Shown here: in pieces, positions 1 through 64,000 of the stretch
How positions within the stretch are numbered: the stretch's first letter is position 1
Layout of the letters: the number at the start of each line of letters is the position of its first letter
Source of the DNA: Chthonomonas calidirosea
Lineage (GTDB): Bacteria; Armatimonadota; Fimbriimonadia; Fimbriimonadales; Fimbriimonadaceae
Direction: 5' to 3'
NCBI GenBank assembly: GCA_945882415.1
Contig: CAMCWC010000001.1
Span: forward strand, 62,001-126,000
Length of the DNA stretch: 64,000 nt
Position numbers and translations under genes: made by a program
Notes under the pieces: model-generated
Databases searched by the model: none
The model's input: only the letters and a program-made list of their open reading frames with translations
What the model was told of the DNA's origin: nothing

Positions 1-41
1 GGCACGGATCGGCGAGAACTCAGTACTTCGAGAAATTCCAT
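1..41 (-). CDS. nitroreductase-like protein, N-terminal fragment
   Basis: A reading frame starts at the ATG at 39-41 and runs off the left edge after 13 codons (MEFLEVLSSRRSV). This resembles the usual start of FMN-dependent nitroreductases, in which a short helix leads into an R-R-S-V-R motif. A TAACCT box lies at 48-53, six nucleotides before the ATG, the same spacing seen at several other starts here. It lies downstream of the MoxR gene on the same strand. The identification rests on 13 residues, so it is tentative. Confidence 0.4.
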   Translation of the reverse strand, partial: MEFLEVLSSRRSV

Positions 42-156
42 GCCGTCAGGTTACATCCGACGAACAAGCAAATGTATGGCGGAGGAAGCTTCCATGCTTC
101 GACGTCCTTATCGTCCCTCCTGGGCTCTCCGATCAGCGACTATACCAGCCTCGGGC

Positions 157-1104
157 TCAGCGTGGAACGGTCTGGCGATCCAGAATCGAAGTGAGAATTT
201 GGTCTGCCGTGAGTCCTTCCACTTCGGCCTCTGGCCGCAGTAGCACGCGGTGTCGCAAAACGGGCAGGCTCAACTCCTTGATGTCGTCCGGAATCACGAA
301 GTCGCGATCTCGCAACCTTGCTAAAGCCTTACCGGCGTTGAGCAGAGCGATTCCCGCACGAGGCGAGCCACCGACCAGAAGGTCATTCGCGCGCCGGGTC
401 TCCTGGACAATTTTATAGATGTAGTCGAAAACGCGGTCTTCGACCGTCGTTTGGCGCACGACTTCCTGAAGCTCGATCAATTCCTGCACCGAGACAACTT
501 TTTCGATGCCGGCGAGATCAAGCGACTGCGGCCGGAATCCGCCATGGTGCCGCTTCATCACGGCAATTTCTTCTTCCTGGCTTGGGTAGCTCACAAGGAC
601 CTTCAGCAAGAATCGGTCTTGCTGAGCCTCGGGTAGCGGATACGTGCCTTCAAAGTCGATCGGGTTTTGGGTTGCGAAGACGAGGAACGGAGGCGGCAGT
701 GGGTAGGCCTCACCGTCAATCGTCGCCTGCCGCTCTTCCATGGCCTCAAGCAACGCCGCTTGGGTCTTCGGCGGAGTTCGGTTGATTTCATCCGCCAGCA
801 GCACGTTCACAAAGATGGGGCCCTTTCGAAGGCGCAGCTCGTTGGTCTTAAGATCGAAGATGCTCGTGCCGATGACGTCGCTCGGCATCAGGTCCGGCGT
901 GAACTGCACTCGGCCGTATTCAAGGTCAAACGTCCGCGCTACGGTCCGAACTAAGAGCGTTTTCGCCACGCCCGGAACGCCTTCCAGCAAGATGTGACCG
1001 TTGGCCAGAATGCCCACCAACACCTGCTCAATCACGGCATCCTGCCCAGAGATGGCCTTGCGGACCTGGAGAAGGACCTTTTCTGCAATTTGCGCGACGT
1101 TCAT
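157..1104 (-). CDS. MoxR-family AAA+ ATPase
   Basis: A 315-residue AAA+ ATPase of the MoxR family, cytoplasmic proteins that act as chaperones for maturation or metal insertion, often with a VWA-domain partner. Walker A is GVPGVAKT at about residues 42-49 and Walker B is LLADEINR near residue 100, followed by the family's TPPKTQAALLEAMEERQ segment. The frame is open upstream to 1209, but that part would overlap the divergent ABC gene, so the ATG at 1104 (MNVAQIAEK) is chosen. Seven bases upstream is a TAAATT -10-like box. The DUF58 partner often found next to moxR is not visible; the next frame downstream looks like a nitroreductase. Confidence 0.9.
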   Translation of the reverse strand: MNVAQIAEKVLLQVRKAISGQDAVIEQVLVGILANGHILLEGVPGVAKTLLVRTVARTFDLEYGRVQFTPDLMPSDVIGTSIFDLKTNELRLRKGPIFVNVLLADEINRTPPKTQAALLEAMEERQATIDGEAYPLPPPFLVFATQNPIDFEGTYPLPEAQQDRFLLKVLVSYPSQEEEIAVMKRHHGGFRPQSLDLAGIEKVVSVQELIELQEVVRQTTVEDRVFDYIYKIVQETRRANDLLVGGSPRAGIALLNAGKALARLRDRDFVIPDDIKELSLPVLRHRVLLRPEAEVEGLTADQILTSILDRQTVPR

Positions 1105-1111
1105 TGGCCGG

Positions 1112-1117
1112 AATTTA
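1112..1117 (-). promoter_or_regulatory. -10 box of the MoxR gene (possibly leaderless)
   Basis: On the reverse strand TAAATT is followed by exactly seven bases (CCGGCCA) and then the ATG at 1104. No Shine-Dalgarno sequence precedes the ATG. A -10 box at this distance would start transcription at or next to the start codon. Confidence 0.4.
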
Positions 1118-1135
1118 CCGAACGTGCGGTAAACA

Positions 1136-1885
1136 TTGTTGGTGTTAGACGTGCGCGGATTGCGCAAAGAGTACAAGCGGCACCTCGCCGTCAACGATTT
1201 GACCTTCAACGTTCAGCCCGGCGAGATCATCGGATTGCTGGGGCCAAACGGGGCAGGTAAGACCACGGCTTTGCGATGCATCGCGGGCATTCTTCGCCCC
1301 ACTGGTGGCGAGGTCTTCATTAACGGGTTTGATGTTGTGCAGGACCAAGCCCGGGCAAAAGCAAATCTCGCGTTCGTCCCCGAAGTACCCGCGCTTTACG
1401 AACTCCTAACCGTCGAAGAGCACTTGAAGTTCATCGCCATGTGCTTCAAGCGGATGGACCTATTCGAGTCGCAAAAGGAAACGTTGCTTTCGCGCTACCG
1501 ACTTTCTGACAAGCGAAATGAGCTCGTTGCTACCCTGAGTAAAGGAATGCGTCAGAAACTCTCCGTGGCCTGTGCGCTCATTCACGATGCAAACGTGTTG
1601 CTCTTCGACGAGCCCCTGATCGGTATCGACCCAGAAGGAGCGCGAGAACTGAAGGACGAGATCACACGAGCACGCGATGCCGGCGCCGCGATCCTCATTT
1701 CAACTCACTTGCTCGACACCGCCGAGAAGCTTTGTGACCGGTTGCTCATCGTCCAGCGTGGCATCCTTCGTGCCCAAGGAACGGTCGCGGAACTACGCGA
1801 ACAGTTCGGTACCGCCGACCAGTCACTCGAAGACATCTTCCTTTCGATTACCGCCGAAGATTCACCTCCGGTTCTTTCTGCTTGA
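1136..1885 (+). CDS. ABC transporter ATP-binding protein
   Basis: A 249-residue ABC ATPase of the ABC-2 exporter class. Walker A is GPNGAGKT (residues 36-43), the signature is LSKGM in place of LSGGQ, Walker B is VLLFDEPLIGID, and the H-loop is in ISTHLLD. It should energise the membrane protein encoded next, whose reading frame overlaps this stop codon. The start is TTG at 1136 (a second TTG at 1139 and GTG at 1142 are alternatives); no ATG lies upstream in frame. It is divergent from the MoxR gene with about 30 bp between them, so the promoters overlap or face each other. The substrate is not evident. Confidence 0.9.
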   Translation: MLVLDVRGLRKEYKRHLAVNDLTFNVQPGEIIGLLGPNGAGKTTALRCIAGILRPTGGEVFINGFDVVQDQARAKANLAFVPEVPALYELLTVEEHLKFIAMCFKRMDLFESQKETLLSRYRLSDKRNELVATLSKGMRQKLSVACALIHDANVLLFDEPLIGIDPEGARELKDEITRARDAGAAILISTHLLDTAEKLCDRLLIVQRGILRAQGTVAELREQFGTADQSLEDIFLSITAEDSPPVLSA

Positions 1886-1890
1886 ACTCG

Positions 1891-3567
1891 ATGCATCCAC
1901 TGATTTTTCTCGCGGTCCGGTCGTTTCTTAACGGCATCAAGCGTGCATTTTCGAATGTTCGCCGGCTGATTGGCGTGCTGTTCTTCTTTGGTTACTTCGG
2001 GCTGATCCTTTTTCGGCCATTCCAAAAGGGACCCACGTTCCGCCGCCTCTCGCCTTCCAATGACACGTTGGTCATTCCGCCGGTCAACACGGTCGAGCCA
2101 TACATCTTCGCCATCTTTGCCGTGCTCTCGTTGTTCTTAAGCCTCGGCGTATTCAGCGGCAAAGTCGTTCATCGAGCGGCAGATGTGGACGTTCTGTTCC
2201 CGACCCCGATCAATCCGAAGCTGGTTCTTGCATTTAACATCGTGCGTGAGTTCTTCTTCACGTTGCTGATGCCGTTCTTCTTCATCGTCATCGGTGGGCG
2301 TGGGTCGATGGAAGGGGCAGAGTATCTGTTCCGCAACTTCCCGCAGTACGGGAACTACTTCATCCGGGTCGGGATGGGATCGTGGATTCTTCTCGCCCTG
2401 ATGTGGACGATGATCGGTTTTGCGGTTCGGTTGTTCCTAAATCGCGACTGGAAAAAGCCAGCTCTGGTTCGGTGGGCAGTCGCACTGGCCGTGGTCGGAC
2501 TTCCAATTTTCTTCATCATCGTGTTAGCGTTCTCCCTGCGCGATAACTTCACGGGATACACGGTCACCGGCGCCTTGGGGTCCCCACTCGCAAAGATCGC
2601 CTTCTGGCCCGCAACTCTCGCGACTGCGACTGTGATGGCACCCCTCAACAGCAACTTGCTCTTCGGCACTTTAGGCGCGCTTGGACTATTGGCCTGCACC
2701 GGTCTCGGACTCTGGGGTGCCATGCAACAGGCAACTTGGATGTACGACCAAGCCGCCACCCGAGGGAACGAGGCCGGCAATATCTCGAGCATGCAGAAAA
2801 AGGGCGATACCTTCGGCGTTCTTGCCGAGTACGCCCGCCAAGGCAAGATCAAGCAAAACCGGATATCAAAATGGATCGCCGCCAAAACCCTGGTGGGCGC
2901 TCCGGCGTTTATCTGGCGAGAGGCAATTCTTCAGTTCCGTGGAGGCATCTGGCAGTACGTCGCATTATCAATCGCAGCGTTTGCCTTAACGGGAGTTGCC
3001 ACCTTCGGATCGACAAGAATCTCCACCGGTGCGTCGTACCTTTTCATCATCATGCAAGCGGCGAGCACCTTTATGCTTGCAACCGCGGGTGCCCAGATTG
3101 GCTTTGTCGAAACCCTAAAGCGCGTCGATGTTCTAAAGCCACTTCCGTATTCGCCCAACATCACCGTGTTCTGGGAGGTCATCTCTAAGGCCATCCCGGC
3201 GGCACTGGTCGTCGTTCTAACGTCCGTCGTCGCGGGCTGTTTCCAGCCAAGGCTCTGGAACGAAGCGATAACCTTGGTGTTCGTGCTTCCAAGCTATTCG
3301 CTGCTGTTGTCGTCCACCACGATGCTGTCGACACTTCTTTTCCCTGACGTCGACGACCCTACGCAGCGGGGCTTCCGAAGTTTCATTTCAATGATCGCTC
3401 AGGTCTTCGGCACCGTGCCCGGCATCATCTGCTTCTTTGCCGCGTTCGCGCTGCACATCCCGCTACCGTGGGTCATCCCCGTGCTCGTTCCGTTACAGAT
3501 TGGGCTTGCTTTCGGCCTCTCGTTCATCTCGGGCAACTTTTTCGCGAACTATAACCCCAGCGAGTAA
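1891..3567 (+). CDS. ABC exporter membrane protein
   Basis: A protein of about 558 residues with many hydrophobic segments, for example around residues 25-40, 70-90, 115-135, 165-185, 200-220 and several in the C-terminal half. The pattern fits the 'putative ABC exporter' membrane family that pairs with single ATPases. It follows the ATPase gene directly: a TTG at 1882 overlaps that gene's stop by 4 bp, and an ATG lies at 1891 in the same frame (MHPLIFLAVRS). The ATG is chosen, but the TTG would give tighter coupling. Substrate unknown. Confidence 0.75.
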   Translation: MHPLIFLAVRSFLNGIKRAFSNVRRLIGVLFFFGYFGLILFRPFQKGPTFRRLSPSNDTLVIPPVNTVEPYIFAIFAVLSLFLSLGVFSGKVVHRAADVDVLFPTPINPKLVLAFNIVREFFFTLLMPFFFIVIGGRGSMEGAEYLFRNFPQYGNYFIRVGMGSWILLALMWTMIGFAVRLFLNRDWKKPALVRWAVALAVVGLPIFFIIVLAFSLRDNFTGYTVTGALGSPLAKIAFWPATLATATVMAPLNSNLLFGTLGALGLLACTGLGLWGAMQQATWMYDQAATRGNEAGNISSMQKKGDTFGVLAEYARQGKIKQNRISKWIAAKTLVGAPAFIWREAILQFRGGIWQYVALSIAAFALTGVATFGSTRISTGASYLFIIMQAASTFMLATAGAQIGFVETLKRVDVLKPLPYSPNITVFWEVISKAIPAALVVVLTSVVAGCFQPRLWNEAITLVFVLPSYSLLLSSTTMLSTLLFPDVDDPTQRGFRSFISMIAQVFGTVPGIICFFAAFALHIPLPWVIPVLVPLQIGLAFGLSFISGNFFANYNPSE

Positions 3568-3618
3568 ACTAAGGCAGAACCGAATGGCTCTTTTTGTTGT
3601 TGAGTCTCCCGTACCGGT

Positions 3619-4779
3619 ATGAAAATCCGCAGCTCCACTAAGATTGCCGTTGGCTTTGTTGTCCTTGTTGTAGGCGGATATTTCGGGCGTCAGATCATCA
3701 CCGACCAGATGATCATGAACGAGAAGTTCAGCCCGATCGCTCCCGGTCGCGTGAACTTGGTTGGGATCGACGCCGGCGCTGGTTACCGAATCATCACGGC
3801 AAACTTCATGGCCCAGTTGGTGGAGGCTTCCGGAGACTTCGACTCCAAGGATTCTGACAGTGGCGGCGCAACCGAAGGCGCCATCAAGAAGCGAGTCCCC
3901 ATCAAGGAGCTCCTCCAAACCCTGCAAGGCAACGAGAAGGCGTTGGGCCAGTTCATCATGGTGCTCAACGAAATGGCCGAAGACGACAGCTGGCCAAGCG
4001 TTCGGGTGATTTGGAAGTCCGAAGATATCGATAAAGCGCTCAACGGCGATAAGGTACTTGCCAAGCGGCTTGAGCATGACCTGAACATGAAGTTGGACGG
4101 GTTGCCACTCTCCATCCTCGACTTTGACTCGATGGAGAACGGCATCATCATCGAGACCCCCGTGCCAATGTCCATCCCAATTGGGGGAGAAATCAAAGAG
4201 GTTATTGGCCGAGTTCAAGAGCCGTACCGCCCTCGAATCATGAAGGCCATCGAGGCACGGCTGAAAGACAAGGGCAACGTCACCCGAGAGATGCAGGCGG
4301 GCTACTACAAAGAGGAAGCCGAAAAGATCCTAAAGTCCCCGAAGAATCGCGAGATCGTCGCCGACTCACTCAAGGGAATGATCTCCAAAGAAACCGCGAC
4401 AAAACGGACGGAAAATCCAAAGCGAGTGCTGGGCAGTGCTTCGGTAATCGTGAGCGACAACTTCATCACCGGCGCTTCCTTCCGTGAATACAAGGGACCA
4501 GACAACAAACCGCTTTACGACCTAGTAATCACGCTAAATGACGAGGGCCGAAAGCGATTGTGGCAATATAGCAAGAAGCGCGTGGGCACCCAGATTCTGA
4601 TCACTGCCGACGGTATTCCGGTGGCTGCCCCCAGAATCCGACACGAGCTTGAACAGGGCGAACTCACAATCACCCAAATGCAGGACAGGACCTTGGTCGA
4701 AGAAGCGGTTGACTCCATCAACGGCAATGCCAAGAAGGCCGCCGCCTTACGAAGCCAGACGAAGACGCGCCCTTCTTAA
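3619..4779 (+). CDS. membrane-anchored protein with SecD P1-head-like domain
   Basis: A 386-residue protein with one N-terminal membrane segment (about residues 8-24) and a long exported part. The C-terminal 120 residues resemble the periplasmic P1 'head' of SecD: a segment VLGSASVIVSDNFITGASF, then LVITLNDEGRKRLWQYSKK, then DGIPVAAPRIRHELEQGE, in the order found in SecD between its first two membrane helices. The other SecD membrane helices are absent, so this is not a translocase subunit as such. It heads a forward cluster of exported proteins that ends in RodA, with 6 bp to the next gene. The role is unknown; the SecD relation is read from motif order only. Confidence 0.55.
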   Translation: MKIRSSTKIAVGFVVLVVGGYFGRQIITDQMIMNEKFSPIAPGRVNLVGIDAGAGYRIITANFMAQLVEASGDFDSKDSDSGGATEGAIKKRVPIKELLQTLQGNEKALGQFIMVLNEMAEDDSWPSVRVIWKSEDIDKALNGDKVLAKRLEHDLNMKLDGLPLSILDFDSMENGIIIETPVPMSIPIGGEIKEVIGRVQEPYRPRIMKAIEARLKDKGNVTREMQAGYYKEEAEKILKSPKNREIVADSLKGMISKETATKRTENPKRVLGSASVIVSDNFITGASFREYKGPDNKPLYDLVITLNDEGRKRLWQYSKKRVGTQILITADGIPVAAPRIRHELEQGELTITQMQDRTLVEEAVDSINGNAKKAAALRSQTKTRPS

Positions 4780-4785
4780 ACACCC

Positions 4786-5499
4786 ATGTTAAATCGAACT
4801 TCCGCCATTCTGATCACCGCTTCCGCCGCCCTTGGACTCGCGGGTTGTGGCTCATCGGGTTACGTCCCCAAAAAGCAGCCCGAAGTGACACCAGTTTCAG
4901 AAGCGGGCCTCACCGCCGATGTCCTCCTTCCGCTCAAACCCGGAAGCGCTTGGACATACCGAGTCGACACGGTCATCCAGAACCGGTCGGGTGTTCAGCC
5001 TGAAACCGGCGTCATGGAGCTTCGAGTCGCAAAGTACGTCAAAAACGGCGATGTCACGAACGCGACCCTTGAGTTCGTCCGCGATAATAAGGTCCTCGAC
5101 GAACAAGAATGGCGGATCGACAAAACCGGGATCTACCAGATCAGTTCCGGCACGACGCGTACCAAGTTCTCCAGCCCCGTGCCGTTCCTCATTACTCCCC
5201 TCGTGAAGGACAAGATCACTCGATGGAATGGAACGGGCTACACCGTGCTGCAGAAGGTCGGCAAGATTTCGTCCAGCATTCGCCTTCGCGGTCCTGAAGT
5301 GGTCGACACCAGCCTAGGTAAAAAATCTGGAATCGCCGTAGAAACGTTGACCGAATTTACGGTCGGCACCGTGAAGGGCAACACCGTTTCCACCACTTGG
5401 TTTGAACCCAAGGTCGGCATCATTCGTCTTCGCCAAGCTGTGACCCTGCCAACCGGCAGCGTCACCACGACCCTAAGCCTATCCAAAGCACCCCTATGA
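4786..5499 (+). CDS. lipoprotein, first of three related secreted proteins
   Basis: A 237-residue predicted lipoprotein: the N-terminus has a hydrophobic stretch ending in the lipobox LAGC (Cys21). The mature part is rich in beta-strand patterns. It contains LPLKPGSAWTYRV near residue 45 and ends with a WFEPKVGIIRL segment; counterparts of both occur in the next two genes (APGSTWKTRT and WHVKGRGNI; NVGDRWDWTG and WMVEGKGVV). The three look like diverged copies. It starts 6 bp after the SecD-like gene and overlaps the next gene by 4 bp, so they are probably co-transcribed. Function unknown. Confidence 0.7.
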   Translation: MLNRTSAILITASAALGLAGCGSSGYVPKKQPEVTPVSEAGLTADVLLPLKPGSAWTYRVDTVIQNRSGVQPETGVMELRVAKYVKNGDVTNATLEFVRDNKVLDEQEWRIDKTGIYQISSGTTRTKFSSPVPFLITPLVKDKITRWNGTGYTVLQKVGKISSSIRLRGPEVVDTSLGKKSGIAVETLTEFTVGTVKGNTVSTTWFEPKVGIIRLRQAVTLPTGSVTTTLSLSKAPL

Positions 5500-6224
5500 A
5501 GAAACTCTGGCTCATTCCCACCGTCGCCATCCTCGCGATCGGGTGTAACAACGCTACGACGGCAAAGACCGAAGACCCGAAAGAAACGGTTCCAAGCGTC
5601 ACTTCAAAAGGCCCGGAAGCAACCCCGGCCGTGGATCCAGGTTCCGTTCCAGCCGAACTCAAGCACGAAGGCTATGAGTACTACGGGCTTGGGGCAGAGA
5701 AGCCGATCAACATGGAAATCGTTTCCTCCGCCGGTAATGCCATACAGACCGGAGAACAGTCTGTGAAGCTGAAGTCGGTCGAAGGCGGCAAGGCGATTTA
5801 CGAAATCACGCGAACCGGCCAACTTGGACAGCAGCTCGGCAACATGGAAGTCCGCGTTGAGAAAGATGCGATTTACGTTCACTCTTCCCCAATCGCAACA
5901 GTCGGCGAAAAGGACATCGAGCTCCCTGCATCCCTGGCCCCAGGTTCCACATGGAAAACCCGCACGATCGTCAAGCAGGATGGTCAGACCATGGACGTCA
6001 CCAACGACTTTAAGGTCGAAGGCGTCGAGAAGCTGAAAACCAAGGTCGGCGAATACGACGCACTTTTGGTTACTTCGAAAGGTTCGGGAACCGTACAGGG
6101 GCAAAAGTTACGTATGGAAACTCAGAGCTGGCACGTGAAAGGCCGCGGAAACATCAAGACCATCATGAAGACCTTTGATGCAACAAACCGCGCAAACACG
6201 ATCACCATTCAAGAAACCAAGTAA
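5496..6224 (+). CDS. lipoprotein, second of three related secreted proteins
   Basis: A 242-residue predicted lipoprotein with lipobox LAIGC (Cys17) followed by a low-complexity Thr/Pro/Glu linker to about residue 50. The mature domain carries AIYVHSSP, APGSTWKTRT and WHVKGRGNIKT, which match positions in the preceding (GIYQISSG, PGSAWTYRV, WFEPKVGIIRL) and following genes. The start ATG overlaps the previous stop as ATGA. The family is not recognised with certainty; a DUF3108-like beta-barrel is a possibility. Confidence 0.7.
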   Translation: MKKLWLIPTVAILAIGCNNATTAKTEDPKETVPSVTSKGPEATPAVDPGSVPAELKHEGYEYYGLGAEKPINMEIVSSAGNAIQTGEQSVKLKSVEGGKAIYEITRTGQLGQQLGNMEVRVEKDAIYVHSSPIATVGEKDIELPASLAPGSTWKTRTIVKQDGQTMDVTNDFKVEGVEKLKTKVGEYDALLVTSKGSGTVQGQKLRMETQSWHVKGRGNIKTIMKTFDATNRANTITIQETK

Positions 6225-6226
6225 TC

Positions 6227-6877
6227 ATGTTGCGCACTTTCGGTATCGCCATTGTCTGCACCTTAGCGGTTGGATTAGGCTCATTTGCGGCCACAAATCT
6301 TGTTGGTAAGGGTGTGCCGATGGCGATTTCTTCCGGAAGTGAAAGGCCCGGCCCGCAACTGGATGCGGTCAACTGCATCCGACCCGCTGACGTCCCTGGA
6401 TCGGTTGCCGTTCTGAAAATGGGTGGCCTCACGATCCCCGTCGACGTCCACGCCAACGATCACGCGGGTGAGATGACCATTCGACTCGTCTCCAAGGGCG
6501 AAACCATCGACCAGGAGCGATACCAGTGTTCCGAAAAAGCCTTCCTGCTCCGCTACGCCGCCGGTGAACGGTTCAGCCCGCCGCTCCCGCTCATGACTTT
6601 TCCAATGAATGTTGGAGACCGCTGGGACTGGACCGGTGAAATGCACGCCCAAAGCGAAACCCGAAAGGCGCGAGCAAAGGTGACCAGCGAAGTATCGAAA
6701 GCCGATGTTGGTGGCCGCAACATGCCATCGGTAAAGGTGGAAGTCAAGCTGGAAATCCTTCCAGAAAATTCCGGTGATTCCATCAAACGCTCCCTGACGT
6801 TCTGGATGGTCGAGGGCAAAGGCGTCGTTCGCCGTGAGTTCGGAGACGAATCCGTAAGAGAATCCGCGCCGAGGTAA
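6227..6877 (+). CDS. secreted protein, third of three related proteins
   Basis: A 216-residue protein with a signal peptide (hydrophobic residues 5-20, likely cleavage after the AFA/AAT region) and no lipobox cysteine. It shares the pattern of its two upstream neighbours: NVGDRWDWTG near residue 127 and WMVEGKGVVRREF near the C-terminus. The ATG is 2 bp after the preceding stop, and the rodA gene starts 3 bp after this one ends, so all five genes from 3619 are likely one transcript. No enzymatic motif is visible. Confidence 0.65.
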   Translation: MLRTFGIAIVCTLAVGLGSFAATNLVGKGVPMAISSGSERPGPQLDAVNCIRPADVPGSVAVLKMGGLTIPVDVHANDHAGEMTIRLVSKGETIDQERYQCSEKAFLLRYAAGERFSPPLPLMTFPMNVGDRWDWTGEMHAQSETRKARAKVTSEVSKADVGGRNMPSVKVEVKLEILPENSGDSIKRSLTFWMVEGKGVVRREFGDESVRESAPR

Positions 6878-6880
6878 TTC

Positions 6881-8029
6881 ATGGCCGCCATTTCGAACTC
6901 CTTTTCCAGCGGGCTAGATTCAAGAAAGCAGGTCGCCAAGCTGGACTATGGGCTGATCTTCGCAACCCTCGCCCTTGTCGTGCTGGGCCTCATGTCGATC
7001 TACAGCGAAGGCTACGGCAAAGACGGCCTGAGTAACTTTAAGCGGCAACTGGTTAACACCGTCATCGGACTCATTCCGATGGCCGCCATGTACTTCGTCC
7101 CCATCCGCTTCCTGCAACGAGCCGCAAGCGGTCTTTACATTGCGGTCGTCGGACTACTCGCCGGCTCATTGGTCATCGGAAAAACCATCAATGGCAGCCA
7201 ACGCTGGATCGACATTGGACCGCTCCAATTCCAGCCAAGTGACCCGGCAAAGCTTCTGTCGGTGATTACGCTGGCCGCGTTCTTCACAAACCGGCTCGAC
7301 CGGATCAAGGAACCATCCACCTTCTTCTGGGGCCTCGCCCACGTCGCCTTGCCCATCGCGCTCATCCTAAAGCAGCCTCACCTGGCTGCCGCGCTTCTGA
7401 TGCTTTTCACCGGCTTTGCGATCTCCCTCGTCGCCGGAACGCCCATCAAGTTCTTTGCTATTGCGGTCGGCGTGTTCACCGTTGTCGCGGCATCGGTCCT
7501 GTTAGTTCCGCCGGTTCGAGATCTCCTGCTCCGCGACTATCAAAAGGACCGCATCGAGGGCCTGATGTCCACGACCAAGGACAACAAGGACGCGAACTAC
7601 CAAACCGACCGCGCGGAAATCGCATTTGGCGTCGGCGGGCTTTACGGCACTGGATTCCTAAACGGAAAACAAAAAGAGCTGAAGTTCATTCCGGAACAGC
7701 GGAACGACTTCGTCTTCACCGTCCTCGGCGAAGAGACGGGGCTGCTCGGCTGCACCATCGTCCTCATCGCCTACGCCTTCTTCTTCTATCGGGTCTTCAT
7801 GATCATGCTGAAGGCGAGCGAGCCGTTTTATCAGATGATGGCGGCGGGAATCTTTGCCGTCCTCGGATTCCATACCGTGGTGAACCTCGGCATGGTTCTG
7901 CAGTTGCTCCCCGTCGCGGGAATGTGGTTGCCCTTCATGAGCAGCGGCGGCACCGCGATCTGGCTTTGCCTTGCCTGCGTGGGCCTTCTCCTAAACATCA
8001 AGCGCCACGAGCGTCCGGTTCTGTTCTAG
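6881..8029 (+). CDS. rodA: RodA/FtsW-family peptidoglycan glycosyltransferase
   Basis: A 382-residue polytopic membrane protein of the SEDS family, the glycosyltransferases that polymerise lipid II during elongation (RodA) or division (FtsW). Diagnostic segments are INGSQRWIDIGPLQFQPSD with AKL following, EQRNDFVFTVLGEETGLLG, and the C-terminal LLPVAGMWLPFMSSGGTA. The QPSD form replaces the more common QPSE. Rod-type assignment is preferred from the shortness and the lack of FtsW neighbours such as murG or ftsQ. It closes the exported-protein cluster and shares CTAG stop codons with the convergent transporter gene (4-bp overlap). Confidence 0.88.
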   Translation: MAAISNSFSSGLDSRKQVAKLDYGLIFATLALVVLGLMSIYSEGYGKDGLSNFKRQLVNTVIGLIPMAAMYFVPIRFLQRAASGLYIAVVGLLAGSLVIGKTINGSQRWIDIGPLQFQPSDPAKLLSVITLAAFFTNRLDRIKEPSTFFWGLAHVALPIALILKQPHLAAALLMLFTGFAISLVAGTPIKFFAIAVGVFTVVAASVLLVPPVRDLLLRDYQKDRIEGLMSTTKDNKDANYQTDRAEIAFGVGGLYGTGFLNGKQKELKFIPEQRNDFVFTVLGEETGLLGCTIVLIAYAFFFYRVFMIMLKASEPFYQMMAAGIFAVLGFHTVVNLGMVLQLLPVAGMWLPFMSSGGTAIWLCLACVGLLLNIKRHERPVLF

Positions 8030-9690
8030 TCCACGATCGCGGGTGGAATACCAAGAGACAGTAGAAGCATCTGCGTGATGATGATCTTGTAGATCGTGGC
8101 GATCGGAAACAGCACCGAGTAAGCCCCCGTCGCAAGGTCATTCTTCGTTTGATCCACCGCAAACCCCAGGCTGACCGGCTGAGTCTGCGCCCCCGCATAA
8201 ACGCCAAACAACACGTTCAACGGAATCTTCAGCGCGTAGTAGCCGAACAACATCGTTACCACTCCCGAACCCGCCGTGAGCCCAAGCCCTACCAGAAACA
8301 CGTTCATCCCCTCGCCATGGGACAGCGTGTTGAAGAAATCGAACCCCGCGCGGGTACCGATTCCCGCCGAGAACAGAAGCAATCCAAACTGCCGCAAAGT
8401 CAAATTTGCCGAATAGGGAAGGCTCCAAACGATCTTTCCCGTCCGCCGCATCCGCCCCAAAATCAGCGCCATGACTAGCGGACCTCCGGCAAAGCCGAGC
8501 TTGAAATGACTGCCGCCAGGCAACGGAATTGGGATACTTCCAAGCAATAAACCTAACGCTAACCCCAGGCAGAACGACAGCAAATCCACTTCGGCCAGCG
8601 CGCGGTACGAGTCGCCAAAGAACTTCGATACCCCCTCCATGTCCTTTCGGCGCGCCAAAACGCGAACCCGGTCCCCCAGCTCCAAAACCGTATCCCCGTT
8701 CGGAACGAAGTCCAAATCCCCCCTTCGAACCCGGGTGAGCAGAGCCTGTTGGTGCTGCGGCAGGTTCAACTGCTTCAAAGACCGCCCCGCAATATCCGGC
8801 CGACTCACAAAGATTCGCCGTACATCGAACTCACTGCGATCAAGCTCCAGCGCTTCGTCGGATCGCTGACCCAAAACCTTTTCGGCGTACTCAATGTCAA
8901 TCGCCGACCCGACCACGGTCACCAGATCCCCCTCTTGCAGCACCAGTCCGCCGTTGGCGAGCTCCTCGTGGTCTCCCTGTCGGACCCGGCCGAAAATCAA
9001 ATCGTGCCCCGGCTCGGAGGCCAGCTCGGCGACCGATTTTCCAAATGCAGCGGGGTTCGTAACGGCCACCGTGACAACCGACAGCTTCTGCTTCAGCTTG
9101 CGAAAAGCCGGAATCGTCAGTGCTTCCTCCGCCAAGTTCACTCGAAAAGCGGCCCGCGCCAGAATCATCACGAGCATCGGCCCAAACACGCCCACGGGAT
9201 AAGCCAGTGAGTAGCCAACGACCGGCTCGGCGGTATTCCCGCGCGCCTCGGTCACGGCGTCGACTGCGCTCGCCAGTCCGCTCGCATTCGTAAACGCCCC
9301 GCCAAACATCCCCGCCGCCTGCGGCCCAGTTATCCCGTACTGGCGCGAAGCAAAGTAGGTCGCAATCCCCGCCAAGGTGAGTCCGGAGAGTGCCGTGAGC
9401 ACCCTCTTGCCGCTTTCCCGCGAAAGGATCTGGCCGAAGGACGAAGCCGACGACAAGCCGATTGTGTAAACCAACATCGACAGGCCCAGCAAGTAAACGA
9501 TGTCTGGCAAGTGCAATCGTTCGTCAATCGCCCCAATCGCCAGCCCAACAAACAGCACCGCCGCCGTACCCAATCGAGCACCGCCAATTCGAATTTGCCC
9601 AAGCGGCAAGCCCAGCGCCGCAACCACAACGAGGAGCAAAAGCGGCTGCGCAATCAGCATCGCGAGAACGGAGTTTCCGAAATTACGCAC
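8026..9690 (-). CDS. AspT/YidE-type transporter with two TrkA-C domains
   Basis: A membrane protein of about 554 residues with the layout of the aspartate:alanine exchanger family: some five N-terminal membrane helices, two central RCK_C/TrkA-C domains (one with SVAELASEPGHDLIFGRV, one with DIAGRSLKQLNLP), and a second five-helix block with GFAGGPLVMALILGRMRRTG. The substrate cannot be told. The frame is open to a GTG at 9744, but family members start about 10-15 residues before the PLLLL segment, so the GTG at 9690 is chosen; the ATG at 9660 is another candidate. It is convergent with rodA and divergent from ftsK. Confidence 0.8.
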   Translation of the reverse strand: MRNFGNSVLAMLIAQPLLLLVVVAALGLPLGQIRIGGARLGTAAVLFVGLAIGAIDERLHLPDIVYLLGLSMLVYTIGLSSASSFGQILSRESGKRVLTALSGLTLAGIATYFASRQYGITGPQAAGMFGGAFTNASGLASAVDAVTEARGNTAEPVVGYSLAYPVGVFGPMLVMILARAAFRVNLAEEALTIPAFRKLKQKLSVVTVAVTNPAAFGKSVAELASEPGHDLIFGRVRQGDHEELANGGLVLQEGDLVTVVGSAIDIEYAEKVLGQRSDEALELDRSEFDVRRIFVSRPDIAGRSLKQLNLPQHQQALLTRVRRGDLDFVPNGDTVLELGDRVRVLARRKDMEGVSKFFGDSYRALAEVDLLSFCLGLALGLLLGSIPIPLPGGSHFKLGFAGGPLVMALILGRMRRTGKIVWSLPYSANLTLRQFGLLLFSAGIGTRAGFDFFNTLSHGEGMNVFLVGLGLTAGSGVVTMLFGYYALKIPLNVLFGVYAGAQTQPVSLGFAVDQTKNDLATGAYSVLFPIATIYKIIITQMLLLSLGIPPAIVD

Positions 9691-9775
9691 CGAATCCGCA
9701 CCGCTAGACCACAAACTCACGTTACAATCATGGAACGTTGCCACGGATCGGTGACGTGAAAGGTGAATTCAACGG

Positions 9776-12112
9776 ATGAAAGCAGGCAACAAAGCCCGCA
9801 AGCCGACTGCAAAAGCCGCGAAACCCGCGGCAGCTTCGCATCGAAAGCTTGATGTTCTCGGTCTCAGCATGATTGCCCTTGGGCTGATCATCTGGGTCGC
9901 CCTCGCCACCGCCCAAGCCGGGTTGGTCGGCGATGCATTAGGCAATGCCTTCCGCACCCTGTTTGGCCAAGGCGCATGGGCCGCTCCGTTTGCCTTTATC
10001 GCCGGTGGCGTCGGTCTTGTTCGAGGCGCGGGCTGGACCTGGCACCGATTTGCTTGGGGACTGTGCCTGATCCTCGTGGCCGCCTTGGCCGGACTTTCGT
10101 ATCGACTCGGTGGAGACCCCTTTGACCCCGTCAACATCACCGGTGGTGGTGGCTACCTAGGCGCGGTCATCGTTTACGCGACGGTGAGCATGATCGGCAC
10201 GGCAACCCCGGTGGGCATCGGTCTTCTCGGCCTCATTGGTCTCGTGCTCGTGGCCGATGCACCGATCCGCGTTTGGATCGAACGCGGAAAGCAGCAAGCG
10301 AAACAAGTTCGCGAGATGCTGCCAGAAATGCCAAAGCGCGCGCCAAAGGCAACCAATCCCGAAGCCGAACGGGCGCGCATGAAGCCGCTTTTCAAACATG
10401 CTGTCGAGCCAGAACCTGAGCCAGTACCCGCGCCGGTGGAGAAGCCCTCTCGTCGCGTCCCGCTCGAAGCACCAATCCTCGAAGACGAAGCCCCCGCCAA
10501 AGAACCGACCGTTCCGCGTCGCCGCGAGCTCATCGGCCTCGGCGCCACCGTGCAAAAGAAGGTCGAAGAGGAGAAAGAGACGGTCGCTCTTCCGACCGAA
10601 GTCCCAGTTCCCGCCGAAGGCTACACCCTGCCGCCGATCACCCTGCTCGCCGAAAACATCATGCAGCCGGCGCGCTCGCCCATCGAGATGCAGCAAAACA
10701 TCGAGACCCTCGAAGGCACCCTCGAACAGTTCGGCATCGATGCCAGCGTGGTAGAAGTCGCCACCGGACCGACCGTTACGCGTTACGAAATCCAGCTTGG
10801 CCCCGGCGTTCGCGTCAACCGAATCACCGCCCTCGCCGACAACATCGCGATGGACTTGGCCGCATCCAGCATCCGCGTCGAAGCCCCCATCCCCGGCAAA
10901 GCCGCCATCGGAATCGAAATCCCCAATGCGACTCCGGCCATGGTCACGCTGAGAGAACTCTGCGAAACCAAAGAGTTCACCGGGCACCCGAGCCGCCTCC
11001 TTGTCGCCCTAGGACGAGACGTTAGCGGTAAGAATAAGTACGCAGACCTCACCAAAATGCCGCACTTGCTCATCGGCGGTGCCACCAACTCGGGTAAGTC
11101 CATCGGCCTTGCGACCCTCATCACCAGTCTCCTGATGCGCAACACGCCGAAGGAAGTTCGGCTGGTCATGATCGACCCGAAGCGGGTCGAACTCACCCTC
11201 TTCGACCGCATCCCGCACCTCATGTGCCCGGTCATCAAAGACGTCAAGGAGGCCGCTGGCGTCCTTCGCGCCGTTTGGCGAGAGATGGATCGCCGCTACG
11301 ACTTGTGTAGCGAAGCCGGCGTACGAAACATCGAAGGCTGGAACAACCAGGCCAGCTTCAACGAGAAGCTTCCGTACATCGTGGTCATCGTCGACGAGCT
11401 CGCCGACCTCATGATCCAATGCGGCGCGGAAGTCGAGACCGTCATTGTCCGCCTAGCCCAGCTCGCCCGCGCCGTCGGAATCCACCTCGTCATCGCCACC
11501 CAGCGGCCCTCCGTAGACGTCATCACCGGCCTCATCAAGGCGAACATCCCGTCGCGAATCGCCTTCTCCGTTGCCAGCCAAATCGACTCGCGCACCATCA
11601 TCGACTCGAAGGGCGCAGAAAACCTCATCGGTCGCGGCGACATGCTGTTCCAGCCCGTCGATGCGATGAAGCCGACCCGAATCCAAGGCTGCTTTGTCTC
11701 GGAGAAAGAGATCGACGCCGTCTGCCGCTTCTGGCGAGAGCAGCAATCGCCGGATTACGTCCTTCAGCCCGTCGAAGCCACTGGGGAACCTGGCAAGCGA
11801 ACGCGCGAAGACGAAGAGCCCGACGAGGAGATGGACGGCCTTTGGGAAGACGCCGTGCGATGGGTGGTGGAGCGCGGCGAAGCGAGCACCTCGATGCTCC
11901 AGCGCAAGTTCAAAATCGGCTTCCAGCGCGCCTCGCGCCTTCTGGACGTGATGGAAGAACGCGGCATCGTCGGCCCACGAGACGGCCCCCGCCCGCGAGA
12001 AGTTTTGCTGAATGTCCTGGACGTCGATGCAATCTTCGGCCAAGCGCCGCTGTATGAAATCGGAGGAACGCTGGACGATGAACTGCCGCCCGAAGAAGAG
12101 GATGAGCGTTAA
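9776..12112 (+). CDS. ftsK: DNA translocase FtsK/SpoIIIE
   Basis: A 778-residue FtsK/SpoIIIE family protein that pumps chromosomal DNA through the division septum. Four membrane helices lie within residues 25-165, followed by a charged, Pro/Glu-rich linker (about 175-290). The motor has the alpha domain (IEMQQNIETLEGTLEQFGI), Walker A in GGATNSGKSIG, Walker B in IVVIVDELADLM, and ATQRPSVDVITGLIKANIP. A C-terminal gamma winged helix (DGLWEDAVRWVVERGEAST) is present for reading polar sequence motifs. The length is normal for an FtsK with a short linker. It starts with ATG, divergent from the AspT-like gene. Confidence 0.95.
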   Translation: MKAGNKARKPTAKAAKPAAASHRKLDVLGLSMIALGLIIWVALATAQAGLVGDALGNAFRTLFGQGAWAAPFAFIAGGVGLVRGAGWTWHRFAWGLCLILVAALAGLSYRLGGDPFDPVNITGGGGYLGAVIVYATVSMIGTATPVGIGLLGLIGLVLVADAPIRVWIERGKQQAKQVREMLPEMPKRAPKATNPEAERARMKPLFKHAVEPEPEPVPAPVEKPSRRVPLEAPILEDEAPAKEPTVPRRRELIGLGATVQKKVEEEKETVALPTEVPVPAEGYTLPPITLLAENIMQPARSPIEMQQNIETLEGTLEQFGIDASVVEVATGPTVTRYEIQLGPGVRVNRITALADNIAMDLAASSIRVEAPIPGKAAIGIEIPNATPAMVTLRELCETKEFTGHPSRLLVALGRDVSGKNKYADLTKMPHLLIGGATNSGKSIGLATLITSLLMRNTPKEVRLVMIDPKRVELTLFDRIPHLMCPVIKDVKEAAGVLRAVWREMDRRYDLCSEAGVRNIEGWNNQASFNEKLPYIVVIVDELADLMIQCGAEVETVIVRLAQLARAVGIHLVIATQRPSVDVITGLIKANIPSRIAFSVASQIDSRTIIDSKGAENLIGRGDMLFQPVDAMKPTRIQGCFVSEKEIDAVCRFWREQQSPDYVLQPVEATGEPGKRTREDEEPDEEMDGLWEDAVRWVVERGEASTSMLQRKFKIGFQRASRLLDVMEERGIVGPRDGPRPREVLLNVLDVDAIFGQAPLYEIGGTLDDELPPEEEDER

Positions 12113-12145
12113 GGCATTCCCGTGTTATCCTAAATTCGAGCAAAA

Positions 12146-13312
12146 ATGATCACCGCGCTGGCTTGCATCCTCATGAACTCAACCCCGACCCTGAACATCG
12201 AAGACCTCGCAAAGCAAGTCGATGAAAAGCGCCTGCGCGCAACGGTAGAGAAGCTGGCAAGCTGGCCAAACCGGAACACCAACAATCCGACCCTAACCGA
12301 AGCCGCCGACTGGATCGCCGGTGAGTTTCGGCAGATTCCCGGCATCGAGGTCGAGATCATGAAGTACGAGATCCAGAAGGGTCAGCGCGTGCCTGAGACC
12401 AAAGAAGTCGTTCAGGTCATCGCCACGCTGCCTGGAACCGACCCCTCGCTCAAAGCTCACCGAATTGCCATTGGTGGCCACCTTGACACCATCAACATGG
12501 GGCCGGAGGGAATCTCCGGCAAGGCTCCCGGCGCGAACGATGACGCAAGCGGAGTTGCGGCCGCATTGGAATGTGCCCGCATCCTGAGCCAGCAAAAGTT
12601 CAAGCGCACCCTCCACTTCATCGCCTTCTCGGGCGAAGAGCAGGGTCTCCTGGGGTCCACCGCCCTCGCCAAGCGCGCCAAGGCCGAAGCCTGGAACATC
12701 GACGCCGTACTGAGCAACGACATGATTGCGAACAGCCAGAACAAGCGCGGCGATAAGGAAGCCAACGCCGTGCGCGTGTTCAGCGAAGAAACCGAAACCC
12801 ACGAGGGCCGAGAGCTTGCGCGCGTTATGGAGTTCTTGCAGCGCGAGAGCGGATCGAAGCACCGCATCAATCTCGTGTTCCGGCGCGATCGCTTCGGTCG
12901 CGGTGGCGACCACACGCCGTTCAACCGCGAAGGGTTCACCGCCATCCGCGTGGTGGAGCAACACGAGGAGTACAGCCACCAGCACACCGATCAGGACCTC
13001 CCCGAGTTTATGGACTGGCGGTACCACGGCGAAAACACCCGGTTAAACCTGCGGATGCTCGCCCACTTTGCCAACGCCGAAGCCGCCCCGACCCAGGTTC
13101 GAGTCGACCGACGCCAAGGGTACGAGAGTCGCGTGACGTGGAAAGGGAACGCCGGACAGGAGTATCGCGTCTATTGGCGACTGACCACGAGCCCAACTTG
13201 GCAGGGTGCTACCACGGTTAAGGGTTTAGAAGCACTACTGCCCAAGTATCACAAAGACGATTACGTATTTGCGGTAAGCGCCGTAGGCGGCGTGCCGATA
13301 GTTGCGGAGTAA
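12146..13312 (+). CDS. M28-family zinc aminopeptidase
   Basis: A 388-residue M28 metallopeptidase. Metal-binding and catalytic segments are in order: GGHLDTINM, PGANDDASGVA, FSGEEQGLLGS (the Glu pair), LSNDMIAN, and the His in EEYSHQHTDQD. A C-terminal extension of about 80 residues (from AAPTQVRVDRRQ) has a fibronectin-III-like strand pattern. The N-terminus is short and only weakly hydrophobic, so secretion is uncertain. TAAATT at 12131-12136 lies nine bases before the ATG and may be the -10 box. Confidence 0.88.
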   Translation: MITALACILMNSTPTLNIEDLAKQVDEKRLRATVEKLASWPNRNTNNPTLTEAADWIAGEFRQIPGIEVEIMKYEIQKGQRVPETKEVVQVIATLPGTDPSLKAHRIAIGGHLDTINMGPEGISGKAPGANDDASGVAAALECARILSQQKFKRTLHFIAFSGEEQGLLGSTALAKRAKAEAWNIDAVLSNDMIANSQNKRGDKEANAVRVFSEETETHEGRELARVMEFLQRESGSKHRINLVFRRDRFGRGGDHTPFNREGFTAIRVVEQHEEYSHQHTDQDLPEFMDWRYHGENTRLNLRMLAHFANAEAAPTQVRVDRRQGYESRVTWKGNAGQEYRVYWRLTTSPTWQGATTVKGLEALLPKYHKDDYVFAVSAVGGVPIVAE

Positions 13313-13476
13313 CCTGCGAGCTCCGAGGCAGCAAACGGGACTTTTGCGCTTTCGGTAGCAAGGACTCGTGTCAAACTGAAAGTAAGAGCGGGAACTTCTC
13401 GCTCCCGTAATTTCTTTAGTTCAGGTGCTTTGCCAGGGAATTTCAACGGTTAGAGAAAGCTCACCAGGAAATTCAC

Positions 13477-14307
13477 ATGATTATAACAATCGCGTCTCTC
13501 GTCCTTGCTCCTGCCTTGGTTACCGGCACAGTTCAGTCGTTCAGTGGTGTCTACCGAAGCGAATACCCGGTGATGGCCACAGACGGGCAGGGCCTCATCA
13601 AAGTGAAACTGACGCTCGCAAACAATGGTATTGCAAAACTGGGTCTTTTCCTCGAAGGCGTTTCGAAAGTCTCGAATGAGGATGTTCAGCAGTACGGCAC
13701 CGTGCTCAAAGAGCTTCTTCGAGACAACTCGGTTCAGCAAACTGGAACTTGGAAGATGGATCGCGGACTTGCTCTCGCAAAGTTCACCACCTTTTACGCA
13801 GTTGGACGCACGACTAAGGCGTCTACGATGATTGAGTTCCGCAAACAAGGTGAGGACCTCAGGACTTCCGACTATACGCGGGCATTCTACGGTCGAAAGT
13901 TCTCGATGTCGCTGGAACGATCACTGGGTGAGGTCGCCGATTCAGATAAGGAGACCGGCTCAAACACGAATCCACAGGCGTACGGTAACGGTACGCTTAA
14001 GTTTGGCAATGGAGATCGAACGGAAATCTCTGATGTGGATTTCCGAATGAACAAGAATAAAGTCTTCAGTATCCGAATGTCGGGTGCGTCAACGGTCGAA
14101 ATTGCCGGAAGCTATCTAAAGAGGTCTAACGATTATCAGCTTACGATTCGTGAACTCTGGGTGCGGGGCCGAAAAATCGCCGGTCGCGGTGCAGGGCTCG
14201 TTAAGATGAACGCCAACGGTAAGGTCGTACAGAAGTTCACCTTCTCGGTTCAGGTCAACAACCCACTCAAGTCGGCCTCAATGGTCTTCAGCCCGAACAA
14301 TCGCTGA
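13477..14307 (+). CDS. secreted protein of unknown function
   Basis: A 276-residue protein with an N-terminal signal peptide (hydrophobic residues 2-16) and a mature part rich in alternating beta-strand patterns. It has no cysteine and no recognised catalytic motif. An AGGA ribosome-binding site lies eight bases before the ATG. A strong rho-independent terminator follows directly (14320-14355), so it is probably transcribed alone. I do not recognise the family. Confidence 0.65.
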   Translation: MIITIASLVLAPALVTGTVQSFSGVYRSEYPVMATDGQGLIKVKLTLANNGIAKLGLFLEGVSKVSNEDVQQYGTVLKELLRDNSVQQTGTWKMDRGLALAKFTTFYAVGRTTKASTMIEFRKQGEDLRTSDYTRAFYGRKFSMSLERSLGEVADSDKETGSNTNPQAYGNGTLKFGNGDRTEISDVDFRMNKNKVFSIRMSGASTVEIAGSYLKRSNDYQLTIRELWVRGRKIAGRGAGLVKMNANGKVVQKFTFSVQVNNPLKSASMVFSPNNR

Positions 14308-14319
14308 TCTTTGTTCCTT

Positions 14320-14355
14320 GGGTTCTTTGGCAACTAGCCGAAGAACCCCTTTTTT
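14320..14355 (+). terminator. rho-independent terminator
   Basis: A 12-bp stem (GGGTTCTTTGGC pairing with GCCGAAGAACCC, one G-U pair), a five-base loop AACTA and a run of six T on the forward strand. It ends the secreted-protein gene at 13477-14307. Its sequence covers the stop codon and last codons of the convergent M50-like gene. It is the only canonical hairpin-plus-T terminator I could find in the window. Confidence 0.85.
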
Positions 14356-15377
14356 CGTTTACTCTTACTAAGCATATTCGCCTCGGCTGTGTAACGGTCT
14401 CGGAAACCTGGCTGAATCTGCTCGTGCCAGTTCAGTACGTACTCATAAAGCTCAGGATCAGTTTGCTGAAGAGAAGCGACCTGCTTTGCAGAATGAGCTG
14501 AAATCTGATATGCGATCTCTTTGTGATTGCGGGCATACGCTCGCGCCGCAACCGCAGAGTAGCGCCCCCGGTGTTTCTTATCAACCTGCTTGCCCGCTCG
14601 ATATGCTGTCGTTGACAATCTCCAATCTCCTCGAAACCGAGCAAAGTACATTGCTGCATCAAATCTTGCCGCTAAAGCAAAGTAATCTTTGGAGTCGTCC
14701 TCAATCACAATTTGGTAAGCCTGTTCAAGAAAAGTTTGTGCTTCCTTAACTTCAGCACGGTCCATGTGCTTGTGAAACCGAAACAGGGAGTATAGATGGG
14801 GATAGTCTGCCATCAGCCGTAATCTATCTAAAACCGCATCCGGTATCTCCGCTGGACGTTTTCGTGAATAGCTTTCTAAAGCGTGAAACAAGGCCCAAGT
14901 TGGAAGAAGCCTGCCTGCTTCCTGTTGAAGAGCCATCAAGTTCTGCGTATCCGTCTTAATGCCGCTTGGAAGTTTGACAAATGGGTCAATCAGCAGCACT
15001 ACCGCGGACGTAATGGCATAAGCTAACAGGAAAAGTTGTGCCGGGAACTCGAGAAATGTTCGATTAGAAGAGTAGTATAAAGCGGCAGCTATTCCTAAAG
15101 TGAAGCTGCAGGCATGACCGGCACCGATGTAGCACACAAGGTCTCTCGTCGTGGGATTTGCTTTTGATGCCACCACGTAAGCCTCATGCTTATACCGAAT
15201 CGGTAGCTTGCGATCGCGAATGTATAAGGGTAAGTGAAGTATAACGACCGTATGAATCGTAAACCGTCTAACTAAGGCGCCAAGCACGTGGCCCAGTTCG
15301 TGAACCAGGGTGACCAGCAACGCGCCTGCGCACCCTGCAAGAATGTTTATTACCAAGTCTTCCAGTAGGTCGCGCAT
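14334..15377 (-). CDS. M50-like membrane metalloprotease with helical C-terminus
   Basis: A 347-residue membrane protein. The HELGH zinc motif lies in the first membrane segment (about residues 26-30, VTLVHELGHVLGALV), as in site-2 proteases of family M50. A second hydrophobic block spans about 85-140, and IDPFVKLPSGIKTD (about 137-150) may supply the third metal ligand. From about residue 155 on, the protein is soluble and helical, with a repeat-like pattern that could be TPR-like. Active-site detail beyond HExxH is unsure, so it may be an M50 relative rather than a proven protease. Its 3' end overlaps the forward-strand terminator. Confidence 0.6.
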   Translation of the reverse strand: MRDLLEDLVINILAGCAGALLVTLVHELGHVLGALVRRFTIHTVVILHLPLYIRDRKLPIRYKHEAYVVASKANPTTRDLVCYIGAGHACSFTLGIAAALYYSSNRTFLEFPAQLFLLAYAITSAVVLLIDPFVKLPSGIKTDTQNLMALQQEAGRLLPTWALFHALESYSRKRPAEIPDAVLDRLRLMADYPHLYSLFRFHKHMDRAEVKEAQTFLEQAYQIVIEDDSKDYFALAARFDAAMYFARFRGDWRLSTTAYRAGKQVDKKHRGRYSAVAARAYARNHKEIAYQISAHSAKQVASLQQTDPELYEYVLNWHEQIQPGFRDRYTAEANMLSKSKRKKGFFG

Positions 15378-15395
15378 CGTGAAAACTCTGTATTT

Positions 15396-15420
15396 CTGGC
15401 CGGGAAATCCTCCCGGCCAG
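15396..15420 (-). terminator. perfect hairpin after the amidohydrolase genes
   Basis: A perfect 10-bp stem (CTGGCCGGGA with TCCCGGCCAG) and a five-base loop. It begins 10 bases after the stop codon of the 15431-18082 gene on the reverse strand. No T-run follows on that strand, so it is either a U-less terminator or a 3'-end stabiliser. It also lies just upstream of the M50-like gene. Confidence 0.55.
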
Positions 15421-15430
15421 ACCGTGGTTC

Positions 15431-18082
15431 TTACTTCTTCAGTCGCGCAAGGTACTCATCTCGAAGCTCCGTGTGCTTGCTCTTCAGCAGCACCGGCTTT
15501 CCGTTGATGAACACATAGCGAATGTTCGAAGTCAGCTCGAAGGCGTCGCCATCGCTGATCACGATGTTGGCAATCTTGCCCGCCGAGAGCGAGCCGAGTT
15601 TGTCGCCCACTCCCAGAATATCCGCCGCATCCTGAGTCAGCGCCCGCAAGTGTCGAGCCTTCGAAAGCCCATAAGCGACCGATTCCGCCGACCGGTGTGG
15701 CAGGTTCATGACTTCGGCATACGTGTCCGACATAAACGCGAACTTGACCCCCGCTCGCTCCAATAGGGCGGGCAAGGCGTATGGCGTCTCGTATGGATCC
15801 CAATCGCTCGTCGTCACGTTCGCCGTAAGCAAGGCTCGGCCAGCGGGTTCGATGATCACAGGGATCTTCTCATCGGCCAGGAGCTTCGCTTCCTTCCAAG
15901 CGTCCGGCGCCGCGACCAGTACGGCCTTCAGCTTGCGCTTCTTGATGAACGACACGGCTTCTCGAATCGCCGTTGCGCTTCGAACGCGGATGAACACGGT
16001 GGCCTGCTGTCGGAACAGCGGCTGCATGGCTTCATACGCCGCGTCGGTTTCCGTGTGCGCTCGGCCGTAAGCCGCGGCTTTCTCGAAGTAGTCATCGAGC
16101 GCCTTCGCGCTGCCACTAAGCGGGGCAGAAGCGCCCTGGCCGCCGGCCGTCAGGTGGTCGTCGCCGTCGTCGTGGAAGACCTCTGCCTCTAAGGTCCCAA
16201 AGTCGAATCCGAAGTTGCTCGGACCGCCTCCGGGCCAGTTGATTGTGAGCGCTGCCTTCGCCGAAAGCGTCATCTCCTCACGCGAACCGCCAAGCAGGTT
16301 CAGTACCGAGCCGAACCCGGCAATCGCGCCGCTGGAAGGGGCGGTAAAGACCGTCGTAATCCCCTGAACTCGCGCGACCGGAATGTGGATCGACTGGACG
16401 TTAACCGCCGTCGCCGCGACGAGGTCAGGCTGATAGTTGCCGAGTTCTCGTGCGTCCGTCGCCTGCCCAACCTGACCAAATTCGGTCAAGCCAATCTGCG
16501 TACCGGCGTCAATAAACCCAGGATAAACGTGCATCCCTGCCGCGTTGACGACAACCGCACCTGCCGGCACCGCGAGCTTCTGCCCGACCGCTGCAATCTT
16601 CCCGTTTCGAACCAGAACCGTACCGTTCGAGATCGTCGGACCTGCGACGGTATGAACCGTGCCCCCGACAATCGCATACAGATTCGACTTCGCCGGAACC
16701 GGCGGATTCGGCACGTATTTGTAGCTATCCAGCTTCGTTTTGAACGTGCTCTTGGCCTTCAGGTTGAACGAGTCCTTCTCCTGGAAGTACACCTCGCCCT
16801 CAATAAGGGTGGTGTTAACTCGCGAATAAACGCTCAGCGGGTGGCCGTTCCAAATAACCAAGTCCGCGTCCTTGCCAACGTCAATCGATCCCACGCGGTG
16901 GTCAATTCCGAGCTCCTTGGCCGGGTTCAGTGTGATCAGCTTGAGCGCTTCTTCTTCCGAAAGCCCGCCGCATCGCATCGCCTTCGCCGCATTGATCGCA
17001 ATCGCCGTGGTTCCGCTCGTGCCATCGGTGTGGAACGAAGTCAGAACGCCTGCCTTGTTCAGAACCGCTGCCGAGTAAGCCGAGATGCCGTCGTAGATCT
17101 CCAGCTTCGATGCGTATGCGTCAAAGACCGAAACGCCGATTCCTGCCGCCGCGAGCTCGGGCGCAATCTTGTAAGTCTCCACCGCGTGCTGCAGGGCGCC
17201 GATCTTGAAGCCAAATTCCTGGCTCAATCGAACCAGCATCAGGTGCTCGTCGGCGCGGTATCCGTGGCACTGAATCCAAACCTTCCGGTCCAGAATGTCG
17301 GCCAGGGTTTGCAGTCGAAGGTCCATCTCTGGCGCAACTTTCGTTTTGCCTTCCCGGAAGTCAGCCCACTTCTTCTTGTAGTCCTTCGCCGCCAAGAAGG
17401 CTCGGCGATAAGTCGCTTCCACGCCCATTCGGGTGCGAGGGAATCGCGTCGGGTTCGTGCCGCCCGATCGCGTGACGTTCTCGCCGAGCGCGAACTTGAT
17501 CATTCGCGGCGCATCGGCAATGGTCGCTTCGTCAGGATTCGCGCCGTACTTGAACTTGATGACCAAGCTTTCGGCCCCGACCGGGTTCGCGCTGCCGTGA
17601 AGCAGCATCCCCGTCGTTTCGCCCGAAGCAACCGCCTGCCAAACGTTCTTCAACTCGGGGTTAAGCACGTCGAGAATCCGTGCTTCGGCAACAATCGAGT
17701 CGCTGCCTTCATTCGTAACGTCCGCGCCGCGGTGAACGTGCGTGTCCACAATTCCTGGGCTAACCACCTTGCCGGTGGCATCGATCACGGTGATTCCGGC
17801 GGGCTGAGCGATGTTGCCAATCGCGACGATCTTGCCCTTTCGAACCAAGATGTTGCCCTTCTCAATCGTTCCGTGAGAAGCGGTGAGGATTCGCGCGCCT
17901 TTGATGAAGACGTCGCCATTGGTCTTCAGACGTGGCTTTCGATCCGCCGAAGTTTCGACCGGCCAGGACTTGTCTGGCCCCTCCGCCAGTGCCTTCGGCG
18001 CCGCCGTTGCGGTCTGTGCCGCCGCCGAACCCGCGAGTACGATGCCGAGCGCGGTAGTTGCAATTAACGATAGATATTTCAT
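15431..18082 (-). CDS. double-domain amidohydrolase
   Basis: An 883-residue protein with a signal peptide (hydrophobic residues 5-22) and two amidohydrolase units. Unit one (about 45-440) keeps the metal ligands: DTHVHRG, IQCHGYRADE, GALQHAVE and FHTDGTSG. Unit two (about 465-880) has DAGTQIGLTE where the HxH should be, so it probably binds no metal in the usual way, yet it keeps the closing segment GVGDKLGSLSAGKIANIVI. This suggests one active and one structural or regulatory unit. The start ATG overlaps the stop of the upstream amidohydrolase gene (ATGA). The substrate is unknown; imidazolonepropionase- or dipeptidase-like activities are typical of the family. Confidence 0.85.
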   Translation of the reverse strand: MKYLSLIATTALGIVLAGSAAAQTATAAPKALAEGPDKSWPVETSADRKPRLKTNGDVFIKGARILTASHGTIEKGNILVRKGKIVAIGNIAQPAGITVIDATGKVVSPGIVDTHVHRGADVTNEGSDSIVAEARILDVLNPELKNVWQAVASGETTGMLLHGSANPVGAESLVIKFKYGANPDEATIADAPRMIKFALGENVTRSGGTNPTRFPRTRMGVEATYRRAFLAAKDYKKKWADFREGKTKVAPEMDLRLQTLADILDRKVWIQCHGYRADEHLMLVRLSQEFGFKIGALQHAVETYKIAPELAAAGIGVSVFDAYASKLEIYDGISAYSAAVLNKAGVLTSFHTDGTSGTTAIAINAAKAMRCGGLSEEEALKLITLNPAKELGIDHRVGSIDVGKDADLVIWNGHPLSVYSRVNTTLIEGEVYFQEKDSFNLKAKSTFKTKLDSYKYVPNPPVPAKSNLYAIVGGTVHTVAGPTISNGTVLVRNGKIAAVGQKLAVPAGAVVVNAAGMHVYPGFIDAGTQIGLTEFGQVGQATDARELGNYQPDLVAATAVNVQSIHIPVARVQGITTVFTAPSSGAIAGFGSVLNLLGGSREEMTLSAKAALTINWPGGGPSNFGFDFGTLEAEVFHDDGDDHLTAGGQGASAPLSGSAKALDDYFEKAAAYGRAHTETDAAYEAMQPLFRQQATVFIRVRSATAIREAVSFIKKRKLKAVLVAAPDAWKEAKLLADEKIPVIIEPAGRALLTANVTTSDWDPYETPYALPALLERAGVKFAFMSDTYAEVMNLPHRSAESVAYGLSKARHLRALTQDAADILGVGDKLGSLSAGKIANIVISDGDAFELTSNIRYVFINGKPVLLKSKHTELRDEYLARLKK

Positions 18083-19383
18083 TTAGCTGGCTTCGCTCCA
18101 ACGGCAATCTGCTTGCCTTCCACAATCACCGAAACCACGGTCTTCGATTCCACCGCAAAGTCTCCGTTCATCAAAACGAGGTTGGCGAGCTTGCCGGGCT
18201 CAATCGAGCCGACCTTGTCCCCAACGCCAAAAATCTCCGCTGCTCCCAGCGTCATCGAGCGCAGTGCAACGTCGCGCGGAACCCCGTAGCTGATCGCTTT
18301 GCGAACCCCGCCGAGGTACCCCTTCGAGCCAAGACTGCCTCGGAAGGCCAGCGGAATCCCTGCCTGGCTAAGAAGCTTCGCATTCGCGTTCCGCTCGTTC
18401 CAAGTCTTCCAACGATCTTCCAGAACGGCCGCCGGAGTCGCATCGCGACCCTCTCCAACTTTCCGCGTTGGCTCGTCCGTAAAGTCCAGATTCACCACCA
18501 CCGGCACGCTGTGCTTCTTCAGCGTCGGAATCATTCGGTAGGTATCAATCCCACCGTTAACGATAAATTTGTAACCGAATTCCTCCGCATATCGTGCCGC
18601 TCGAGCAATATCTCTGGAGTTCGCAATTGAGTAAAGCGCGGGAATTTTTCCGGTGACGAGCGGCTTCAAACCCTCATAACTCGGGTCTGCCTTGCTTGGC
18701 GTCTTGACCGCATAAGCCTTGGCGTCGTAGAGCGTCTGTCGCAAAAGCGCGAACACGCCAAACGGCGTCTGCGGATAGGTGTAGCCCGGATCGGCTGCTG
18801 GTGCCTGTTGTCGTCCTTGGCCACCCGCCATCTCGTCCCCACCGCGGAATCCACCGCTGGACCGGAAATTGATCTCCGTCGCCACTTCGCCCGCAAGCAC
18901 CTTCGGCTCGGCGCCCAAGTTTACGATTCCCGCCGTTCCGCTAATCGTGCCATCGCCGGAGCTGAGCAACAGGGAAGTCACGCCGTTCTCCTGCCGATCC
19001 CCGTAAGGCGCCTTCAGGTCCAAGTGCATCACCGCTTTAACGTCGGCCCGGTTGCCGCGTCGGTTCTCCTTCCACATCGTCGCCGGTGCGGTGTTGCGCG
19101 TGTCGGGCTGCTTGGTGCCGCTAGCAAGCGGAGTTGGAAGCTTTAGCCCAGAGGTGCTGTAGGCATCGATGAAGCCGGGATAAACCGTGAGGCCCGCTCC
19201 ATTAATAACCGTAGCGCCCGCCGGTACCTGGACGTCTGGACCGACAGCAACAATCTTATCGTCCTGGATGACGATGTTCCCGACCGGAATGACTTGGCCG
19301 TTTCCAACTTCGATCCGTGCCGACTGTATGACGATGGGTGGCGCAACGGCCACGAGACTAGCGAATAAGAGAAGCGGTGTCAT
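18079..19383 (-). CDS. amidohydrolase-like protein lacking the HxH motif
   Basis: A 434-residue amidohydrolase-fold protein with a signal peptide. It has the N-terminal composite beta domain (GNIVIQDDKIVAVGPDVQVP), but the first metal motif reads VYPGFIDAYSTSG in place of DxHxH. The end segment GVGDKVGSIEPGKLANLVL is conserved. It is closest in layout to the second unit of the downstream 883-residue protein, to which it is coupled by a 4-bp overlap. It is probably catalytically altered or a partner subunit of that protein. Confidence 0.8.
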   Translation of the reverse strand: MTPLLLFASLVAVAPPIVIQSARIEVGNGQVIPVGNIVIQDDKIVAVGPDVQVPAGATVINGAGLTVYPGFIDAYSTSGLKLPTPLASGTKQPDTRNTAPATMWKENRRGNRADVKAVMHLDLKAPYGDRQENGVTSLLLSSGDGTISGTAGIVNLGAEPKVLAGEVATEINFRSSGGFRGGDEMAGGQGRQQAPAADPGYTYPQTPFGVFALLRQTLYDAKAYAVKTPSKADPSYEGLKPLVTGKIPALYSIANSRDIARAARYAEEFGYKFIVNGGIDTYRMIPTLKKHSVPVVVNLDFTDEPTRKVGEGRDATPAAVLEDRWKTWNERNANAKLLSQAGIPLAFRGSLGSKGYLGGVRKAISYGVPRDVALRSMTLGAAEIFGVGDKVGSIEPGKLANLVLMNGDFAVESKTVVSVIVEGKQIAVGAKPAK

Positions 19384-19538
19384 GAATCAGCCCGTGCGTC
19401 TCGATCTGAGAGTTCACGTTCGGTCCATATTAGCGTGAAAACTCGAATTCGAAGCAAAGAAATGCTTCCTTGGCGTGGTTCGCCTGCGTAGATCAAGCCC
19501 GTCCGATCGGCAATTTGCCAGACTCTACGACAAAGCCC

Positions 19539-21167
19539 ATGACCAACCTCGATATCGCCCAGAGTGCCGAACTTCGCCCGATCTCCGAAATCATCCGCGA
19601 CTCGGGCCTTGGCTTTGAAGATTACGAGCCGCTGGGCCACTACAAAGCGAAGCTCACCCAAGCTGCCGTTTCGCGCCTTTCTCAGACTAAGCGCGGCAAG
19701 CTGATCCTCGTTACCGCCATCAACCCAACCCCCGCCGGCGAAGGCAAAACCACCGTGACCATTGGCCTCGCTCAGGGGCTGGCAAAGATCGGTAAAGTCT
19801 CCATTCCCGCCACGCGCGAGCCCGCCTTGGGCCCGATCTTCGGCGTGAAAGGCGGCGCCTGCGGCGGCGGATATAGCCAAGTCCTTCCGATGGAGGACAT
19901 TAACCTGTTCTTCACCGGCGATTTCCCCGCCATTACCGCCGCGCACAACCTGCTGAGCGCCATGCTCGATGCCCACCTGCAGCACGGCAACGAACTCCAG
20001 ATCGACACCCGCGCCGCCCTCTGGCCCCGAACCATCGACATGAACGACCGATCTCTCCGCGAGATCGTGGTTGGTCTTGGCTCCGGAAATGGCGTCGTAC
20101 GCGAAGACGGTTTCGTGATTACCCCCGCCAGCGAAATCATGGCGATCCTCTGCCTTTCGACCTCGATCACGGACCTGAAGGAACGACTCGGCAACATCGT
20201 TGTCGGTCGCAACATGAAGCGCGCCCCCGTCTTCGCCCGCGACCTCCGCGCCAACGGCGTGATGGCCGCGCTACTCGCAACTGCCCTACGCCCGAACCTC
20301 GTGCAAACCATGGAAGGCGGCCTTGCCCTCGTTCATGGAGGACCGTTCGGCAACATCGCCCACGGTTGCTCCTCCATCGTCGGCACCCAATCCGCCCTCG
20401 GCCTTGCCGATTTTGTCGTTACCGAAGCCGGTTTCGGTGCTGACCTCGGCGCAGAGAAGTTCCTCAACATCGTCTGCCCCCGCCTCGGTTACGGCCCCGA
20501 CGCCATCGTCCTGGTGGCAACCGTCCGCGCCCTCCAACACCACGGCGGCGGTGACCTGAATCTTGGCTACCAGAACCTAAAACGCCACATCCGGCACCTC
20601 TCCCAATACGGCCCGCCGGTAGTCGTCGCCATCAACCAACGCGCCGAAGACTCGCTCGACGATCACCAATTCCTGATCGAGAGATGCGCGGAAGACGGAA
20701 TCACCGCCATCACGGCAAACCCGTGGAACGGCGGTGGCGCCGGCTGCGAAGCCCTAGCTCAGCACGTTGCCACGGCGACCGAAACTCCGAGCCCATTCGC
20801 ATCCCTTTATCAAGCCTCCGACCCTATCGAAGCCAAACTCCAAGCGCTGGTGGAGAAGGTCTACGGCGGAATCGGCGTGGAACTGTCCGACAAAGCCAAG
20901 AAAGACGCCACCTGGCTTCAAAAGCACGGCTTCGCCGAACTCCCGATCTGCGTCGCCAAAACCCAGTACAGCGTCAGCGATGACCCAACCCTGCTGAACG
21001 CCCCCGAAGGCTTCAACCTCCACGTCCGCGAGCTGCGTCTGTCCGCCGGAGCAGGATTCATAATCGCCGTCTGCGGAGACATCCTCCTCATGCCCGGTCT
21101 CGGAAAAGCCCCGAGCGCGTTCAACATCGACATCGATGCCGAGGGCAAAATCACCGGTCTATTTTAA
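19539..21167 (+). CDS. fhs: formate--tetrahydrofolate ligase
   Basis: A 542-residue enzyme that makes 10-formyl-THF from formate, THF and ATP in one-carbon metabolism. The P-loop is TPAGEGKTTVTIGLAQGL, and other family segments are REPALGPIFGVKGGACGGGY, FTGDFPAITAAHNLLSAM and FVVTEAGFGADLGAEKF. The frame is open from 19470, but homologues begin near MTNLDIAQ, so the ATG at 19539 is used. It is divergent from the amidohydrolase genes with about 155 bp between; no riboswitch is recognised there. Confidence 0.95.
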   Translation: MTNLDIAQSAELRPISEIIRDSGLGFEDYEPLGHYKAKLTQAAVSRLSQTKRGKLILVTAINPTPAGEGKTTVTIGLAQGLAKIGKVSIPATREPALGPIFGVKGGACGGGYSQVLPMEDINLFFTGDFPAITAAHNLLSAMLDAHLQHGNELQIDTRAALWPRTIDMNDRSLREIVVGLGSGNGVVREDGFVITPASEIMAILCLSTSITDLKERLGNIVVGRNMKRAPVFARDLRANGVMAALLATALRPNLVQTMEGGLALVHGGPFGNIAHGCSSIVGTQSALGLADFVVTEAGFGADLGAEKFLNIVCPRLGYGPDAIVLVATVRALQHHGGGDLNLGYQNLKRHIRHLSQYGPPVVVAINQRAEDSLDDHQFLIERCAEDGITAITANPWNGGGAGCEALAQHVATATETPSPFASLYQASDPIEAKLQALVEKVYGGIGVELSDKAKKDATWLQKHGFAELPICVAKTQYSVSDDPTLLNAPEGFNLHVRELRLSAGAGFIIAVCGDILLMPGLGKAPSAFNIDIDAEGKITGLF

Positions 21168-21228
21168 GGTGTGATGTATCAGCAAAATGGCGAGCCTCGT
21201 GAACTTTAGGTAACGTTGCGTTCCAAAG

Positions 21229-23556
21229 ATGACACTTGCCCTCGCGCTCCTTTCGGTTGCATCGCAGGCTAGTCCGGCCTTCGTGCCCGACATCAACCGT
21301 GCCCTCGGCATCGAGCGCGAGTACCGCGGCAAATCGTTCCGAACCCGCGTGACGCCAAACTGGCTCCCGAACGGTGGCCTTTGGTATCGCATCGACACCG
21401 GCCCGAACGCCTTCGAGTGGGTCGCCGTCGATGCAGCGGGCAAAGTGTCCCGATTCAAAACCGAACTCGATCTCCGAAAGAAGCTCGGCGCAACAATGGG
21501 CCCCGAAAAGCCCCTCCTCCTAACCGCCCAGCCCCAACCCCGAGCCGCCGGCGAGCGCGTCGATTTCGAGTTCCTCAACCGCGCCGGAAAGCCCGTCCAA
21601 ATCTTCTGGGTCAACGACGATGAGCGCGTTCCGTACGCCAAAATCGCCTCCGCCAAGTCCCATGTTCAAGGCACCTTCTCCGGCCACGTTTGGGAAGTTC
21701 GCTTCGATGACGGCAAATCCATCGGCTACGTCACCGTGCCCGCCCTAGGTGGGAAAGTCCAAATCGAGGCGACCGTGCGGCCCGAACCTACCGCCCCAAG
21801 ACCCGAGCGCCAGCAGGCACCTTGGAACCTCACGATCCGCAAAAACGACCTTTGGGCAACCGAAACCGCAACCGGCCAGGAGTTCCAAGTCACCTTCGAC
21901 GGCACCCCCACCGACCACTACCGCACGACCGGCAACTTCTGGTCCCCCGACCAATCCAAGCTCGTCGTTTTCCGAACCCGATCCGCCCAAGAGCGAAAGG
22001 TCAACATCGTTGCCTCGTCGCCGAAAGACCAACTCCAGCCGAAGCTCATCACGCTTGACTACCTAAAGCCGGGGGACCAAATCGCCCTCCCGCGGCCCGT
22101 CCTCATCGACGTCAAAACCCGAACTGCGAAGCTCCTAGACAACGCGCTCTTCTCAAATCCGTGGAGCCTCCCTCCTCTCGCGAACAGCGGCTGGGGGAAT
22201 GCCGTCACTTGGAGCGCCGACTCAAAGCGGTTCTACTTCGCCTACAACCAGCGCGGTCACCAGCTGATGCGAGTGCTATCCGTCGACGCCGAAACCGGCA
22301 CGCCAACCACGCTCTTCGAAGACCAAAGCAAGACCTTCATTCACTATTCCGGCAAGTTTTGGTCCAAATACCTGCCGAAATCGAACGAGATCATCTGGAT
22401 GAGTGAGCGCGACGGCTGGAACCACCTCTACGCCCACGACGCCACCACCGGCGCCCTAACGCGCCAACTCACGCGCGGCCCCTGGGTCATCCGCAGCGTC
22501 GAATCCCACGACGAAACCGCCAACACTGTCCTCCTCCGAGTCGCCGGAAGAACGCCAAAAGAAGACCCGTACCACGACCATTACGTGGAGCTGAACCTAG
22601 CAACCGGCGCGATCCTGCCGCTCACCTCCGCCGACGGCACTCACCGCCTCACCTTCTCGCCCGACAACAAAACCTATCTCGACACCTACTCCCGCGTCGA
22701 CCTGCCCCCCGTTACCGAACTCCGAAGAAGAAGCGACGGCACCAAGATCGCGACCCTTGAAACCAGCGACATCACCGGCCTCTTCGCCACAGGCTGGCGC
22801 GCGCCTCAACGATTTGTTGCGAAAGGGCGCGATGGAAAAACCGACATCTACGGCGTCCTCTGGCGACCCAAAAACTTCAAACCCGGAAAGAAATATCCGG
22901 TCATCGAGCAAATCTACGCTGGCCCGCAAGGCTTCTTTGTCCCCAAGCAGTGGAGCGCCACGTTCGGCAATCCCCAGCAAATCGCTGAGCTCGGCTTCCT
23001 CGTTGTCCAAATCGATGGCATGGGCACCGACGGCCGAAGCAAAGCCTTCCACGACGTCGCGTTCAAGAACCTGAAAGACGCTGGATTCCCCGACCGCATC
23101 GCCTGGATGAAAGCCCTCGCCAAGCAAGAACCGGCGATGGACCTCACCCGCGTCGGCATCTATGGCGGCAGTGCGGGAGGACAAAACGCCATGGCCGCCG
23201 TTCTGTGGCATGGCGATTTCTACAAAGCCGCCGTCGCCGATTGCGGCTGCCACGACAACCGTATGGACAAAGTTTGGTGGAACGAACAGTGGATGGGCTA
23301 CCCGGTCGACAAGTCGTATGAAGACAGTTCGAACGTCGTCAACGCCGCCCGCCTGAAGGGCAAACTCATGCTCACCGTCGGCGAGCTCGACACCAACGTA
23401 GACCCCGCCTCGACCATGCAGGTCGCCGACGCCCTCATCCGCGCTGGAAAAGACTTCGACCTCATCGTCTTCCCCGGCGGCGGCCACGGCGCGGGCGAAT
23501 CAGCCTACGGAAAGAAGAAACGAATGGAGTTCTTCATCCGCCACCTAAACCCATAA
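21229..23556 (+). CDS. S9-family prolyl oligopeptidase (DPP4-like)
   Basis: A 775-residue serine peptidase. A short signal peptide (first 15 residues) is followed by a beta-propeller region (about 190-500) and an alpha/beta-hydrolase domain. The catalytic Ser is in GIYGGSAGGQN, the Asp in TVGELDTNVDP, and the His in PGGGHGAGES. The NYARGINE-type segment of DPP4 is not obvious, so exact specificity is unsure. It starts about 60 bp after fhs; the small rof-like gene follows 11 bp after its stop. Confidence 0.88.
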   Translation: MTLALALLSVASQASPAFVPDINRALGIEREYRGKSFRTRVTPNWLPNGGLWYRIDTGPNAFEWVAVDAAGKVSRFKTELDLRKKLGATMGPEKPLLLTAQPQPRAAGERVDFEFLNRAGKPVQIFWVNDDERVPYAKIASAKSHVQGTFSGHVWEVRFDDGKSIGYVTVPALGGKVQIEATVRPEPTAPRPERQQAPWNLTIRKNDLWATETATGQEFQVTFDGTPTDHYRTTGNFWSPDQSKLVVFRTRSAQERKVNIVASSPKDQLQPKLITLDYLKPGDQIALPRPVLIDVKTRTAKLLDNALFSNPWSLPPLANSGWGNAVTWSADSKRFYFAYNQRGHQLMRVLSVDAETGTPTTLFEDQSKTFIHYSGKFWSKYLPKSNEIIWMSERDGWNHLYAHDATTGALTRQLTRGPWVIRSVESHDETANTVLLRVAGRTPKEDPYHDHYVELNLATGAILPLTSADGTHRLTFSPDNKTYLDTYSRVDLPPVTELRRRSDGTKIATLETSDITGLFATGWRAPQRFVAKGRDGKTDIYGVLWRPKNFKPGKKYPVIEQIYAGPQGFFVPKQWSATFGNPQQIAELGFLVVQIDGMGTDGRSKAFHDVAFKNLKDAGFPDRIAWMKALAKQEPAMDLTRVGIYGGSAGGQNAMAAVLWHGDFYKAAVADCGCHDNRMDKVWWNEQWMGYPVDKSYEDSSNVVNAARLKGKLMLTVGELDTNVDPASTMQVADALIRAGKDFDLIVFPGGGHGAGESAYGKKKRMEFFIRHLNP

Positions 23557-23567
23557 GTCAGACCGCG

Positions 23568-23792
23568 ATGGACAAATACAAACCGATCGACTGCGAACTA
23601 CACGACAAACTCGAGGACGCCGCCGTCCGCCGCGTTCCGGTCGAGATTCAACTCGACACTGGAACAATCAACGGCACTGTCGTAGACGTGAAGACCGTTG
23701 CCAGTAAGGAATTCCTAGTGCTGAAAGAGCAAGCCGAACCCATCCGCCTCGACCGAGTACTCGCGGTCACCGACACCGCCGAGAAGGAATAA
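23568..23792 (+). CDS. Rof/YaeO-like inhibitor of Rho
   Basis: A 74-residue protein that opens with YKPIDCELHDKLEDAA and continues with a short beta-barrel pattern (VEIQLDTGTINGTVV; EFLVLKEQAEPIRLDRVLAV). The Y-x-P-I-x-C-x(3)-D-x-L-E-x-A start and the RLD-[KR]-[IV] end match E. coli Rof (YaeO), which binds Rho and blocks termination. It sits between the S9 peptidase and the dehydratase genes with gaps of 11 and 7 bp, so it is probably co-transcribed. The identification is from memory of the Rof sequence. Confidence 0.65.
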   Translation: MDKYKPIDCELHDKLEDAAVRRVPVEIQLDTGTINGTVVDVKTVASKEFLVLKEQAEPIRLDRVLAVTDTAEKE

Positions 23793-23799
23793 TCCTCCC

Positions 23800-24729
23800 A
23801 TGAACCAAACCCGCCCCAGCCTCCGTTTTGCCCAAACCCCTAACGGCCTGGTCGTCGAGGCGGAGGGCCAATTCTGGCCCCTCACCCTCCCAGAAAACAT
23901 CTTTCAACTCGACCGTAAAGAGCTCTTCAAAACCCTCCTTGAAGCGACCGAAGGCACCCCACTCGAAGAAGAGCCAGAACTCCAAAACTTCCTCGACCCC
24001 ACCCAAACCCCCATCCTCGGAGCCGGCGTTACGTTCTCTAACTCCCACCGCGAACGCCGCATGGAAGCCCTCCGCGCAGGCAGCATGGAAGAAATCACAG
24101 ATGACGGCCGACCAACCCCCTACGACGTCGTCTACGACCCCGCCAACCCGCCCGAGGTCTTCTTCAAAGCCATCCGCACCGGCCACCTCGCGGCGCCAAA
24201 CGAACTCTGGATCCGCCCCGATGGCGGGGAAGACGGCGCGATCGGCAACAGCGTCCCCGAACCCGAGCGCGTTCTCATCGTAAACCGACAAGGCGAGATC
24301 ATCGCCGAAACCCTCGGCAGCGACACCACCGCCCGGCAGCTCGAAAGCCTCAGCCCGCTCTACCTACCGGCGGCCAAAACCTATCCCGGCTGCACCACCC
24401 TCGGCCCCTGGCTCACCGTCTTCGCGCCCGAGCTCCCGCAGCCCGAAATCATCATCCGAATGGAAATCCACCGAAACGGCGAAAGCATGTACGGCGATGA
24501 ATACGGCAGTAGCCAAATGAAGCGCACCCCCGAGAGCCTCGTCCGTCACGCCCGCACCCTCGCCGCCGAACCAGACGGCACGTTCGAAGCTGGCTTCGCC
24601 CTCTTCACCGGCACCGGCATCATCCCGCCCATCCAGTTCGCCCTCGAACCTGGCGACATCGTCACCATCTCCAGCCCCCAACTGGGACGGCTAGAAGCAA
24701 CCACCAGAGTCGTCCAATTCGGGTTCTAA
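23800..24729 (+). CDS. 2-keto-3-deoxy-pentonate dehydratase-like (FAH superfamily)
   Basis: A 309-residue fumarylacetoacetate-hydrolase-fold protein. Segments YDVVYDPANPPEVFFKA, GNSVPEPERVLIVNRQGEI, ETLGSDTTARQLESLSPLYL and AAKTYPGCTTLGPW match archaeal 2-dehydro-3-deoxy-D-arabinonate dehydratase (KdaD) and bacterial XylX. These make 2,5-dioxopentanoate from a 2-keto-3-deoxy-pentonate. The acidic metal ligands of the fold are plausible in PEPERVLIV. The next gene, 2 bp downstream, encodes a xylonate-dehydratase-like enzyme that would supply the substrate. Confidence 0.72.
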   Translation: MNQTRPSLRFAQTPNGLVVEAEGQFWPLTLPENIFQLDRKELFKTLLEATEGTPLEEEPELQNFLDPTQTPILGAGVTFSNSHRERRMEALRAGSMEEITDDGRPTPYDVVYDPANPPEVFFKAIRTGHLAAPNELWIRPDGGEDGAIGNSVPEPERVLIVNRQGEIIAETLGSDTTARQLESLSPLYLPAAKTYPGCTTLGPWLTVFAPELPQPEIIIRMEIHRNGESMYGDEYGSSQMKRTPESLVRHARTLAAEPDGTFEAGFALFTGTGIIPPIQFALEPGDIVTISSPQLGRLEATTRVVQFGF

Positions 24730-24731
24730 TC

Positions 24732-26684
24732 ATGCCAACCGATGACCTTCTAAATCGGCACCTGAGTAACTCGCCGAGCCTCGAATTCCCCCTCAAAAGC
24801 CCCGGCCCCGAGGGCACCCTCGGCTACACCGAGGACGACCTACTGAACCGCCCCAGCGGCGACCTCTTCGGCATGTCCCAAAACGCCGGAATGAGCGGCT
24901 CCGGCGCAAACGCCACTGACCCGAACATGGTCATCCTGAGCACCCTCGGCGGCTGGCCAAACGCCGCCATCGGTGCCCACACCGGCCACAACGAGCTCTA
25001 CAAACTCGTCGAAGTCGCCGCCCACGAGTTACGCCGCCTCGGTCAGCTCCCTTTCGCCCTCCACACCAGCGACACCTGCGACGGCCGAACGCAAGGCACC
25101 ATTTGGGCGAACATCAGCCTCGCCTCGCGAAACGTCATCTTCAAGAGCCTCGCCACCCAGCTCCGCGGAATCCCCTGCGCCGAAGGCGTGCTCGGTATCG
25201 CGACCTGCGATAAGGGCCTGCCCGCAATGACGATGCTCGTTGCCTCTCTCTGCCAATTCCCCGGCAATCTCCCCGGCATCATCGTCCCCGGCGGCGTCAC
25301 CCTGCCGCCCGAAGAAGGCGAAGACGCCGGAACCATCCAAAGCCTCGGCGCGCGCTTCGCGAAAGGCGTGGTGAACCTAGAACAAGCCCAAGACCTCGGC
25401 TGCAAAGCCTGCGCGACCCCCGGCGGAGGCTGCCAGTTCTTCGGCACCGCCGCCACCGCGCAGGCTGTCGCCGAAGCCATGGGCCTCGCCCTCACCCATG
25501 CCGCCCTCGCCCCGTCTGGCTTCGAAATCTGGACCGATCTCGCCCGAGATTCTGCCCAATCGCTGGTCACCATGCGCCAAACCGGCCTCGGGGTGAAGCA
25601 GATTCTCACCGACGCCGCCATCCGAAACGCGATGACCGTCCACGCCGCCATGGGCGGCTCGACCAACCTCCTCCTCCACATTCCCGCCATCGCTCACGCC
25701 GCCGGACTTCGCCGACCGACCCGCGAAGACTTCCACGAAATCAATCTCAAAGTCCCGCGCATCGTCGATTGCCTCCCGACCGGAATCCACCCGACCGTCC
25801 GCGTTTTCATGGCCGGCGGCGTACCCGAAGTCATGCTCCACCTCGCCGAGCTGAACCTGCTCGACCTCGATGCCTTCACCGTGACCGGACTAACCCTCGG
25901 CGAAAACCTCCAACTCTGGAAAAACTGCGACCGCCGCCGCATCCTGCGCGAACGCCTGCTCGCCGAAGACGGCATCGACCCCGACGACGTCATCCTCTCC
26001 CCCGCCCGCGCCAGTGCCCTCGGCTTCGGCCCGACCGTCGCCTACCCGACCGGAAACATCGCCCCCGAAGGCAGCGTGGTCAAGGCGACTTCCATCCACC
26101 GCCGCCTCCTCGATGCCGAAGGCATCTACCGAAAGATCGCCCCCTGCCGAACCTTCACGAACGAATCGAGCGCCATAAATGCCGTAAAAGAAGGCACCGT
26201 CCGGCCCGGTGAAGTCATCGTCATCATGTGCCGCGGCCCCCTCGGCGCTGGGATGCCGGAGACCTACGAAGTCACTGCCGCCCTCAAAGGCATCGCCGAA
26301 CTCTCCGACTGCGCCCTGATCACCGACGCCCGCTTCTCCGGCGTCACCACCGGCCCCTGCTTCGGCCACGTCTCGCCCGAAGCCCTCGCGCCAAACTCCA
26401 ACCTCGGCAAGCTCCGCGATGGCGACATGGTCGAAATTGTCCTCGATACCAAGCGCCTCCAAGGCTCCCTCAACCTCGTCGGCGAGAACGGCATCGCCGT
26501 TTCTGCCGCGCACGGAGACCAAATCCTAGCCCAGCGCGCAAAGCGGGAAGACCTAGAAATCGACCCCCACCTGCCCGACTACATCCGCCAATGGGCCCTC
26601 ATCCAACACCTCAGCGGCGGCCCCTGGGGCGGCTGCGTGGAGGACCTAACCACCCTCGAAGCTGCGCTGAAAACCCAAATCTAA
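24732..26684 (+). CDS. xylonate dehydratase-like protein (YjhG/YagF, IlvD/Edd family)
   Basis: A 650-residue member of the IlvD/Edd dehydratase family, close to the YjhG/YagF branch in length and sequence. Cysteines likely to hold the iron-sulfur cluster are in TSDTCDGRTQG, IATCDKGLPA and CKACATPGGGCQFFGTAAT. It probably converts a pentonate such as D-xylonate to its 2-keto-3-deoxy product, which the preceding gene's enzyme could dehydrate again. The aldehyde dehydrogenase that would finish a Weimberg pathway is not in the window. The stop overlaps that of the convergent response regulator by 4 bp (CTAA). Confidence 0.82.
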   Translation: MPTDDLLNRHLSNSPSLEFPLKSPGPEGTLGYTEDDLLNRPSGDLFGMSQNAGMSGSGANATDPNMVILSTLGGWPNAAIGAHTGHNELYKLVEVAAHELRRLGQLPFALHTSDTCDGRTQGTIWANISLASRNVIFKSLATQLRGIPCAEGVLGIATCDKGLPAMTMLVASLCQFPGNLPGIIVPGGVTLPPEEGEDAGTIQSLGARFAKGVVNLEQAQDLGCKACATPGGGCQFFGTAATAQAVAEAMGLALTHAALAPSGFEIWTDLARDSAQSLVTMRQTGLGVKQILTDAAIRNAMTVHAAMGGSTNLLLHIPAIAHAAGLRRPTREDFHEINLKVPRIVDCLPTGIHPTVRVFMAGGVPEVMLHLAELNLLDLDAFTVTGLTLGENLQLWKNCDRRRILRERLLAEDGIDPDDVILSPARASALGFGPTVAYPTGNIAPEGSVVKATSIHRRLLDAEGIYRKIAPCRTFTNESSAINAVKEGTVRPGEVIVIMCRGPLGAGMPETYEVTAALKGIAELSDCALITDARFSGVTTGPCFGHVSPEALAPNSNLGKLRDGDMVEIVLDTKRLQGSLNLVGENGIAVSAAHGDQILAQRAKREDLEIDPHLPDYIRQWALIQHLSGGPWGGCVEDLTTLEAALKTQI

Positions 26685-27343
26685 GCTCGCTGAACCAATC
26701 CCGTCCGCCACGCAATCGCGGCGGCTTGCGTTCGATCTCCCACGTTCAGCTTCATCAGAATGCTGCTCACGTGCGTCTTCACGGTTTTTTCGCTCAGAAC
26801 CAGTTGGTCGGCAATCCGCTGGTTGGATAATCCCTGAGCAATCATTCGTAGAACCTCTATCTCTCGGGTCGTCAACTCGGCCAGCGCGTTGGCTACCGGT
26901 CGGTCCCCTCCGGTAATGGCACCCATAATTTGAGACGCAACGCGCGAGTTCAGAACGGCCTCTCCGCGCGCCGCTTTCCGAATCGCAGAAACCAACTCCT
27001 CGGCTGCAACATCCTTCAAAAGATAAGAAAGCACCCCCGCCTTAATCGCGCGCAAAACGTGTGAGTCTTCATGAAATGAAGACAGAACGATGACCTTCGC
27101 CTCCGGATGAATCTTCTTGATCGCCGATGTCGCCTCGATTCCATCCATTTCTGGCATCAATAGATCCATCAACACCACATCGGGACGATGCTCGCGGCAC
27201 AATTCCACCGCTTCCAGCCCCGTTGCCGCTTGGCCCAAAATTCGGATGCCTGGCTGAATCTCGAGAAACGCACAAACGCCTTGGCGAACCAGCGGATGAT
27301 CGTCCGCAACAATCAAGCTCACCTCGTCAACGCGAGCATCCAT
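26681..27343 (-). CDS. NarL/LuxR-family response regulator
   Basis: A 220-residue response regulator. The receiver domain (about 8-125) has the acidic pair DD and phospho-Asp in VVLMDLLMPEMDG. The LuxR helix-turn-helix (about 155-215) reads LTTREIEVLRMIAQGLSNQR. It lies directly after the histidine kinase gene; the ATG at 27343 is preceded by an in-frame GTG at 27346 that overlaps the kinase stop. The pair forms a two-component system; its targets are not evident. Confidence 0.93.
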   Translation of the reverse strand: MDARVDEVSLIVADDHPLVRQGVCAFLEIQPGIRILGQAATGLEAVELCREHRPDVVLMDLLMPEMDGIEATSAIKKIHPEAKVIVLSSFHEDSHVLRAIKAGVLSYLLKDVAAEELVSAIRKAARGEAVLNSRVASQIMGAITGGDRPVANALAELTTREIEVLRMIAQGLSNQRIADQLVLSEKTVKTHVSSILMKLNVGDRTQAAAIAWRTGLVQRA

Positions 27344-27345
27344 CA

Positions 27346-28818
27346 CTAGGCCGCCACCTCCGTTCGGAGCTCAAAATCAACCTCAAGCTTGGTCCCGCTT
27401 CCCGGTGCGGTCCAAAGGCAGAAACCACCTTGAGGCAAGGAAAGCGCGCGCGTTCGCATGTTGTTGAGGCCCATGCCGCTCTGGATCTCATGCCCCTCAA
27501 ATCCGACGCCTTCGTCTTCAATCGTAAGATAAGCGCGACCTCCCTCGGCGCGAAAAGTCACCATCACCCGCGAAGATTGGCTGTGCCTCGCCACGTTCGC
27601 CAGCGCCTCATCCAAAATGCGAACAATCGTTTGTGTTTGGCCCACCGGAAGATTCTCGGCCGACTCGACGTGAAGACTGACCTCTACTTGGCTGTTGGCG
27701 CCCCATTCCATGGTCCGATAGCGAATGGCATCCGCAACGTTCTTCGGAAAATCGAGCGTAGGTTCGTCATAAATCATCGCCGTCAAGTCCCTTCTCGCCC
27801 GCTCCACCAGCTGTGATGCATGCCGAATGTTCGTGATTGCCGGCTCATCCGGCGCCAGAGTCTTCTCTGCGATTGCCAATTGCATCGCTGCCGCAAAGGT
27901 GTGCTGTTTCACCGTGTCGTGCAAGTCGCGCGCCATCCGACTCCGCTCGCTAAACTGGGCCAAACGTTCGCGTTGTTCCACCAAACGGCTCATGTCGCGG
28001 GCCACTTCGTTCAGGTGCTCACCCAGTCGGCCAAGCTCGTCCGAAGGGCGTTCCGGTGCGGTCGACCGAAAGTCACCCGTCCGCCACTGGTTTGCCGCAT
28101 CCCCGATTTCATCGATTCGGGTCGTTAGCCTTCGCGCCATCAAATGACCCAAACCGATACTGCAGATCGTGCCGATAACAAGCACCATTCCGGCGATGGG
28201 CATCAGACCTTGGATCGCAGCAAGGTGAAATCCTGGCGCCAAAGCACCTTGAATCTTCGTGTACATCACCCCGACGAAACGCCCTTCAGAATTTTCCAGC
28301 GGGATTGCAATGCTCGCCTGGTTTTGGCTGGTCGATCCGCTGAGCTGCGTCTCGTCCTTGCTCTGGCGCAAGGCATTTCTCAGGAACACTTCCTCGCGTT
28401 CGCTCAAAGTATCGGCCAACCGTGGCGAGCCTGAAAAGCTTCCCTTTGGCCAAGTCGCTACCGTGCTGCCGGTGTGGTCGGTGAAAGCAATCTGCACCTG
28501 AATATTTGCAAACCCGCCCCCAGCTTTCTCTTCTATGGCAATGATCCGCTGCGCAGATTTCTCAAGCCCAGCCTTGTCAATTCCGCCGTCCGGTCGCCAG
28601 AAGGCAGCTGCCGCCGGAGCGAAAGTGCGAGCGTCGGTCACGAGAGACTTACCGTCCGAAAAGGTGCTGCTGAACTGTTGCGTCGTGAGCGCGATAACTA
28701 CAATCTCCAAGAGCAGCAACGTCAGGACCGTAACCCCCACGTAAGACAGCGTGAGCTTCAAACGTAGCTTCATCGCGCCGCGAGCAGATTTGAGGGCGGA
28801 AATGCGTGGCAAGTTCAT
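27346..28818 (-). CDS. NarX/DesK-type sensor histidine kinase
   Basis: A 490-residue membrane kinase. Two membrane helices (about residues 25-48 and 205-228) flank an extracytoplasmic sensor of about 150 residues. HAMP follows, then a HisKA_3 dimerisation domain with the phospho-His in RSRMARDLHDTVKQHTF, then an HATPase domain (DEALANVARHSQSS; VGFEGHEIQSGMGLNNM). It heads a two-gene unit with the response regulator. A GGAG lies ten bases before the ATG at 28818. The signal it senses is unknown. Confidence 0.92.
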   Translation of the reverse strand: MNLPRISALKSARGAMKLRLKLTLSYVGVTVLTLLLLEIVVIALTTQQFSSTFSDGKSLVTDARTFAPAAAAFWRPDGGIDKAGLEKSAQRIIAIEEKAGGGFANIQVQIAFTDHTGSTVATWPKGSFSGSPRLADTLSEREEVFLRNALRQSKDETQLSGSTSQNQASIAIPLENSEGRFVGVMYTKIQGALAPGFHLAAIQGLMPIAGMVLVIGTICSIGLGHLMARRLTTRIDEIGDAANQWRTGDFRSTAPERPSDELGRLGEHLNEVARDMSRLVEQRERLAQFSERSRMARDLHDTVKQHTFAAAMQLAIAEKTLAPDEPAITNIRHASQLVERARRDLTAMIYDEPTLDFPKNVADAIRYRTMEWGANSQVEVSLHVESAENLPVGQTQTIVRILDEALANVARHSQSSRVMVTFRAEGGRAYLTIEDEGVGFEGHEIQSGMGLNNMRTRALSLPQGGFCLWTAPGSGTKLEVDFELRTEVAA

Positions 28819-29038
28819 GGCAAACAGACTCCATCGAAATCCTACCGAGCAATCTCGTTCCTGGCAATCGGTCCCGAGATGTATTCACGCCGGTTCGACA
28901 GCAGTAAGTTTTGCCCCCGATTTCTCCGTCTCGAAGTCCGTAAAAAGTCGTCGATCCGACCGATGGATTGAGAGCCCAAGGTAGCGGAATCATTCCACCT
29001 GCAGTACCGGCAGTTGCCGCCGGACAGCGGAAGAAAAA

Positions 29039-30274
29039 ATGAAAAGTATCAAAACCCTTGGCCTCCTGTTTGTGACTGGCGTTCTTGCCGTATCCAGCAC
29101 CGGCTGCGGTGGAAGCTCCAGCACTTCGACCCGCGTTGCCACCTCCGTCGGACGTGCTTTCGTCCCCCTCACTGATCCCAGCCGAACGGAACTTTTCGGC
29201 GGAGTGAGCGGTCGCCGACGGATCGGAACCTACATCTGGTACCCGGCCGCCCCGGCCTCTGGAGCTCGCCCCGGAAAGCTGTTCTCTGATGCGATCGCCG
29301 ATGCGCTTTCGGCCGCGACAACTATTCCTAAGTCAGTTTTTTTGTCCTTACCGAACAACTCGTATCTCGATTCCTCCGCACCCAATTCCGCCAATCGCTA
29401 CCCGGTTCTGGTGATGTCGGCGGGAGACGGCGCATCCACTCTGGCTCACACCAGCACCGCTGAGTACCTCGCCGGTCGCGGATACATCGTTGTTGGCGTC
29501 AACCACACGTTTAACGCCATCATCAGCGCGTTCTCCGATACCGAGATTCTGCCCGGCGACATCGCCGCCACCGCCACTGGCGTTGGCCCGGAGATCAACG
29601 AAACCTCGGGCTTCGCTCCGCGAGACCAAAACTGGAAAAACGTGGTAGCGCTGGATAAGTACTTCGCCGACGACATGAACTACGTGATCAGCCAACTCCC
29701 AGAAATCAACCGAACCCATCCGATTCTAAAGGGTCGGCTCGCCCTCGATAAGATTGGCGCCTTCGGTCACTCGTTCGGCGGTTCCCATTCGTTCCGCCTG
29801 CTACGCGAGAATCCTCAGGTGCGTGCCGCCGCGAACGTAGACGGCACGGTGTTTAACAACGACTTTTCGCTTGGTGCCCGCAAGCCGTACATGTTCGTCT
29901 CCAGCCCAAGACCGTCCGCAGAGGATTTAGCCGCTGTCCGGCCATTACTAGCCAGCATTGGGCTAACCGAGGCGGAAATTGATGTCGTGATGCTCCGGCT
30001 GTCGTCGGACACGATTGCCTTCCAGAACACCCCCGGTGCGGTTCGGGTGGACATGAAGAAGGCCGAGCATAACAACTTCTCCGATGCTGCCCTCTGGACG
30101 GCCTTTGGAATCCCGAGCGAAAACGTCAGCACCACTACGCCCGCCAAGGCCCTGTTCGAGACCTATCATCGCTATCTCATCGCCTTTTTCGACGAAAAAC
30201 TGAAAGGCGTTTACTCCGACCTCATCCACAAGCCAAGCGGCGACGCGAACGTGGTGGTGACGAATATCCCGTAG
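29039..30274 (+). CDS. lipoprotein of the PAF-acetylhydrolase/dienelactone hydrolase type
   Basis: A 411-residue alpha/beta-hydrolase with a lipobox STGC (Cys22). The nucleophile elbow is GHSFGGSHS, and an HxH-like oxyanion region may be in VVGVNHTFNAI. Platelet-activating-factor acetylhydrolase II proteins share the layout in which an FGGVSG-type opening and YPA motif (GTYIWYPAAP) precede the elbow. Its substrate is probably an ester, but this cannot be told. A GGAAG ribosome-binding site precedes the ATG. It is divergent from the histidine kinase with 220 bp between, where I see no other gene. Confidence 0.75.
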   Translation: MKSIKTLGLLFVTGVLAVSSTGCGGSSSTSTRVATSVGRAFVPLTDPSRTELFGGVSGRRRIGTYIWYPAAPASGARPGKLFSDAIADALSAATTIPKSVFLSLPNNSYLDSSAPNSANRYPVLVMSAGDGASTLAHTSTAEYLAGRGYIVVGVNHTFNAIISAFSDTEILPGDIAATATGVGPEINETSGFAPRDQNWKNVVALDKYFADDMNYVISQLPEINRTHPILKGRLALDKIGAFGHSFGGSHSFRLLRENPQVRAAANVDGTVFNNDFSLGARKPYMFVSSPRPSAEDLAAVRPLLASIGLTEAEIDVVMLRLSSDTIAFQNTPGAVRVDMKKAEHNNFSDAALWTAFGIPSENVSTTTPAKALFETYHRYLIAFFDEKLKGVYSDLIHKPSGDANVVVTNIP

Positions 30275-30279
30275 CCCGC

Positions 30280-30285
30280 TATACT
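30280..30285 (+). promoter_or_regulatory. -10 box of the NTF2-like gene (possibly leaderless)
   Basis: TATACT lies seven bases before the ATG at 30293, leaving no room for a leader or a Shine-Dalgarno site. It begins five bases after the stop of the upstream lipoprotein gene, so the NTF2-like gene may have its own start despite the tight spacing. Confidence 0.4.
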
Positions 30286-30292
30286 CCGGCGC

Positions 30293-30799
30293 ATGACCGC
30301 GTGCTCCTTCCTCGCCCTCTCCGCCTTTGCGCTCTCTGGTCCGAAGGCGGACGACCTAACGACCATCGAAGGCACCGTCGCTGCCGTCTACAAAGTCATC
30401 TCCGGCCCGGCGGGCGAAAAGCGGGATTGGGACAAAATGCGCTCCCTCTTCCAGCCCGAAGCCCGCATGATCGCCGTCGGCAAGACCCCCGCCGGCGAAG
30501 TCCGAAAGCGCGCCATCACCGTCGAGGACTACATCAAGCAGAGCGGCCCGATTCTAGAAGAACGCGGCTTCTTTGAGAAAGAAGTCGCCCAAAAGACGGA
30601 GCAGTACGGCAACATCGCCCACGTCTTTAGCACCTATGAAGCCCGCACCAAGCTCAGCGACGACAAGCCGTTTATGCGCGGAATCAACAGCTTCCAACTT
30701 TGGAACGACGGCAAGCGCTGGTGGGTGGTTACCATTTACTGGCAGAGCGAAGACCCGTCGACCGTGATCCCCGAAAAGTATCTCAAGACTGGCGGCTAA
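30293..30799 (+). CDS. NTF2-like protein
   Basis: A 168-residue protein with a short hydrophobic start (about 3-16), likely a signal peptide, and an NTF2/SnoaL-like cone fold: helices with AVYKVISGPAGEKRDWDKMR, the LFQPEARMIAVG strand, YEARTKL and a final RWWVVTIYWQSED strand pair. Such domains are often binding modules or minor enzymes; the role here is unknown. The 3' end overlaps the convergent AlkD-like gene by 17 bp. Confidence 0.75.
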   Translation: MTACSFLALSAFALSGPKADDLTTIEGTVAAVYKVISGPAGEKRDWDKMRSLFQPEARMIAVGKTPAGEVRKRAITVEDYIKQSGPILEERGFFEKEVAQKTEQYGNIAHVFSTYEARTKLSDDKPFMRGINSFQLWNDGKRWWVVTIYWQSEDPSTVIPEKYLKTGG

Positions 30800-31448
30800 C
30801 CATTTCGTTAATCCAGATCGGCGCAAACGGGGAAGTGCACCCTTTCGAAGTCGGGTAGTCCCGGTACACCCCAAGCTTCTCGCCAATCGCAATCGCGCGC
30901 TCGCGGTACTCGGGATGGTTGATCCCCGTCTCTGCGAGCGCGTAGTTCATTGTCCACTTTACTAACTCTGGCGCGGTCAGCATCTCGGCCTCAATCCGCG
31001 TGAGCATCGCGTCCAGATCAATCCCTTCCGGACTCTTCGCAATCCGCTCCGCCGTCAAACTCCACCCAAACCGCGCCGCCATCTCGTGGCTCTCCGTCAT
31101 CCATTTCTCCCGGAAAGCCTCCTTTCGCGGATGCTGCTTAATCACGTAGCTGCTCAACCAATCCGCCACCCAAGCATCCTTCACCGTCCGCACCATGCCC
31201 TCAACCTCGTCTTCCAAAAGCTGCTTTGGCTTCATCAGCAAGATCGCCAACAGCATCGCCTCATAATTCCCCGTCGCCCAAAGCTCCTTGGCCAGTTCGG
31301 GATTCAGCTTGATCTCCTTCGCCAAACCCCGAATATCCCCCATCTTCACCCCAAACTGGTTCTCACTGACGCCGCGTTTTGCGTTCTGCTCTTTGAGTTT
31401 TGGGTCGGCGAGGGCTTCGAGTCGGGCGAGGATGGTGGCGGTGGTCAT
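30783..31448 (-). CDS. DNA alkylation repair protein (AlkD-like)
   Basis: A 221-residue all-helical protein with the HEAT-repeat layout of AlkD-type DNA glycosylases: FGVKMGDIRGLAKEIK, ELAKELWATGNYEAMLLAIL, DWLSSYVIKQHPRK and ESHEMAARFGWSLTAERIA. It should remove bulky or cationic alkylated bases. The frame is open to 31472, but the ATG at 31448 (MTTATILARL) fits family starts better and has TACAAT seven bases upstream. It overlaps the NTF2-like gene at the 3' ends. Confidence 0.82.
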   Translation of the reverse strand: MTTATILARLEALADPKLKEQNAKRGVSENQFGVKMGDIRGLAKEIKLNPELAKELWATGNYEAMLLAILLMKPKQLLEDEVEGMVRTVKDAWVADWLSSYVIKQHPRKEAFREKWMTESHEMAARFGWSLTAERIAKSPEGIDLDAMLTRIEAEMLTAPELVKWTMNYALAETGINHPEYRERAIAIGEKLGVYRDYPTSKGCTSPFAPIWINEMVSRQS

Positions 31449-31455
31449 CTGGGAG

Positions 31456-31461
31456 ATTGTA
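31456..31461 (-). promoter_or_regulatory. -10 box of the AlkD-like gene (possibly leaderless)
   Basis: On the reverse strand TACAAT is followed by seven bases (CTCCCAG) and the ATG at 31448. This supports the shorter start and suggests a transcript with no 5' leader. Confidence 0.4.
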
Positions 31462-31730
31462 CTTTTGAGCATCGCAGCCGGTATACAGCGCTGATCAGTC
31501 TGGAAGAGGGCACAGGTTTAATGGCAATGACCCTATGCAAAAATTGACTTTGAGCATGCACCGGATTTTCGAATTGAAGTGATGTCCGACGTCGTCTCAA
31601 TTAAATAGCACGATGGAGACGTGCGCTAGAATTTGCGAAATGATTCGAGTCGGTTTTGGTGACATCATCCTGAGAGTGGTAGCCGAGACTTACGCCAAGG
31701 TGCGAGACTTGCTATCCGAGGTTTGGAAGA

Positions 31731-32342
31731 TTGGTGCGAATAGATAACCCGATAAAGATCGTCGCGAGCTTGGTGGCTATAGGTATCGGGTTGGCCATTC
31801 TATTCTTTCGGGAATTGCCCTTCTCCATAACTGCAGGAACCACTCTGAGGCTCGACGGCATCTCGATAACGACACCCGTACCTGCTTCCGTTCAGACTAG
31901 GTACGAGTACTTCGACGGCACCGGTTTAGAGCGACGTTCATCTCGAAAGAACAAGGGTTATAAGATCGTTTTGCAAGGAACAAAGGAGACTATTATCTGG
32001 CTGCAGACCGCCCTTGTCACAAACATCCCTTCCAAAGAGACAAACTACGGGCAAATCCCGGGAGCGCAACGGCTCAAAAGTGGGCTCCATGCTAGGTTCG
32101 GCCAGCCGGATCAAGTCACGTCACTGAACGCGCTCCGTGACTCCATTTCGGTCGAGGTTGGTGAAGTTTGGCACTACCGGGATGGAAGTACGCTCATCTG
32201 GTTCTATCCGGCTGAAAGCAAACTAAAAGATTTTGTCGTCGCTAAAACTCCGTCGAGCTGTCCCAACCCGGAAGACGAAACATGTCAGGTTCTGTTTAAG
32301 GCAATGAGCTCCGTCTCCGTTCTGCCAAAGTCCGATTATTGA
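31731..32342 (+). CDS. single-pass membrane protein of unknown function
   Basis: A 203-residue protein with one N-terminal membrane helix (about residues 8-26) and a soluble remainder outside the membrane. It contains a Cys pair near the end (SCPNPEDETC). The start is TTG at 31731 or GTG at 31734; GAGG lies nine bases before the TTG. I do not recognise the family. A possible 44-codon frame (31613-31747) overlaps its start. Codon use looks more mixed than in the flanking genes, by eye. Confidence 0.5.
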   Translation: MVRIDNPIKIVASLVAIGIGLAILFFRELPFSITAGTTLRLDGISITTPVPASVQTRYEYFDGTGLERRSSRKNKGYKIVLQGTKETIIWLQTALVTNIPSKETNYGQIPGAQRLKSGLHARFGQPDQVTSLNALRDSISVEVGEVWHYRDGSTLIWFYPAESKLKDFVVAKTPSSCPNPEDETCQVLFKAMSSVSVLPKSDY

Positions 32343-32444
32343 ACTTAGCTGCCGTACGACTGTCACAATCAATTCGAAAATCAGCACTGGATGACTTATA
32401 ATCGAGGAATTCTCACGGCGACTATCGATGCAAAGGTTTGATCA

Positions 32445-32975
32445 ATGAAAAGCCAGCCTTGGAAAAAGCTAACCATTCAATCTCAAGTCGGCATCATCAT
32501 CTTGGTCATAGTGCTTGTCTGCTACGGACTCCTCAGTCGAGTGGACTTCAAGAATGTTCCGGAAATGATGAACATTCAGAAACGCGAAAGGCTTGCCAAT
32601 GCCTGCCTTGGAGTGCTCAGTACGACCCAGCAGAAGGGTATCCCAACCGTCGTGTACTTGAAAACGCAGTCAGCAGCCGAGGTCAACGAACTGATGAAGC
32701 GCCAGCGTAACACTCAAGGGATCGCGCTCGTGCTACCGGCACGGGAATTCTCAACGTGGGCAACAGAGCCCGAATCTCGCCCTGAATACAAAACAGTTGT
32801 GTACTTCTATCTCAATGATAAGAAGACCTTCCATCGTCAGGATTCGCGCGAGTTGAGTGAAGACACCTTTGAATTTGAAGCTTCTCCCCCCAATTTTGGG
32901 GTTGAACTAACCACTCAGTCATGTTGGGCAAACGGGACTGAAGGATGGAAAATTGTAAGGAAGTTGGACCAATAA
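32445..32975 (+). CDS. single-pass membrane protein of unknown function
   Basis: A 176-residue protein with one N-terminal membrane helix (about 16-32) and a soluble domain with two cysteines. AAAGG lies eight bases before the ATG. No known family is recognised. It is one of four short unknown genes in a row, spaced about 100-300 bp apart rather than overlapped, which is unlike the rest of the window. Confidence 0.5.
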   Translation: MKSQPWKKLTIQSQVGIIILVIVLVCYGLLSRVDFKNVPEMMNIQKRERLANACLGVLSTTQQKGIPTVVYLKTQSAAEVNELMKRQRNTQGIALVLPAREFSTWATEPESRPEYKTVVYFYLNDKKTFHRQDSRELSEDTFEFEASPPNFGVELTTQSCWANGTEGWKIVRKLDQ

Positions 32976-33084
32976 GGCCGATGAGCAGCCTACGAACCAG
33001 TTATTCCTGGAGTTGAACTGGAATGGACTTCAGCCCAATTTTAAGTAGAAGACGGTGTATTGTAATGGCAATGAGGATAGCTAG

Positions 33085-33327
33085 TTGAAGATTCATAAGA
33101 GGCATGCCATCCAAGCTACTGTCTGGGGTGTCTTCGTGTGCAAGTCGATTATTACTGCCGTCTACGTTCTTGATGATAAACTGCGTTATAGACTTTCTTC
33201 ACTGCCAAAACGCGTTACTGAAATCATCTTTGCTGCTTGGAGCGTGCTAGAAGTTATTAGCGTAATTCTTGTCTTGTTAGGAGCAACTCTGCTCGCCAAT
33301 GAGATGACAAGGGATCGAGCGGACTAA
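33085..33327 (+). CDS. small membrane protein
   Basis: An 80-residue protein with two hydrophobic segments (about residues 10-28 and 48-68) that could span the membrane twice. It starts at TTG 33085, with GAGG eight bases upstream. An eight-codon frame (33065-33088) ends across this TTG and might couple translation. I see no homologue. It could be spurious, but the ribosome-binding site and hydrophobic pattern support it. Confidence 0.4.
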   Translation: MKIHKRHAIQATVWGVFVCKSIITAVYVLDDKLRYRLSSLPKRVTEIIFAAWSVLEVISVILVLLGATLLANEMTRDRAD

Positions 33328-33642
33328 GAGTAGGTTCGTAATCAAGTAGATTATCTGCCGCCATTTGTTTGACACGCCGCGCCCGTTCTGAGTTGTCACC
33401 CGAAGAAGCGTTTGTGTTCTTCCTGATTCGAACGCGTTGGCCGTCTAGAATCCCGAACACTCCTCTACTCCTGCGCCGCTTCTCCCTGGCTTAGCTCTAC
33501 CGGCGGCGCTCCATCAAAGGGAGCGTATTAGACCACGCAACTGGAACTTCTGCCGTCGTGCTGCCGAATTCGCGTGTAGGTAACCTAAGCATTTGTACAA
33601 TAAGATGTTCTGGTACGGCGACCGAAACCTTCCGGAGAATTT
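33328..33642. other. intergenic stretch, no gene seen
   Basis: About 315 bp between two unknown genes. A reverse-strand frame (33257-33460) crosses the 33085 gene and lacks any recognisable start signal or family feature. A GGAG near 33634 is the ribosome-binding site for the next gene. I see no RNA gene or repeat. Confidence 0.5.
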
Positions 33643-34080
33643 ATGATCTTTACGCTACTTTTCTCGACCCTTCCCCTGCCATTTCAGACCGGAAATCTCA
33701 GTCGGCAAGTTGTCGCTGGCCACTACAGGTTCGAGATCGAGACCTATACGTTGGACCGAAAGGATTGCTGTTCGGTTGCTCTTGAGGAATTTGGTAAGCC
33801 TCCGAACGTGATTAGAATTACGGGTTGGTACAAGGGCGAAGATATGTGTGTCTCACGGTCCGCCCAAGCCCTGCTATACGACGTCAAATCGGTTCGTTAC
33901 AAAGCCGGGCCAACAAGCTTCAAGCTGATCTTCGAACAGGGCGAAACTGATTCCCATGAAACAGCGGTCTTTACGTTTCGAAATGGAGAGCTTAACCACG
34001 TCCTCCAGACCAGTACCGAGTTCCCTAAAGAGCACCGGACGGAGATTATCTACACGAACTTAGCTCCGCCAGAAGCTTGA
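33643..34080 (+). CDS. small secreted protein of unknown function
   Basis: A 145-residue protein with a short hydrophobic start (about 2-14), likely a signal peptide, and a beta-rich mature part with a CC pair (DRKDCCSVALEEF) and one further Cys (GEDMCVSRS). GGAG lies seven bases before the ATG at 33643. The family is not recognised. Confidence 0.5.
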   Translation: MIFTLLFSTLPLPFQTGNLSRQVVAGHYRFEIETYTLDRKDCCSVALEEFGKPPNVIRITGWYKGEDMCVSRSAQALLYDVKSVRYKAGPTSFKLIFEQGETDSHETAVFTFRNGELNHVLQTSTEFPKEHRTEIIYTNLAPPEA

Positions 34081-34663
34081 AGGCGAATCCCGCGGATGTT
34101 CCCCCAGCTCAGGCCAAGTGGTGTCAGATGGATAGTCGTTCCCGGTTCTCAAAATGCGCTTTCACCGCATCCTGAATCCTTGACGGCAGTGCAACCCGAT
34201 CGTCGCGCGGTTCGAATCCGGGGCCCTAATGCAGCAGCCACGTGGCGGCCCTCTGTCGACTCACCTGCCACCTGTTCACGAGCTGAGTGCAGAACTTCCC
34301 AAGCGATCCTGGCTCAACTTGAGGTTAACATTCGAACCTTCGTATGAAGCCACGATCAAAAATCGGCAAATCCCAGGTTGACTTTTGCCCTCCTCCGCGC
34401 CTATTCACTGTGAGCCGCGCGCGTCGAAAACCAGAAATTTATGTTTCTCCCCCAACGCGGGAAGTGTAAATAATAAATTTTCGCCCCCAAAAGCCAACCC
34501 GAACCCGAGCGAGAAAACCAGCCACACAAGGCCAATCAAAGCCACGCAGAGCCATTCAAAGCGCCCGAAAAAGCGTGTAATTAATTAATCCGCCTGGGGG
34601 GGAACGTTAATTAATTCGGTCCCGAGCGGGCCGCCGCCGCGTCCAGAACGGACGAAAGAGAAG
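34081..34663. other. long non-coding stretch beside tRNA-Ala
   Basis: About 580 bp without a clear gene. It holds two copies of TTAATTAAT (within 34579-34616) separated by a G-run, a small stem CGTCC-AGAAC-GGACG just after the tRNA end, and a T-arm-like sequence near 34205-34225. A 46-codon hydrophobic reverse frame (34405-34545) has no good start signal. Some or all of this may be the 3' trailer of the tRNA transcript or decayed sequence. Confidence 0.4.
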
Positions 34664-34739
34664 TGGTGGAGATAAGGGGATTCGAACCCCTGACCCCTTC
34701 CATGCCATGGAAGTGCTCTACCAACTGAGCTATATCCCC
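34664..34739 (-). tRNA. tRNA-Ala (anticodon GGC), CCA encoded
   Basis: Read on the reverse strand this gives a full cloverleaf: acceptor GGGGATA with TATCTCC, D-arm GCTC-AGTTGGTA-GAGC, anticodon stem CTTCC/GGAAG with loop ATGGCAT (anticodon GGC), and T-arm GGGG-TTCGAAT-CCCC. The acceptor has the G3-U70 pair that marks alanine tRNAs. The discriminator is A and the CCA end is in the gene. The anticodon reads GCC, a codon expected to be common in this GC-rich DNA. Confidence 0.95.
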
Positions 34740-34779
34740 ACTTGCGGGAACAATAGTAAACCCCAAAAGCCGGGCGGAA

Positions 34780-35796
34780 TCAAGCGTCGAAGGTGAACAC
34801 GACCTTGCCCGCCTGGCCCATCTGGAGCAGCTCCATCGCCTTTTCGAACTCCGTAAAGTGCATCTGGTGCGTCACCACCGGGTCGAGGTGAAGCCGGCCG
34901 CTCGCAAAAAGCTCTGCCATCTGATCCCAAGTCTCCCAAAGCTTCCGCCCCACAATCCCCTGAAGCTGGAGCCCCTTGAAGATCACGTCGTTAATCGGAA
35001 GCTCCTGCGTTGCCTGACGATAAACGCCGAGCAAGCTAATCCGCCCTCCCGGCCGGGTCTGCTCAATCGCCAGCCGTAGCGACCCCGGATGCCCCGACAT
35101 CTCCAACGTCGCATCCACCGTCCCAATCTCCGCGGCAAGTCCAACCGCGTCGGGCGCATAAACCGCATCAATGCCCAAGGTCTCCGCCAACTGCCGCCGA
35201 TAAGCGCTCGGCTCCACCCCGACCACCCGAGCCGCCCCCAGCGCCCGGCAAACCGCGACGGCAAAAAGCCCAATCGGCCCCAAACCGGTGATCAAAATCG
35301 TCTGCCCCGCCACCGGCCCCGCCATCGCCGTATGCACCGCGTTGCCAAATGCATCCTGGAAGCAAGCCAAATGCGGCGGCACCGAAGGACTCGTGAGCCG
35401 AGCATTCCACCAAGGCATCACGGCAAAGTCGGCAAAACCGCCGTCAATATCAACGCCCAAAATCTTTGTCTCCGGCGCCACATGTCCCAGCCCGGCGGTC
35501 ATCCACGGACTATCCAGCGGAACCACATGCGACTCGCTCGAAACAAAGTCCCCAACCTTCCGGTCCGTAACCTCCGACCCGACCTCGACGATCGTCCCGC
35601 AAAACTCGTGCCCAATAATCCTCGGCGGCACAATCCGCCCCGCCGACCAAGCATCCCACTCGTAAATATGAAGATCCGTCCCGCAAACCGAGGCCGCCTT
35701 CAACTGGAGCTTCACATCCCGCGGCCCAACCGAAGGCACTTCAACCTCATGAATCTCAATCCCGGGCGCCGGGCGCGCTTTAACAATCGCCTTCAC
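34780..35796 (-). CDS. threonine 3-dehydrogenase-like zinc alcohol dehydrogenase
   Basis: A 338-residue medium-chain dehydrogenase closest to L-threonine 3-dehydrogenase: ASVCGTDLHIYEWDAWSAG, RIIGHEFCGTIVEVGSEV, QDAFGNAVHTA, and a Rossmann motif ITGLGPIGLFAVAVCRALGA. The catalytic Cys and the His-Glu pair are present. The usual four-cysteine structural zinc lobe after the catalytic site is absent, replaced by a short segment around PLDSPWMTAGLGHVAPETK. The frame is open to 35901, but homologues begin at VKAIVKARP, so the GTG at 35796 is used. The actual substrate may be another polyol or amino alcohol. Confidence 0.75.
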   Translation of the reverse strand: MKAIVKARPAPGIEIHEVEVPSVGPRDVKLQLKAASVCGTDLHIYEWDAWSAGRIVPPRIIGHEFCGTIVEVGSEVTDRKVGDFVSSESHVVPLDSPWMTAGLGHVAPETKILGVDIDGGFADFAVMPWWNARLTSPSVPPHLACFQDAFGNAVHTAMAGPVAGQTILITGLGPIGLFAVAVCRALGAARVVGVEPSAYRRQLAETLGIDAVYAPDAVGLAAEIGTVDATLEMSGHPGSLRLAIEQTRPGGRISLLGVYRQATQELPINDVIFKGLQLQGIVGRKLWETWDQMAELFASGRLHLDPVVTHQMHFTEFEKAMELLQMGQAGKVVFTFDA

Positions 35797-35839
35797 TGTT
35801 CGCAGATGGTACCGAGGTCCGACCCGTTTCACCCCAAAC

Positions 35840-36787
35840 CTATCCCACCGAAGCCAAACGAACCTCCTCCGCCTCAAACAAGTGCCGCCGCGGAACCTCA
35901 CTCTGAACCCACCGAACCGCCTCCGCCACCCCCCGCAGCGGCACCGCCCGCGCCGACATCAACCCCTTCGCCCCCGGAAAAACGGCACCCGCATAAATTG
36001 CACCCGAATAAATTGCACCCGGCAAAGCAGCACCCCCATCACCGCAAAACCCTTCGCCAGCAAGGGCTTCGCCCGTGTAAACGCCAACCAGTGTCTCTCC
36101 CGCCCGCAACGCCCCCACCGCCCCATGCCAAGCCCCGCCACTCCCCAACTCGCAGTGCCCAACAATCGCCCGCGCCCCAAAAGCAAAGATCAGCGCATTC
36201 CGCTCCATCGCATTGATCGTGCCAAACGGCTCAGAAGGCGCAACCACGCTAAAGCAAGCATGGTCCGACCGCGCAAATTTCAAGCCAAACGGCAAAATGC
36301 TGACCGGAAAACCGCTGGCCCGCTCCGCCGCAACATCACACCCTTCAGCTCCTCCCGAAACAACGTGCCAAGCGGTTCCCGCCTCGGACGACTCTAGTTG
36401 CCGCACAACCTCCGAAACAAAGCTCAAACATCTTTCCGGCGGAAATCGAGAACCCACCACCGCCAGCGGCAACATGCCATCCGGTGGCAATTGCGACAGG
36501 TTCTTCGCCCAAACGGCCGGCGGACAGAACTTCGATTGCCGCCATCGCGCCGGAAACAATGGATTTGCAGGCGACAACGCCCGCTGATCTTCGATGAGAT
36601 CCCATGCCGCATCGAGATGCCCCGGAATCTCCAACACCATGGCCGCCTCGCGAAAGCCGTGCTCTCGAAGCAAGCTCGGCATTTCGGCCAGCGATGGGAC
36701 ATTTCGCCAGAATAAATTCGCAATATTTCTCCAGCCGCGCCAAGGCAAAACGCCGAACCCGCGTAGGTACAAACCAACCAAAGCCAC
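35840..36787 (-). CDS. DprA/Smf-like protein, diverged
   Basis: A 315-residue protein with a DprA-like Rossmann core: PLAVVGSRFPPERCLSFVSE, AWHVVSGGAEGCDVAAERAS, and FGARAIVGHCELGSGGAWH, matching the GSR, SGGA-x-G-x-D and GSGT positions of the DNA-processing protein that loads RecA on single-stranded DNA. The C-terminal part has an in-frame repeat (GAIYSGAIYAGA). The frame is open to the ATG at 36808, but AGGGAG lies six bases before a GTG at 36787, so that start is chosen; the ATG would lie inside the adjacent palindrome. The usual dprA partners (topA, HNH) are not next to it. It may be a relative with another role. Confidence 0.6.
   Translation of the reverse strand: MALVGLYLRGFGVLPWRGWRNIANLFWRNVPSLAEMPSLLREHGFREAAMVLEIPGHLDAAWDLIEDQRALSPANPLFPARWRQSKFCPPAVWAKNLSQLPPDGMLPLAVVGSRFPPERCLSFVSEVVRQLESSEAGTAWHVVSGGAEGCDVAAERASGFPVSILPFGLKFARSDHACFSVVAPSEPFGTINAMERNALIFAFGARAIVGHCELGSGGAWHGAVGALRAGETLVGVYTGEALAGEGFCGDGGAALPGAIYSGAIYAGAVFPGAKGLMSARAVPLRGVAEAVRWVQSEVPRRHLFEAEEVRLASVG
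35985..36021 (+). repeat. short in-gene tandem repeat
   Basis: Two copies of a 15-base unit (GCACCCGCATAAATT, then GCACCCGAATAAATT) and a third partial copy lie head to tail inside the DprA-like gene. On the coding strand they give a five-residue repeat of the form G-A-I-Y-S/A. The unit keeps the reading frame, so copy changes would alter loop length without a frameshift. Confidence 0.75.
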
Positions 36788-36807
36788 GTCTATCTCCCTC
36801 GACAACA

Positions 36808-36827
36808 TTGAGTACTATAGTACTCAA
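36808..36827. promoter_or_regulatory. perfect 20-bp palindrome, likely operator
   Basis: TTGAGTACTATAGTACTCAA is a perfect dyad between the divergent DprA-like and alpha-mannosidase genes. Its centre holds TATAGT on both strands, a possible -10 box in each direction. It lies 20 bases before the DprA-like GTG start and 50 before the mannosidase ATG. A dimeric repressor bound here would cover the centre; no regulator gene lies next to it. Confidence 0.6.
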
Positions 36828-36877
36828 TCACGAAAAGCACCTTTACGCCCGGAAGTGTAGAATCGTAACTTCCGCCG

Positions 36878-39800
36878 ATGCTCAAACACCCCGATCTGAC
36901 CCTCCGCCGAGCACAGGCGTTCCTCTGGCAAACCCTTCGGCCTGCCGAATTCGGAGATCGGACTCCCCTCAAAATTGAGTTCAACGAGCGCGATTGTGCC
37001 GATCAAGCCGAGGCGGAACTCGGCCCCTGGCAAACCGTCGAACCGGGCTTCGCCTACGGCCCCGCCTACCGCACGGTTTGGTTCCGTCTCTCCGGCGTTG
37101 TCCCGGATTCACTTGCCGGAAAGCCACTTGTCGTTTTCGCCGAAATTGGTGGCGAGCGAACGGTTTGGAAGGATAACTCCCCCTGGTGCGGCGTTGATGT
37201 TGAGCATAGCGATTTCGGTTGGCTCAGCGGTGCGGCACTCGCCGGTCGCGAGGTCCCGGCGACCGGCGGGGAAGCCGTCTCCTACACGATCCAGGTTTAC
37301 ACGCGAAACTCCGAAACCGTGGTCCACGGCCACGAAAAGCCGCGATCGGCGACCACCGAGAAGGTCGAGTTCGCTGGAATCGCTGCCGTCGATTACGCCA
37401 TCCGGGACCTCATTTACGACTTCGAATTCACCCTCGGCCTCACGCAGAGCATTCAAGGTGATGACCCGGCGTACCACACCCTCCTGCGTGGCCTCAACGA
37501 TGTCTGTAACACGTTTTCGCCGAAGAACCGAGAAACCATCAGTCGATGCCGAAAGCTCATTCGGGATGCCCTCGGTAGCCTCAACGGGGAACTGAAGCAC
37601 ACCATCACTCCCGTCGGCCACGCGCACCTGGACACCGCATGGCTCTGGCCCATCCACATCACACGCAAGAAGATGGCGCACACCACCGCCACCCAATTGG
37701 GCCTCATCGATCGCTACCCTGAGTACGTCTTCGTCCATTCCCAAGCCAGCCAGTACGAGTGGCTCGAGACCGACTATCCGGTGCTGTTTGAGAAAGTAAA
37801 GGGCGCCATCGCCAAGGGCCAGTGGGAGCCGGTTGGGTCTATGTGGGTGGAGGCCGATTGCAACCTAACGGGCGGCGAATCGCTCGTCAGGCAGTTCCTG
37901 TACGGCAAGCGGTACTTCCGCGAGAAGCTGGGCTACGAAACGCTGGACATGTGGTTGCCCGATGTGTTTGGCTACTCTGCGGCTCTGCCCCAGATCCTGT
38001 CGAAGTTCAACATCCGGTACTTCCTTACCCAAAAGATTTCTTGGAATCAATTCAACAAATTCCCCCACCACACGTTCTGGTGGCAGGGAATTGATGGCAC
38101 TCGTCTCTGGTCGCACTTCCCACCGGCCGATACCTATAACGCGAGCGCCGAACCGAAGGAAGTGTTGTATTCCGTCAAGAACTTCAAAGATCACGCCCGG
38201 AGCGATCAGTCCTTGTATGTGTACGGCTTCGGTGATGGCGGCGGCGGACCGACGGAAAAGCACATCGAGTTCTTGCGCCGCGGCCGAATGGCCCCGCACT
38301 ATCCCGAAGTTGCGCTTGGCAAGCGAGCGGTCGACTTCTTCCGCGAGGCGAAGTCCAAGTCTAAGGATCTTCAGACCTGGGTGGGCGAGCTGTACCTCGA
38401 GCTCCACCGCGGAACCTACACCAGCCAAGCCGCCAACAAAAAGCTGAATCGCCAGTGCGAATTCCTGTTGCGCGACGCCGAATGGCTCGCCAGCTTTACG
38501 CCTGGATATCCGCAGAGTTATCCCAAGGCCGAACTTGAAGCAGCCTGGAAGCTGGTTCTGCTCAACCAATTCCACGACATCATTCCTGGGTCCTCGGTAA
38601 AGGAGGTCTATGAAGACAGCAACGTCGATTACGCGAAGGTCATCGAAATTGGCGAGAGGGTCATCTCGGATAGCCTGACCCGCATCGGCCGGGCATGCGA
38701 CACCACCGCACTTCAGCGACCCGTCGCCATTTTCCAAAACGGCTCGTTAGTCACGCAAGGCGAAATTCCTTGGACCGATGCCGTCGTGCCGAATTCGCTC
38801 ATCACCGCCGATGAAATCGTGCCCGTCCAAATTGTCGAGGGACTGGGCGATCGTAAACTGGTTTTCCCGGTGCCCCAAGGCGCGCTTGGAACGGTGGTCG
38901 TCGGCGATCTGTCCGATGCCCTCCCGCCGCAATTCCCGGCCGCAAAGCCCCGACTGAAGGCAAGCATTCGCCGCATCGAAAATGGCGAACTCAGCGTTCG
39001 CTTCGACCAAAACGGAAACATCACGAGCATCCAGAGCCTAGAGGACGGTTCTGAATTTATTGAGCCCGGCAAGCTGGCAAACGTCTTCCAACTGTTCGAC
39101 GACAAACCCCTGTTCTGGAGCGCTTGGGACATTGACGCGTTTGCCTACGAAACTCAGGTCGATCTACTTCGCAGCGACAGCATCGAGGTGGTCGAGCGAG
39201 GCCCGGTGAGGGCGGCGGTGGAGATCGTTCGGACCTTTGGTAAGAGTACGATCCGCCAACGGATCTCGCTAGGACCAACCCCGGGCATCCGATTCGACAC
39301 CGAGATCGATTGGCAAGAGACCGACAAGCTGTTGAAGGTCGCGTTCCCGGCGAACGTTAACGCGTCCCGGGCAACCTACGAGATTCAGTTCGGAAACGTC
39401 GAGCGACCGACCCACTACAACACTTCTTGGGACATGGCTAAGTTCGAGGTCTGCGCCCAAAAGTGGGTCGATCTGAGCGAAGGCGAATGTGGTCTCGCGC
39501 TGCTAAACGATGGTAAATACGGCCACGACGTTCACGGCAACGTCATCCGGCTTAGCCTGTTGCGCGCTCCCAAAGCCCCAGATCCCACGTGCGACATGGG
39601 CGTGCATCGCTTCAGCTATGTGGTCATGCCGCACTTTGGCCCGTACAACATTGGCGGCGTCGTTACGGCGGCTTATGCCCTCAACGCGCCGATGCGCCAC
39701 GCTCTGCTCGATCAGCATGCGGGCGAAAACGGCATGCTCCCAACTTTCGTTTCGGTCGAGAACCGGAACATCGTGATCGAGTCGGTAAAGAAGGCCGAGG

Positions 39801-40000
39801 ATAACTCAGATCTGATCGTGCGGTTGTACGAGTGCCACAACACGCGAGGTCGGGCCGAGTTGAGTTGCGCTCGCCACGTTCATTCTGCCGCGGTATGCGA
39901 CCTAGAAGAAAATGAGCTCGTTGAATTGGACGTCAACGACAACCTCATTCCGTTTGATTTCAAGCCGTTTGAAATCATAACTTTGAGGCTGCGCGTATAG
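36878..40000 (+). CDS. GH38 alpha-mannosidase
   Basis: A 1040-residue glycoside hydrolase family 38 enzyme of the cytosolic Ams1/MAN2C1 type. The first metal motif is GHAHLDTAWLWP, the nucleophile Asp lies in WLPDVFGYSAALPQIL, and the helical segment NQFHDIIPGSSVKEVYED is conserved; the C-terminal half forms the beta-sandwich domains. No signal peptide is seen, so it should act in the cytoplasm on alpha-mannosides. A TAACTT box at 36866-36871 lies six bases before the ATG. Length is normal for the family. Confidence 0.93.
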   Translation: MLKHPDLTLRRAQAFLWQTLRPAEFGDRTPLKIEFNERDCADQAEAELGPWQTVEPGFAYGPAYRTVWFRLSGVVPDSLAGKPLVVFAEIGGERTVWKDNSPWCGVDVEHSDFGWLSGAALAGREVPATGGEAVSYTIQVYTRNSETVVHGHEKPRSATTEKVEFAGIAAVDYAIRDLIYDFEFTLGLTQSIQGDDPAYHTLLRGLNDVCNTFSPKNRETISRCRKLIRDALGSLNGELKHTITPVGHAHLDTAWLWPIHITRKKMAHTTATQLGLIDRYPEYVFVHSQASQYEWLETDYPVLFEKVKGAIAKGQWEPVGSMWVEADCNLTGGESLVRQFLYGKRYFREKLGYETLDMWLPDVFGYSAALPQILSKFNIRYFLTQKISWNQFNKFPHHTFWWQGIDGTRLWSHFPPADTYNASAEPKEVLYSVKNFKDHARSDQSLYVYGFGDGGGGPTEKHIEFLRRGRMAPHYPEVALGKRAVDFFREAKSKSKDLQTWVGELYLELHRGTYTSQAANKKLNRQCEFLLRDAEWLASFTPGYPQSYPKAELEAAWKLVLLNQFHDIIPGSSVKEVYEDSNVDYAKVIEIGERVISDSLTRIGRACDTTALQRPVAIFQNGSLVTQGEIPWTDAVVPNSLITADEIVPVQIVEGLGDRKLVFPVPQGALGTVVVGDLSDALPPQFPAAKPRLKASIRRIENGELSVRFDQNGNITSIQSLEDGSEFIEPGKLANVFQLFDDKPLFWSAWDIDAFAYETQVDLLRSDSIEVVERGPVRAAVEIVRTFGKSTIRQRISLGPTPGIRFDTEIDWQETDKLLKVAFPANVNASRATYEIQFGNVERPTHYNTSWDMAKFEVCAQKWVDLSEGECGLALLNDGKYGHDVHGNVIRLSLLRAPKAPDPTCDMGVHRFSYVVMPHFGPYNIGGVVTAAYALNAPMRHALLDQHAGENGMLPTFVSVENRNIVIESVKKAEDNSDLIVRLYECHNTRGRAELSCARHVHSAAVCDLEENELVELDVNDNLIPFDFKPFEIITLRLRV

Positions 40001-40018
40001 TAGTGAAACCACTCGGTC

Positions 40019-41890
40019 ATGCCCAACTCCAACGATAGCGCGGATCGCAAAAGCTCAGGGCGCTCCGGTGCCCCGGGTGGATTGACCGATGTTGGGACTC
40101 AAGACAAGCACCGTGTCGCGCAGCGCCTCGCGCCGTACATCGTGTTCCTTGGCACTCTGGCCCTGACCATCAGCCTTTGGACGTACGCCGCTCGTACGGC
40201 AAGCAATCGCGATGCGGAACGTTTTGAGTCTGAAGCGTTCAGAAATCGATTTCAAATCGAATCGAAGCTTCGCGATCAAGCGATCATCCTGCAAGGCATC
40301 GGGGCGATCTTCACGAATTTTCGCTTTCCAACTTTGCGTGAGTTCGACGCGGTGGTTAGCGCGTCTTTGGACAAATCGGTTCAGAACGGTGCTTCCGGGG
40401 CGGGGTTTGCTCCCTGGATCACCGCCGAGAACGCATCCGCTTGGAACGCCCAGGGTCGGCTCATCAATGGTCCAACCTGGAAGATCTTTCCCCCGACAAA
40501 AGATCGTGTGCAACTACCACTGCTGTACGCTTCGCCGCGTACGGCGAACACTCGCTATGCCATCGGCTACGATTCGCTCACATCGGAAGATAGACGGGAT
40601 GCAATTCTCACGGCAGTTGAGACCGCGAGCATTGCCGCCACCGGCGTTGTGACACTGGTGAGTGACCAGAAAGCTCCAAGACCTTCGGTTGTGCTCTTTC
40701 TTCCCGTATACGATCGCATTCCGGGTCCGAAAAAAGTTACCGAACGCAAAAAACGAGTTATTGGACTTGCTTATAGCCCGATTCGATTAGATAATTTTTT
40801 CGCCGATGTTGAAGTTCGAGTTCTCTCGCGGTCGGTTGCAATGGAAGCGTTCGACAGCGACGGCAAACTCATCTATCGAAGTCCAAAGTTTCGAAGCGGT
40901 GCGCGTTTCAAAAGTAAGCAAATGATCCTGGTCGGCAATCGGCGTTGGATGGCCACGTTTGCTTCGACCACGGAGTTTGAACAGGACCTCAGCGGGCGCT
41001 ACGTGCCGCTTGTGCCGTTCCTCGGCGTGCTCATTTCCGGTCTGCTTTTCAGCCTTTCGCTCGCGCAAAGAAACTCGAAAGACAAGGCCGTCGAGCAAGC
41101 GGCGCTGCTCGAGCGCGAAGTCGTTGAACGGACCCGCGCCGAGCAAGAAGTGCGGCGCCTGAACGAAGGGCTTGAGTCACTTGTGAAAGCAAGAACGCAA
41201 GAACTCGAGGCCGCGAACGCGGAACTTCAATCTTTCGTGTACTCGGTTTCGCATGACCTGCGGACGCCTCTCCGCACCGTGGATGGATTTAGCCATGCCC
41301 TCATCGCCGATTACGGCGAGACGATGAACGAAGAGGCCCTGGACTACGTCGGCCGGGTACGACGAGCGGCGAAGCGAATGGATGAATTGATCACCGCGCT
41401 TCTGAGTCTCAGCCGAATCACCCGAACCGAGCTGATTCGTCGCGAAGTAAACATCAGCCTCCTAGCCGAAGAACTCGCAGCGGAGTATCGTCGGGTTTCG
41501 GATTGGCAGATCGAGTTCGAGATTGAACCTGGAATGACCGCCTATGCAGACGAGCGACTGATGACGGCCGTGCTCGACAATCTCATTGGCAACGCAGTTA
41601 AGTTTTCTAAAAACGAACCTTCGCCGAAGGTGGAAGTCGGAATGTCGAACGGCAACTTTTTTGTCCGAGACAATGGCGTCGGATTCGATCCAACCCATGC
41701 GGGCAAGCTCTTTAAACCGTTCGAGCGGTTGCACTCGGTCAACGAGTTCCCCGGCACCGGTATTGGCCTCGCGACGGTATTGCGCATTATTTCTCGCCAC
41801 GGCGGGGAGATGTGGGCAGAGTCGGAGCTTGGCAAAGGTGCCACCTTCTACTTCCACTTGCCAAACCCCGCAGGTACCCTCTCCTCTTGA
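40019..41890 (+). CDS. CHASE-domain sensor histidine kinase
   Basis: A 623-residue kinase. A membrane helix (about 38-56), an extracytoplasmic CHASE sensor (about 60-320) and a second helix (about 333-352) precede a short coiled coil, a HisKA domain with the phospho-His in FVYSVSHDLRTPLRTVDGF, and an HATPase domain (NLIGNAVKFS; VRDNGVGFDPTHAGKLFKPF). No receiver domain or response regulator is nearby. Its stop overlaps the ATG of gltX (TGATG), an unusual coupling. TATAGT at 39996-40001 is a possible -10 box. Confidence 0.88.
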   Translation: MPNSNDSADRKSSGRSGAPGGLTDVGTQDKHRVAQRLAPYIVFLGTLALTISLWTYAARTASNRDAERFESEAFRNRFQIESKLRDQAIILQGIGAIFTNFRFPTLREFDAVVSASLDKSVQNGASGAGFAPWITAENASAWNAQGRLINGPTWKIFPPTKDRVQLPLLYASPRTANTRYAIGYDSLTSEDRRDAILTAVETASIAATGVVTLVSDQKAPRPSVVLFLPVYDRIPGPKKVTERKKRVIGLAYSPIRLDNFFADVEVRVLSRSVAMEAFDSDGKLIYRSPKFRSGARFKSKQMILVGNRRWMATFASTTEFEQDLSGRYVPLVPFLGVLISGLLFSLSLAQRNSKDKAVEQAALLEREVVERTRAEQEVRRLNEGLESLVKARTQELEAANAELQSFVYSVSHDLRTPLRTVDGFSHALIADYGETMNEEALDYVGRVRRAAKRMDELITALLSLSRITRTELIRREVNISLLAEELAAEYRRVSDWQIEFEIEPGMTAYADERLMTAVLDNLIGNAVKFSKNEPSPKVEVGMSNGNFFVRDNGVGFDPTHAGKLFKPFERLHSVNEFPGTGIGLATVLRIISRHGGEMWAESELGKGATFYFHLPNPAGTLSS

Positions 41891-43431
41891 TGCCGGTCCG
41901 CGTTCGCTTTGCGCCCAGCCCAACCGGGCTCCTTCACGTAGGTGCCCTCCGAGATGCGCTTTTCAAGTTTTTGCTTGCCAAACACGAGGGCGGCGAGAAC
42001 ATTCTTCGTATCGAAGACACCGACCGAAGCCGCTACAACCCGGAAAGTGAAGAAGAGTTCATCACGACCCTGAAGTGGGTTGGCATCACTTTCGATGAGG
42101 GCCCGCACCTCGGCGGCCCGCACGCTCCATATCGCCAGAGCGAGCGCAAAGAAGCCGGAATCTACGCGGAGCTCATCAACGTGTTGCTTGCCAAAGGGGC
42201 GGCCTACAAAGCTTTTGACACGTCGCAGGAACTTGACGAGATGCGCGAGTTTCAGCAGCTCAACAAGCTCGCTGTGGGCTATTACGGCGGAAACTGGCGC
42301 GATGCATCTGCCGAAGCGGTCGCCGCCGCAGAAGCCGAGGGGAAGCCGTTTGTCATTCGCCAGCGCATTCCGCGCGGCGAGAAGATCGTCATCGAGGACC
42401 TCATCCGCGGCCGAATTGAGTGGGACAGCGATACGATCGACGACCCGGTACTCATCAAAGCCGACGGAATGCCGACCTACCACTTTGCCAGCATGGTCGA
42501 TGATCACCTCATGGAGATCACTCACATCATGCGCGGTGAGGAGTGGATCAGTTCGGCCCCCAAACACGCCGCGCTCTTCGATGCTTTTGGTTGGCCGAGG
42601 CCAATTTTCGTCCATTGCCCCGTCATCGTTGGAAAGGACGGCAAAAAGCTCTCCAAGCGACACGGAGCAACCCGTGTCCTCGACTACGCCGCCGAAGGGT
42701 ATCTCCCCGTCGCCCTAAAGAACTTCATCGCCCTGATCGGTTGGAGCCCCGGCGACGACACCGAGGCCATGACCGAGGAGGAACTGATCGCGAAGTTCCG
42801 ACTTTCCGGTTTGCAGCCATCCCCGGGCCGGTTCGATCTCGACAAGCTGCGCTGGCTCAACGGTCACCACATCCGGCAAATGTCGCCGACCGCGGTTTTG
42901 GATGAGTTGCTAGCCTACGTCTCGCACCCGTTCACCCGCATCTATTGGGAGAACTTTGTCGATGAGGAGCCGATACCGAACAAGCCGCCGAAGGATGGCA
43001 AGCAGATTCTTGCCCGATTGGATCGGATCGTGGAATGGGCCGCGAAGGATCGAGAGTACGTTCTTGCCGCCCTGGCCCTCGAGATCGAACGAGTATTGAC
43101 CCTCGCCGATTTTGGCGAAGCGGTGGAGTTCTTCTTGGTCGATTCTCCAACTATCGATCCCAAGGCCGCAGACAAGTGGCTCACTCAGCCTCACGCTGCG
43201 GACCTGTTCGCGTTCATCGCGGCGAATCCGGCGAGCGGTTCCTTCGAGGAAGCGACCGCGCACTACGATGCATTACTCCGTAAGTATGCGGAGGACAATG
43301 GCTTCGAAAAGCTCGGTCCGATCGTGCACCCAACGCGGGTGAAGTTGACCGGAAAGACCACCGGACCCGGTCTCTTCGAGCTGATGGCCGTCCTTGGTCC
43401 TGACCGCCTGCGGGAGCGGCTCCTCGCCTGA
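41890..43431 (+). CDS. gltX: glutamate--tRNA ligase
   Basis: A 513-residue class I aminoacyl-tRNA synthetase that charges tRNA-Glu. The HIGH-type motif is in RFAPSPTGLLHVGALRDALF (HVGA), and the KMSKS-type motif is GKKLSKRHG. Other family segments are EDTDRSRYNPESEEE and DGMPTYHFASMVDDHLM. The frame is open upstream inside the kinase gene, but MPVRVRFAPSPTG is the family start and lies at the kinase stop. The hisD gene follows 4 bp after its own stop. Confidence 0.95.
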   Translation: MPVRVRFAPSPTGLLHVGALRDALFKFLLAKHEGGENILRIEDTDRSRYNPESEEEFITTLKWVGITFDEGPHLGGPHAPYRQSERKEAGIYAELINVLLAKGAAYKAFDTSQELDEMREFQQLNKLAVGYYGGNWRDASAEAVAAAEAEGKPFVIRQRIPRGEKIVIEDLIRGRIEWDSDTIDDPVLIKADGMPTYHFASMVDDHLMEITHIMRGEEWISSAPKHAALFDAFGWPRPIFVHCPVIVGKDGKKLSKRHGATRVLDYAAEGYLPVALKNFIALIGWSPGDDTEAMTEEELIAKFRLSGLQPSPGRFDLDKLRWLNGHHIRQMSPTAVLDELLAYVSHPFTRIYWENFVDEEPIPNKPPKDGKQILARLDRIVEWAAKDREYVLAALALEIERVLTLADFGEAVEFFLVDSPTIDPKAADKWLTQPHAADLFAFIAANPASGSFEEATAHYDALLRKYAEDNGFEKLGPIVHPTRVKLTGKTTGPGLFELMAVLGPDRLRERLLA

Positions 43432-43435
43432 TCCC

Positions 43436-44821
43436 ATGCTCATTCGGATAATTGACGCAAATGTTCTAGATCCGTTTGCTGCTTTGCAGACGGCCGGCGC
43501 CCAGCGGGACGAGCAAGCCGAAGCGGTGGTTGCCGCGATCATCGCCAACGTTCGGGATCGCGGCGACGCCGCGCTCTTGGCTAACGCCCAAAAGTTTGAT
43601 TCTCCAAACATCACCGAGTTGGAAGTGCCCGCCGCGGACATCGAGCAGGCAAGCTTGGAACCCCGGTTCGAATCCGCCATCGCAACCGCGGCAGCCCAGA
43701 TCAACATGTTCCACACCGCGCAAATGCTGGTGCTCACCTCGGGGTTGGCGAGGATCGACGCGCGGGGACCGATCGAACAGGTTTGGCCTGGCGGCGTGCC
43801 GCCGAAGTGGTCCTGGGATACGGGTCGCGCCGGGATGGATGTCGAACAAAACCTACAAGCCTTTGCTTCCGGCACCCGTGGACAGCGGCTCCTGCCGCTC
43901 GACCGAGTTGGCGTTTACGTTCCCGGCGGAAACGCGAACTACCCTAGTTCGGTGCTGATGAACGCCATTCCGGCCCGCGTTGCTGGAGTTCGTGAAGTCG
44001 TCGTTTGTTCGCCGGCGGGCGATTCTGGTCGACATACGGACGCGGTGTGCTTTGCCCTGAAAGAGGCGAATGTCGATCGTGCATTTCGCGTCGGGGGAGC
44101 CGCTGCTGTTGCCGCCATGGCGTTCGGGACCGAAACCGTTCCGCGCGTCGACAAAATCGTCGGGCCAGGGAATCGTTGGGTCAACGAAGCCAAGCGCCAA
44201 GTTTGGGGCAAGGTTGGGCTGGATGGCTACGCCGGCCCCAGTGAGGTTTGCGTGGTGGTCGATGAAACCGCCAACGACCGGTTCGCGGCAGCAGACCTGC
44301 TCACGCAGGTCGAGCATGCTCCCGATAACGTCGCGTATCTCATCGCTACATCGATGGAAAAGCTGGAGTCGGTCCTTGCCGAAGTTGAACGCCAACTTAT
44401 GGGTGCTCCGCGCGAAGCAACGATGAGAGCGGCCCTCGCGGACAACTCCCTTGCCATCGTTGCCTTGGACCTCTTCGAAGCCATTGCCCTTGTGAACGAA
44501 ATCGCGCCTGAACACTTGACCCTCAGCGTCGAGGATCCTCACCGCTGGCTGGAGAAAGTCCAAAACGCTGGCTGCGTGCTGCTAGGAGACTGGACGCCGG
44601 AGAGCGCCGGGGACTACTGCATCGGACCTTCCCACACCTTGCCGACCTCCGGTGCGGCACGGTGGCAAAGCCCGGTCAACGTGCTGGAGTTTCTTAAAGT
44701 GCAGAGTGTTTCGAACCTCTCGAAAGAGGCGCTCGAGTTCTGGACACCCGTCATCGAGGCGTTTGGCGAGATGGAAGGTTTTCCGGCTCACGCCCGGGGT
44801 GCCTCAATTCGGTTCGAATAG
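43436..44821 (+). CDS. hisD: histidinol dehydrogenase
   Basis: A 461-residue enzyme for the last two oxidations of histidine synthesis. Family segments include GPGNRWVNEAKRQVWGKVG followed by LDGYAGPSEV, PEHLTLSVEDPHRW, and GPSHTLPTSGAARWQSPVN. The frame is open to 43394 inside gltX; the ATG at 43436 (MLIRIIDANVLDP) is chosen. No other his gene is in the window, so hisD is outside a histidine operon here. Confidence 0.95.
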   Translation: MLIRIIDANVLDPFAALQTAGAQRDEQAEAVVAAIIANVRDRGDAALLANAQKFDSPNITELEVPAADIEQASLEPRFESAIATAAAQINMFHTAQMLVLTSGLARIDARGPIEQVWPGGVPPKWSWDTGRAGMDVEQNLQAFASGTRGQRLLPLDRVGVYVPGGNANYPSSVLMNAIPARVAGVREVVVCSPAGDSGRHTDAVCFALKEANVDRAFRVGGAAAVAAMAFGTETVPRVDKIVGPGNRWVNEAKRQVWGKVGLDGYAGPSEVCVVVDETANDRFAAADLLTQVEHAPDNVAYLIATSMEKLESVLAEVERQLMGAPREATMRAALADNSLAIVALDLFEAIALVNEIAPEHLTLSVEDPHRWLEKVQNAGCVLLGDWTPESAGDYCIGPSHTLPTSGAARWQSPVNVLEFLKVQSVSNLSKEALEFWTPVIEAFGEMEGFPAHARGASIRFE

Positions 44822-44836
44822 GTACCCTGACGCGTC

Positions 44837-45724
44837 ATGAGCCAGACCGTTGGGTTTGTCGGATTAGGCACGATGGGTGGGCCGATGGCGGGGCATCTGC
44901 AGAGCGCCGGCCAACGCCTTGTGGTTTGGAATCGCACCGCTGCAAAGTGCCAGGCCCTCCATGAAGCCGGGGCCACGATTGCTGAATCACTCGCTGAACT
45001 CGCACCGCAGTGCGATGTGATCGCGATGTGCGTCAACCGCACGGAAGACGTCCGCGAATGCCTCGCGCAAATCATTCCGCACGCAAAGCCAGGCACGCTG
45101 ATCATCGATCACAGCACGATCTCCCCGGCCGAAACTCCCGCGATCGGGGCCGAACTTGCCGCCGTTGGATTGCGCTTTGTCGATGCGCCCGTTACCGGCG
45201 GTTCGATGGGCGCTCAAAAGGGAACACTGACCGTCTTTCTAGGCGGAGAGCCAGCCGATACTGCCGAAGCGGAAGCGATCATTGCCCCGTATTCAAAGCG
45301 GGTCGCGCGAGTTGGTAGCGTGGGTTCGGGACAAATGATGAAGATGGCGAACCAAATCGCGGTTGGTGGTGCTTTGATGGCCCTTTGCGAATGCCTTGCC
45401 TTTGCCCATAAAGCGGGTCTCGATATCGCCCAAGCGCGGGAAATGATCAACACCGGTGCCGGCGGAAGTTGGGCTTTTGAGAACTACGGCCCGATGATTC
45501 TAAAACAGGATTGGACTCCCGGCTTTAGCATCAAGAACCAGCGCAAAGACTTTGCCTACTGCTTCGAAGCCGCCGAAGTCTTGGGGGCTCAGCTCCCTGG
45601 AACCACCGTCGTTGATCACTTGCTCGGCACGCTTGCCGCCCAAGGCCACAACGAACTCACTACGGCGAAGTTGTACGAGCTGTTGGCCGGAACCGAATCC
45701 TCGGAGGCGAGCCTAGCCGAGTGA
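44837..45724 (+). CDS. beta-hydroxyacid dehydrogenase (3-hydroxyisobutyrate dehydrogenase family)
   Basis: A 295-residue NAD(P)-dependent enzyme of the MmsB/GarR family. The Rossmann motif is VGFVGLGTMGGPMAGHL, substrate-binding DAPVTGGSMGAQKG is present, and the catalytic Lys lies in GQMMKMANQIAVGG; DFAYCFEAA near the end is also conserved. Its exact substrate (3-hydroxyisobutyrate, tartronate semialdehyde or succinic semialdehyde) cannot be told. It starts 15 bp after hisD and overlaps the next ABC gene by 4 bp (GTGA). TACCCT at 44823-44828 lies eight bases before the ATG. Confidence 0.85.
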   Translation: MSQTVGFVGLGTMGGPMAGHLQSAGQRLVVWNRTAAKCQALHEAGATIAESLAELAPQCDVIAMCVNRTEDVRECLAQIIPHAKPGTLIIDHSTISPAETPAIGAELAAVGLRFVDAPVTGGSMGAQKGTLTVFLGGEPADTAEAEAIIAPYSKRVARVGSVGSGQMMKMANQIAVGGALMALCECLAFAHKAGLDIAQAREMINTGAGGSWAFENYGPMILKQDWTPGFSIKNQRKDFAYCFEAAEVLGAQLPGTTVVDHLLGTLAAQGHNELTTAKLYELLAGTESSEASLAE

Positions 45725-47226
45725 GCCCAGCGGTCGAAATGCGCGGCATCAGCAAGCAATTCGGCCGCGTTCAAGCCTTAGACAACGTCGGACTTACCGT
45801 CGAATCCGGCTCGATTCATGGCGTCGTCGGAGAAAACGGAGCCGGTAAGTCGACGCTTATGAAGGTGCTGTACGGCGCCTACCAAGCCGATTCTGGCGAA
45901 GTTCGCGTGAACGGAAAGGCCGTCAACATCCGGTCCTCAAAGGAGGCGATTGCCCTTGGCATCGGGATGGTGAGTCAGCACTACGGGATCGTCCCGGAAC
46001 TCACACTTCTCGACAACCTGATTCTCGGCGCGGAGCCTTCCGTCGTATTAGACAAAGGCAAAATTCGCGAGCGAGCGAGCAAGATCGCCGCAAGCATCGG
46101 CCTAGACTACGGGCCCGAAATTTGGGACCGCGACGCCTCGGCAATGAGCGCTTCCGAAGCACAGCGCCTCGAAATCCTGAAGCTTCTTTGGCGCGAAGCC
46201 AAGATCATGATCTTGGACGAACCCACCGCCATGCTTTCACCGAAGGATGGAGAAGCGCTGTTTGGAAGCTTACGGGCGCTGACAAAAGAGGGTGCTACCG
46301 TGCTCCTGGTCACGCACCGATTGCCGGAGATCATGGAGTATTGCGATCGGGTTACCGTCCTTCGAGGCGGTAAGTGGATCGCCGATGTTCCGGTGAGTGA
46401 AGCGAACCCCGAGATGCTCTCGGAACTGATTGTTGGGCGCACCTTAACCGCGTCTGAACGGCCGAAGCCAATCGCACCTACGCCCCCAGTTTTGGAAGTC
46501 AAAAGCCTTTCCGTGGCCCGAGATCGGGGGACCGACGCGGTTCAAAAGGCAAGCTTTGAACTCAGCCCCGGAGAGCTTGTAGGAATCGCCGGTGTTGATG
46601 GTAGCGGGCAGGCTGAGCTTTTCCGCGCGTTGCTGGGAGTAACTCCGATTCGCGAAGGGGAGATGTTGTGGCACAGAAAGGCCATTTCGAATGAACCCAC
46701 CGAAAAGCGGATCGAACTGGGATGGCGCATCCTTCCGGAAGATCGTCTTCAAGAGGGGATCATTTCGGATTGGTCGCTTATCGAGAACAGCACCCTGGGC
46801 CTGCACCGGCTACCGAAATTCTCCGATGGAGGAAAAGTACGCGTCCCAGAGCGAGCGGCTTTTGCTCAAAAGGCGGCAGAAAAGTTCGGCACCAAGCACG
46901 GCGGCTTGGAGACCTCGATCGGCGGACTTTCCGGAGGAAACCAGCAGCGATTCGTAGCCGCCCGCATGACCGAGTCCGGGCCGAAACTCTTCCTAGCATT
47001 TCAGCCATCGCGCGGGCTCGATATCGCCGCGACCGAGGACCTTTACGCCGCGATGCAAGAGCGGTGTCGTGAGGGCGCAGCGGGATTGGTGGTCTCGTTC
47101 GACCTGGACGAACTCATGGCCCATTGCCATCGTGTGCTGGTCATGTTCTCTGGCAAGGTGGTTGTGCCCGCGGCGGATGCCGATCGCGACACTCTGGGAA
47201 GGCTCATGGTGGGAGGCGAGGCTTGA
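45721..47226 (+). CDS. nucleoside-type ABC transporter, double ATPase
   Basis: A 501-residue protein with two ABC domains, as in the YufO/NupA-type ATPases of the BMP (nucleoside) uptake family. Domain one has Walker A GENGAGKST and Walker B IMILDEPTAML; its signature is MSASEAQRLEILK. Domain two has GVDGSGQAELF in place of a classical P-loop and signature LSGGNQQRFVAARM, as usual for the class. It starts with GTG overlapping the previous stop. Two permeases follow, both overlapped. Confidence 0.9.
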   Translation: MSPAVEMRGISKQFGRVQALDNVGLTVESGSIHGVVGENGAGKSTLMKVLYGAYQADSGEVRVNGKAVNIRSSKEAIALGIGMVSQHYGIVPELTLLDNLILGAEPSVVLDKGKIRERASKIAASIGLDYGPEIWDRDASAMSASEAQRLEILKLLWREAKIMILDEPTAMLSPKDGEALFGSLRALTKEGATVLLVTHRLPEIMEYCDRVTVLRGGKWIADVPVSEANPEMLSELIVGRTLTASERPKPIAPTPPVLEVKSLSVARDRGTDAVQKASFELSPGELVGIAGVDGSGQAELFRALLGVTPIREGEMLWHRKAISNEPTEKRIELGWRILPEDRLQEGIISDWSLIENSTLGLHRLPKFSDGGKVRVPERAAFAQKAAEKFGTKHGGLETSIGGLSGGNQQRFVAARMTESGPKLFLAFQPSRGLDIAATEDLYAAMQERCREGAAGLVVSFDLDELMAHCHRVLVMFSGKVVVPAADADRDTLGRLMVGGEA

Positions 47227-48212
47227 AACAAGTCGTCCTCATCGTCGCCTGCGTCGTTGCGTTCATCGGCATGCTTGTGCTGGGAGGCATCTCACCGGTC
47301 GAAGCCGCGCAAACGCTGTTTACCGGAAGTCTTGGATCCCCGCGCGCGATTTCGGGCAGCTTGAAAGAAACCACCCCGTTGCTCCTTGCGGGGCTTGGAG
47401 TCTTCTTTGCTCTCCGGGCCGGGTTGTTTAACATCGGCATCGAAGGGCAGTTCCTTCTCGGTGGTTTCGCAAGCGCCCTCGTTGCCTTGGCCGTGCCGGG
47501 ACCCGCAGGGTTGCTGCTCGCCATGGTCGCCGGGATTGCTGCCGGTGCCCTTTGGGCCCTTCCTGCCGGATGGATTCGGGCCTATCGAAACGGGCACGAA
47601 GTTATCACGACGATCATGTTGAACAGCGTTGCGGTGGCACTTACCGACTTTCTGGTCGCCGGTCCCGCGCGAGCGGCAAATCAGACGGGGGCAACGACCG
47701 CTACGATTCCAACCTCCGGACGCCTGCCTGCGCTGCTTAACAGCCCACCATGGAATGTCAGCTCAGGTTTGCTCCTTGGCCTGATTCTCTGCGGAGTCAT
47801 GGCTTGGTGGATGAAGCGCCGCGTCGCAGGGTACGAGCTCCAGGCCGTAGGAGCGAACCCTTCTGCCGCCGAGTTTGCTGGCATCAACGTCCGCAAAGTT
47901 CGATTGAACGCCATGCTCATTTCCGGGGCAATTGGTGGCCTCGGTGGCGCAATTCAAACGCTTGCGTTTGAGGGACGGTTTTATCAAGGCTTCAGCCCCG
48001 GCTACGGATTCGACTCCCTCGGTGTGGCGCTGCTGGCTGGCAGCAATGCCCTGCTCGTCGTTCCTATGAGTCTGCTGTTCGGTGTGCTCTCAAAGGGCGG
48101 CACGTCGCTCCTGATCCTTGGCGTTCCGAAAGGACTCACCAACTTGGTGGCCGGCCTGGTTATCCTCATTTCCGCGACGATCCGCTACCGGAGGCAAGCC
48201 CAAGATGCTTAA
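47223..48212 (+). CDS. nucleoside-type ABC transporter permease 1
   Basis: A 329-residue membrane protein of the BPD_transp_2 (RbsC-like) fold. Segments VFFALRAGLFNIGIEGQFLL, NGHEVITTIMLNSVAVALTD and EFAGINVRKVRLNAMLISGA are typical of YufP/NupB. It probably starts at TTG 47223, which overlaps the ATPase stop (TTGA) and has GGAGGCGAG just upstream. About nine membrane helices are expected. Its partner permease overlaps it by 8 bp. Confidence 0.9.
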   Translation: MKQVVLIVACVVAFIGMLVLGGISPVEAAQTLFTGSLGSPRAISGSLKETTPLLLAGLGVFFALRAGLFNIGIEGQFLLGGFASALVALAVPGPAGLLLAMVAGIAAGALWALPAGWIRAYRNGHEVITTIMLNSVAVALTDFLVAGPARAANQTGATTATIPTSGRLPALLNSPPWNVSSGLLLGLILCGVMAWWMKRRVAGYELQAVGANPSAAEFAGINVRKVRLNAMLISGAIGGLGGAIQTLAFEGRFYQGFSPGYGFDSLGVALLAGSNALLVVPMSLLFGVLSKGGTSLLILGVPKGLTNLVAGLVILISATIRYRRQAQDA

Positions 48213-49044
48213 TACGGTTCTCTTGACTCTGAGCATGGCCACCCCGTTGGTTCTAGCCGCCATGGCCGGCTATTGCAGCGAGCGGTCCGGCGTGATCAAC
48301 ATCGGCCTAGAAGGGAAGATGCTGATGGCGGCGTGTGTGAGCGCGCTGGTGAGCATCTCGCACGGACCGGTTCTTGGCGTTCTTGCTGCGATTCTGGCCG
48401 CGATTATCATGAGCTTGGTCCATTGGCTGGCCACCCAGCGATTTGGCATTGACCATGTCATCAGCGGCATGTCGCTCAATGCGATCAGCGCAGGCGCAAC
48501 CAACTTCATGTTTACGCGGTTTTCGGATCCAGATCGATCGGGCCGCATCGGAACCCTGCCGCCCCTGTTCTATCAGGTCTGCGCCATCGCCGCTCCACTT
48601 GCCTTGCTTGTTTATGTCGCCAAAACTCGAGGCGGGCTCTGGCTCGTTGCGGCGGGCAGTGATCCGGAGAAGGCACGTTTGGCCGGATTACAGCCCGATC
48701 GGATTCGGCTTTTTGCGCTGATCGCCACCGGGTTGTTCTCCGGGCTTGCCGGGGCCTATCTGGTCGCTGACACTGGCGTTTTCACGGACAACATGACCGC
48801 TGGTCGCGGTTACATTGCTCTTGCTGCCCTTATTCTCGGCGGTTGGCGCGTTGGGCAAACTGCCTTGGCTTGCCTTGCCTTCGGATTTTTGAGTTCGCTC
48901 AACTTATTGTTCCAAGGGACCGACCTTGCTGGGGTCGCTTTGCCGTCTGAATTTTGGACGTCTCTGCCGTATCTTGCGACGGTTATTGCGCTTGCCGGAT
49001 TCTTGGGCAAGCAACGAACACCGGCCGGGCTAGGAAAAACATGA
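48205..49044 (+). CDS. nucleoside-type ABC transporter permease 2
   Basis: A 279-residue membrane protein matching YufQ/NupC: MAGYCSERSGVINIGLEGKM, HVISGMSLNAISAGATNFMF and TDNMTAGRGYIALAALILGG. The frame is open to 48118 inside permease 1, but MLNTVLLTLSMATP (ATG at 48205) is the family-like start. With the previous two genes it forms an uptake system. The lipoprotein binding subunit (BMP family) that should deliver the substrate is not in this window. Confidence 0.9.
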   Translation: MLNTVLLTLSMATPLVLAAMAGYCSERSGVINIGLEGKMLMAACVSALVSISHGPVLGVLAAILAAIIMSLVHWLATQRFGIDHVISGMSLNAISAGATNFMFTRFSDPDRSGRIGTLPPLFYQVCAIAAPLALLVYVAKTRGGLWLVAAGSDPEKARLAGLQPDRIRLFALIATGLFSGLAGAYLVADTGVFTDNMTAGRGYIALAALILGGWRVGQTALACLAFGFLSSLNLLFQGTDLAGVALPSEFWTSLPYLATVIALAGFLGKQRTPAGLGKT

Positions 49045-50270
49045 TTTCGGATTACAACACAGATTTCGATCGGATGCAACTCGCATTGGCGCGCCTTGGC
49101 AGCCGGGCCGTCAGGATCGTGGCCACCAGGAAGGTCGGGACGGTCGCAGATTCGATCGAGTTTCGGCTCGCCCAGTCCGGTCGCAACCTGCAACTTCGCG
49201 TGATTACGCCGCGAACCGTTGCCTTAGACCGAACGGACTACACCTATACTCTGGTCGGCTCCAAGCTCACGGGAATGGATCTGCTGAATAACGAATTCAT
49301 TCGTCGAACCGCGCCCTCCAGCGGCACCCCGATCGCGCGTCTAGCTAAGGTCCTCAACGCGATGGACGAGAGCGTTCGGCTCGTCGCAAATCCTGCCGAT
49401 GCGAAGGATCTGGCGACGCGACTTAAGAAAGAATCTGGCTGGAAGAACCAGATTGTGGGTTCAACTTCCCGCTGGACCCGAGGGACTGACAAGCAAGGCA
49501 TTGTCGTTGAGCAACGAAAGGCGGATGGCCTCCCAAGCCTGGTGCGCTTCCGGTCTGCGGCGGAGGAAATCCAGTGGCAGTATTCGTACGGAGCATCCAC
49601 GTCCGTGTCCGCGCCGGCGACGGCGGGCTTTGTCAGCGTCGATTCTTTCATCGCACGCCCCGCTCTCCCGCGTTTTCCAGACTTGGCCACCGAGAATGCG
49701 GTCCGCACATTTTTAACCGCCCAGAAGAAGTTTCAGCGCGGTTCGATGGTGGCTACCAATGGGACCAAGCTGTACTTGAACGGCGCCAGTATTGGGGAAG
49801 ACTCCGGTAAAGCAAAGTGGCGGTATGACGGTAAGGATCTGGTCGCCACAAATGGCACCGCCTGGTACCGTGGCCGAGCTCGTCGACGCGATGTAGGGAA
49901 GCTGCTTGGTGAGCTATTGCCTACGGCGATCAGTACTTACGCGCGCGAATTGCTCAATGGCCGCGCACCGTACCGCTACAACTTGAGCGGAGACATGCAG
50001 GGGCGCCTCGTCGGTGAACTCACGCTGGACGGTCGTAAGGTGAACATCTTCGAGTTCACAAACCCGCAACGGCGATTCGTGTTCCAGATTGATTCCGCAA
50101 CCAAGCTCGTCAAGCAACTGGAATCCGAAGTTAAGGACCGGCAGGGAAGAGCGATCAGCCGAAGCAAAGTCGCTTTCCAATATCAAACGGGTGCGAGAGC
50201 GATTCCCGCCATCGCGCTTCCTGCGAAAGCGAAATGGCGGGCTTTGCCTAAGCTCGACCAGACGTTGTAG
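49041..50270 (+). CDS. LolA-like protein of unknown role
   Basis: A 409-residue protein without a signal peptide. It seems to hold two units of the LolA/LolB-like type: one at about 5-115 (FDRMQLALARLGSRAVRIVA, LQLRVITPRTVALD), the other at about 225-390 (VATNGTKLYLNG, DLVATNGTAWYRGR, IFEFTNPQRRFVFQID). Its ATG overlaps the permease stop (ATGA), so it is made with the ABC system. The stop abuts that of the convergent S41 gene with no gap (TAGTCA). The fold assignment is from strand patterns only. Confidence 0.55.
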   Translation: MISDYNTDFDRMQLALARLGSRAVRIVATRKVGTVADSIEFRLAQSGRNLQLRVITPRTVALDRTDYTYTLVGSKLTGMDLLNNEFIRRTAPSSGTPIARLAKVLNAMDESVRLVANPADAKDLATRLKKESGWKNQIVGSTSRWTRGTDKQGIVVEQRKADGLPSLVRFRSAAEEIQWQYSYGASTSVSAPATAGFVSVDSFIARPALPRFPDLATENAVRTFLTAQKKFQRGSMVATNGTKLYLNGASIGEDSGKAKWRYDGKDLVATNGTAWYRGRARRRDVGKLLGELLPTAISTYARELLNGRAPYRYNLSGDMQGRLVGELTLDGRKVNIFEFTNPQRRFVFQIDSATKLVKQLESEVKDRQGRAISRSKVAFQYQTGARAIPAIALPAKAKWRALPKLDQTL

Positions 50271-51527
50271 TCAGAGCTTGTCGATCTGGGCGATTCGCTG
50301 GAAGACTTCTTGCGCCTTCGCGATTGCGGTATCGGGTGTGTTCGGGATCAGGAACGGCGGTTGATTCACCTCGATATCTGGCGTGACGCCCTTGCCTTCA
50401 AGTCGAAGCCCCTTGATCGTGACGTAATCGCTGAGGGGGTACTGCAACGTAAACCCACTCGTGAGCGGAGCGATGACCGAAACCAGCACGGCTCCCGCGC
50501 TCTTTCGCCCGATGATCGTTGCGCCGCCGACTTCGCGAAGGGCGGCTGCCGCCATCTCGGAAGCGGATCCAGACGCGCCATTCACCAAAACAACGAGATT
50601 GCCAACGAAGCGTGGCACGTCGGATTTCGGCGTTACCTTTACCTTTCGCTTTGCAAAGGTGGCGATATCGGCAAGGTCCGTGCCCGGCTTTCCGGTCTTT
50701 TCTTTGTAATCTTCCACCACGCGGCGGGAGATGAAAGTGCCGATTTCGGCGTCCTTCGGCAAGAAGCAGGAAAGCAGGTGCTGGAGGTTGTAGACCGCGC
50801 CACCGCCGTTGCCCCGCAAGTCGAGAATGAAATTGCGCTTGCCGATGCCTTTGCGAACCAGCGTTTCGACTCGGTCAGCGTTGTAGGTGAGGTCAAAAGT
50901 GTGGACGGTAAGCATCGCCGTATCGGCGTCAACCAAGTTGAACTCTTCCGGCTTTACCGTCGAATACTTCTTGCGCACGATCGAAAGGTCCTCGATCTTG
51001 CCGGTAGCCTTTTGGACTTTGATCTCGACCGTGCTGCCTTCTTCGCCAGCAATGGATTGCACTCCGGCAGAAATGGCTTTACCATTGACTTCCAAGATTC
51101 GGTCGCCTGGATTCAGGCCAACCTTTGCGGCGGGTGATCCGGCGTAAACGTAAGTGATCATCATCGTGCCGTTATCCGGCGCGACGCCGATGCCGATGCC
51201 AGTGTTCTTAGCCTCGCGGCGCACGCTTGTCGCCTTCGGCGTGTTCAGAACGATATGGCTTGCTCCGAACTTTCGTAATGCGCTGTTCACCGCGCGGGTG
51301 AACGTTTCGTCGTCGTTCGCAGCTTCAAGGCGAGATCGCTCTGCCTCCAAAAAGTCCGGCCACTTGGCAAAGTCGATGCCCGGCACGAAGGCGTTCTGAG
51401 TCAGCGCATCGGTGATGCGTGCCAAGACCGCCTGCTTCAGCTCGGGATTCTTTTCGATGACTTGGGCTGGCGCAAAGGCCGTCATCGCCGCGATAAAGGG
51501 AACAACGAATAGCTTCAAAAGCCGCAT
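50271..51527 (-). CDS. S41-family C-terminal processing peptidase
   Basis: A 418-residue exported protease of the tail-specific (CtpA/Tsp) family. A signal peptide ends near AFAPAQ (residue 22). A PDZ domain (about 95-180) has VYAGSPAAKVGLNPGDRILE, and the catalytic part has the Ser in VLVNGASGSASEM and the Lys in IIGRKSAGA. GAAGG lies before the ATG. It should cleave exported proteins near their C-termini. Confidence 0.9.
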   Translation of the reverse strand: MRLLKLFVVPFIAAMTAFAPAQVIEKNPELKQAVLARITDALTQNAFVPGIDFAKWPDFLEAERSRLEAANDDETFTRAVNSALRKFGASHIVLNTPKATSVRREAKNTGIGIGVAPDNGTMMITYVYAGSPAAKVGLNPGDRILEVNGKAISAGVQSIAGEEGSTVEIKVQKATGKIEDLSIVRKKYSTVKPEEFNLVDADTAMLTVHTFDLTYNADRVETLVRKGIGKRNFILDLRGNGGGAVYNLQHLLSCFLPKDAEIGTFISRRVVEDYKEKTGKPGTDLADIATFAKRKVKVTPKSDVPRFVGNLVVLVNGASGSASEMAAAALREVGGATIIGRKSAGAVLVSVIAPLTSGFTLQYPLSDYVTIKGLRLEGKGVTPDIEVNQPPFLIPNTPDTAIAKAQEVFQRIAQIDKL

Positions 51528-51598
51528 GAGTACCTTCAGCTTACGCTCAATTTGCGATCAGAGATTCCGGAGAGGGTTTGAATCCGCAATTTCGCGGA

Positions 51599-51898
51599 CT
51601 ATTCCTCGTAAACCTCGACTCGGATTCCGATTTCGGAAATGATGGCGGATACGGTTTCGCACTCATCTTTCCCGCCGTGGTGGACCACCGACTTGCCGAG
51701 GTGATGCACCTCCCAAGTTTCCATTTCGGCTTCGTCCACCGTGCAGCCGGTCGCCAAAAGAAGAATGTGGATGACTTCCTCCACTGAATTGCTATCGTTG
51801 TCGTAAACCACCACCACCCAGCGTTCCGAGCGAAGGCTGTCTCCAAGGTCCGGGCGTTCAATCGTGCTTGGGGCGGCGTTGAGAATCATTCGGGCCAT
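51599..51898 (-). CDS. ClpS-like adaptor, second copy
   Basis: A 99-residue ClpS-fold protein. Its N-end-binding region reads VVVVYDNDSNSVEEVIHIL where E. coli ClpS has the NDDYTPM segment, and the later EVHHLGKSVVHHGGKDECE keeps the His of the binding pocket. The Asn of NDD is Asp, the first Asp is Asn, and the gatekeeper Met is Val. ClpS proteins feed N-degron substrates to ClpAP/ClpCP. It overlaps the first clpS-like gene by 13 bp and ends the operon. Confidence 0.75.
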   Translation of the reverse strand: MARMILNAAPSTIERPDLGDSLRSERWVVVVYDNDSNSVEEVIHILLLATGCTVDEAEMETWEVHHLGKSVVHHGGKDECETVSAIISEIGIRVEVYEE

Positions 51899-52173
51899 TC
51901 TTTGGTCACCTCGGTTTTAATCCCAACGGATGAGATGGTCGTGGCGACAGTGTCGCACTCTTCCCGGGCGGCGAAGTGAACGCTCGCTTTTCCAAACGTA
52001 TGCGCCTCCCACATCTCGATGTAAGCCTCTGTTTCGTCGCAGCCGGTGGCTTCCATGAGAATCTCGATCACCTCGTCCATGGAGTTGGTGTCGTTATTGA
52101 ACATGACGACCATCCAGCGCCCTTGGTTGCCATACTGCTCGCTAAAGATCGGTTCGAGTAGCGGCTGGCTCAT
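51886..52173 (-). CDS. ClpS-like adaptor, first copy
   Basis: A 95-residue ClpS-fold protein whose pocket region reads MVVMFNNDTNSMDEVIEIL; compared with NDD it has NND, and the gatekeeper Met is kept. EAHTFGKASVHFAAREECD carries the conserved His. The frame is open to 52356, but that part lies inside the upstream gene; the ATG at 52173 overlaps its stop (ATGA). Two ClpS-like genes in tandem behind a membrane-protein gene is not a layout I know. The second copy shares about half its residues by eye. Confidence 0.8.
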   Translation of the reverse strand: MSQPLLEPIFSEQYGNQGRWMVVMFNNDTNSMDEVIEILMEATGCDETEAYIEMWEAHTFGKASVHFAAREECDTVATTISSVGIKTEVTKEWPE

Positions 52174-54392
52174 TCCTTTTCTGACCTTGGAAAGGGCGTA
52201 ATGAATGAAAGTAGCAAAACAAATAAAATGAGGGCACTGAAATCGAATGTAACGTCCGTACCCCTCGGGCGAATCGTGATTTCCGGTGTGTTTGGTTCCA
52301 GGTTGAACTCGAGCCAACGCGTATCCTTCCGCGGTTCGCCAAGGTTGCTCGTCCACTCGCCGATGTTGCGGAACCGGACGGTCAACTTTCCTCCCGGCGG
52401 GGCAACGATGCGGATACCGGAGGGCGACAGCTCGGCAATCTCAAGCGGCTTGCCATCAACGTCGGCCAAGCCAGGTCCATCAACCTTATAAACGTAGTAG
52501 CCATCCCGTTGAACGGGATCGGCGGTCATGGAGGCAAGCGGATTGCGGCTCCACACCTCGGTCACGCCCGCATCGGCGGCTTTCTTTGGGTCGAAAGTGT
52601 CCTTAACGAACATCATGTTCCCGTTCGCCGGTGGAGGCGAATCTTGGCCATTGATGTCATTTAGCATCGCGACGGTGTCGCGGTGTACGAGGGAGTCATA
52701 TCCACCCAGTTCCGGTTGCCGAAGCATCGTCGCCGTGTTGGGCGGCAAAACCGCCGGAGCGGCCGTGAGCAAGTCCCAATCGTTGTTGACCACCGCGATG
52801 CGAGTCTTCGCTGGTTCTGCCTTTGCTACCAGTGGTTTGCCGAACATAATTGGGTTGAAGGACAGGATCCATGCGATGCCAAAAACGGTCACGAGGCCAA
52901 GAGCTCCGTGGGTTTTCTTCTTTTCATCTGGCATCTGGAGAAACACGAAACAGCCGACAACCAGCAATATCCCCAGTAATGCCGTGGTAGCACCAGAGAT
53001 AAAGCCTGCCGCCGCTAGCTGACTGATCACTTCCGCGGGCACGTTAGTTGGCGTGAAAGTGCCATTGAGAACGGGCACCACCAAGATGGAGAGCAGCACG
53101 ACTCCAAGCCCAATCCAGCTTTTCTTCGTGAAGTTCTGAACCGTATTTGATGCTCCAAGCCCGGCAAGCAAACTTGCCCCGAGGACAAACAGCACAATGA
53201 CGCGCCCCGGCGAACCGGTTGCGGACCAACCCGGTACGTTGAAGTACAGCACCGCATTGAGCGGGGAACCAAAGGCAATAAGGGCCGCGCCGATGCAGAG
53301 CGATGCGGCAAACCATGTTCGCTTAGCTCGCCAATTGCCAAGGAAGAAGAAGGCGAGGATGAGCGGACCAAGCGTTAACGCTCCTTCGGCGTAGTTCGCG
53401 CCTCGAACGGCGATTGCGGGCCAGTACTCCGAAACCTTGATCCCCGGGGCGGCCTCGGGACCCGCGACTCGAGGGTTGCCAAGCATGGTCGGAGACGAAA
53501 GTGCGCTGAGATGGAATGGTTTGAGCGACGAAGCAACGTAAGCTTCGTAGCCTTCCGGAGTTGGACTTCCGCGACGATGTGAGAACTGCGAATACTCAAG
53601 AACCGTTCGAACCTGCGGCCCGGCAACCAAAGTGCCGATGGCAAGAGCCATGAAGATCATCATCGCCCGATTCCCGAGTGCGCTTTTCGGCTGTGCGATC
53701 AAGCTTGCGACAATTGCCAGACCAATCGCACCTAGTCCGTAAGCAGCAAATTGCAAGTGGCCAGCTAGGAGAACGAGCGCAATTGGGGCCGCGAGTTGAA
53801 GAGTGGCGAAGCCGTCGAGCCGATCCTTCGGCAGACTTAATGCCGCCGCGATGCCCCAGGGGATCCAGCAAACTGTTGTGATCACGCTCGGCAGCGCCGT
53901 CCAGGCGAGCATAAACGCGCTCGTCCCAAACCCAACCGCCGAAACCGTCTGCCCGAACTCATTCGCTCCGAGCGCCTTCGCCGCCTTTGCCGTGCCCAAA
54001 GCAGCAAGGGACAAGTGCAGCCAGGCCAAAAGCACAATCGCGAGTCCGGTCGGAATTTTCAGAATGCCGACGAGGATGTGGAACGGATACAGCGCGCCGG
54101 ATTGAGAATTTGCAAGCAGCGGAGTGCCGCCAAGTTCATATGGATTCCAAACCGGAACCTCAAACCGCCCCCAACTTTGGAAGACCAGGTCGCGCCAGAC
54201 ATAGAACTGAAGGACGCTATCGGCCTGAAGGACATCCCAAGGCACGCTTGGCTTTTCGCCATTCCATGGTGCCATTTGCCGAATTTGGTCAAAGGCTCCG
54301 ATGGTGCTGCCGCTGAAAAGAGCCGGGGCAATGGGAATGAATCCGAGCAGAATGCACAGGATAAGATTCCAGTGCTTGCGGATCGGAGGCAT
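52170..54392 (-). CDS. YfhO-like membrane protein
   Basis: A 740-residue polytopic protein with about a dozen membrane helices and a C-terminal extracytoplasmic part. Early segments (GAFDQIRQMAPWNGEKP, DSVLQFYVWRDLVFQSW, VPVWNPYELGGTPLLANSQ) match the YfhO family, a GT-C-like group linked to lipid or cell-wall glycosylation. It follows the TPR gene by 15 bp and overlaps the first clpS-like gene by 4 bp. A short helix ends the protein (FSALILFVLLLSF), as in membrane-anchored domains. The substrate is unknown. Confidence 0.7.
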   Translation of the reverse strand: MPPIRKHWNLILCILLGFIPIAPALFSGSTIGAFDQIRQMAPWNGEKPSVPWDVLQADSVLQFYVWRDLVFQSWGRFEVPVWNPYELGGTPLLANSQSGALYPFHILVGILKIPTGLAIVLLAWLHLSLAALGTAKAAKALGANEFGQTVSAVGFGTSAFMLAWTALPSVITTVCWIPWGIAAALSLPKDRLDGFATLQLAAPIALVLLAGHLQFAAYGLGAIGLAIVASLIAQPKSALGNRAMMIFMALAIGTLVAGPQVRTVLEYSQFSHRRGSPTPEGYEAYVASSLKPFHLSALSSPTMLGNPRVAGPEAAPGIKVSEYWPAIAVRGANYAEGALTLGPLILAFFFLGNWRAKRTWFAASLCIGAALIAFGSPLNAVLYFNVPGWSATGSPGRVIVLFVLGASLLAGLGASNTVQNFTKKSWIGLGVVLLSILVVPVLNGTFTPTNVPAEVISQLAAAGFISGATTALLGILLVVGCFVFLQMPDEKKKTHGALGLVTVFGIAWILSFNPIMFGKPLVAKAEPAKTRIAVVNNDWDLLTAAPAVLPPNTATMLRQPELGGYDSLVHRDTVAMLNDINGQDSPPPANGNMMFVKDTFDPKKAADAGVTEVWSRNPLASMTADPVQRDGYYVYKVDGPGLADVDGKPLEIAELSPSGIRIVAPPGGKLTVRFRNIGEWTSNLGEPRKDTRWLEFNLEPNTPEITIRPRGTDVTFDFSALILFVLLLSFITPFPRSEKE

Positions 54393-54407
54393 GGCAGTGA
54401 GTTGCGG

Positions 54408-54764
54408 CTAGAAGTAAGCCAGCTGTTGGCGAGCCTTTTCGTGGCTTGGGTTTACGGCAACAATGATCCGAAAATTGTGCGCGGCCTCGTCGTTCATGCC
54501 CAGCATCATCTGGGTCATCGCGAGGTCGTAGCGAACATCCAGATCATTGGGGTCCTGAGTGCTGAGCGTTTGTAAGGTCTCAAGGCTGCCGTCAAAATCG
54601 CCTTCGAAGCCTTGAATCAAGCCCATTTGGTGGCGAGCTCTAATGTGTCCAGGCTCTTGGTTTAGGACGCTCTCCAGATAGAGTCGGGCTTCCCCATATC
54701 TACCGGCGCAACGTGCATCAAATCCTTTTTGGTAGAGCGCTTCGATTTGGTTTTGATCCGCCAT
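54408..54764 (-). CDS. TPR-repeat protein
   Basis: A 118-residue protein made of about three tetratricopeptide repeats: ALYQKGFDARCAGRYGEARLY, ARHQMGLIQGFEGDFDGSLE and VRYDLAMTQMMLGMNDEAAH. No signal peptide, so it is cytoplasmic. The ATG at 54764 is chosen; a TTG at 54770 is six bases after TATACT (54777-54782) and would fit a leaderless start. It heads the operon with the YfhO-like and ClpS-like genes. Its partner is unknown; TPRs usually bind proteins. Confidence 0.75.
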   Translation of the reverse strand: MADQNQIEALYQKGFDARCAGRYGEARLYLESVLNQEPGHIRARHQMGLIQGFEGDFDGSLETLQTLSTQDPNDLDVRYDLAMTQMMLGMNDEAAHNFRIIVAVNPSHEKARQQLAYF

Positions 54765-54804
54765 TGCCAAGATAGCAGTATATCACCGGCAGGCGAGAAT
54801 GTCA

Positions 54805-54835
54805 GTTCCCCGACGAAGCGCATTTGTCGGGGAAC
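54805..54835 (-). terminator. perfect hairpin after ftsH
   Basis: A perfect 10-bp stem (GTTCCCCGAC with GTCGGGGAAC) and an 11-base loop, beginning 15 bases after the ftsH stop on the reverse strand. No T-run follows. It may be a U-less terminator for ftsH, or a structure ahead of the TPR operon, whose start is 35-40 bases further on. Confidence 0.5.
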
Positions 54836-54850
54836 ATCACTTATTTTTGG

Positions 54851-56815
54851 CTAGGCCGGGCCTGGCTCAAGGCGAGGCGGGCTCACCTGTGGACGCTTTT
54901 CGTCCTGTTCTGATTGGTTAGACGGGCTCTCGGTCCCGGTTTGATCGCTCGGCGCTGAAAGTTCTTCCATCGGAGCCAGCGTTTCTCCGGCAAGGACGGC
55001 CAGGAACTCTTCCCGATTGAGCGTTTCTCGTTCCATCAGGGCAGCAACCACGGCAATCATCTTGTCGCGATTGTTGGTGATGAGCTCGGTGGCGCGATGG
55101 TGACAGTCATCAACGATGCTGCGAACCTCTTCGTCAATCTGCCGAGCAATGTCTTCCGAATAGTTTCGGTCCTCGTTGTAATCGCGGCCCAAGAATGGGT
55201 TGTTGCTGATGCGACCAATGGCGAGGGTGCCGAGCTTATCGCTCATACCGAACTCGCAAACCATCGCCCGAGCGATTCGCGTTACGCGGGCAAGGTCGTT
55301 GCTCGCTCCCGTCCATCGTTCGCCGTAGATGACCTCTTCGGCTACCAAACCGCCAAGAAGCATCGCGATGTCGTCCAGCAACTCAGACTTGCTCTGCGTG
55401 TACTTTTCAACTTCAGGCAGCGACCAAGTCGTGCCGAGCGTTCGTCCTCGTGGAAGGATCGTGACCTTGTGGATCGGGTCGGTGTGCTCAAGCAACTCAC
55501 CGATGATCGCGTGACCTGCCTCGTGGTAGGCCGTAACTTCTCGTTCCTTGTCCGCTTGTCGTCGGCTGCCGAGGGCGGTACCAACCATTACGCGGTCGAG
55601 AGCTTCTTCGATTTCTCGCTTGCCGATCTTGTTCTTGTTGTTGCGGGCGGCGATAAGGGCCGCTTCGTTCAACGTGTTTGCCAAGTCTGCGCCGGAGAAG
55701 CCTGGGGTTCGTCGAGCGACGGTTTCCATGCTCACGTCGGTTTCGATCGGCTTGCCCTTGGCGTGAATCTTGAGGATCGCTTCACGGCCCTTCGCGTCCG
55801 GAGCGTCGACTACAACCTGTCGGTCGAATCGGCCGGGTCGAAGCAATGCTGGGTCCAGAACGTCCGGTCGGTTTGTTGCGGCGATCATAATGACGCCGGA
55901 ATTTGGATCAAAGCCGTCCATCTCGACCAGAAGCTGGTTCAGGGTTTGCTCTCGCTCGTCGTGACCGCCACCGAGACCCGCGCCACGCTGGCGACCGACG
56001 GCGTCGATTTCGTCGACGAAGATCAGCGACGGGCGGTGAGCCTTTGCCGTTTCGAAGAGATCTCGAACTCGGGCGGCACCAACACCGACGAACATTTCAA
56101 CAAAGTCCGAACCGCTGATGTGGAAGAACGGTACGCCAGCTTCTCCCGCGATGGCTCGAGCAAGGTAGGTCTTACCAACGCCAGGAGGGCCCGTCAGCAG
56201 AATGCCCTTCGGAATCTTCGCGCCAAGCGCGGCATATTTGCGGGTGTTCTTCAGGAAGTCGACGATCTCGAAGAGTTCGGCTTTCGCTTCTTCGATCCCG
56301 GCAACGTCATCAAAAGTGATCTTCGGTCCGCTCTCGCCAACTCGGCGTGCCTTGCTCTTACCGAAGCTCATGGCCTGATTTCCGCCCATCTGTGCGGGGC
56401 GAAGGACCAAGAAGTAAAGGAGCGCGAAGAAGAGGATGGGGATGCCGATGAACGTCAGCGCGTTCATGATGCCGGTGATCGGCGGGGCATCTTCAAACTT
56501 GATGTCGGCAGAAGTCTTTTTGGCTTCGATTTCGCGGAGAATTGCCGCGCCGGTGGGAGTCTGCTGTTCGGGTACGCGAAGGGTGTAGCGCCCAGCGTTT
56601 CCAGCAAGTTCGCCGCTGATGGTGTTTTGTTGCCAGCGAATCGTCTTGATCTGGTCGTTGTCGAGCTCTTTGTAAAACGTGGAGATCGTGAGTTCTTTTG
56701 GCGGGGATCCACCCAACCGGAAGGTGCTCGATGACATAAACGTGTTCATCAGAACCACGATTGCCACGATGAATATGACCACTGCTAGGATGGTACGTGC
56801 GGGTTGTTTCGTCAA
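54851..56815 (-). CDS. ftsH: ATP-dependent zinc metalloprotease FtsH
   Basis: A 654-residue membrane protease that degrades membrane and regulatory proteins. Two membrane helices (about 8-25 and 112-132) flank a small outer domain; the AAA+ part has Walker [12 protein letters not shown], Walker [12 protein letters not shown] and the SRH region, and the zinc site is AYHEAGHAI. The start is TTG at 56815 with GGAG five bases upstream, so it is well placed. The tail (from about 615) is Ser/Pro/Glu-rich. It follows tilS by 84 bp on the same strand, a common neighbour pair. Confidence 0.95.
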
Positions 56816-56898
56816 ATGCGCTCCGAGTGGACGTGAAGTCCTATGTTGTTACGCTACGTTAAGTCGTAACTGCCTGTTCCTAAATTATGCCTTGCGGG

Positions 56899-58299
56899 TT
56901 ACCGAACGGGCCCAAAAGCCATTCGGACTGCTCGCTTGGTGGCCGCTGATGGCCTTAGCCGCTGATCGTAGCAAACCCCCGGAGCCCAAAGTGGCCCGAT
57001 TAGGTCGCATACGATTGGCAACCGCTGTCGAATGGCAGAGCTCAGCTTAGCTTCGCTCATAAGATCCGCAAGCATTCGACGTCCGGCGAACCCGCTGGGT
57101 TGCATTTGGTCGCCGGATTGTGCGTTGCGAAAGTACAAGCTGCCCTTTATCTCATCCGCCGAGAAGTCCGCCACGAGGGCGTTTCTTGGAGCAACTTCTC
57201 CGGTAGGTTCAATCGGCTCGGCCGTCAGCATCCAGCCCAGTTCGTCGCTCGCTGTCTCGCCGGGGAAGGTGAGCGGATACCGAAACGGCGCAACCGCCGT
57301 AAGGTCTCGCACTCGGAAGGTCTCATCGTTCCAGTCGGCCGTCGCGGTGCCGCCCTCGGCGGTGATCGAGCCGGGCTCGCGCGCGAACTGTTCTGCAATC
57401 ACCGTCGTTTGGTCGAAATCGAGTTCTCCCCCGACGGCACGGACCGCCAGGCGAATGGCCCGCTTAAGCAAAACCGGAGGCAGATGCCCGAGCTTTAGGA
57501 CATCAAAGGTGGCCTCATAAGGGGAGCCGATGAAGCCAAGCTCGTGTTCGGGATGTATCTCCGCTTGCTCCAATGCCGCGGCGGCCATGCCGTTGAGAAA
57601 GCGATCTTCCTCTCCAATCAAGCTCGCCGTCCTTGCGATGCTGGCGGAGTAGTCGGGATTCAACTCGGCGAGTTCAGGAGCGATGTTCAACCGAATCCGG
57701 CTCCGCCGGTTGTTCACATCGACATTCGCCGGGTCGTCATGGAACCACAGCCCATGCTCCTCACAGTAGTCGCGAGTCTCTTCCCGAGTGAACGGCAAGA
57801 GCGGGCGAATGATGTTCTCGCGAGATTCTGGGATCCCGCTCAGGCCGGTCATGCCGGTACCGCGGGCGAGATTGAAAATCACCGTTTCCACTAGGTCGCT
57901 TTGCGTGTGACCTGTCGCAATCAGTTGACACTCGGACTGCATGGACGCATTTCGAAAGAAGGCATACCGCGCATTTCGCCCTGCTTCTTCAAGGCTCAAT
58001 TTCAGTTCCCGGCTCATGAGCGGCACGTCGGCCCGACCAGCGATGAATGGAATATTGAGATCCTGCGCGAACGCCTGGCACAGCCCTAGCTCTTTGTCTG
58101 CCGAAGCCCGCATGCCGTGGTGAAGGTGCGCGGCTACGACATCGATTCCAAGTTGACAGAGGAGATGCAGCAAGCAAGTGCTATCCGCGCCGCCGCTGTA
58201 AGCCACCAAAACGCGGGGACCATTCGAGCTGGCAATACCGAGGTTTGAATCGCGAAGCAAACCGGACGAATCGAGGTGTTTTTTGAAGCGATCCAGCAC
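56899..58299 (-). CDS. tilS: tRNA(Ile)-lysidine synthase
   Basis: A 466-residue enzyme that adds lysine to C34 of the AUA-reading tRNA-Ile. The PP-loop is VLVAYSGGADSTCLLHLL, and AHLHHGMRASADKELGLCQ, TGHTQSDLVETVIFNLARG and RPLLPFTREETRDYCEEHG follow in the usual order. The start is GTG at 58299 with no clear Shine-Dalgarno site. The C-terminal third (about 310-466) matches the length of the full-size bacterial form. ftsH lies downstream, as in many bacteria. Confidence 0.93.
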   Translation of the reverse strand: MLDRFKKHLDSSGLLRDSNLGIASSNGPRVLVAYSGGADSTCLLHLLCQLGIDVVAAHLHHGMRASADKELGLCQAFAQDLNIPFIAGRADVPLMSRELKLSLEEAGRNARYAFFRNASMQSECQLIATGHTQSDLVETVIFNLARGTGMTGLSGIPESRENIIRPLLPFTREETRDYCEEHGLWFHDDPANVDVNNRRSRIRLNIAPELAELNPDYSASIARTASLIGEEDRFLNGMAAAALEQAEIHPEHELGFIGSPYEATFDVLKLGHLPPVLLKRAIRLAVRAVGGELDFDQTTVIAEQFAREPGSITAEGGTATADWNDETFRVRDLTAVAPFRYPLTFPGETASDELGWMLTAEPIEPTGEVAPRNALVADFSADEIKGSLYFRNAQSGDQMQPSGFAGRRMLADLMSEAKLSSAIRQRLPIVCDLIGPLWAPGVCYDQRLRPSAATKRAVRMAFGPVR

Positions 58300-58390
58300 A
58301 AAGTGAAGGGTACTCTGAACCCAACAAGCGCAATGGAACTACCCGAACGCTAACCCCGCCGTGATCTCGCGGCCAAACATCAGGACCGCT

Positions 58391-59791
58391 ATGAGAACCG
58401 ACGTCGTTGCGCTAATTGAGCGAGTGGAATTCCTTCTGGAAACGGAAGGCGTAGCCACGCTCATCGAAGAGCTAGAGGATCTTCACGCCGAAGATATCGC
58501 CCAGATCCTCGAGCGTTTGGAAGAGTCTTCACGTGTCGCCATTCTGGAGGCGCTCGAACCCGAACTCGCTTCGTACGTTCTCATTGAGCTGCCCACCGAG
58601 ATCGCGCGCGGCGTCGTCAATCTACTTCCGGACACAACAGTTGCGAACTATCTCGACATCCTTCCGATGGATGACGCGATCGACATTCGCGAGCACCTTG
58701 ACCACGACCGGTTTGAAGCGCTTCTAAACGTCATTCCGCGCGAGGATGCCGACGAGATTCGTCGATTGCTCAGCTACCCGGTCGATTCCGCCGGTCAGTT
58801 GATGACCGAAGACTTCGTTGAAGTCGGCCCAGCTGCGACGATGGAAGACGTGCTGAGCGTCATTCGCGAAGCCAGCGGCGAATACGAAACGGTCAACTAC
58901 ATTTACGTTCTCTCCGAAGACCGGCACCTGCTCGGCGTTCTGACCCTTCGGCGAGTGTTGCGCTCGCAACCAAGCGCCATTGCTCGCGAGGTGATGAACG
59001 AGGACCCGATCACCGTTCCGGTCGAAATGCCGGAAGAAGAGGTCGCCCGTGTCATTGCGCGCTATGGATTTTCGGCCGTTCCGGTCCTCGATTCGCGTGG
59101 ACGCATGGTCGGAATCGTCACCGCCGACGACGCCCAAGAAGTCCTAGAAGAAGCGGAAACCGAAGACGTCCTTGCCATGGGTGGCGTCTTTGGTGATGCC
59201 GAGTCCTACTTCTCGCTCAGCACCGCGCAACTCGTCAAGCGCCGATTGCCTTGGCTCATGTTCCTGTTCTTGGCCGAGTTCTTTACGGGCACGGTGTTGC
59301 GACATTACACGCTCGAAGCCGCGGAAGCCGGCCAGCGAATTCTCGCTCAGCTCATGCTCTTTGTCCCGTTGCTGATTGGAGCGGGAGGAAATGCAGGCTC
59401 GCAAGTCACCACCACCATCACCCGTGCCTTGGCATTGGGTGAGGTGAGCGCGAAGGACTGGTTCATGGTCGTACGGCGCGAGTTAGTGGTTGCGGTTGTT
59501 ATCGGTGTCACGCTCGGGGTCCTCGGCTTTTTGCGCGCTTTCCTGCCGGTGATCGGATGGTCTCAACCGATCTCGCTCAGCATCATCGTGGGCATCGCAT
59601 TACCGGTCATCATCGTTTGGGCGGCGGCGGTGGGGAGCCTGCTGCCAATCGGGGCAAAGGCGATCAAGCAAGATCCGGCCGTAATGAGCGCGCCGTTTAT
59701 CAGCACGTTCGTTGACGCCACTGGGCTGATCATCTATTTCGAGATCGCGATCTTGGTTTTACGGTTCTACGGCCTGCAACTTTCGGGCTAG
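58391..59791 (+). CDS. mgtE: magnesium transporter MgtE
   Basis: A 466-residue Mg2+ channel. It has the N domain of helical repeats (LEDLHAEDIAQILERLEESS), two CBS domains (about 145-260), and five membrane helices (about 285-465) with PLLIGAGGNAGSQVTTTITR, the conserved pore region. The frame is open to a GTG at 58361, but AGGA lies five bases before the ATG at 58391, so that start is used. No Mg-sensing riboswitch fits in the short space to tilS. Its stop shares CTAG with the convergent gene. Confidence 0.93.
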   Translation: MRTDVVALIERVEFLLETEGVATLIEELEDLHAEDIAQILERLEESSRVAILEALEPELASYVLIELPTEIARGVVNLLPDTTVANYLDILPMDDAIDIREHLDHDRFEALLNVIPREDADEIRRLLSYPVDSAGQLMTEDFVEVGPAATMEDVLSVIREASGEYETVNYIYVLSEDRHLLGVLTLRRVLRSQPSAIAREVMNEDPITVPVEMPEEEVARVIARYGFSAVPVLDSRGRMVGIVTADDAQEVLEEAETEDVLAMGGVFGDAESYFSLSTAQLVKRRLPWLMFLFLAEFFTGTVLRHYTLEAAEAGQRILAQLMLFVPLLIGAGGNAGSQVTTTITRALALGEVSAKDWFMVVRRELVVAVVIGVTLGVLGFLRAFLPVIGWSQPISLSIIVGIALPVIIVWAAAVGSLLPIGAKAIKQDPAVMSAPFISTFVDATGLIIYFEIAILVLRFYGLQLSG

Positions 59792-60357
59792 CGCCAGATC
59801 GCAGTCGGATTCGGGCTCGCGTAATGACTGTTGTCGTAGAAAGTCACGCCTAGAGACTTTGCCCAACGGACGCCGATGTTTCGAATGTTATCCGCGGCAA
59901 GCCCGAGCGGCTGTCCCGGGCCGATCGAACGAGTTTCTTGGTGCAGGATCATGGACGGCTCCATCCCCTGCTTCCAGTGGAGCAGCAGGTGGTACGTGAC
60001 GCGTCGCCCACTGGGCTCGGCAATCAGCTGGACCGCATCCAAGTTTGAAAGCGACCCGCTCGTGCTTCTTGGGAAGAACCCCGGACCTTGGCGGCGTTTG
60101 TACGACCGCTCCCGGAGGTCGAACAGCACCCGGTGGAGCGACAAGCCGGCCATAACCGCCGCGAGCACCAGCATCATGCCGACAAAGAACCACCAGCCCG
60201 ACCAGAACCCCGGAAGAAACCCAAAAAAGGAGTTCAACGTGAACACAATTCCGGCAGCGGTAACGGCGCGGACCAAAAGCAAGTAGGGCCAAGGGGGCAG
60301 AAACGCCAGCCTCTTGTCCTCACCTTGGTAGCGACCGATCAGCGGGGTTTCGAGCAC
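59788..60357 (-). CDS. membrane protein of unknown function
   Basis: A protein of about 189 residues with two membrane helices (about 24-42 and 52-75) and a soluble C-terminal domain with RSYKRRQGPGFFPR and a strand pattern. No family is recognised. The frame is open to a GTG at 60396, which would overlap the divergent nucleoside hydrolase start; the GTG at 60357 (VLETPLIGRYQ) avoids this. It shares CTAG stops with mgtE. Confidence 0.55.
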   Translation of the reverse strand: MLETPLIGRYQGEDKRLAFLPPWPYLLLVRAVTAAGIVFTLNSFFGFLPGFWSGWWFFVGMMLVLAAVMAGLSLHRVLFDLRERSYKRRQGPGFFPRSTSGSLSNLDAVQLIAEPSGRRVTYHLLLHWKQGMEPSMILHQETRSIGPGQPLGLAADNIRNIGVRWAKSLGVTFYDNSHYASPNPTAIWR

Positions 60358-60384
60358 GACTCCATTGTGCCAAACTGCGGCCAA

Positions 60385-61254
60385 ATGGGCAAACACTTGG
60401 TCCTTTTGGATACAGACCCAGGCAGCGACATCGACGACGCACTGGCGATGGCGTATCTCGCCAAAAGTGTCGACGTGGAACTCCTAGGCGTCACGACGGT
60501 GAGCGGCGACACGCAGAAACGAGCGGCCATTGCGCGGCACGTTTTGAACCACTACGGCCGGCCAGATGTGCCCGTGTTTGCCGGGGCAAGCGAAGTGCTG
60601 GCATACGGTCCAGGCCAGCCGAACGTGCCGCAGTTTGACGCCATTGCAGACCAAGTCGAAGAAAACACTTTTCCGACAGAGGCCGTAGCGTTCCTGCGCG
60701 AGACCATCCGCGCCCGGCCGGGAGAAGTGACCTTGGTCAGCATCGGACCTCTAACGAACATTGCCCTGTTGTTTGCGCTGCATCCTGAAATTCCGAGTTT
60801 GGTCAAGGAGATCATTACGATGGGTGGTTACTTCCAGGATCCAACCTACAGCGAGTGGAACTGCCGTGTCGATCCAGCGGCGACGATGCGGGTTGTGCGT
60901 TCCGCGCAACGGCAAACCTGGTTCGGGCTCGACGTGACGATGAAGTGCCAACAGTCGCGAGAGGAGTTCGAGGCAAGCTGGTCTGGCCCGATTCGCGACA
61001 CGGCCCAGATTTGGTTCGACAGAGGGAACCCGACGACGGTGACCTACCACGATCCCCTTGCTTGCGTTGCCATGGTCCATCGAGATTTGTGCTCATACGA
61101 AACCGGGGAAATCCACGTTCCGGCGAATGATCAAGATGTGAACGTGATGGGCCTGACGCAGTGGACGGCTAACCTGGCGGGGCAGCACCAAGTCGCCACA
61201 CAGGTAGATTTCAATCGGTTCTTTAAGGAGTTCTTCGATGTCGTTAACCGCTGA
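60385..61254 (+). CDS. nucleoside hydrolase
   Basis: A 289-residue inosine-uridine nucleoside N-ribohydrolase. The Ca-binding N-terminus reads LLDTDPGSDIDDALAMAY, and LVSIGPLTNIALLF and ITMGGYFQDPTYSEWNCRVD are conserved. TYHDPLACVAMVH near residue 220 carries the active-site His and Asp. It releases bases from nucleosides, possibly those taken up by the ABC system at 45721-49044. Homologues begin at GKHLVLLDTDPG, so the ATG at 60385 is used; the M24 peptidase gene overlaps it by 17 bp. Confidence 0.92.
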   Translation: MGKHLVLLDTDPGSDIDDALAMAYLAKSVDVELLGVTTVSGDTQKRAAIARHVLNHYGRPDVPVFAGASEVLAYGPGQPNVPQFDAIADQVEENTFPTEAVAFLRETIRARPGEVTLVSIGPLTNIALLFALHPEIPSLVKEIITMGGYFQDPTYSEWNCRVDPAATMRVVRSAQRQTWFGLDVTMKCQQSREEFEASWSGPIRDTAQIWFDRGNPTTVTYHDPLACVAMVHRDLCSYETGEIHVPANDQDVNVMGLTQWTANLAGQHQVATQVDFNRFFKEFFDVVNR

Positions 61255-62422
61255 AAAACTTGCCCAAGCTGCTGGATTAATGAATGAAGCCGACTTTGAT
61301 GTTTGGCTGACTTTTGTTCGCGAAACCTCGGCTGGCTCCGATCCCGTTTTGCCGCTGATTTTGGACGGGAGTCTGACTTGGATCAGCGCGCTGATCGTTA
61401 CCAAAACCACCAAGATTGCCGTGGTCGGAAACTACGACGCGGACGCCTTCATTGCTTCTGGCGAGTGGGATCTGGTCGTGCCGTATGTGCAGGGCATCCG
61501 CGAGCCGCTGCTCGATATCCTTGAAGCGCACGTTCCTGCCGGCGGCAAGATCGGCATCAATTACTCCACGAGCGACGACAAAGCGGACGGGATTACCTAT
61601 GGAATGCAGCAAGTTCTGGCCTCATACCTAGTCGGAACGCGCTTTGAACAAGCACTTGTTTCCGCCGAAAAGCTGGTCCAAGCCCTGCGCGGCGTGAAGT
61701 CTTCGACTGAAGTTTCGCGAATGCGAAACGCCATCGCCGAAACGGTAGCCATCTTTGGGCACGTGCCAACTTGGGTGAGCCTTGGTAGTTCGGAGCGCGA
61801 GCTTTCGGATCGGATTCAGGGCTGGATGGAGGACCGAAAGTTCGGCTACGCTTGGTCAAAGAGCGGTAATCCGATCGTCAACTTTGGACCCGACTCGATG
61901 GTCGGGCACGGCGTGCCATCGCCGAACATCAAGCTTGCCGAAGGTCAGGTGCTCCATATCGACCTCGGCTTGATCGTTGACGACTACGCCAGTGATCTTC
62001 AGCGTTGCTGGTTTATCGGAGAGACCGTTCCATCCGATGTCACGGACGCCCTCAGCGCGGTCAATGCGGCGATTTCCGCCGCCGCGAGCGTCCTTCGCCC
62101 GGGAGCGCTTGGCGTAGATGTGGATGCGGCGGCAAGAGCTTCGATCAGTGCCAGCGGCTACGACGTGTATCAGCACGCCGTCGGGCACCAAGTCGGCCGG
62201 GTCGCGCATGACGGCGGTGGCATCCTCGGGCCAGCTTGGGAAAGGTACGGCACCACCCCGTATCAGCCGGTTCGAGCCGGACAGGTTTACACCCTGGAAC
62301 TCGGCGTGAACCCGCCGGGACGAGGCTACATCGGAATCGAAGAAATGGTTCTTGTGACCGATGACGGCATTGAGTGGCTCTCCGATCGGCAACTGCACAT
62401 GCCTACGATTCCGCCAATTTAA
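61238..62422 (+). CDS. M24-family Xaa-Pro peptidase
   Basis: A 394-residue pita-bread-fold peptidase. The metal ligands lie in VLHIDLGLIVDDYASDLQR (two Asp), HAVGHQVGRVAHDGG (His) and TLELGVNPPGRGYIGIEEM (two Glu). The N-terminal creatinase-like domain (about 1-155) is present. It should cleave X-Pro bonds or serve as a general aminopeptidase. It overlaps the nucleoside hydrolase gene by 17 bp and is probably co-transcribed. Confidence 0.9.
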   Translation: MSLTAEKLAQAAGLMNEADFDVWLTFVRETSAGSDPVLPLILDGSLTWISALIVTKTTKIAVVGNYDADAFIASGEWDLVVPYVQGIREPLLDILEAHVPAGGKIGINYSTSDDKADGITYGMQQVLASYLVGTRFEQALVSAEKLVQALRGVKSSTEVSRMRNAIAETVAIFGHVPTWVSLGSSERELSDRIQGWMEDRKFGYAWSKSGNPIVNFGPDSMVGHGVPSPNIKLAEGQVLHIDLGLIVDDYASDLQRCWFIGETVPSDVTDALSAVNAAISAAASVLRPGALGVDVDAAARASISASGYDVYQHAVGHQVGRVAHDGGGILGPAWERYGTTPYQPVRAGQVYTLELGVNPPGRGYIGIEEMVLVTDDGIEWLSDRQLHMPTIPPI

Positions 62423-62499
62423 GGGAACGTTAGAGGTTCTTGTCCCATTTTGCGCTTCTTGTGTACTGAAATTCTGCAGGAAGAAATCTTAAAATTACA

Positions 62500-62505
62500 T
62501 ATAAT
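62500..62505 (+). promoter_or_regulatory. -10 box of the small membrane-protein gene (possibly leaderless)
   Basis: A consensus TATAAT lies six bases before the GTG at 62512, with an AT-rich stretch upstream but no clear -35. The start codon would lie at the transcription start. Confidence 0.5.
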
Positions 62506-62511
62506 CAGACC

Positions 62512-62793
62512 GTGAAACCAACGGAGGACTCGCATTGGCTTCGGCTCATTGAGCTGGCCGTGTTGCTGATTCTCACGATTGCGCTGGTGGACGTGTGGAC
62601 TGACCGAGTCGATGTGGTGCTCGCACTGTCGTATGCGGTTGTGTTTCTCACGGTTTTGGGTTTCTCAATTCGTCCCCGGAATTTGACCGCGTTACGCCTT
62701 GAACCGGCGGAGGCCATTGCTACCGAAACGATTGTAATGGAAACGTTTCAGCGCATCGACGATTCGCCGCTTGTTCGGATCGTGCACTTTTAA
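62512..62793 (+). CDS. small two-helix membrane protein
   Basis: A 93-residue protein with two hydrophobic segments (about 13-28 and 37-53) and a soluble C-terminus. It starts with GTG. No family is recognised. It lies between the M24 peptidase and the merR-like gene. Confidence 0.5.
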   Translation: MKPTEDSHWLRLIELAVLLILTIALVDVWTDRVDVVLALSYAVVFLTVLGFSIRPRNLTALRLEPAEAIATETIVMETFQRIDDSPLVRIVHF

Positions 62794-62817
62794 AGGCCAA
62801 TAAAATTCGCTGGGACC

Positions 62818-62849
62818 TTGACTTGGAGCGCACTCCAAGTTTGTAAAGT
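62818..62849 (+). promoter_or_regulatory. MerR-type promoter and operator
   Basis: TTGACT (62818-62823) and TAAAGT (62844-62849) are separated by 20 bp, the long spacer typical of MerR-controlled promoters. Between them is the dyad ACTTGGAG-CGCA-CTCCAAGT (62821-62840). MerR proteins bind such spacers and untwist them to let RNA polymerase use the two hexamers. It precedes the merR-like gene, so the regulator probably controls itself and the reductase. Confidence 0.85.
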
Positions 62850-62856
62850 ACGGATA

Positions 62857-63285
62857 GTGACTTGCGAAGGGTTCTCGATAAAGGAAGCGGCAGAGATGAC
62901 CGGAGTTTCGGCCGATACGCTCCGCTACTACGAAAAAGCCGGATTGCTGGATGGCGTTTCACGGAACGTCGGCGGACATCGCCGGTTTTCTTCGGCTGAT
63001 CTCAACGGACTCCGCTTTGTTCTGAAGCTACGCATGACCGGCATGCCGATCCGTGACGTCCGCCGCTATGTCGAACTTGTTCGGCAAGGGGACGCGACTA
63101 CGGACCAACGACGGAGCATTCTCCAGGACCACGGCGATCGAATTCGGCAACAAATGTCCGAACTCGCGCGTTGTCTCGAGATCGTAGACGTAAAGCTTGA
63201 AATGTACGACCTTGGGCTCAGCCCAACGGACGAACACGATTGCACCAAGAAGCTCGCAAGTCTCCTTGAAGGAACATTGAAATGA
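62857..63285 (+). CDS. MerR-family transcriptional regulator
   Basis: A 142-residue regulator with the winged-helix DNA-binding part SIKEAAEMTGVSADTLRYYE (the YYE hinge), a second arm (GHRRFSSADLNGLRFVLK) and a coiled coil to the C-terminus. It has no cysteine cluster in the effector region, so a metal role is doubtful; AdhR-like, carbonyl- or oxidant-sensing relatives are likely. The frame is open to 62818 through the promoter, so the GTG at 62857, seven bases after the -10 box, is the likely start, with no leader. It overlaps the aldo/keto reductase gene by 4 bp. Confidence 0.88.
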   Translation: MTCEGFSIKEAAEMTGVSADTLRYYEKAGLLDGVSRNVGGHRRFSSADLNGLRFVLKLRMTGMPIRDVRRYVELVRQGDATTDQRRSILQDHGDRIRQQMSELARCLEIVDVKLEMYDLGLSPTDEHDCTKKLASLLEGTLK

Positions 63286-64000
63286 AACAACGAAAAATCG
63301 GTAATGATCTCGTCGGCGAACTTGGCCTCGGCTGCATGGGAATGTCATTTGCCTACGGCACCCCAAACGAGCCAGAGTCCCTCAAAACATTGCATCGCGC
63401 TCTGGAACTCGGCGTGAACCATTGGGATACCGCCGATATCTATGGCCCATTAGCCAACGAAGAACTTCTTGCAAAGGCGTTGGTCGGCAAGCGAGATCAG
63501 GTGTTTTTGGCGACAAAGTTCGGCAACGTTCACGACCGAACGATGACGACCCACCAAGACCAAGTAGCAGCCAACGCGCCTTGGATCGTTGACGGCACGC
63601 CGGCGTACGCGCGCAAATCGCTCGAAGGCTCGCTACAACGACTCGGGGTCGATCACGTTGACCTTTACTACGTTCACCGCATCGACAACACGATTCCGAT
63701 TGAGGAAACCATCGGCGGAATGGCGGAACTGGTGAAAGAAGGGAAGACCCGCTACATCGGCATTTCGGAAGCGGTGGAATCCACGATTCGAAAGGCGCAT
63801 GCCGCGCATCCGATTGCCGCCGTGCAGAACGAGCTGTCGCTTTGGACTCGCGACTTTCTCGCTGCTGAGGTGCCCGCCTGTGACGAACTGGGCATCGCCT
63901 TCGTGGCTTATTCCCCTCTCGGCCGAGGCTTCTTAACCGGTAGCTTTGCAACTCCAGACGACATTCCTGAAGGCGACTGGCGACGCGTGAACCCGCGCTT
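63282..64000 (+). CDS. aldo/keto reductase, runs off the right end
   Basis: The first 239 codons of an NADPH-dependent aldo/keto reductase. The catalytic Asp lies in HWDTADIYGP, the Lys in FLATKFGNVHD, and the His in YYVHRIDNTIP; AYSPLGRGFLTGSF is the later conserved loop. The ATG at 63282 overlaps the merR-like stop (ATGA), so the two form an operon under the MerR-type promoter. A reduction of reactive aldehydes is likely. The C-terminus is missing because the window ends. Confidence 0.92.
   Translation, partial: MKQRKIGNDLVGELGLGCMGMSFAYGTPNEPESLKTLHRALELGVNHWDTADIYGPLANEELLAKALVGKRDQVFLATKFGNVHDRTMTTHQDQVAANAPWIVDGTPAYARKSLEGSLQRLGVDHVDLYYVHRIDNTIPIEETIGGMAELVKEGKTRYIGISEAVESTIRKAHAAHPIAAVQNELSLWTRDFLAAEVPACDELGIAFVAYSPLGRGFLTGSFATPDDIPEGDWRRVNPR

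Follow-up and report, generated by a model that had tools for sequence, protein, structure and literature searches.

Adaptor proteins of the ClpS family select substrates for a protease according to the residue at the substrate N-terminus. To our knowledge, few ClpS proteins have so far informed the picture of N-degron recognition in bacteria, all of them built on one NDD-Met-His pocket. Among eukaryotic E3 ligases, UBR1 and UBR2 carry the type 2 N-degron site in their N-domain. In Caulobacter ClpS, the contacts to the substrate amino group, as given in PMC12493166, are Asn47, Asp49 and His79, which correspond to N34, D36 and H66 in the E. coli numbering used throughout this work. The first aspartate of the NDD motif, Asp35, was called universally conserved in ClpS in a paper on Mycobacterium ClpC1, where a simulation pairs it with Lys85 of ClpC1 (PMC6274998). 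ClpS paralogues with different pockets are already known from cyanobacteria, where ClpS1 and ClpS2 work with ClpC and display different N-terminal preferences (PMC7966870), and from Leptospira interrogans, where ClpS1 (LIC11356) carries Asp66, Tyr40 and Val84 and binds ClpA with a Kd of 0.44 μM in a reaction that requires the ClpA N-domain (PMC12493166).

The window analyzed here, that is the whole stretch of 64,000 nucleotides, belongs to a genome of the Fimbriimonadaceae (Armatimonadota) of 3.36 Mb that is 99% complete. It contains two ClpS-like genes, S1 and S2, as the original prediction had it, and their coding sequences, as read from the window, overlap by 13 bp. The ATG of S1 and the stop codon of the preceding YfhO-like open reading frame share 4 bp, and S1 and S2 might well be translated as a coupled pair. 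The clpS1 gene of Leptospira, in contrast, lies apart from clpS2, which adjoins clpA (PMC12493166), and the tandem, overlapping arrangement also differs from that of the two cyanobacterial paralogues, as does the set of pocket changes. Features of the locus are collected in the following table.

Features of the S1-S2 locus, in window coordinates
Feature	Coordinates	Strand	Basis
S1, first ClpS-like adaptor, 95 aa	51886..52173	-	ORF; PF02617 51.3 bits; AlphaFold2 model
S2, second ClpS-like adaptor, 99 aa	51599..51898	-	ORF; PF02617 44.9 bits; AlphaFold2 model
GAGGTGA, Shine-Dalgarno-like	51906..51912	-	7 nt 5' of S2 ATG, within S1 coding sequence; read from sequence
Large membrane protein gene, called YfhO-like	52170..54392	-	ORF
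Small TPR-repeat protein	54408..54770	-	TPR_19 1.2e-11, further TPR models
ftsH, membrane AAA+ zinc protease	54851..56815	-	TIGR01241 801 bits, cut-off 600
tilS, tRNA-Ile lysidine synthase	56899..58299	-	PF01171 3.1e-45, PF11734 8.5e-8

The position of the pair behind a YfhO-like and a TPR gene had been recognized correctly from the sequence, but ftsH and tilS had been missed and the YfhO label proved weak. A Pfam search with the YfhO-like protein of the window gave no match, and its orthologues reached at best 6e-4 against PF09586; YfhO was dropped as a firm label because this score is under the cut-off. Just 5' of the TPR gene, a promoter-like site (CTGACA-17-TATACT with TG, 10/12) is found at 54777-54805 on the minus strand, which could give rise to a separate TPR-YfhO-S1-S2 transcript without ftsH, although the frequency of such sites is not above the shuffled expectation. 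On the 3' side of the pair, a PDZ-S41 peptidase is encoded on the same strand (50271-51527), and an S41 homologue is located downstream of S1-S2 in 18 of 60 pair loci.

Both proteins score above the Pfam cut-off for ClpS of 23 bits. With the NCBIfam ClpS equivalog models (NF000668-NF000672 and NF009561-NF009564), scores stayed below the respective cut-offs, the best ones being 30.3 bits versus 107 and 28 versus 86. AlphaFold2 models, generated from alignments of 54 S1 and 47 S2 sequences, had a mean pLDDT of 89 for S1 and of 87 for S2, with values of 96-99 in the core. When compared to solved ClpS structures, the models gave Z scores of 11-15 and rmsd values mostly of 1.0-1.8 Å, the best Z being 14.2 for S1 and 15.0 for S2, whereas L7/L12 scored lower, at 9-11. 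The S2 model superimposes with its residues 25-99 on residues 25-99 of Mycolicibacterium smegmatis ClpS with 75 residues aligned, and the structural alignment is ungapped across the pocket region for both S1 and S2. According to this alignment, S1 of the window possesses N34-N35-D36, Met40, Met62 and Ala65-His66, and S2 possesses D34-N35-D36, Val40, Thr62 and Val65-His66. The motifs assigned by eye in the original prediction, NND-Met-His for S1 and DND-Val-His for S2, are thus confirmed, and no register shift restores a normal NDD-Met pocket.

S1 and S2 have the fold, the length and a flexible N-terminal extension (about 17 residues in S1 and about 24 in S2) in common with the bacterial ClpS proteins of E. 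coli, Caulobacter and Mycobacterium. S1 likewise carries N34, D36 and H66, and the genome likewise encodes a ClpA/ClpC-type unfoldase and Aat. Differences to these ClpS proteins are the replacement of Asp35 by Asn, of T38-P39 by N-S and of Lys84 by Val, as well as invariant cysteines at positions 53 and 81. The latter are present in 185 of 185 S1 and S2 sequences, are common among other ClpS of Armatimonadota, occur in human UBR1 and UBR2 and are absent from E. coli ClpS. At the positions that contact the ClpA N-domain (E79, E82, K84), S1 displays E/D/V and S2 D/E/V. Lys84 is absent from both families; acidic residues near positions 79-82 are usually kept.

Residue frequencies were determined for 80 S1 and 105 S2 sequences, all of them unique. 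Asp35, reportedly universal in ClpS although the Pfam family does not require it, is Asn in both copies of the window, in all 105 S2 sequences and in 70 of the 80 S1 sequences. Asn35 is therefore a trait of the clade and not a mark that separates the copies, and the proposal that a change of the first Asp sets the specificity of each copy is not supported. Nor does the first Asp figure among the amino-group contacts N34, D36 and H66 that PMC12493166 gives for the Caulobacter protein, and the role assigned to it in the original prediction is not supported; of these contacts, S1 keeps all three, while S2 keeps D36 and H66 and has Asp in place of Asn34. On that account, the first Asp would more likely matter for docking or for the shape of the pocket. 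The gatekeeper Met is indeed kept in S1 of the window, but it is not a trait of S1, since Met40 occurs in just 14 of 80 sequences. Positions 35, 38-40 and 66 vary more among S1 than among S2 sequences; N34, D36 and H66 are kept in most S1. Rather than position 35, it is positions 40 and 66 that separate the two families.

S1 and S2 are the only ClpS homologues above the cut-off in the host genome. A joint search for both proteins across Armatimonadota, as had been suggested, revealed 60 unique pair loci and a tandem pair that is kept across Fimbriimonadales, often as the last genes of an operon tilS-ftsH-TPR-YfhO-like-S1-S2; the pair is older and wider than had been supposed from the single locus. 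The named relatives reside in Fimbriimonadaceae and Chthonomonadales of Armatimonadota. The order is S1 and then S2 in 60 of 60 loci, and in 53 of these the start codon of S2 lies between -40 and +20 of the S1 stop codon. Profiles and the tree both separate S1 cleanly from S2 (7 changes versus 85 when shuffled), and most complete genomes of the family retain both, with S1-only genomes (G024, G047 and G065) and an S2-only genome (G046) also occurring. S1 and S2 represent two separate ClpS families whose pockets differ. A search of plasmids for relatives of S1 and S2 found none. Two apparent relatives from outside Armatimonadota, L202 (titled Methanoregulaceae archaeon SJ84) and L194 (titled Actinomycetota bacterium F1-80-MAGs030), were discarded, as they match contigs of Fimbriimonadaceae/Armatimonadota genomes and their record titles are probably wrong. 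In one Fimbriimonadales genome, a classical proteobacterial-like ClpS (L074, G085:C36, 6898-7908; 1.5e-31 versus 1e-15 for its kin) replaces the local types, possibly by lateral transfer. The sister lineage f2/g37 (for example L075) has a single ClpS with NDD, Phe40 and His66, and Aat was not detected among the genomes listed for it.

Upstream genes were counted in the 52 pair loci for which 5.2 kb of upstream sequence were available. The YfhO-like gene is found upstream in 39 of them and TPR, ftsH and tilS genes additionally in 23, with ftsH on the same strand. These 23 loci, from many genera and two families, would suit an explanation in which S1 and S2 serve FtsH as adaptors or modulators and deliver membrane or envelope substrates to it. 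The same explanation could draw on the loci L047 and L058, where the tilS-ftsH-TPR block is inverted and still adjoins the ClpS pair, which indicates that their linkage outlasts rearrangement, and on Asn35 and the lost Lys84, which depart from the known docking residues for Clp unfoldases. However, ftsH is not in the upstream position in the remaining 29 of 52 loci, and lone S2 genes of Chthonomonadales occur in other surroundings, near glnD, sbcC-like or scpA genes, so that linkage to ftsH is a trait of Fimbriimonadales and not a requirement of S2. A literature search gave no contact between ClpS and FtsH, and the promoter-like site 5' of the TPR gene, of a kind not above chance, could split the pair from ftsH. 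We consider a role with FtsH very unlikely. The earlier suggestion of envelope-linked substrates had the gene position as its sole basis and, with S2 unlinked in Chthonomonadales and the label of the YfhO-like protein weak, we do not maintain it.

At position 66, 72 of the S2 sequences carry Asp and 33 carry His, so the pocket His noted in both copies of the window is replaced by Asp in most S2 relatives, a change that had escaped the first inspection. Tyr40 accompanies Asp66 in 58 of 72 sequences and His66 in none of 33 (Fisher 1.7e-16). On the S2 tree, dependent evolution of positions 40 and 66 explained the data far better than independent evolution (Pagel LR 56.7), and 0 of 2000 simulations of independent evolution were as extreme; these tests are indicative because the tree was built from 71 columns and few of its branches are supported, and an independent-pairs test had 1 usable pair. 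Asp34 is found in 28 of the 33 S2 with His66 versus 18 of the 72 with Asp66 (Fisher 8e-9, simulation 0.007), but we do not count this pairing as a strong signal, as control columns 36, 62 and 83 give similar simulation values. Among the position pairs tested in S2, 40-66 alone stands out from the control columns. Two states of the S2 pocket can be distinguished, one with Tyr40 and Asp66 and the other with Phe, Val, Ile or Trp at position 40 and His66, usually together with Asp34. S2 of the window, with Asp34, Val40 and His66, falls into the second state, and S2 proteins from Chthonomonadales, for example L113 and L118, have the same combination of Asp34 and His66. A plain duplication of clpS, after which specificity was relaxed and neither copy acquired a function of its own, for which the differing paralogues of cyanobacteria (PMC7966870) and Leptospira offer precedents, would not predict such a tight 40-66 pairing, as drift does not, nor the clean family split, the fixed gene order and the retention of both copies in the majority of the family's complete genomes; it is quite unlikely.

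Profile alignments place Tyr40 and Asp66 also in human UBR1 and UBR2, which share this pair of residues with most S2 relatives and both cysteines with all of them. The UBR1-type combination is present in 58 of 105 S2 relatives, but the window copies lack it, S1 having M40/H66 and S2 V40/H66. Similarly, Leptospira ClpS1, a divergent second ClpS, resembles most S2 relatives in Asp66, Tyr40 and Val84 but differs from S2 of the window with its His66 and Val40. A profile of S2 found UBR1 at 3.6e-8 and UBR2 at 1.3e-7, followed by bacterial ClpS of known structure (best 0.0085), the S1 profile found UBR1 at 6e-7, and yeast Ubr1 was matched structurally with Z 11. When a profile built from ordinary ClpS of Armatimonadota was used as a control, it found E. 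coli ClpS at 6e-12 and UBR2 at 1.4e-10. The similarity to UBR proteins is therefore not peculiar to S2; S1 and S2 have drifted from classical ClpS and retained it. A descent of the UBR1 N-domain from S2 was considered and dropped, since ordinary Armatimonadota ClpS match UBR1 and UBR2 equally well. A tentative reading, possible but on balance doubtful, is that the S2 type independently took on or kept a UBR1-like Tyr40-Asp66 pocket that can be switched to His66/Asp34 and that, together with S1 in an ftsH operon, it forms a two-receptor N-degron system for a wider set of N-termini than that of classical ClpS, possibly including beta-branched residues.

Leu and Phe N-termini are made by the transferase Aat. 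The host genome encodes one ClpC (on contig C5), one ClpB and Aat (on C9, 1.6e-63). Aat and ClpS tend to occur in the same genomes: among 291 Armatimonadota genomes, Aat was found in 132 and ClpS in 161, and only 8 genomes, several of them incomplete, were positive for Aat without a ClpS match. In about 11 genomes, for example G133 (one contig), G172, G178 and G180, Aat is present and an S2-type protein is the sole ClpS found, and the copy of G180 (L118) has D34-N35-D36/His66 identical to S2 of the window. As Aat makes Leu and Phe ends, S2 would be their obvious receptor in the S2-only genomes, and this co-occurrence is the best, though indirect, evidence for an active role of S2 as an N-degron adaptor. 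For S1, the only hints of an adaptor role are that its amino-group contacts are intact and that it is conserved. Aat was not detected in some genomes that bear the pair, such as G030, G049 and G057.

With regard to the partner protease, the N-domain of ClpC shows 85-100% identity among members of the family, and the equivalent of Lys85 is invariant in Armatimonadota, whichever type of ClpS is present or if there is none. On account of this invariance, co-evolution of ClpC with Asn35 was rejected, and co-evolution hence lends no support to ClpC as the partner. The combination of Asn35 with a lost Lys84 could mean weaker or different docking. Leptospira ClpS1, however, lacks Lys84 as well and binds ClpA.

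In our preferred interpretation, to which we assign a probability of roughly 0.6, S1 and S2 are two anciently diverged N-degron adaptors for a single ClpC, with S2 reading Leu/Phe ends and S1 others; the ligand classes, docking on ClpC and the division of labour are the inferred parts of it. The N-terminal residue of a substrate would be bound in the pocket flanked by strand 1 and by helices 1 and 2, and S1 or S2 would dock on the ClpC N-domain and hand the substrate to ClpCP. The most likely ligands of S2 are the N-termini made by Aat and related hydrophobic ones, and S1 probably reads another or a broader set, as its position 40 varies widely while N34, D36 and His66 stay. Since two ClpS families with different pockets are kept as a pair, a divided specificity is the simplest reading. 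The expectation that the two copies bind different N-termini may thus stand, now suggested by two conserved families with predicted differences in their pockets, but its argument by way of the first Asp and Met40 does not. ClpS also restrains activity toward SsrA substrates. S2 alone might therefore be an N-degron adaptor, with S1 acting as a regulator, either by competing for ClpC or by restraining it, and the greater variability of S1 at positions 35, 38-40 and 66, the many Chthonomonadales that keep S2 alone and the inhibition of the ClpA ATPase by both Leptospira ClpS paralogues (PMC12493166) would fit such a role. We regard it as unlikely, as most S1 keep N34, D36 and H66 and are in this respect more classical than S2, and as G024, G047 and G065 keep only S1, with Aat still present in G024.

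With ClpS paralogues of different pockets on record in cyanobacteria and Leptospira, the novelty here lies in the tandem arrangement of the pair, in Asn35 throughout the clade and in the switch at positions 40 and 66. A phylum-wide family without Asp35, comprising ClpS-like and UBR1-like variants, offers ready comparisons from which the part of positions 40 and 66 in setting specificity could be read, and the tandem pair makes divided specificity testable inside one small operon. Should S2 turn out to bind Ile or other residues, N-terminal protein sequencing and degron tools would gain a useful reagent.
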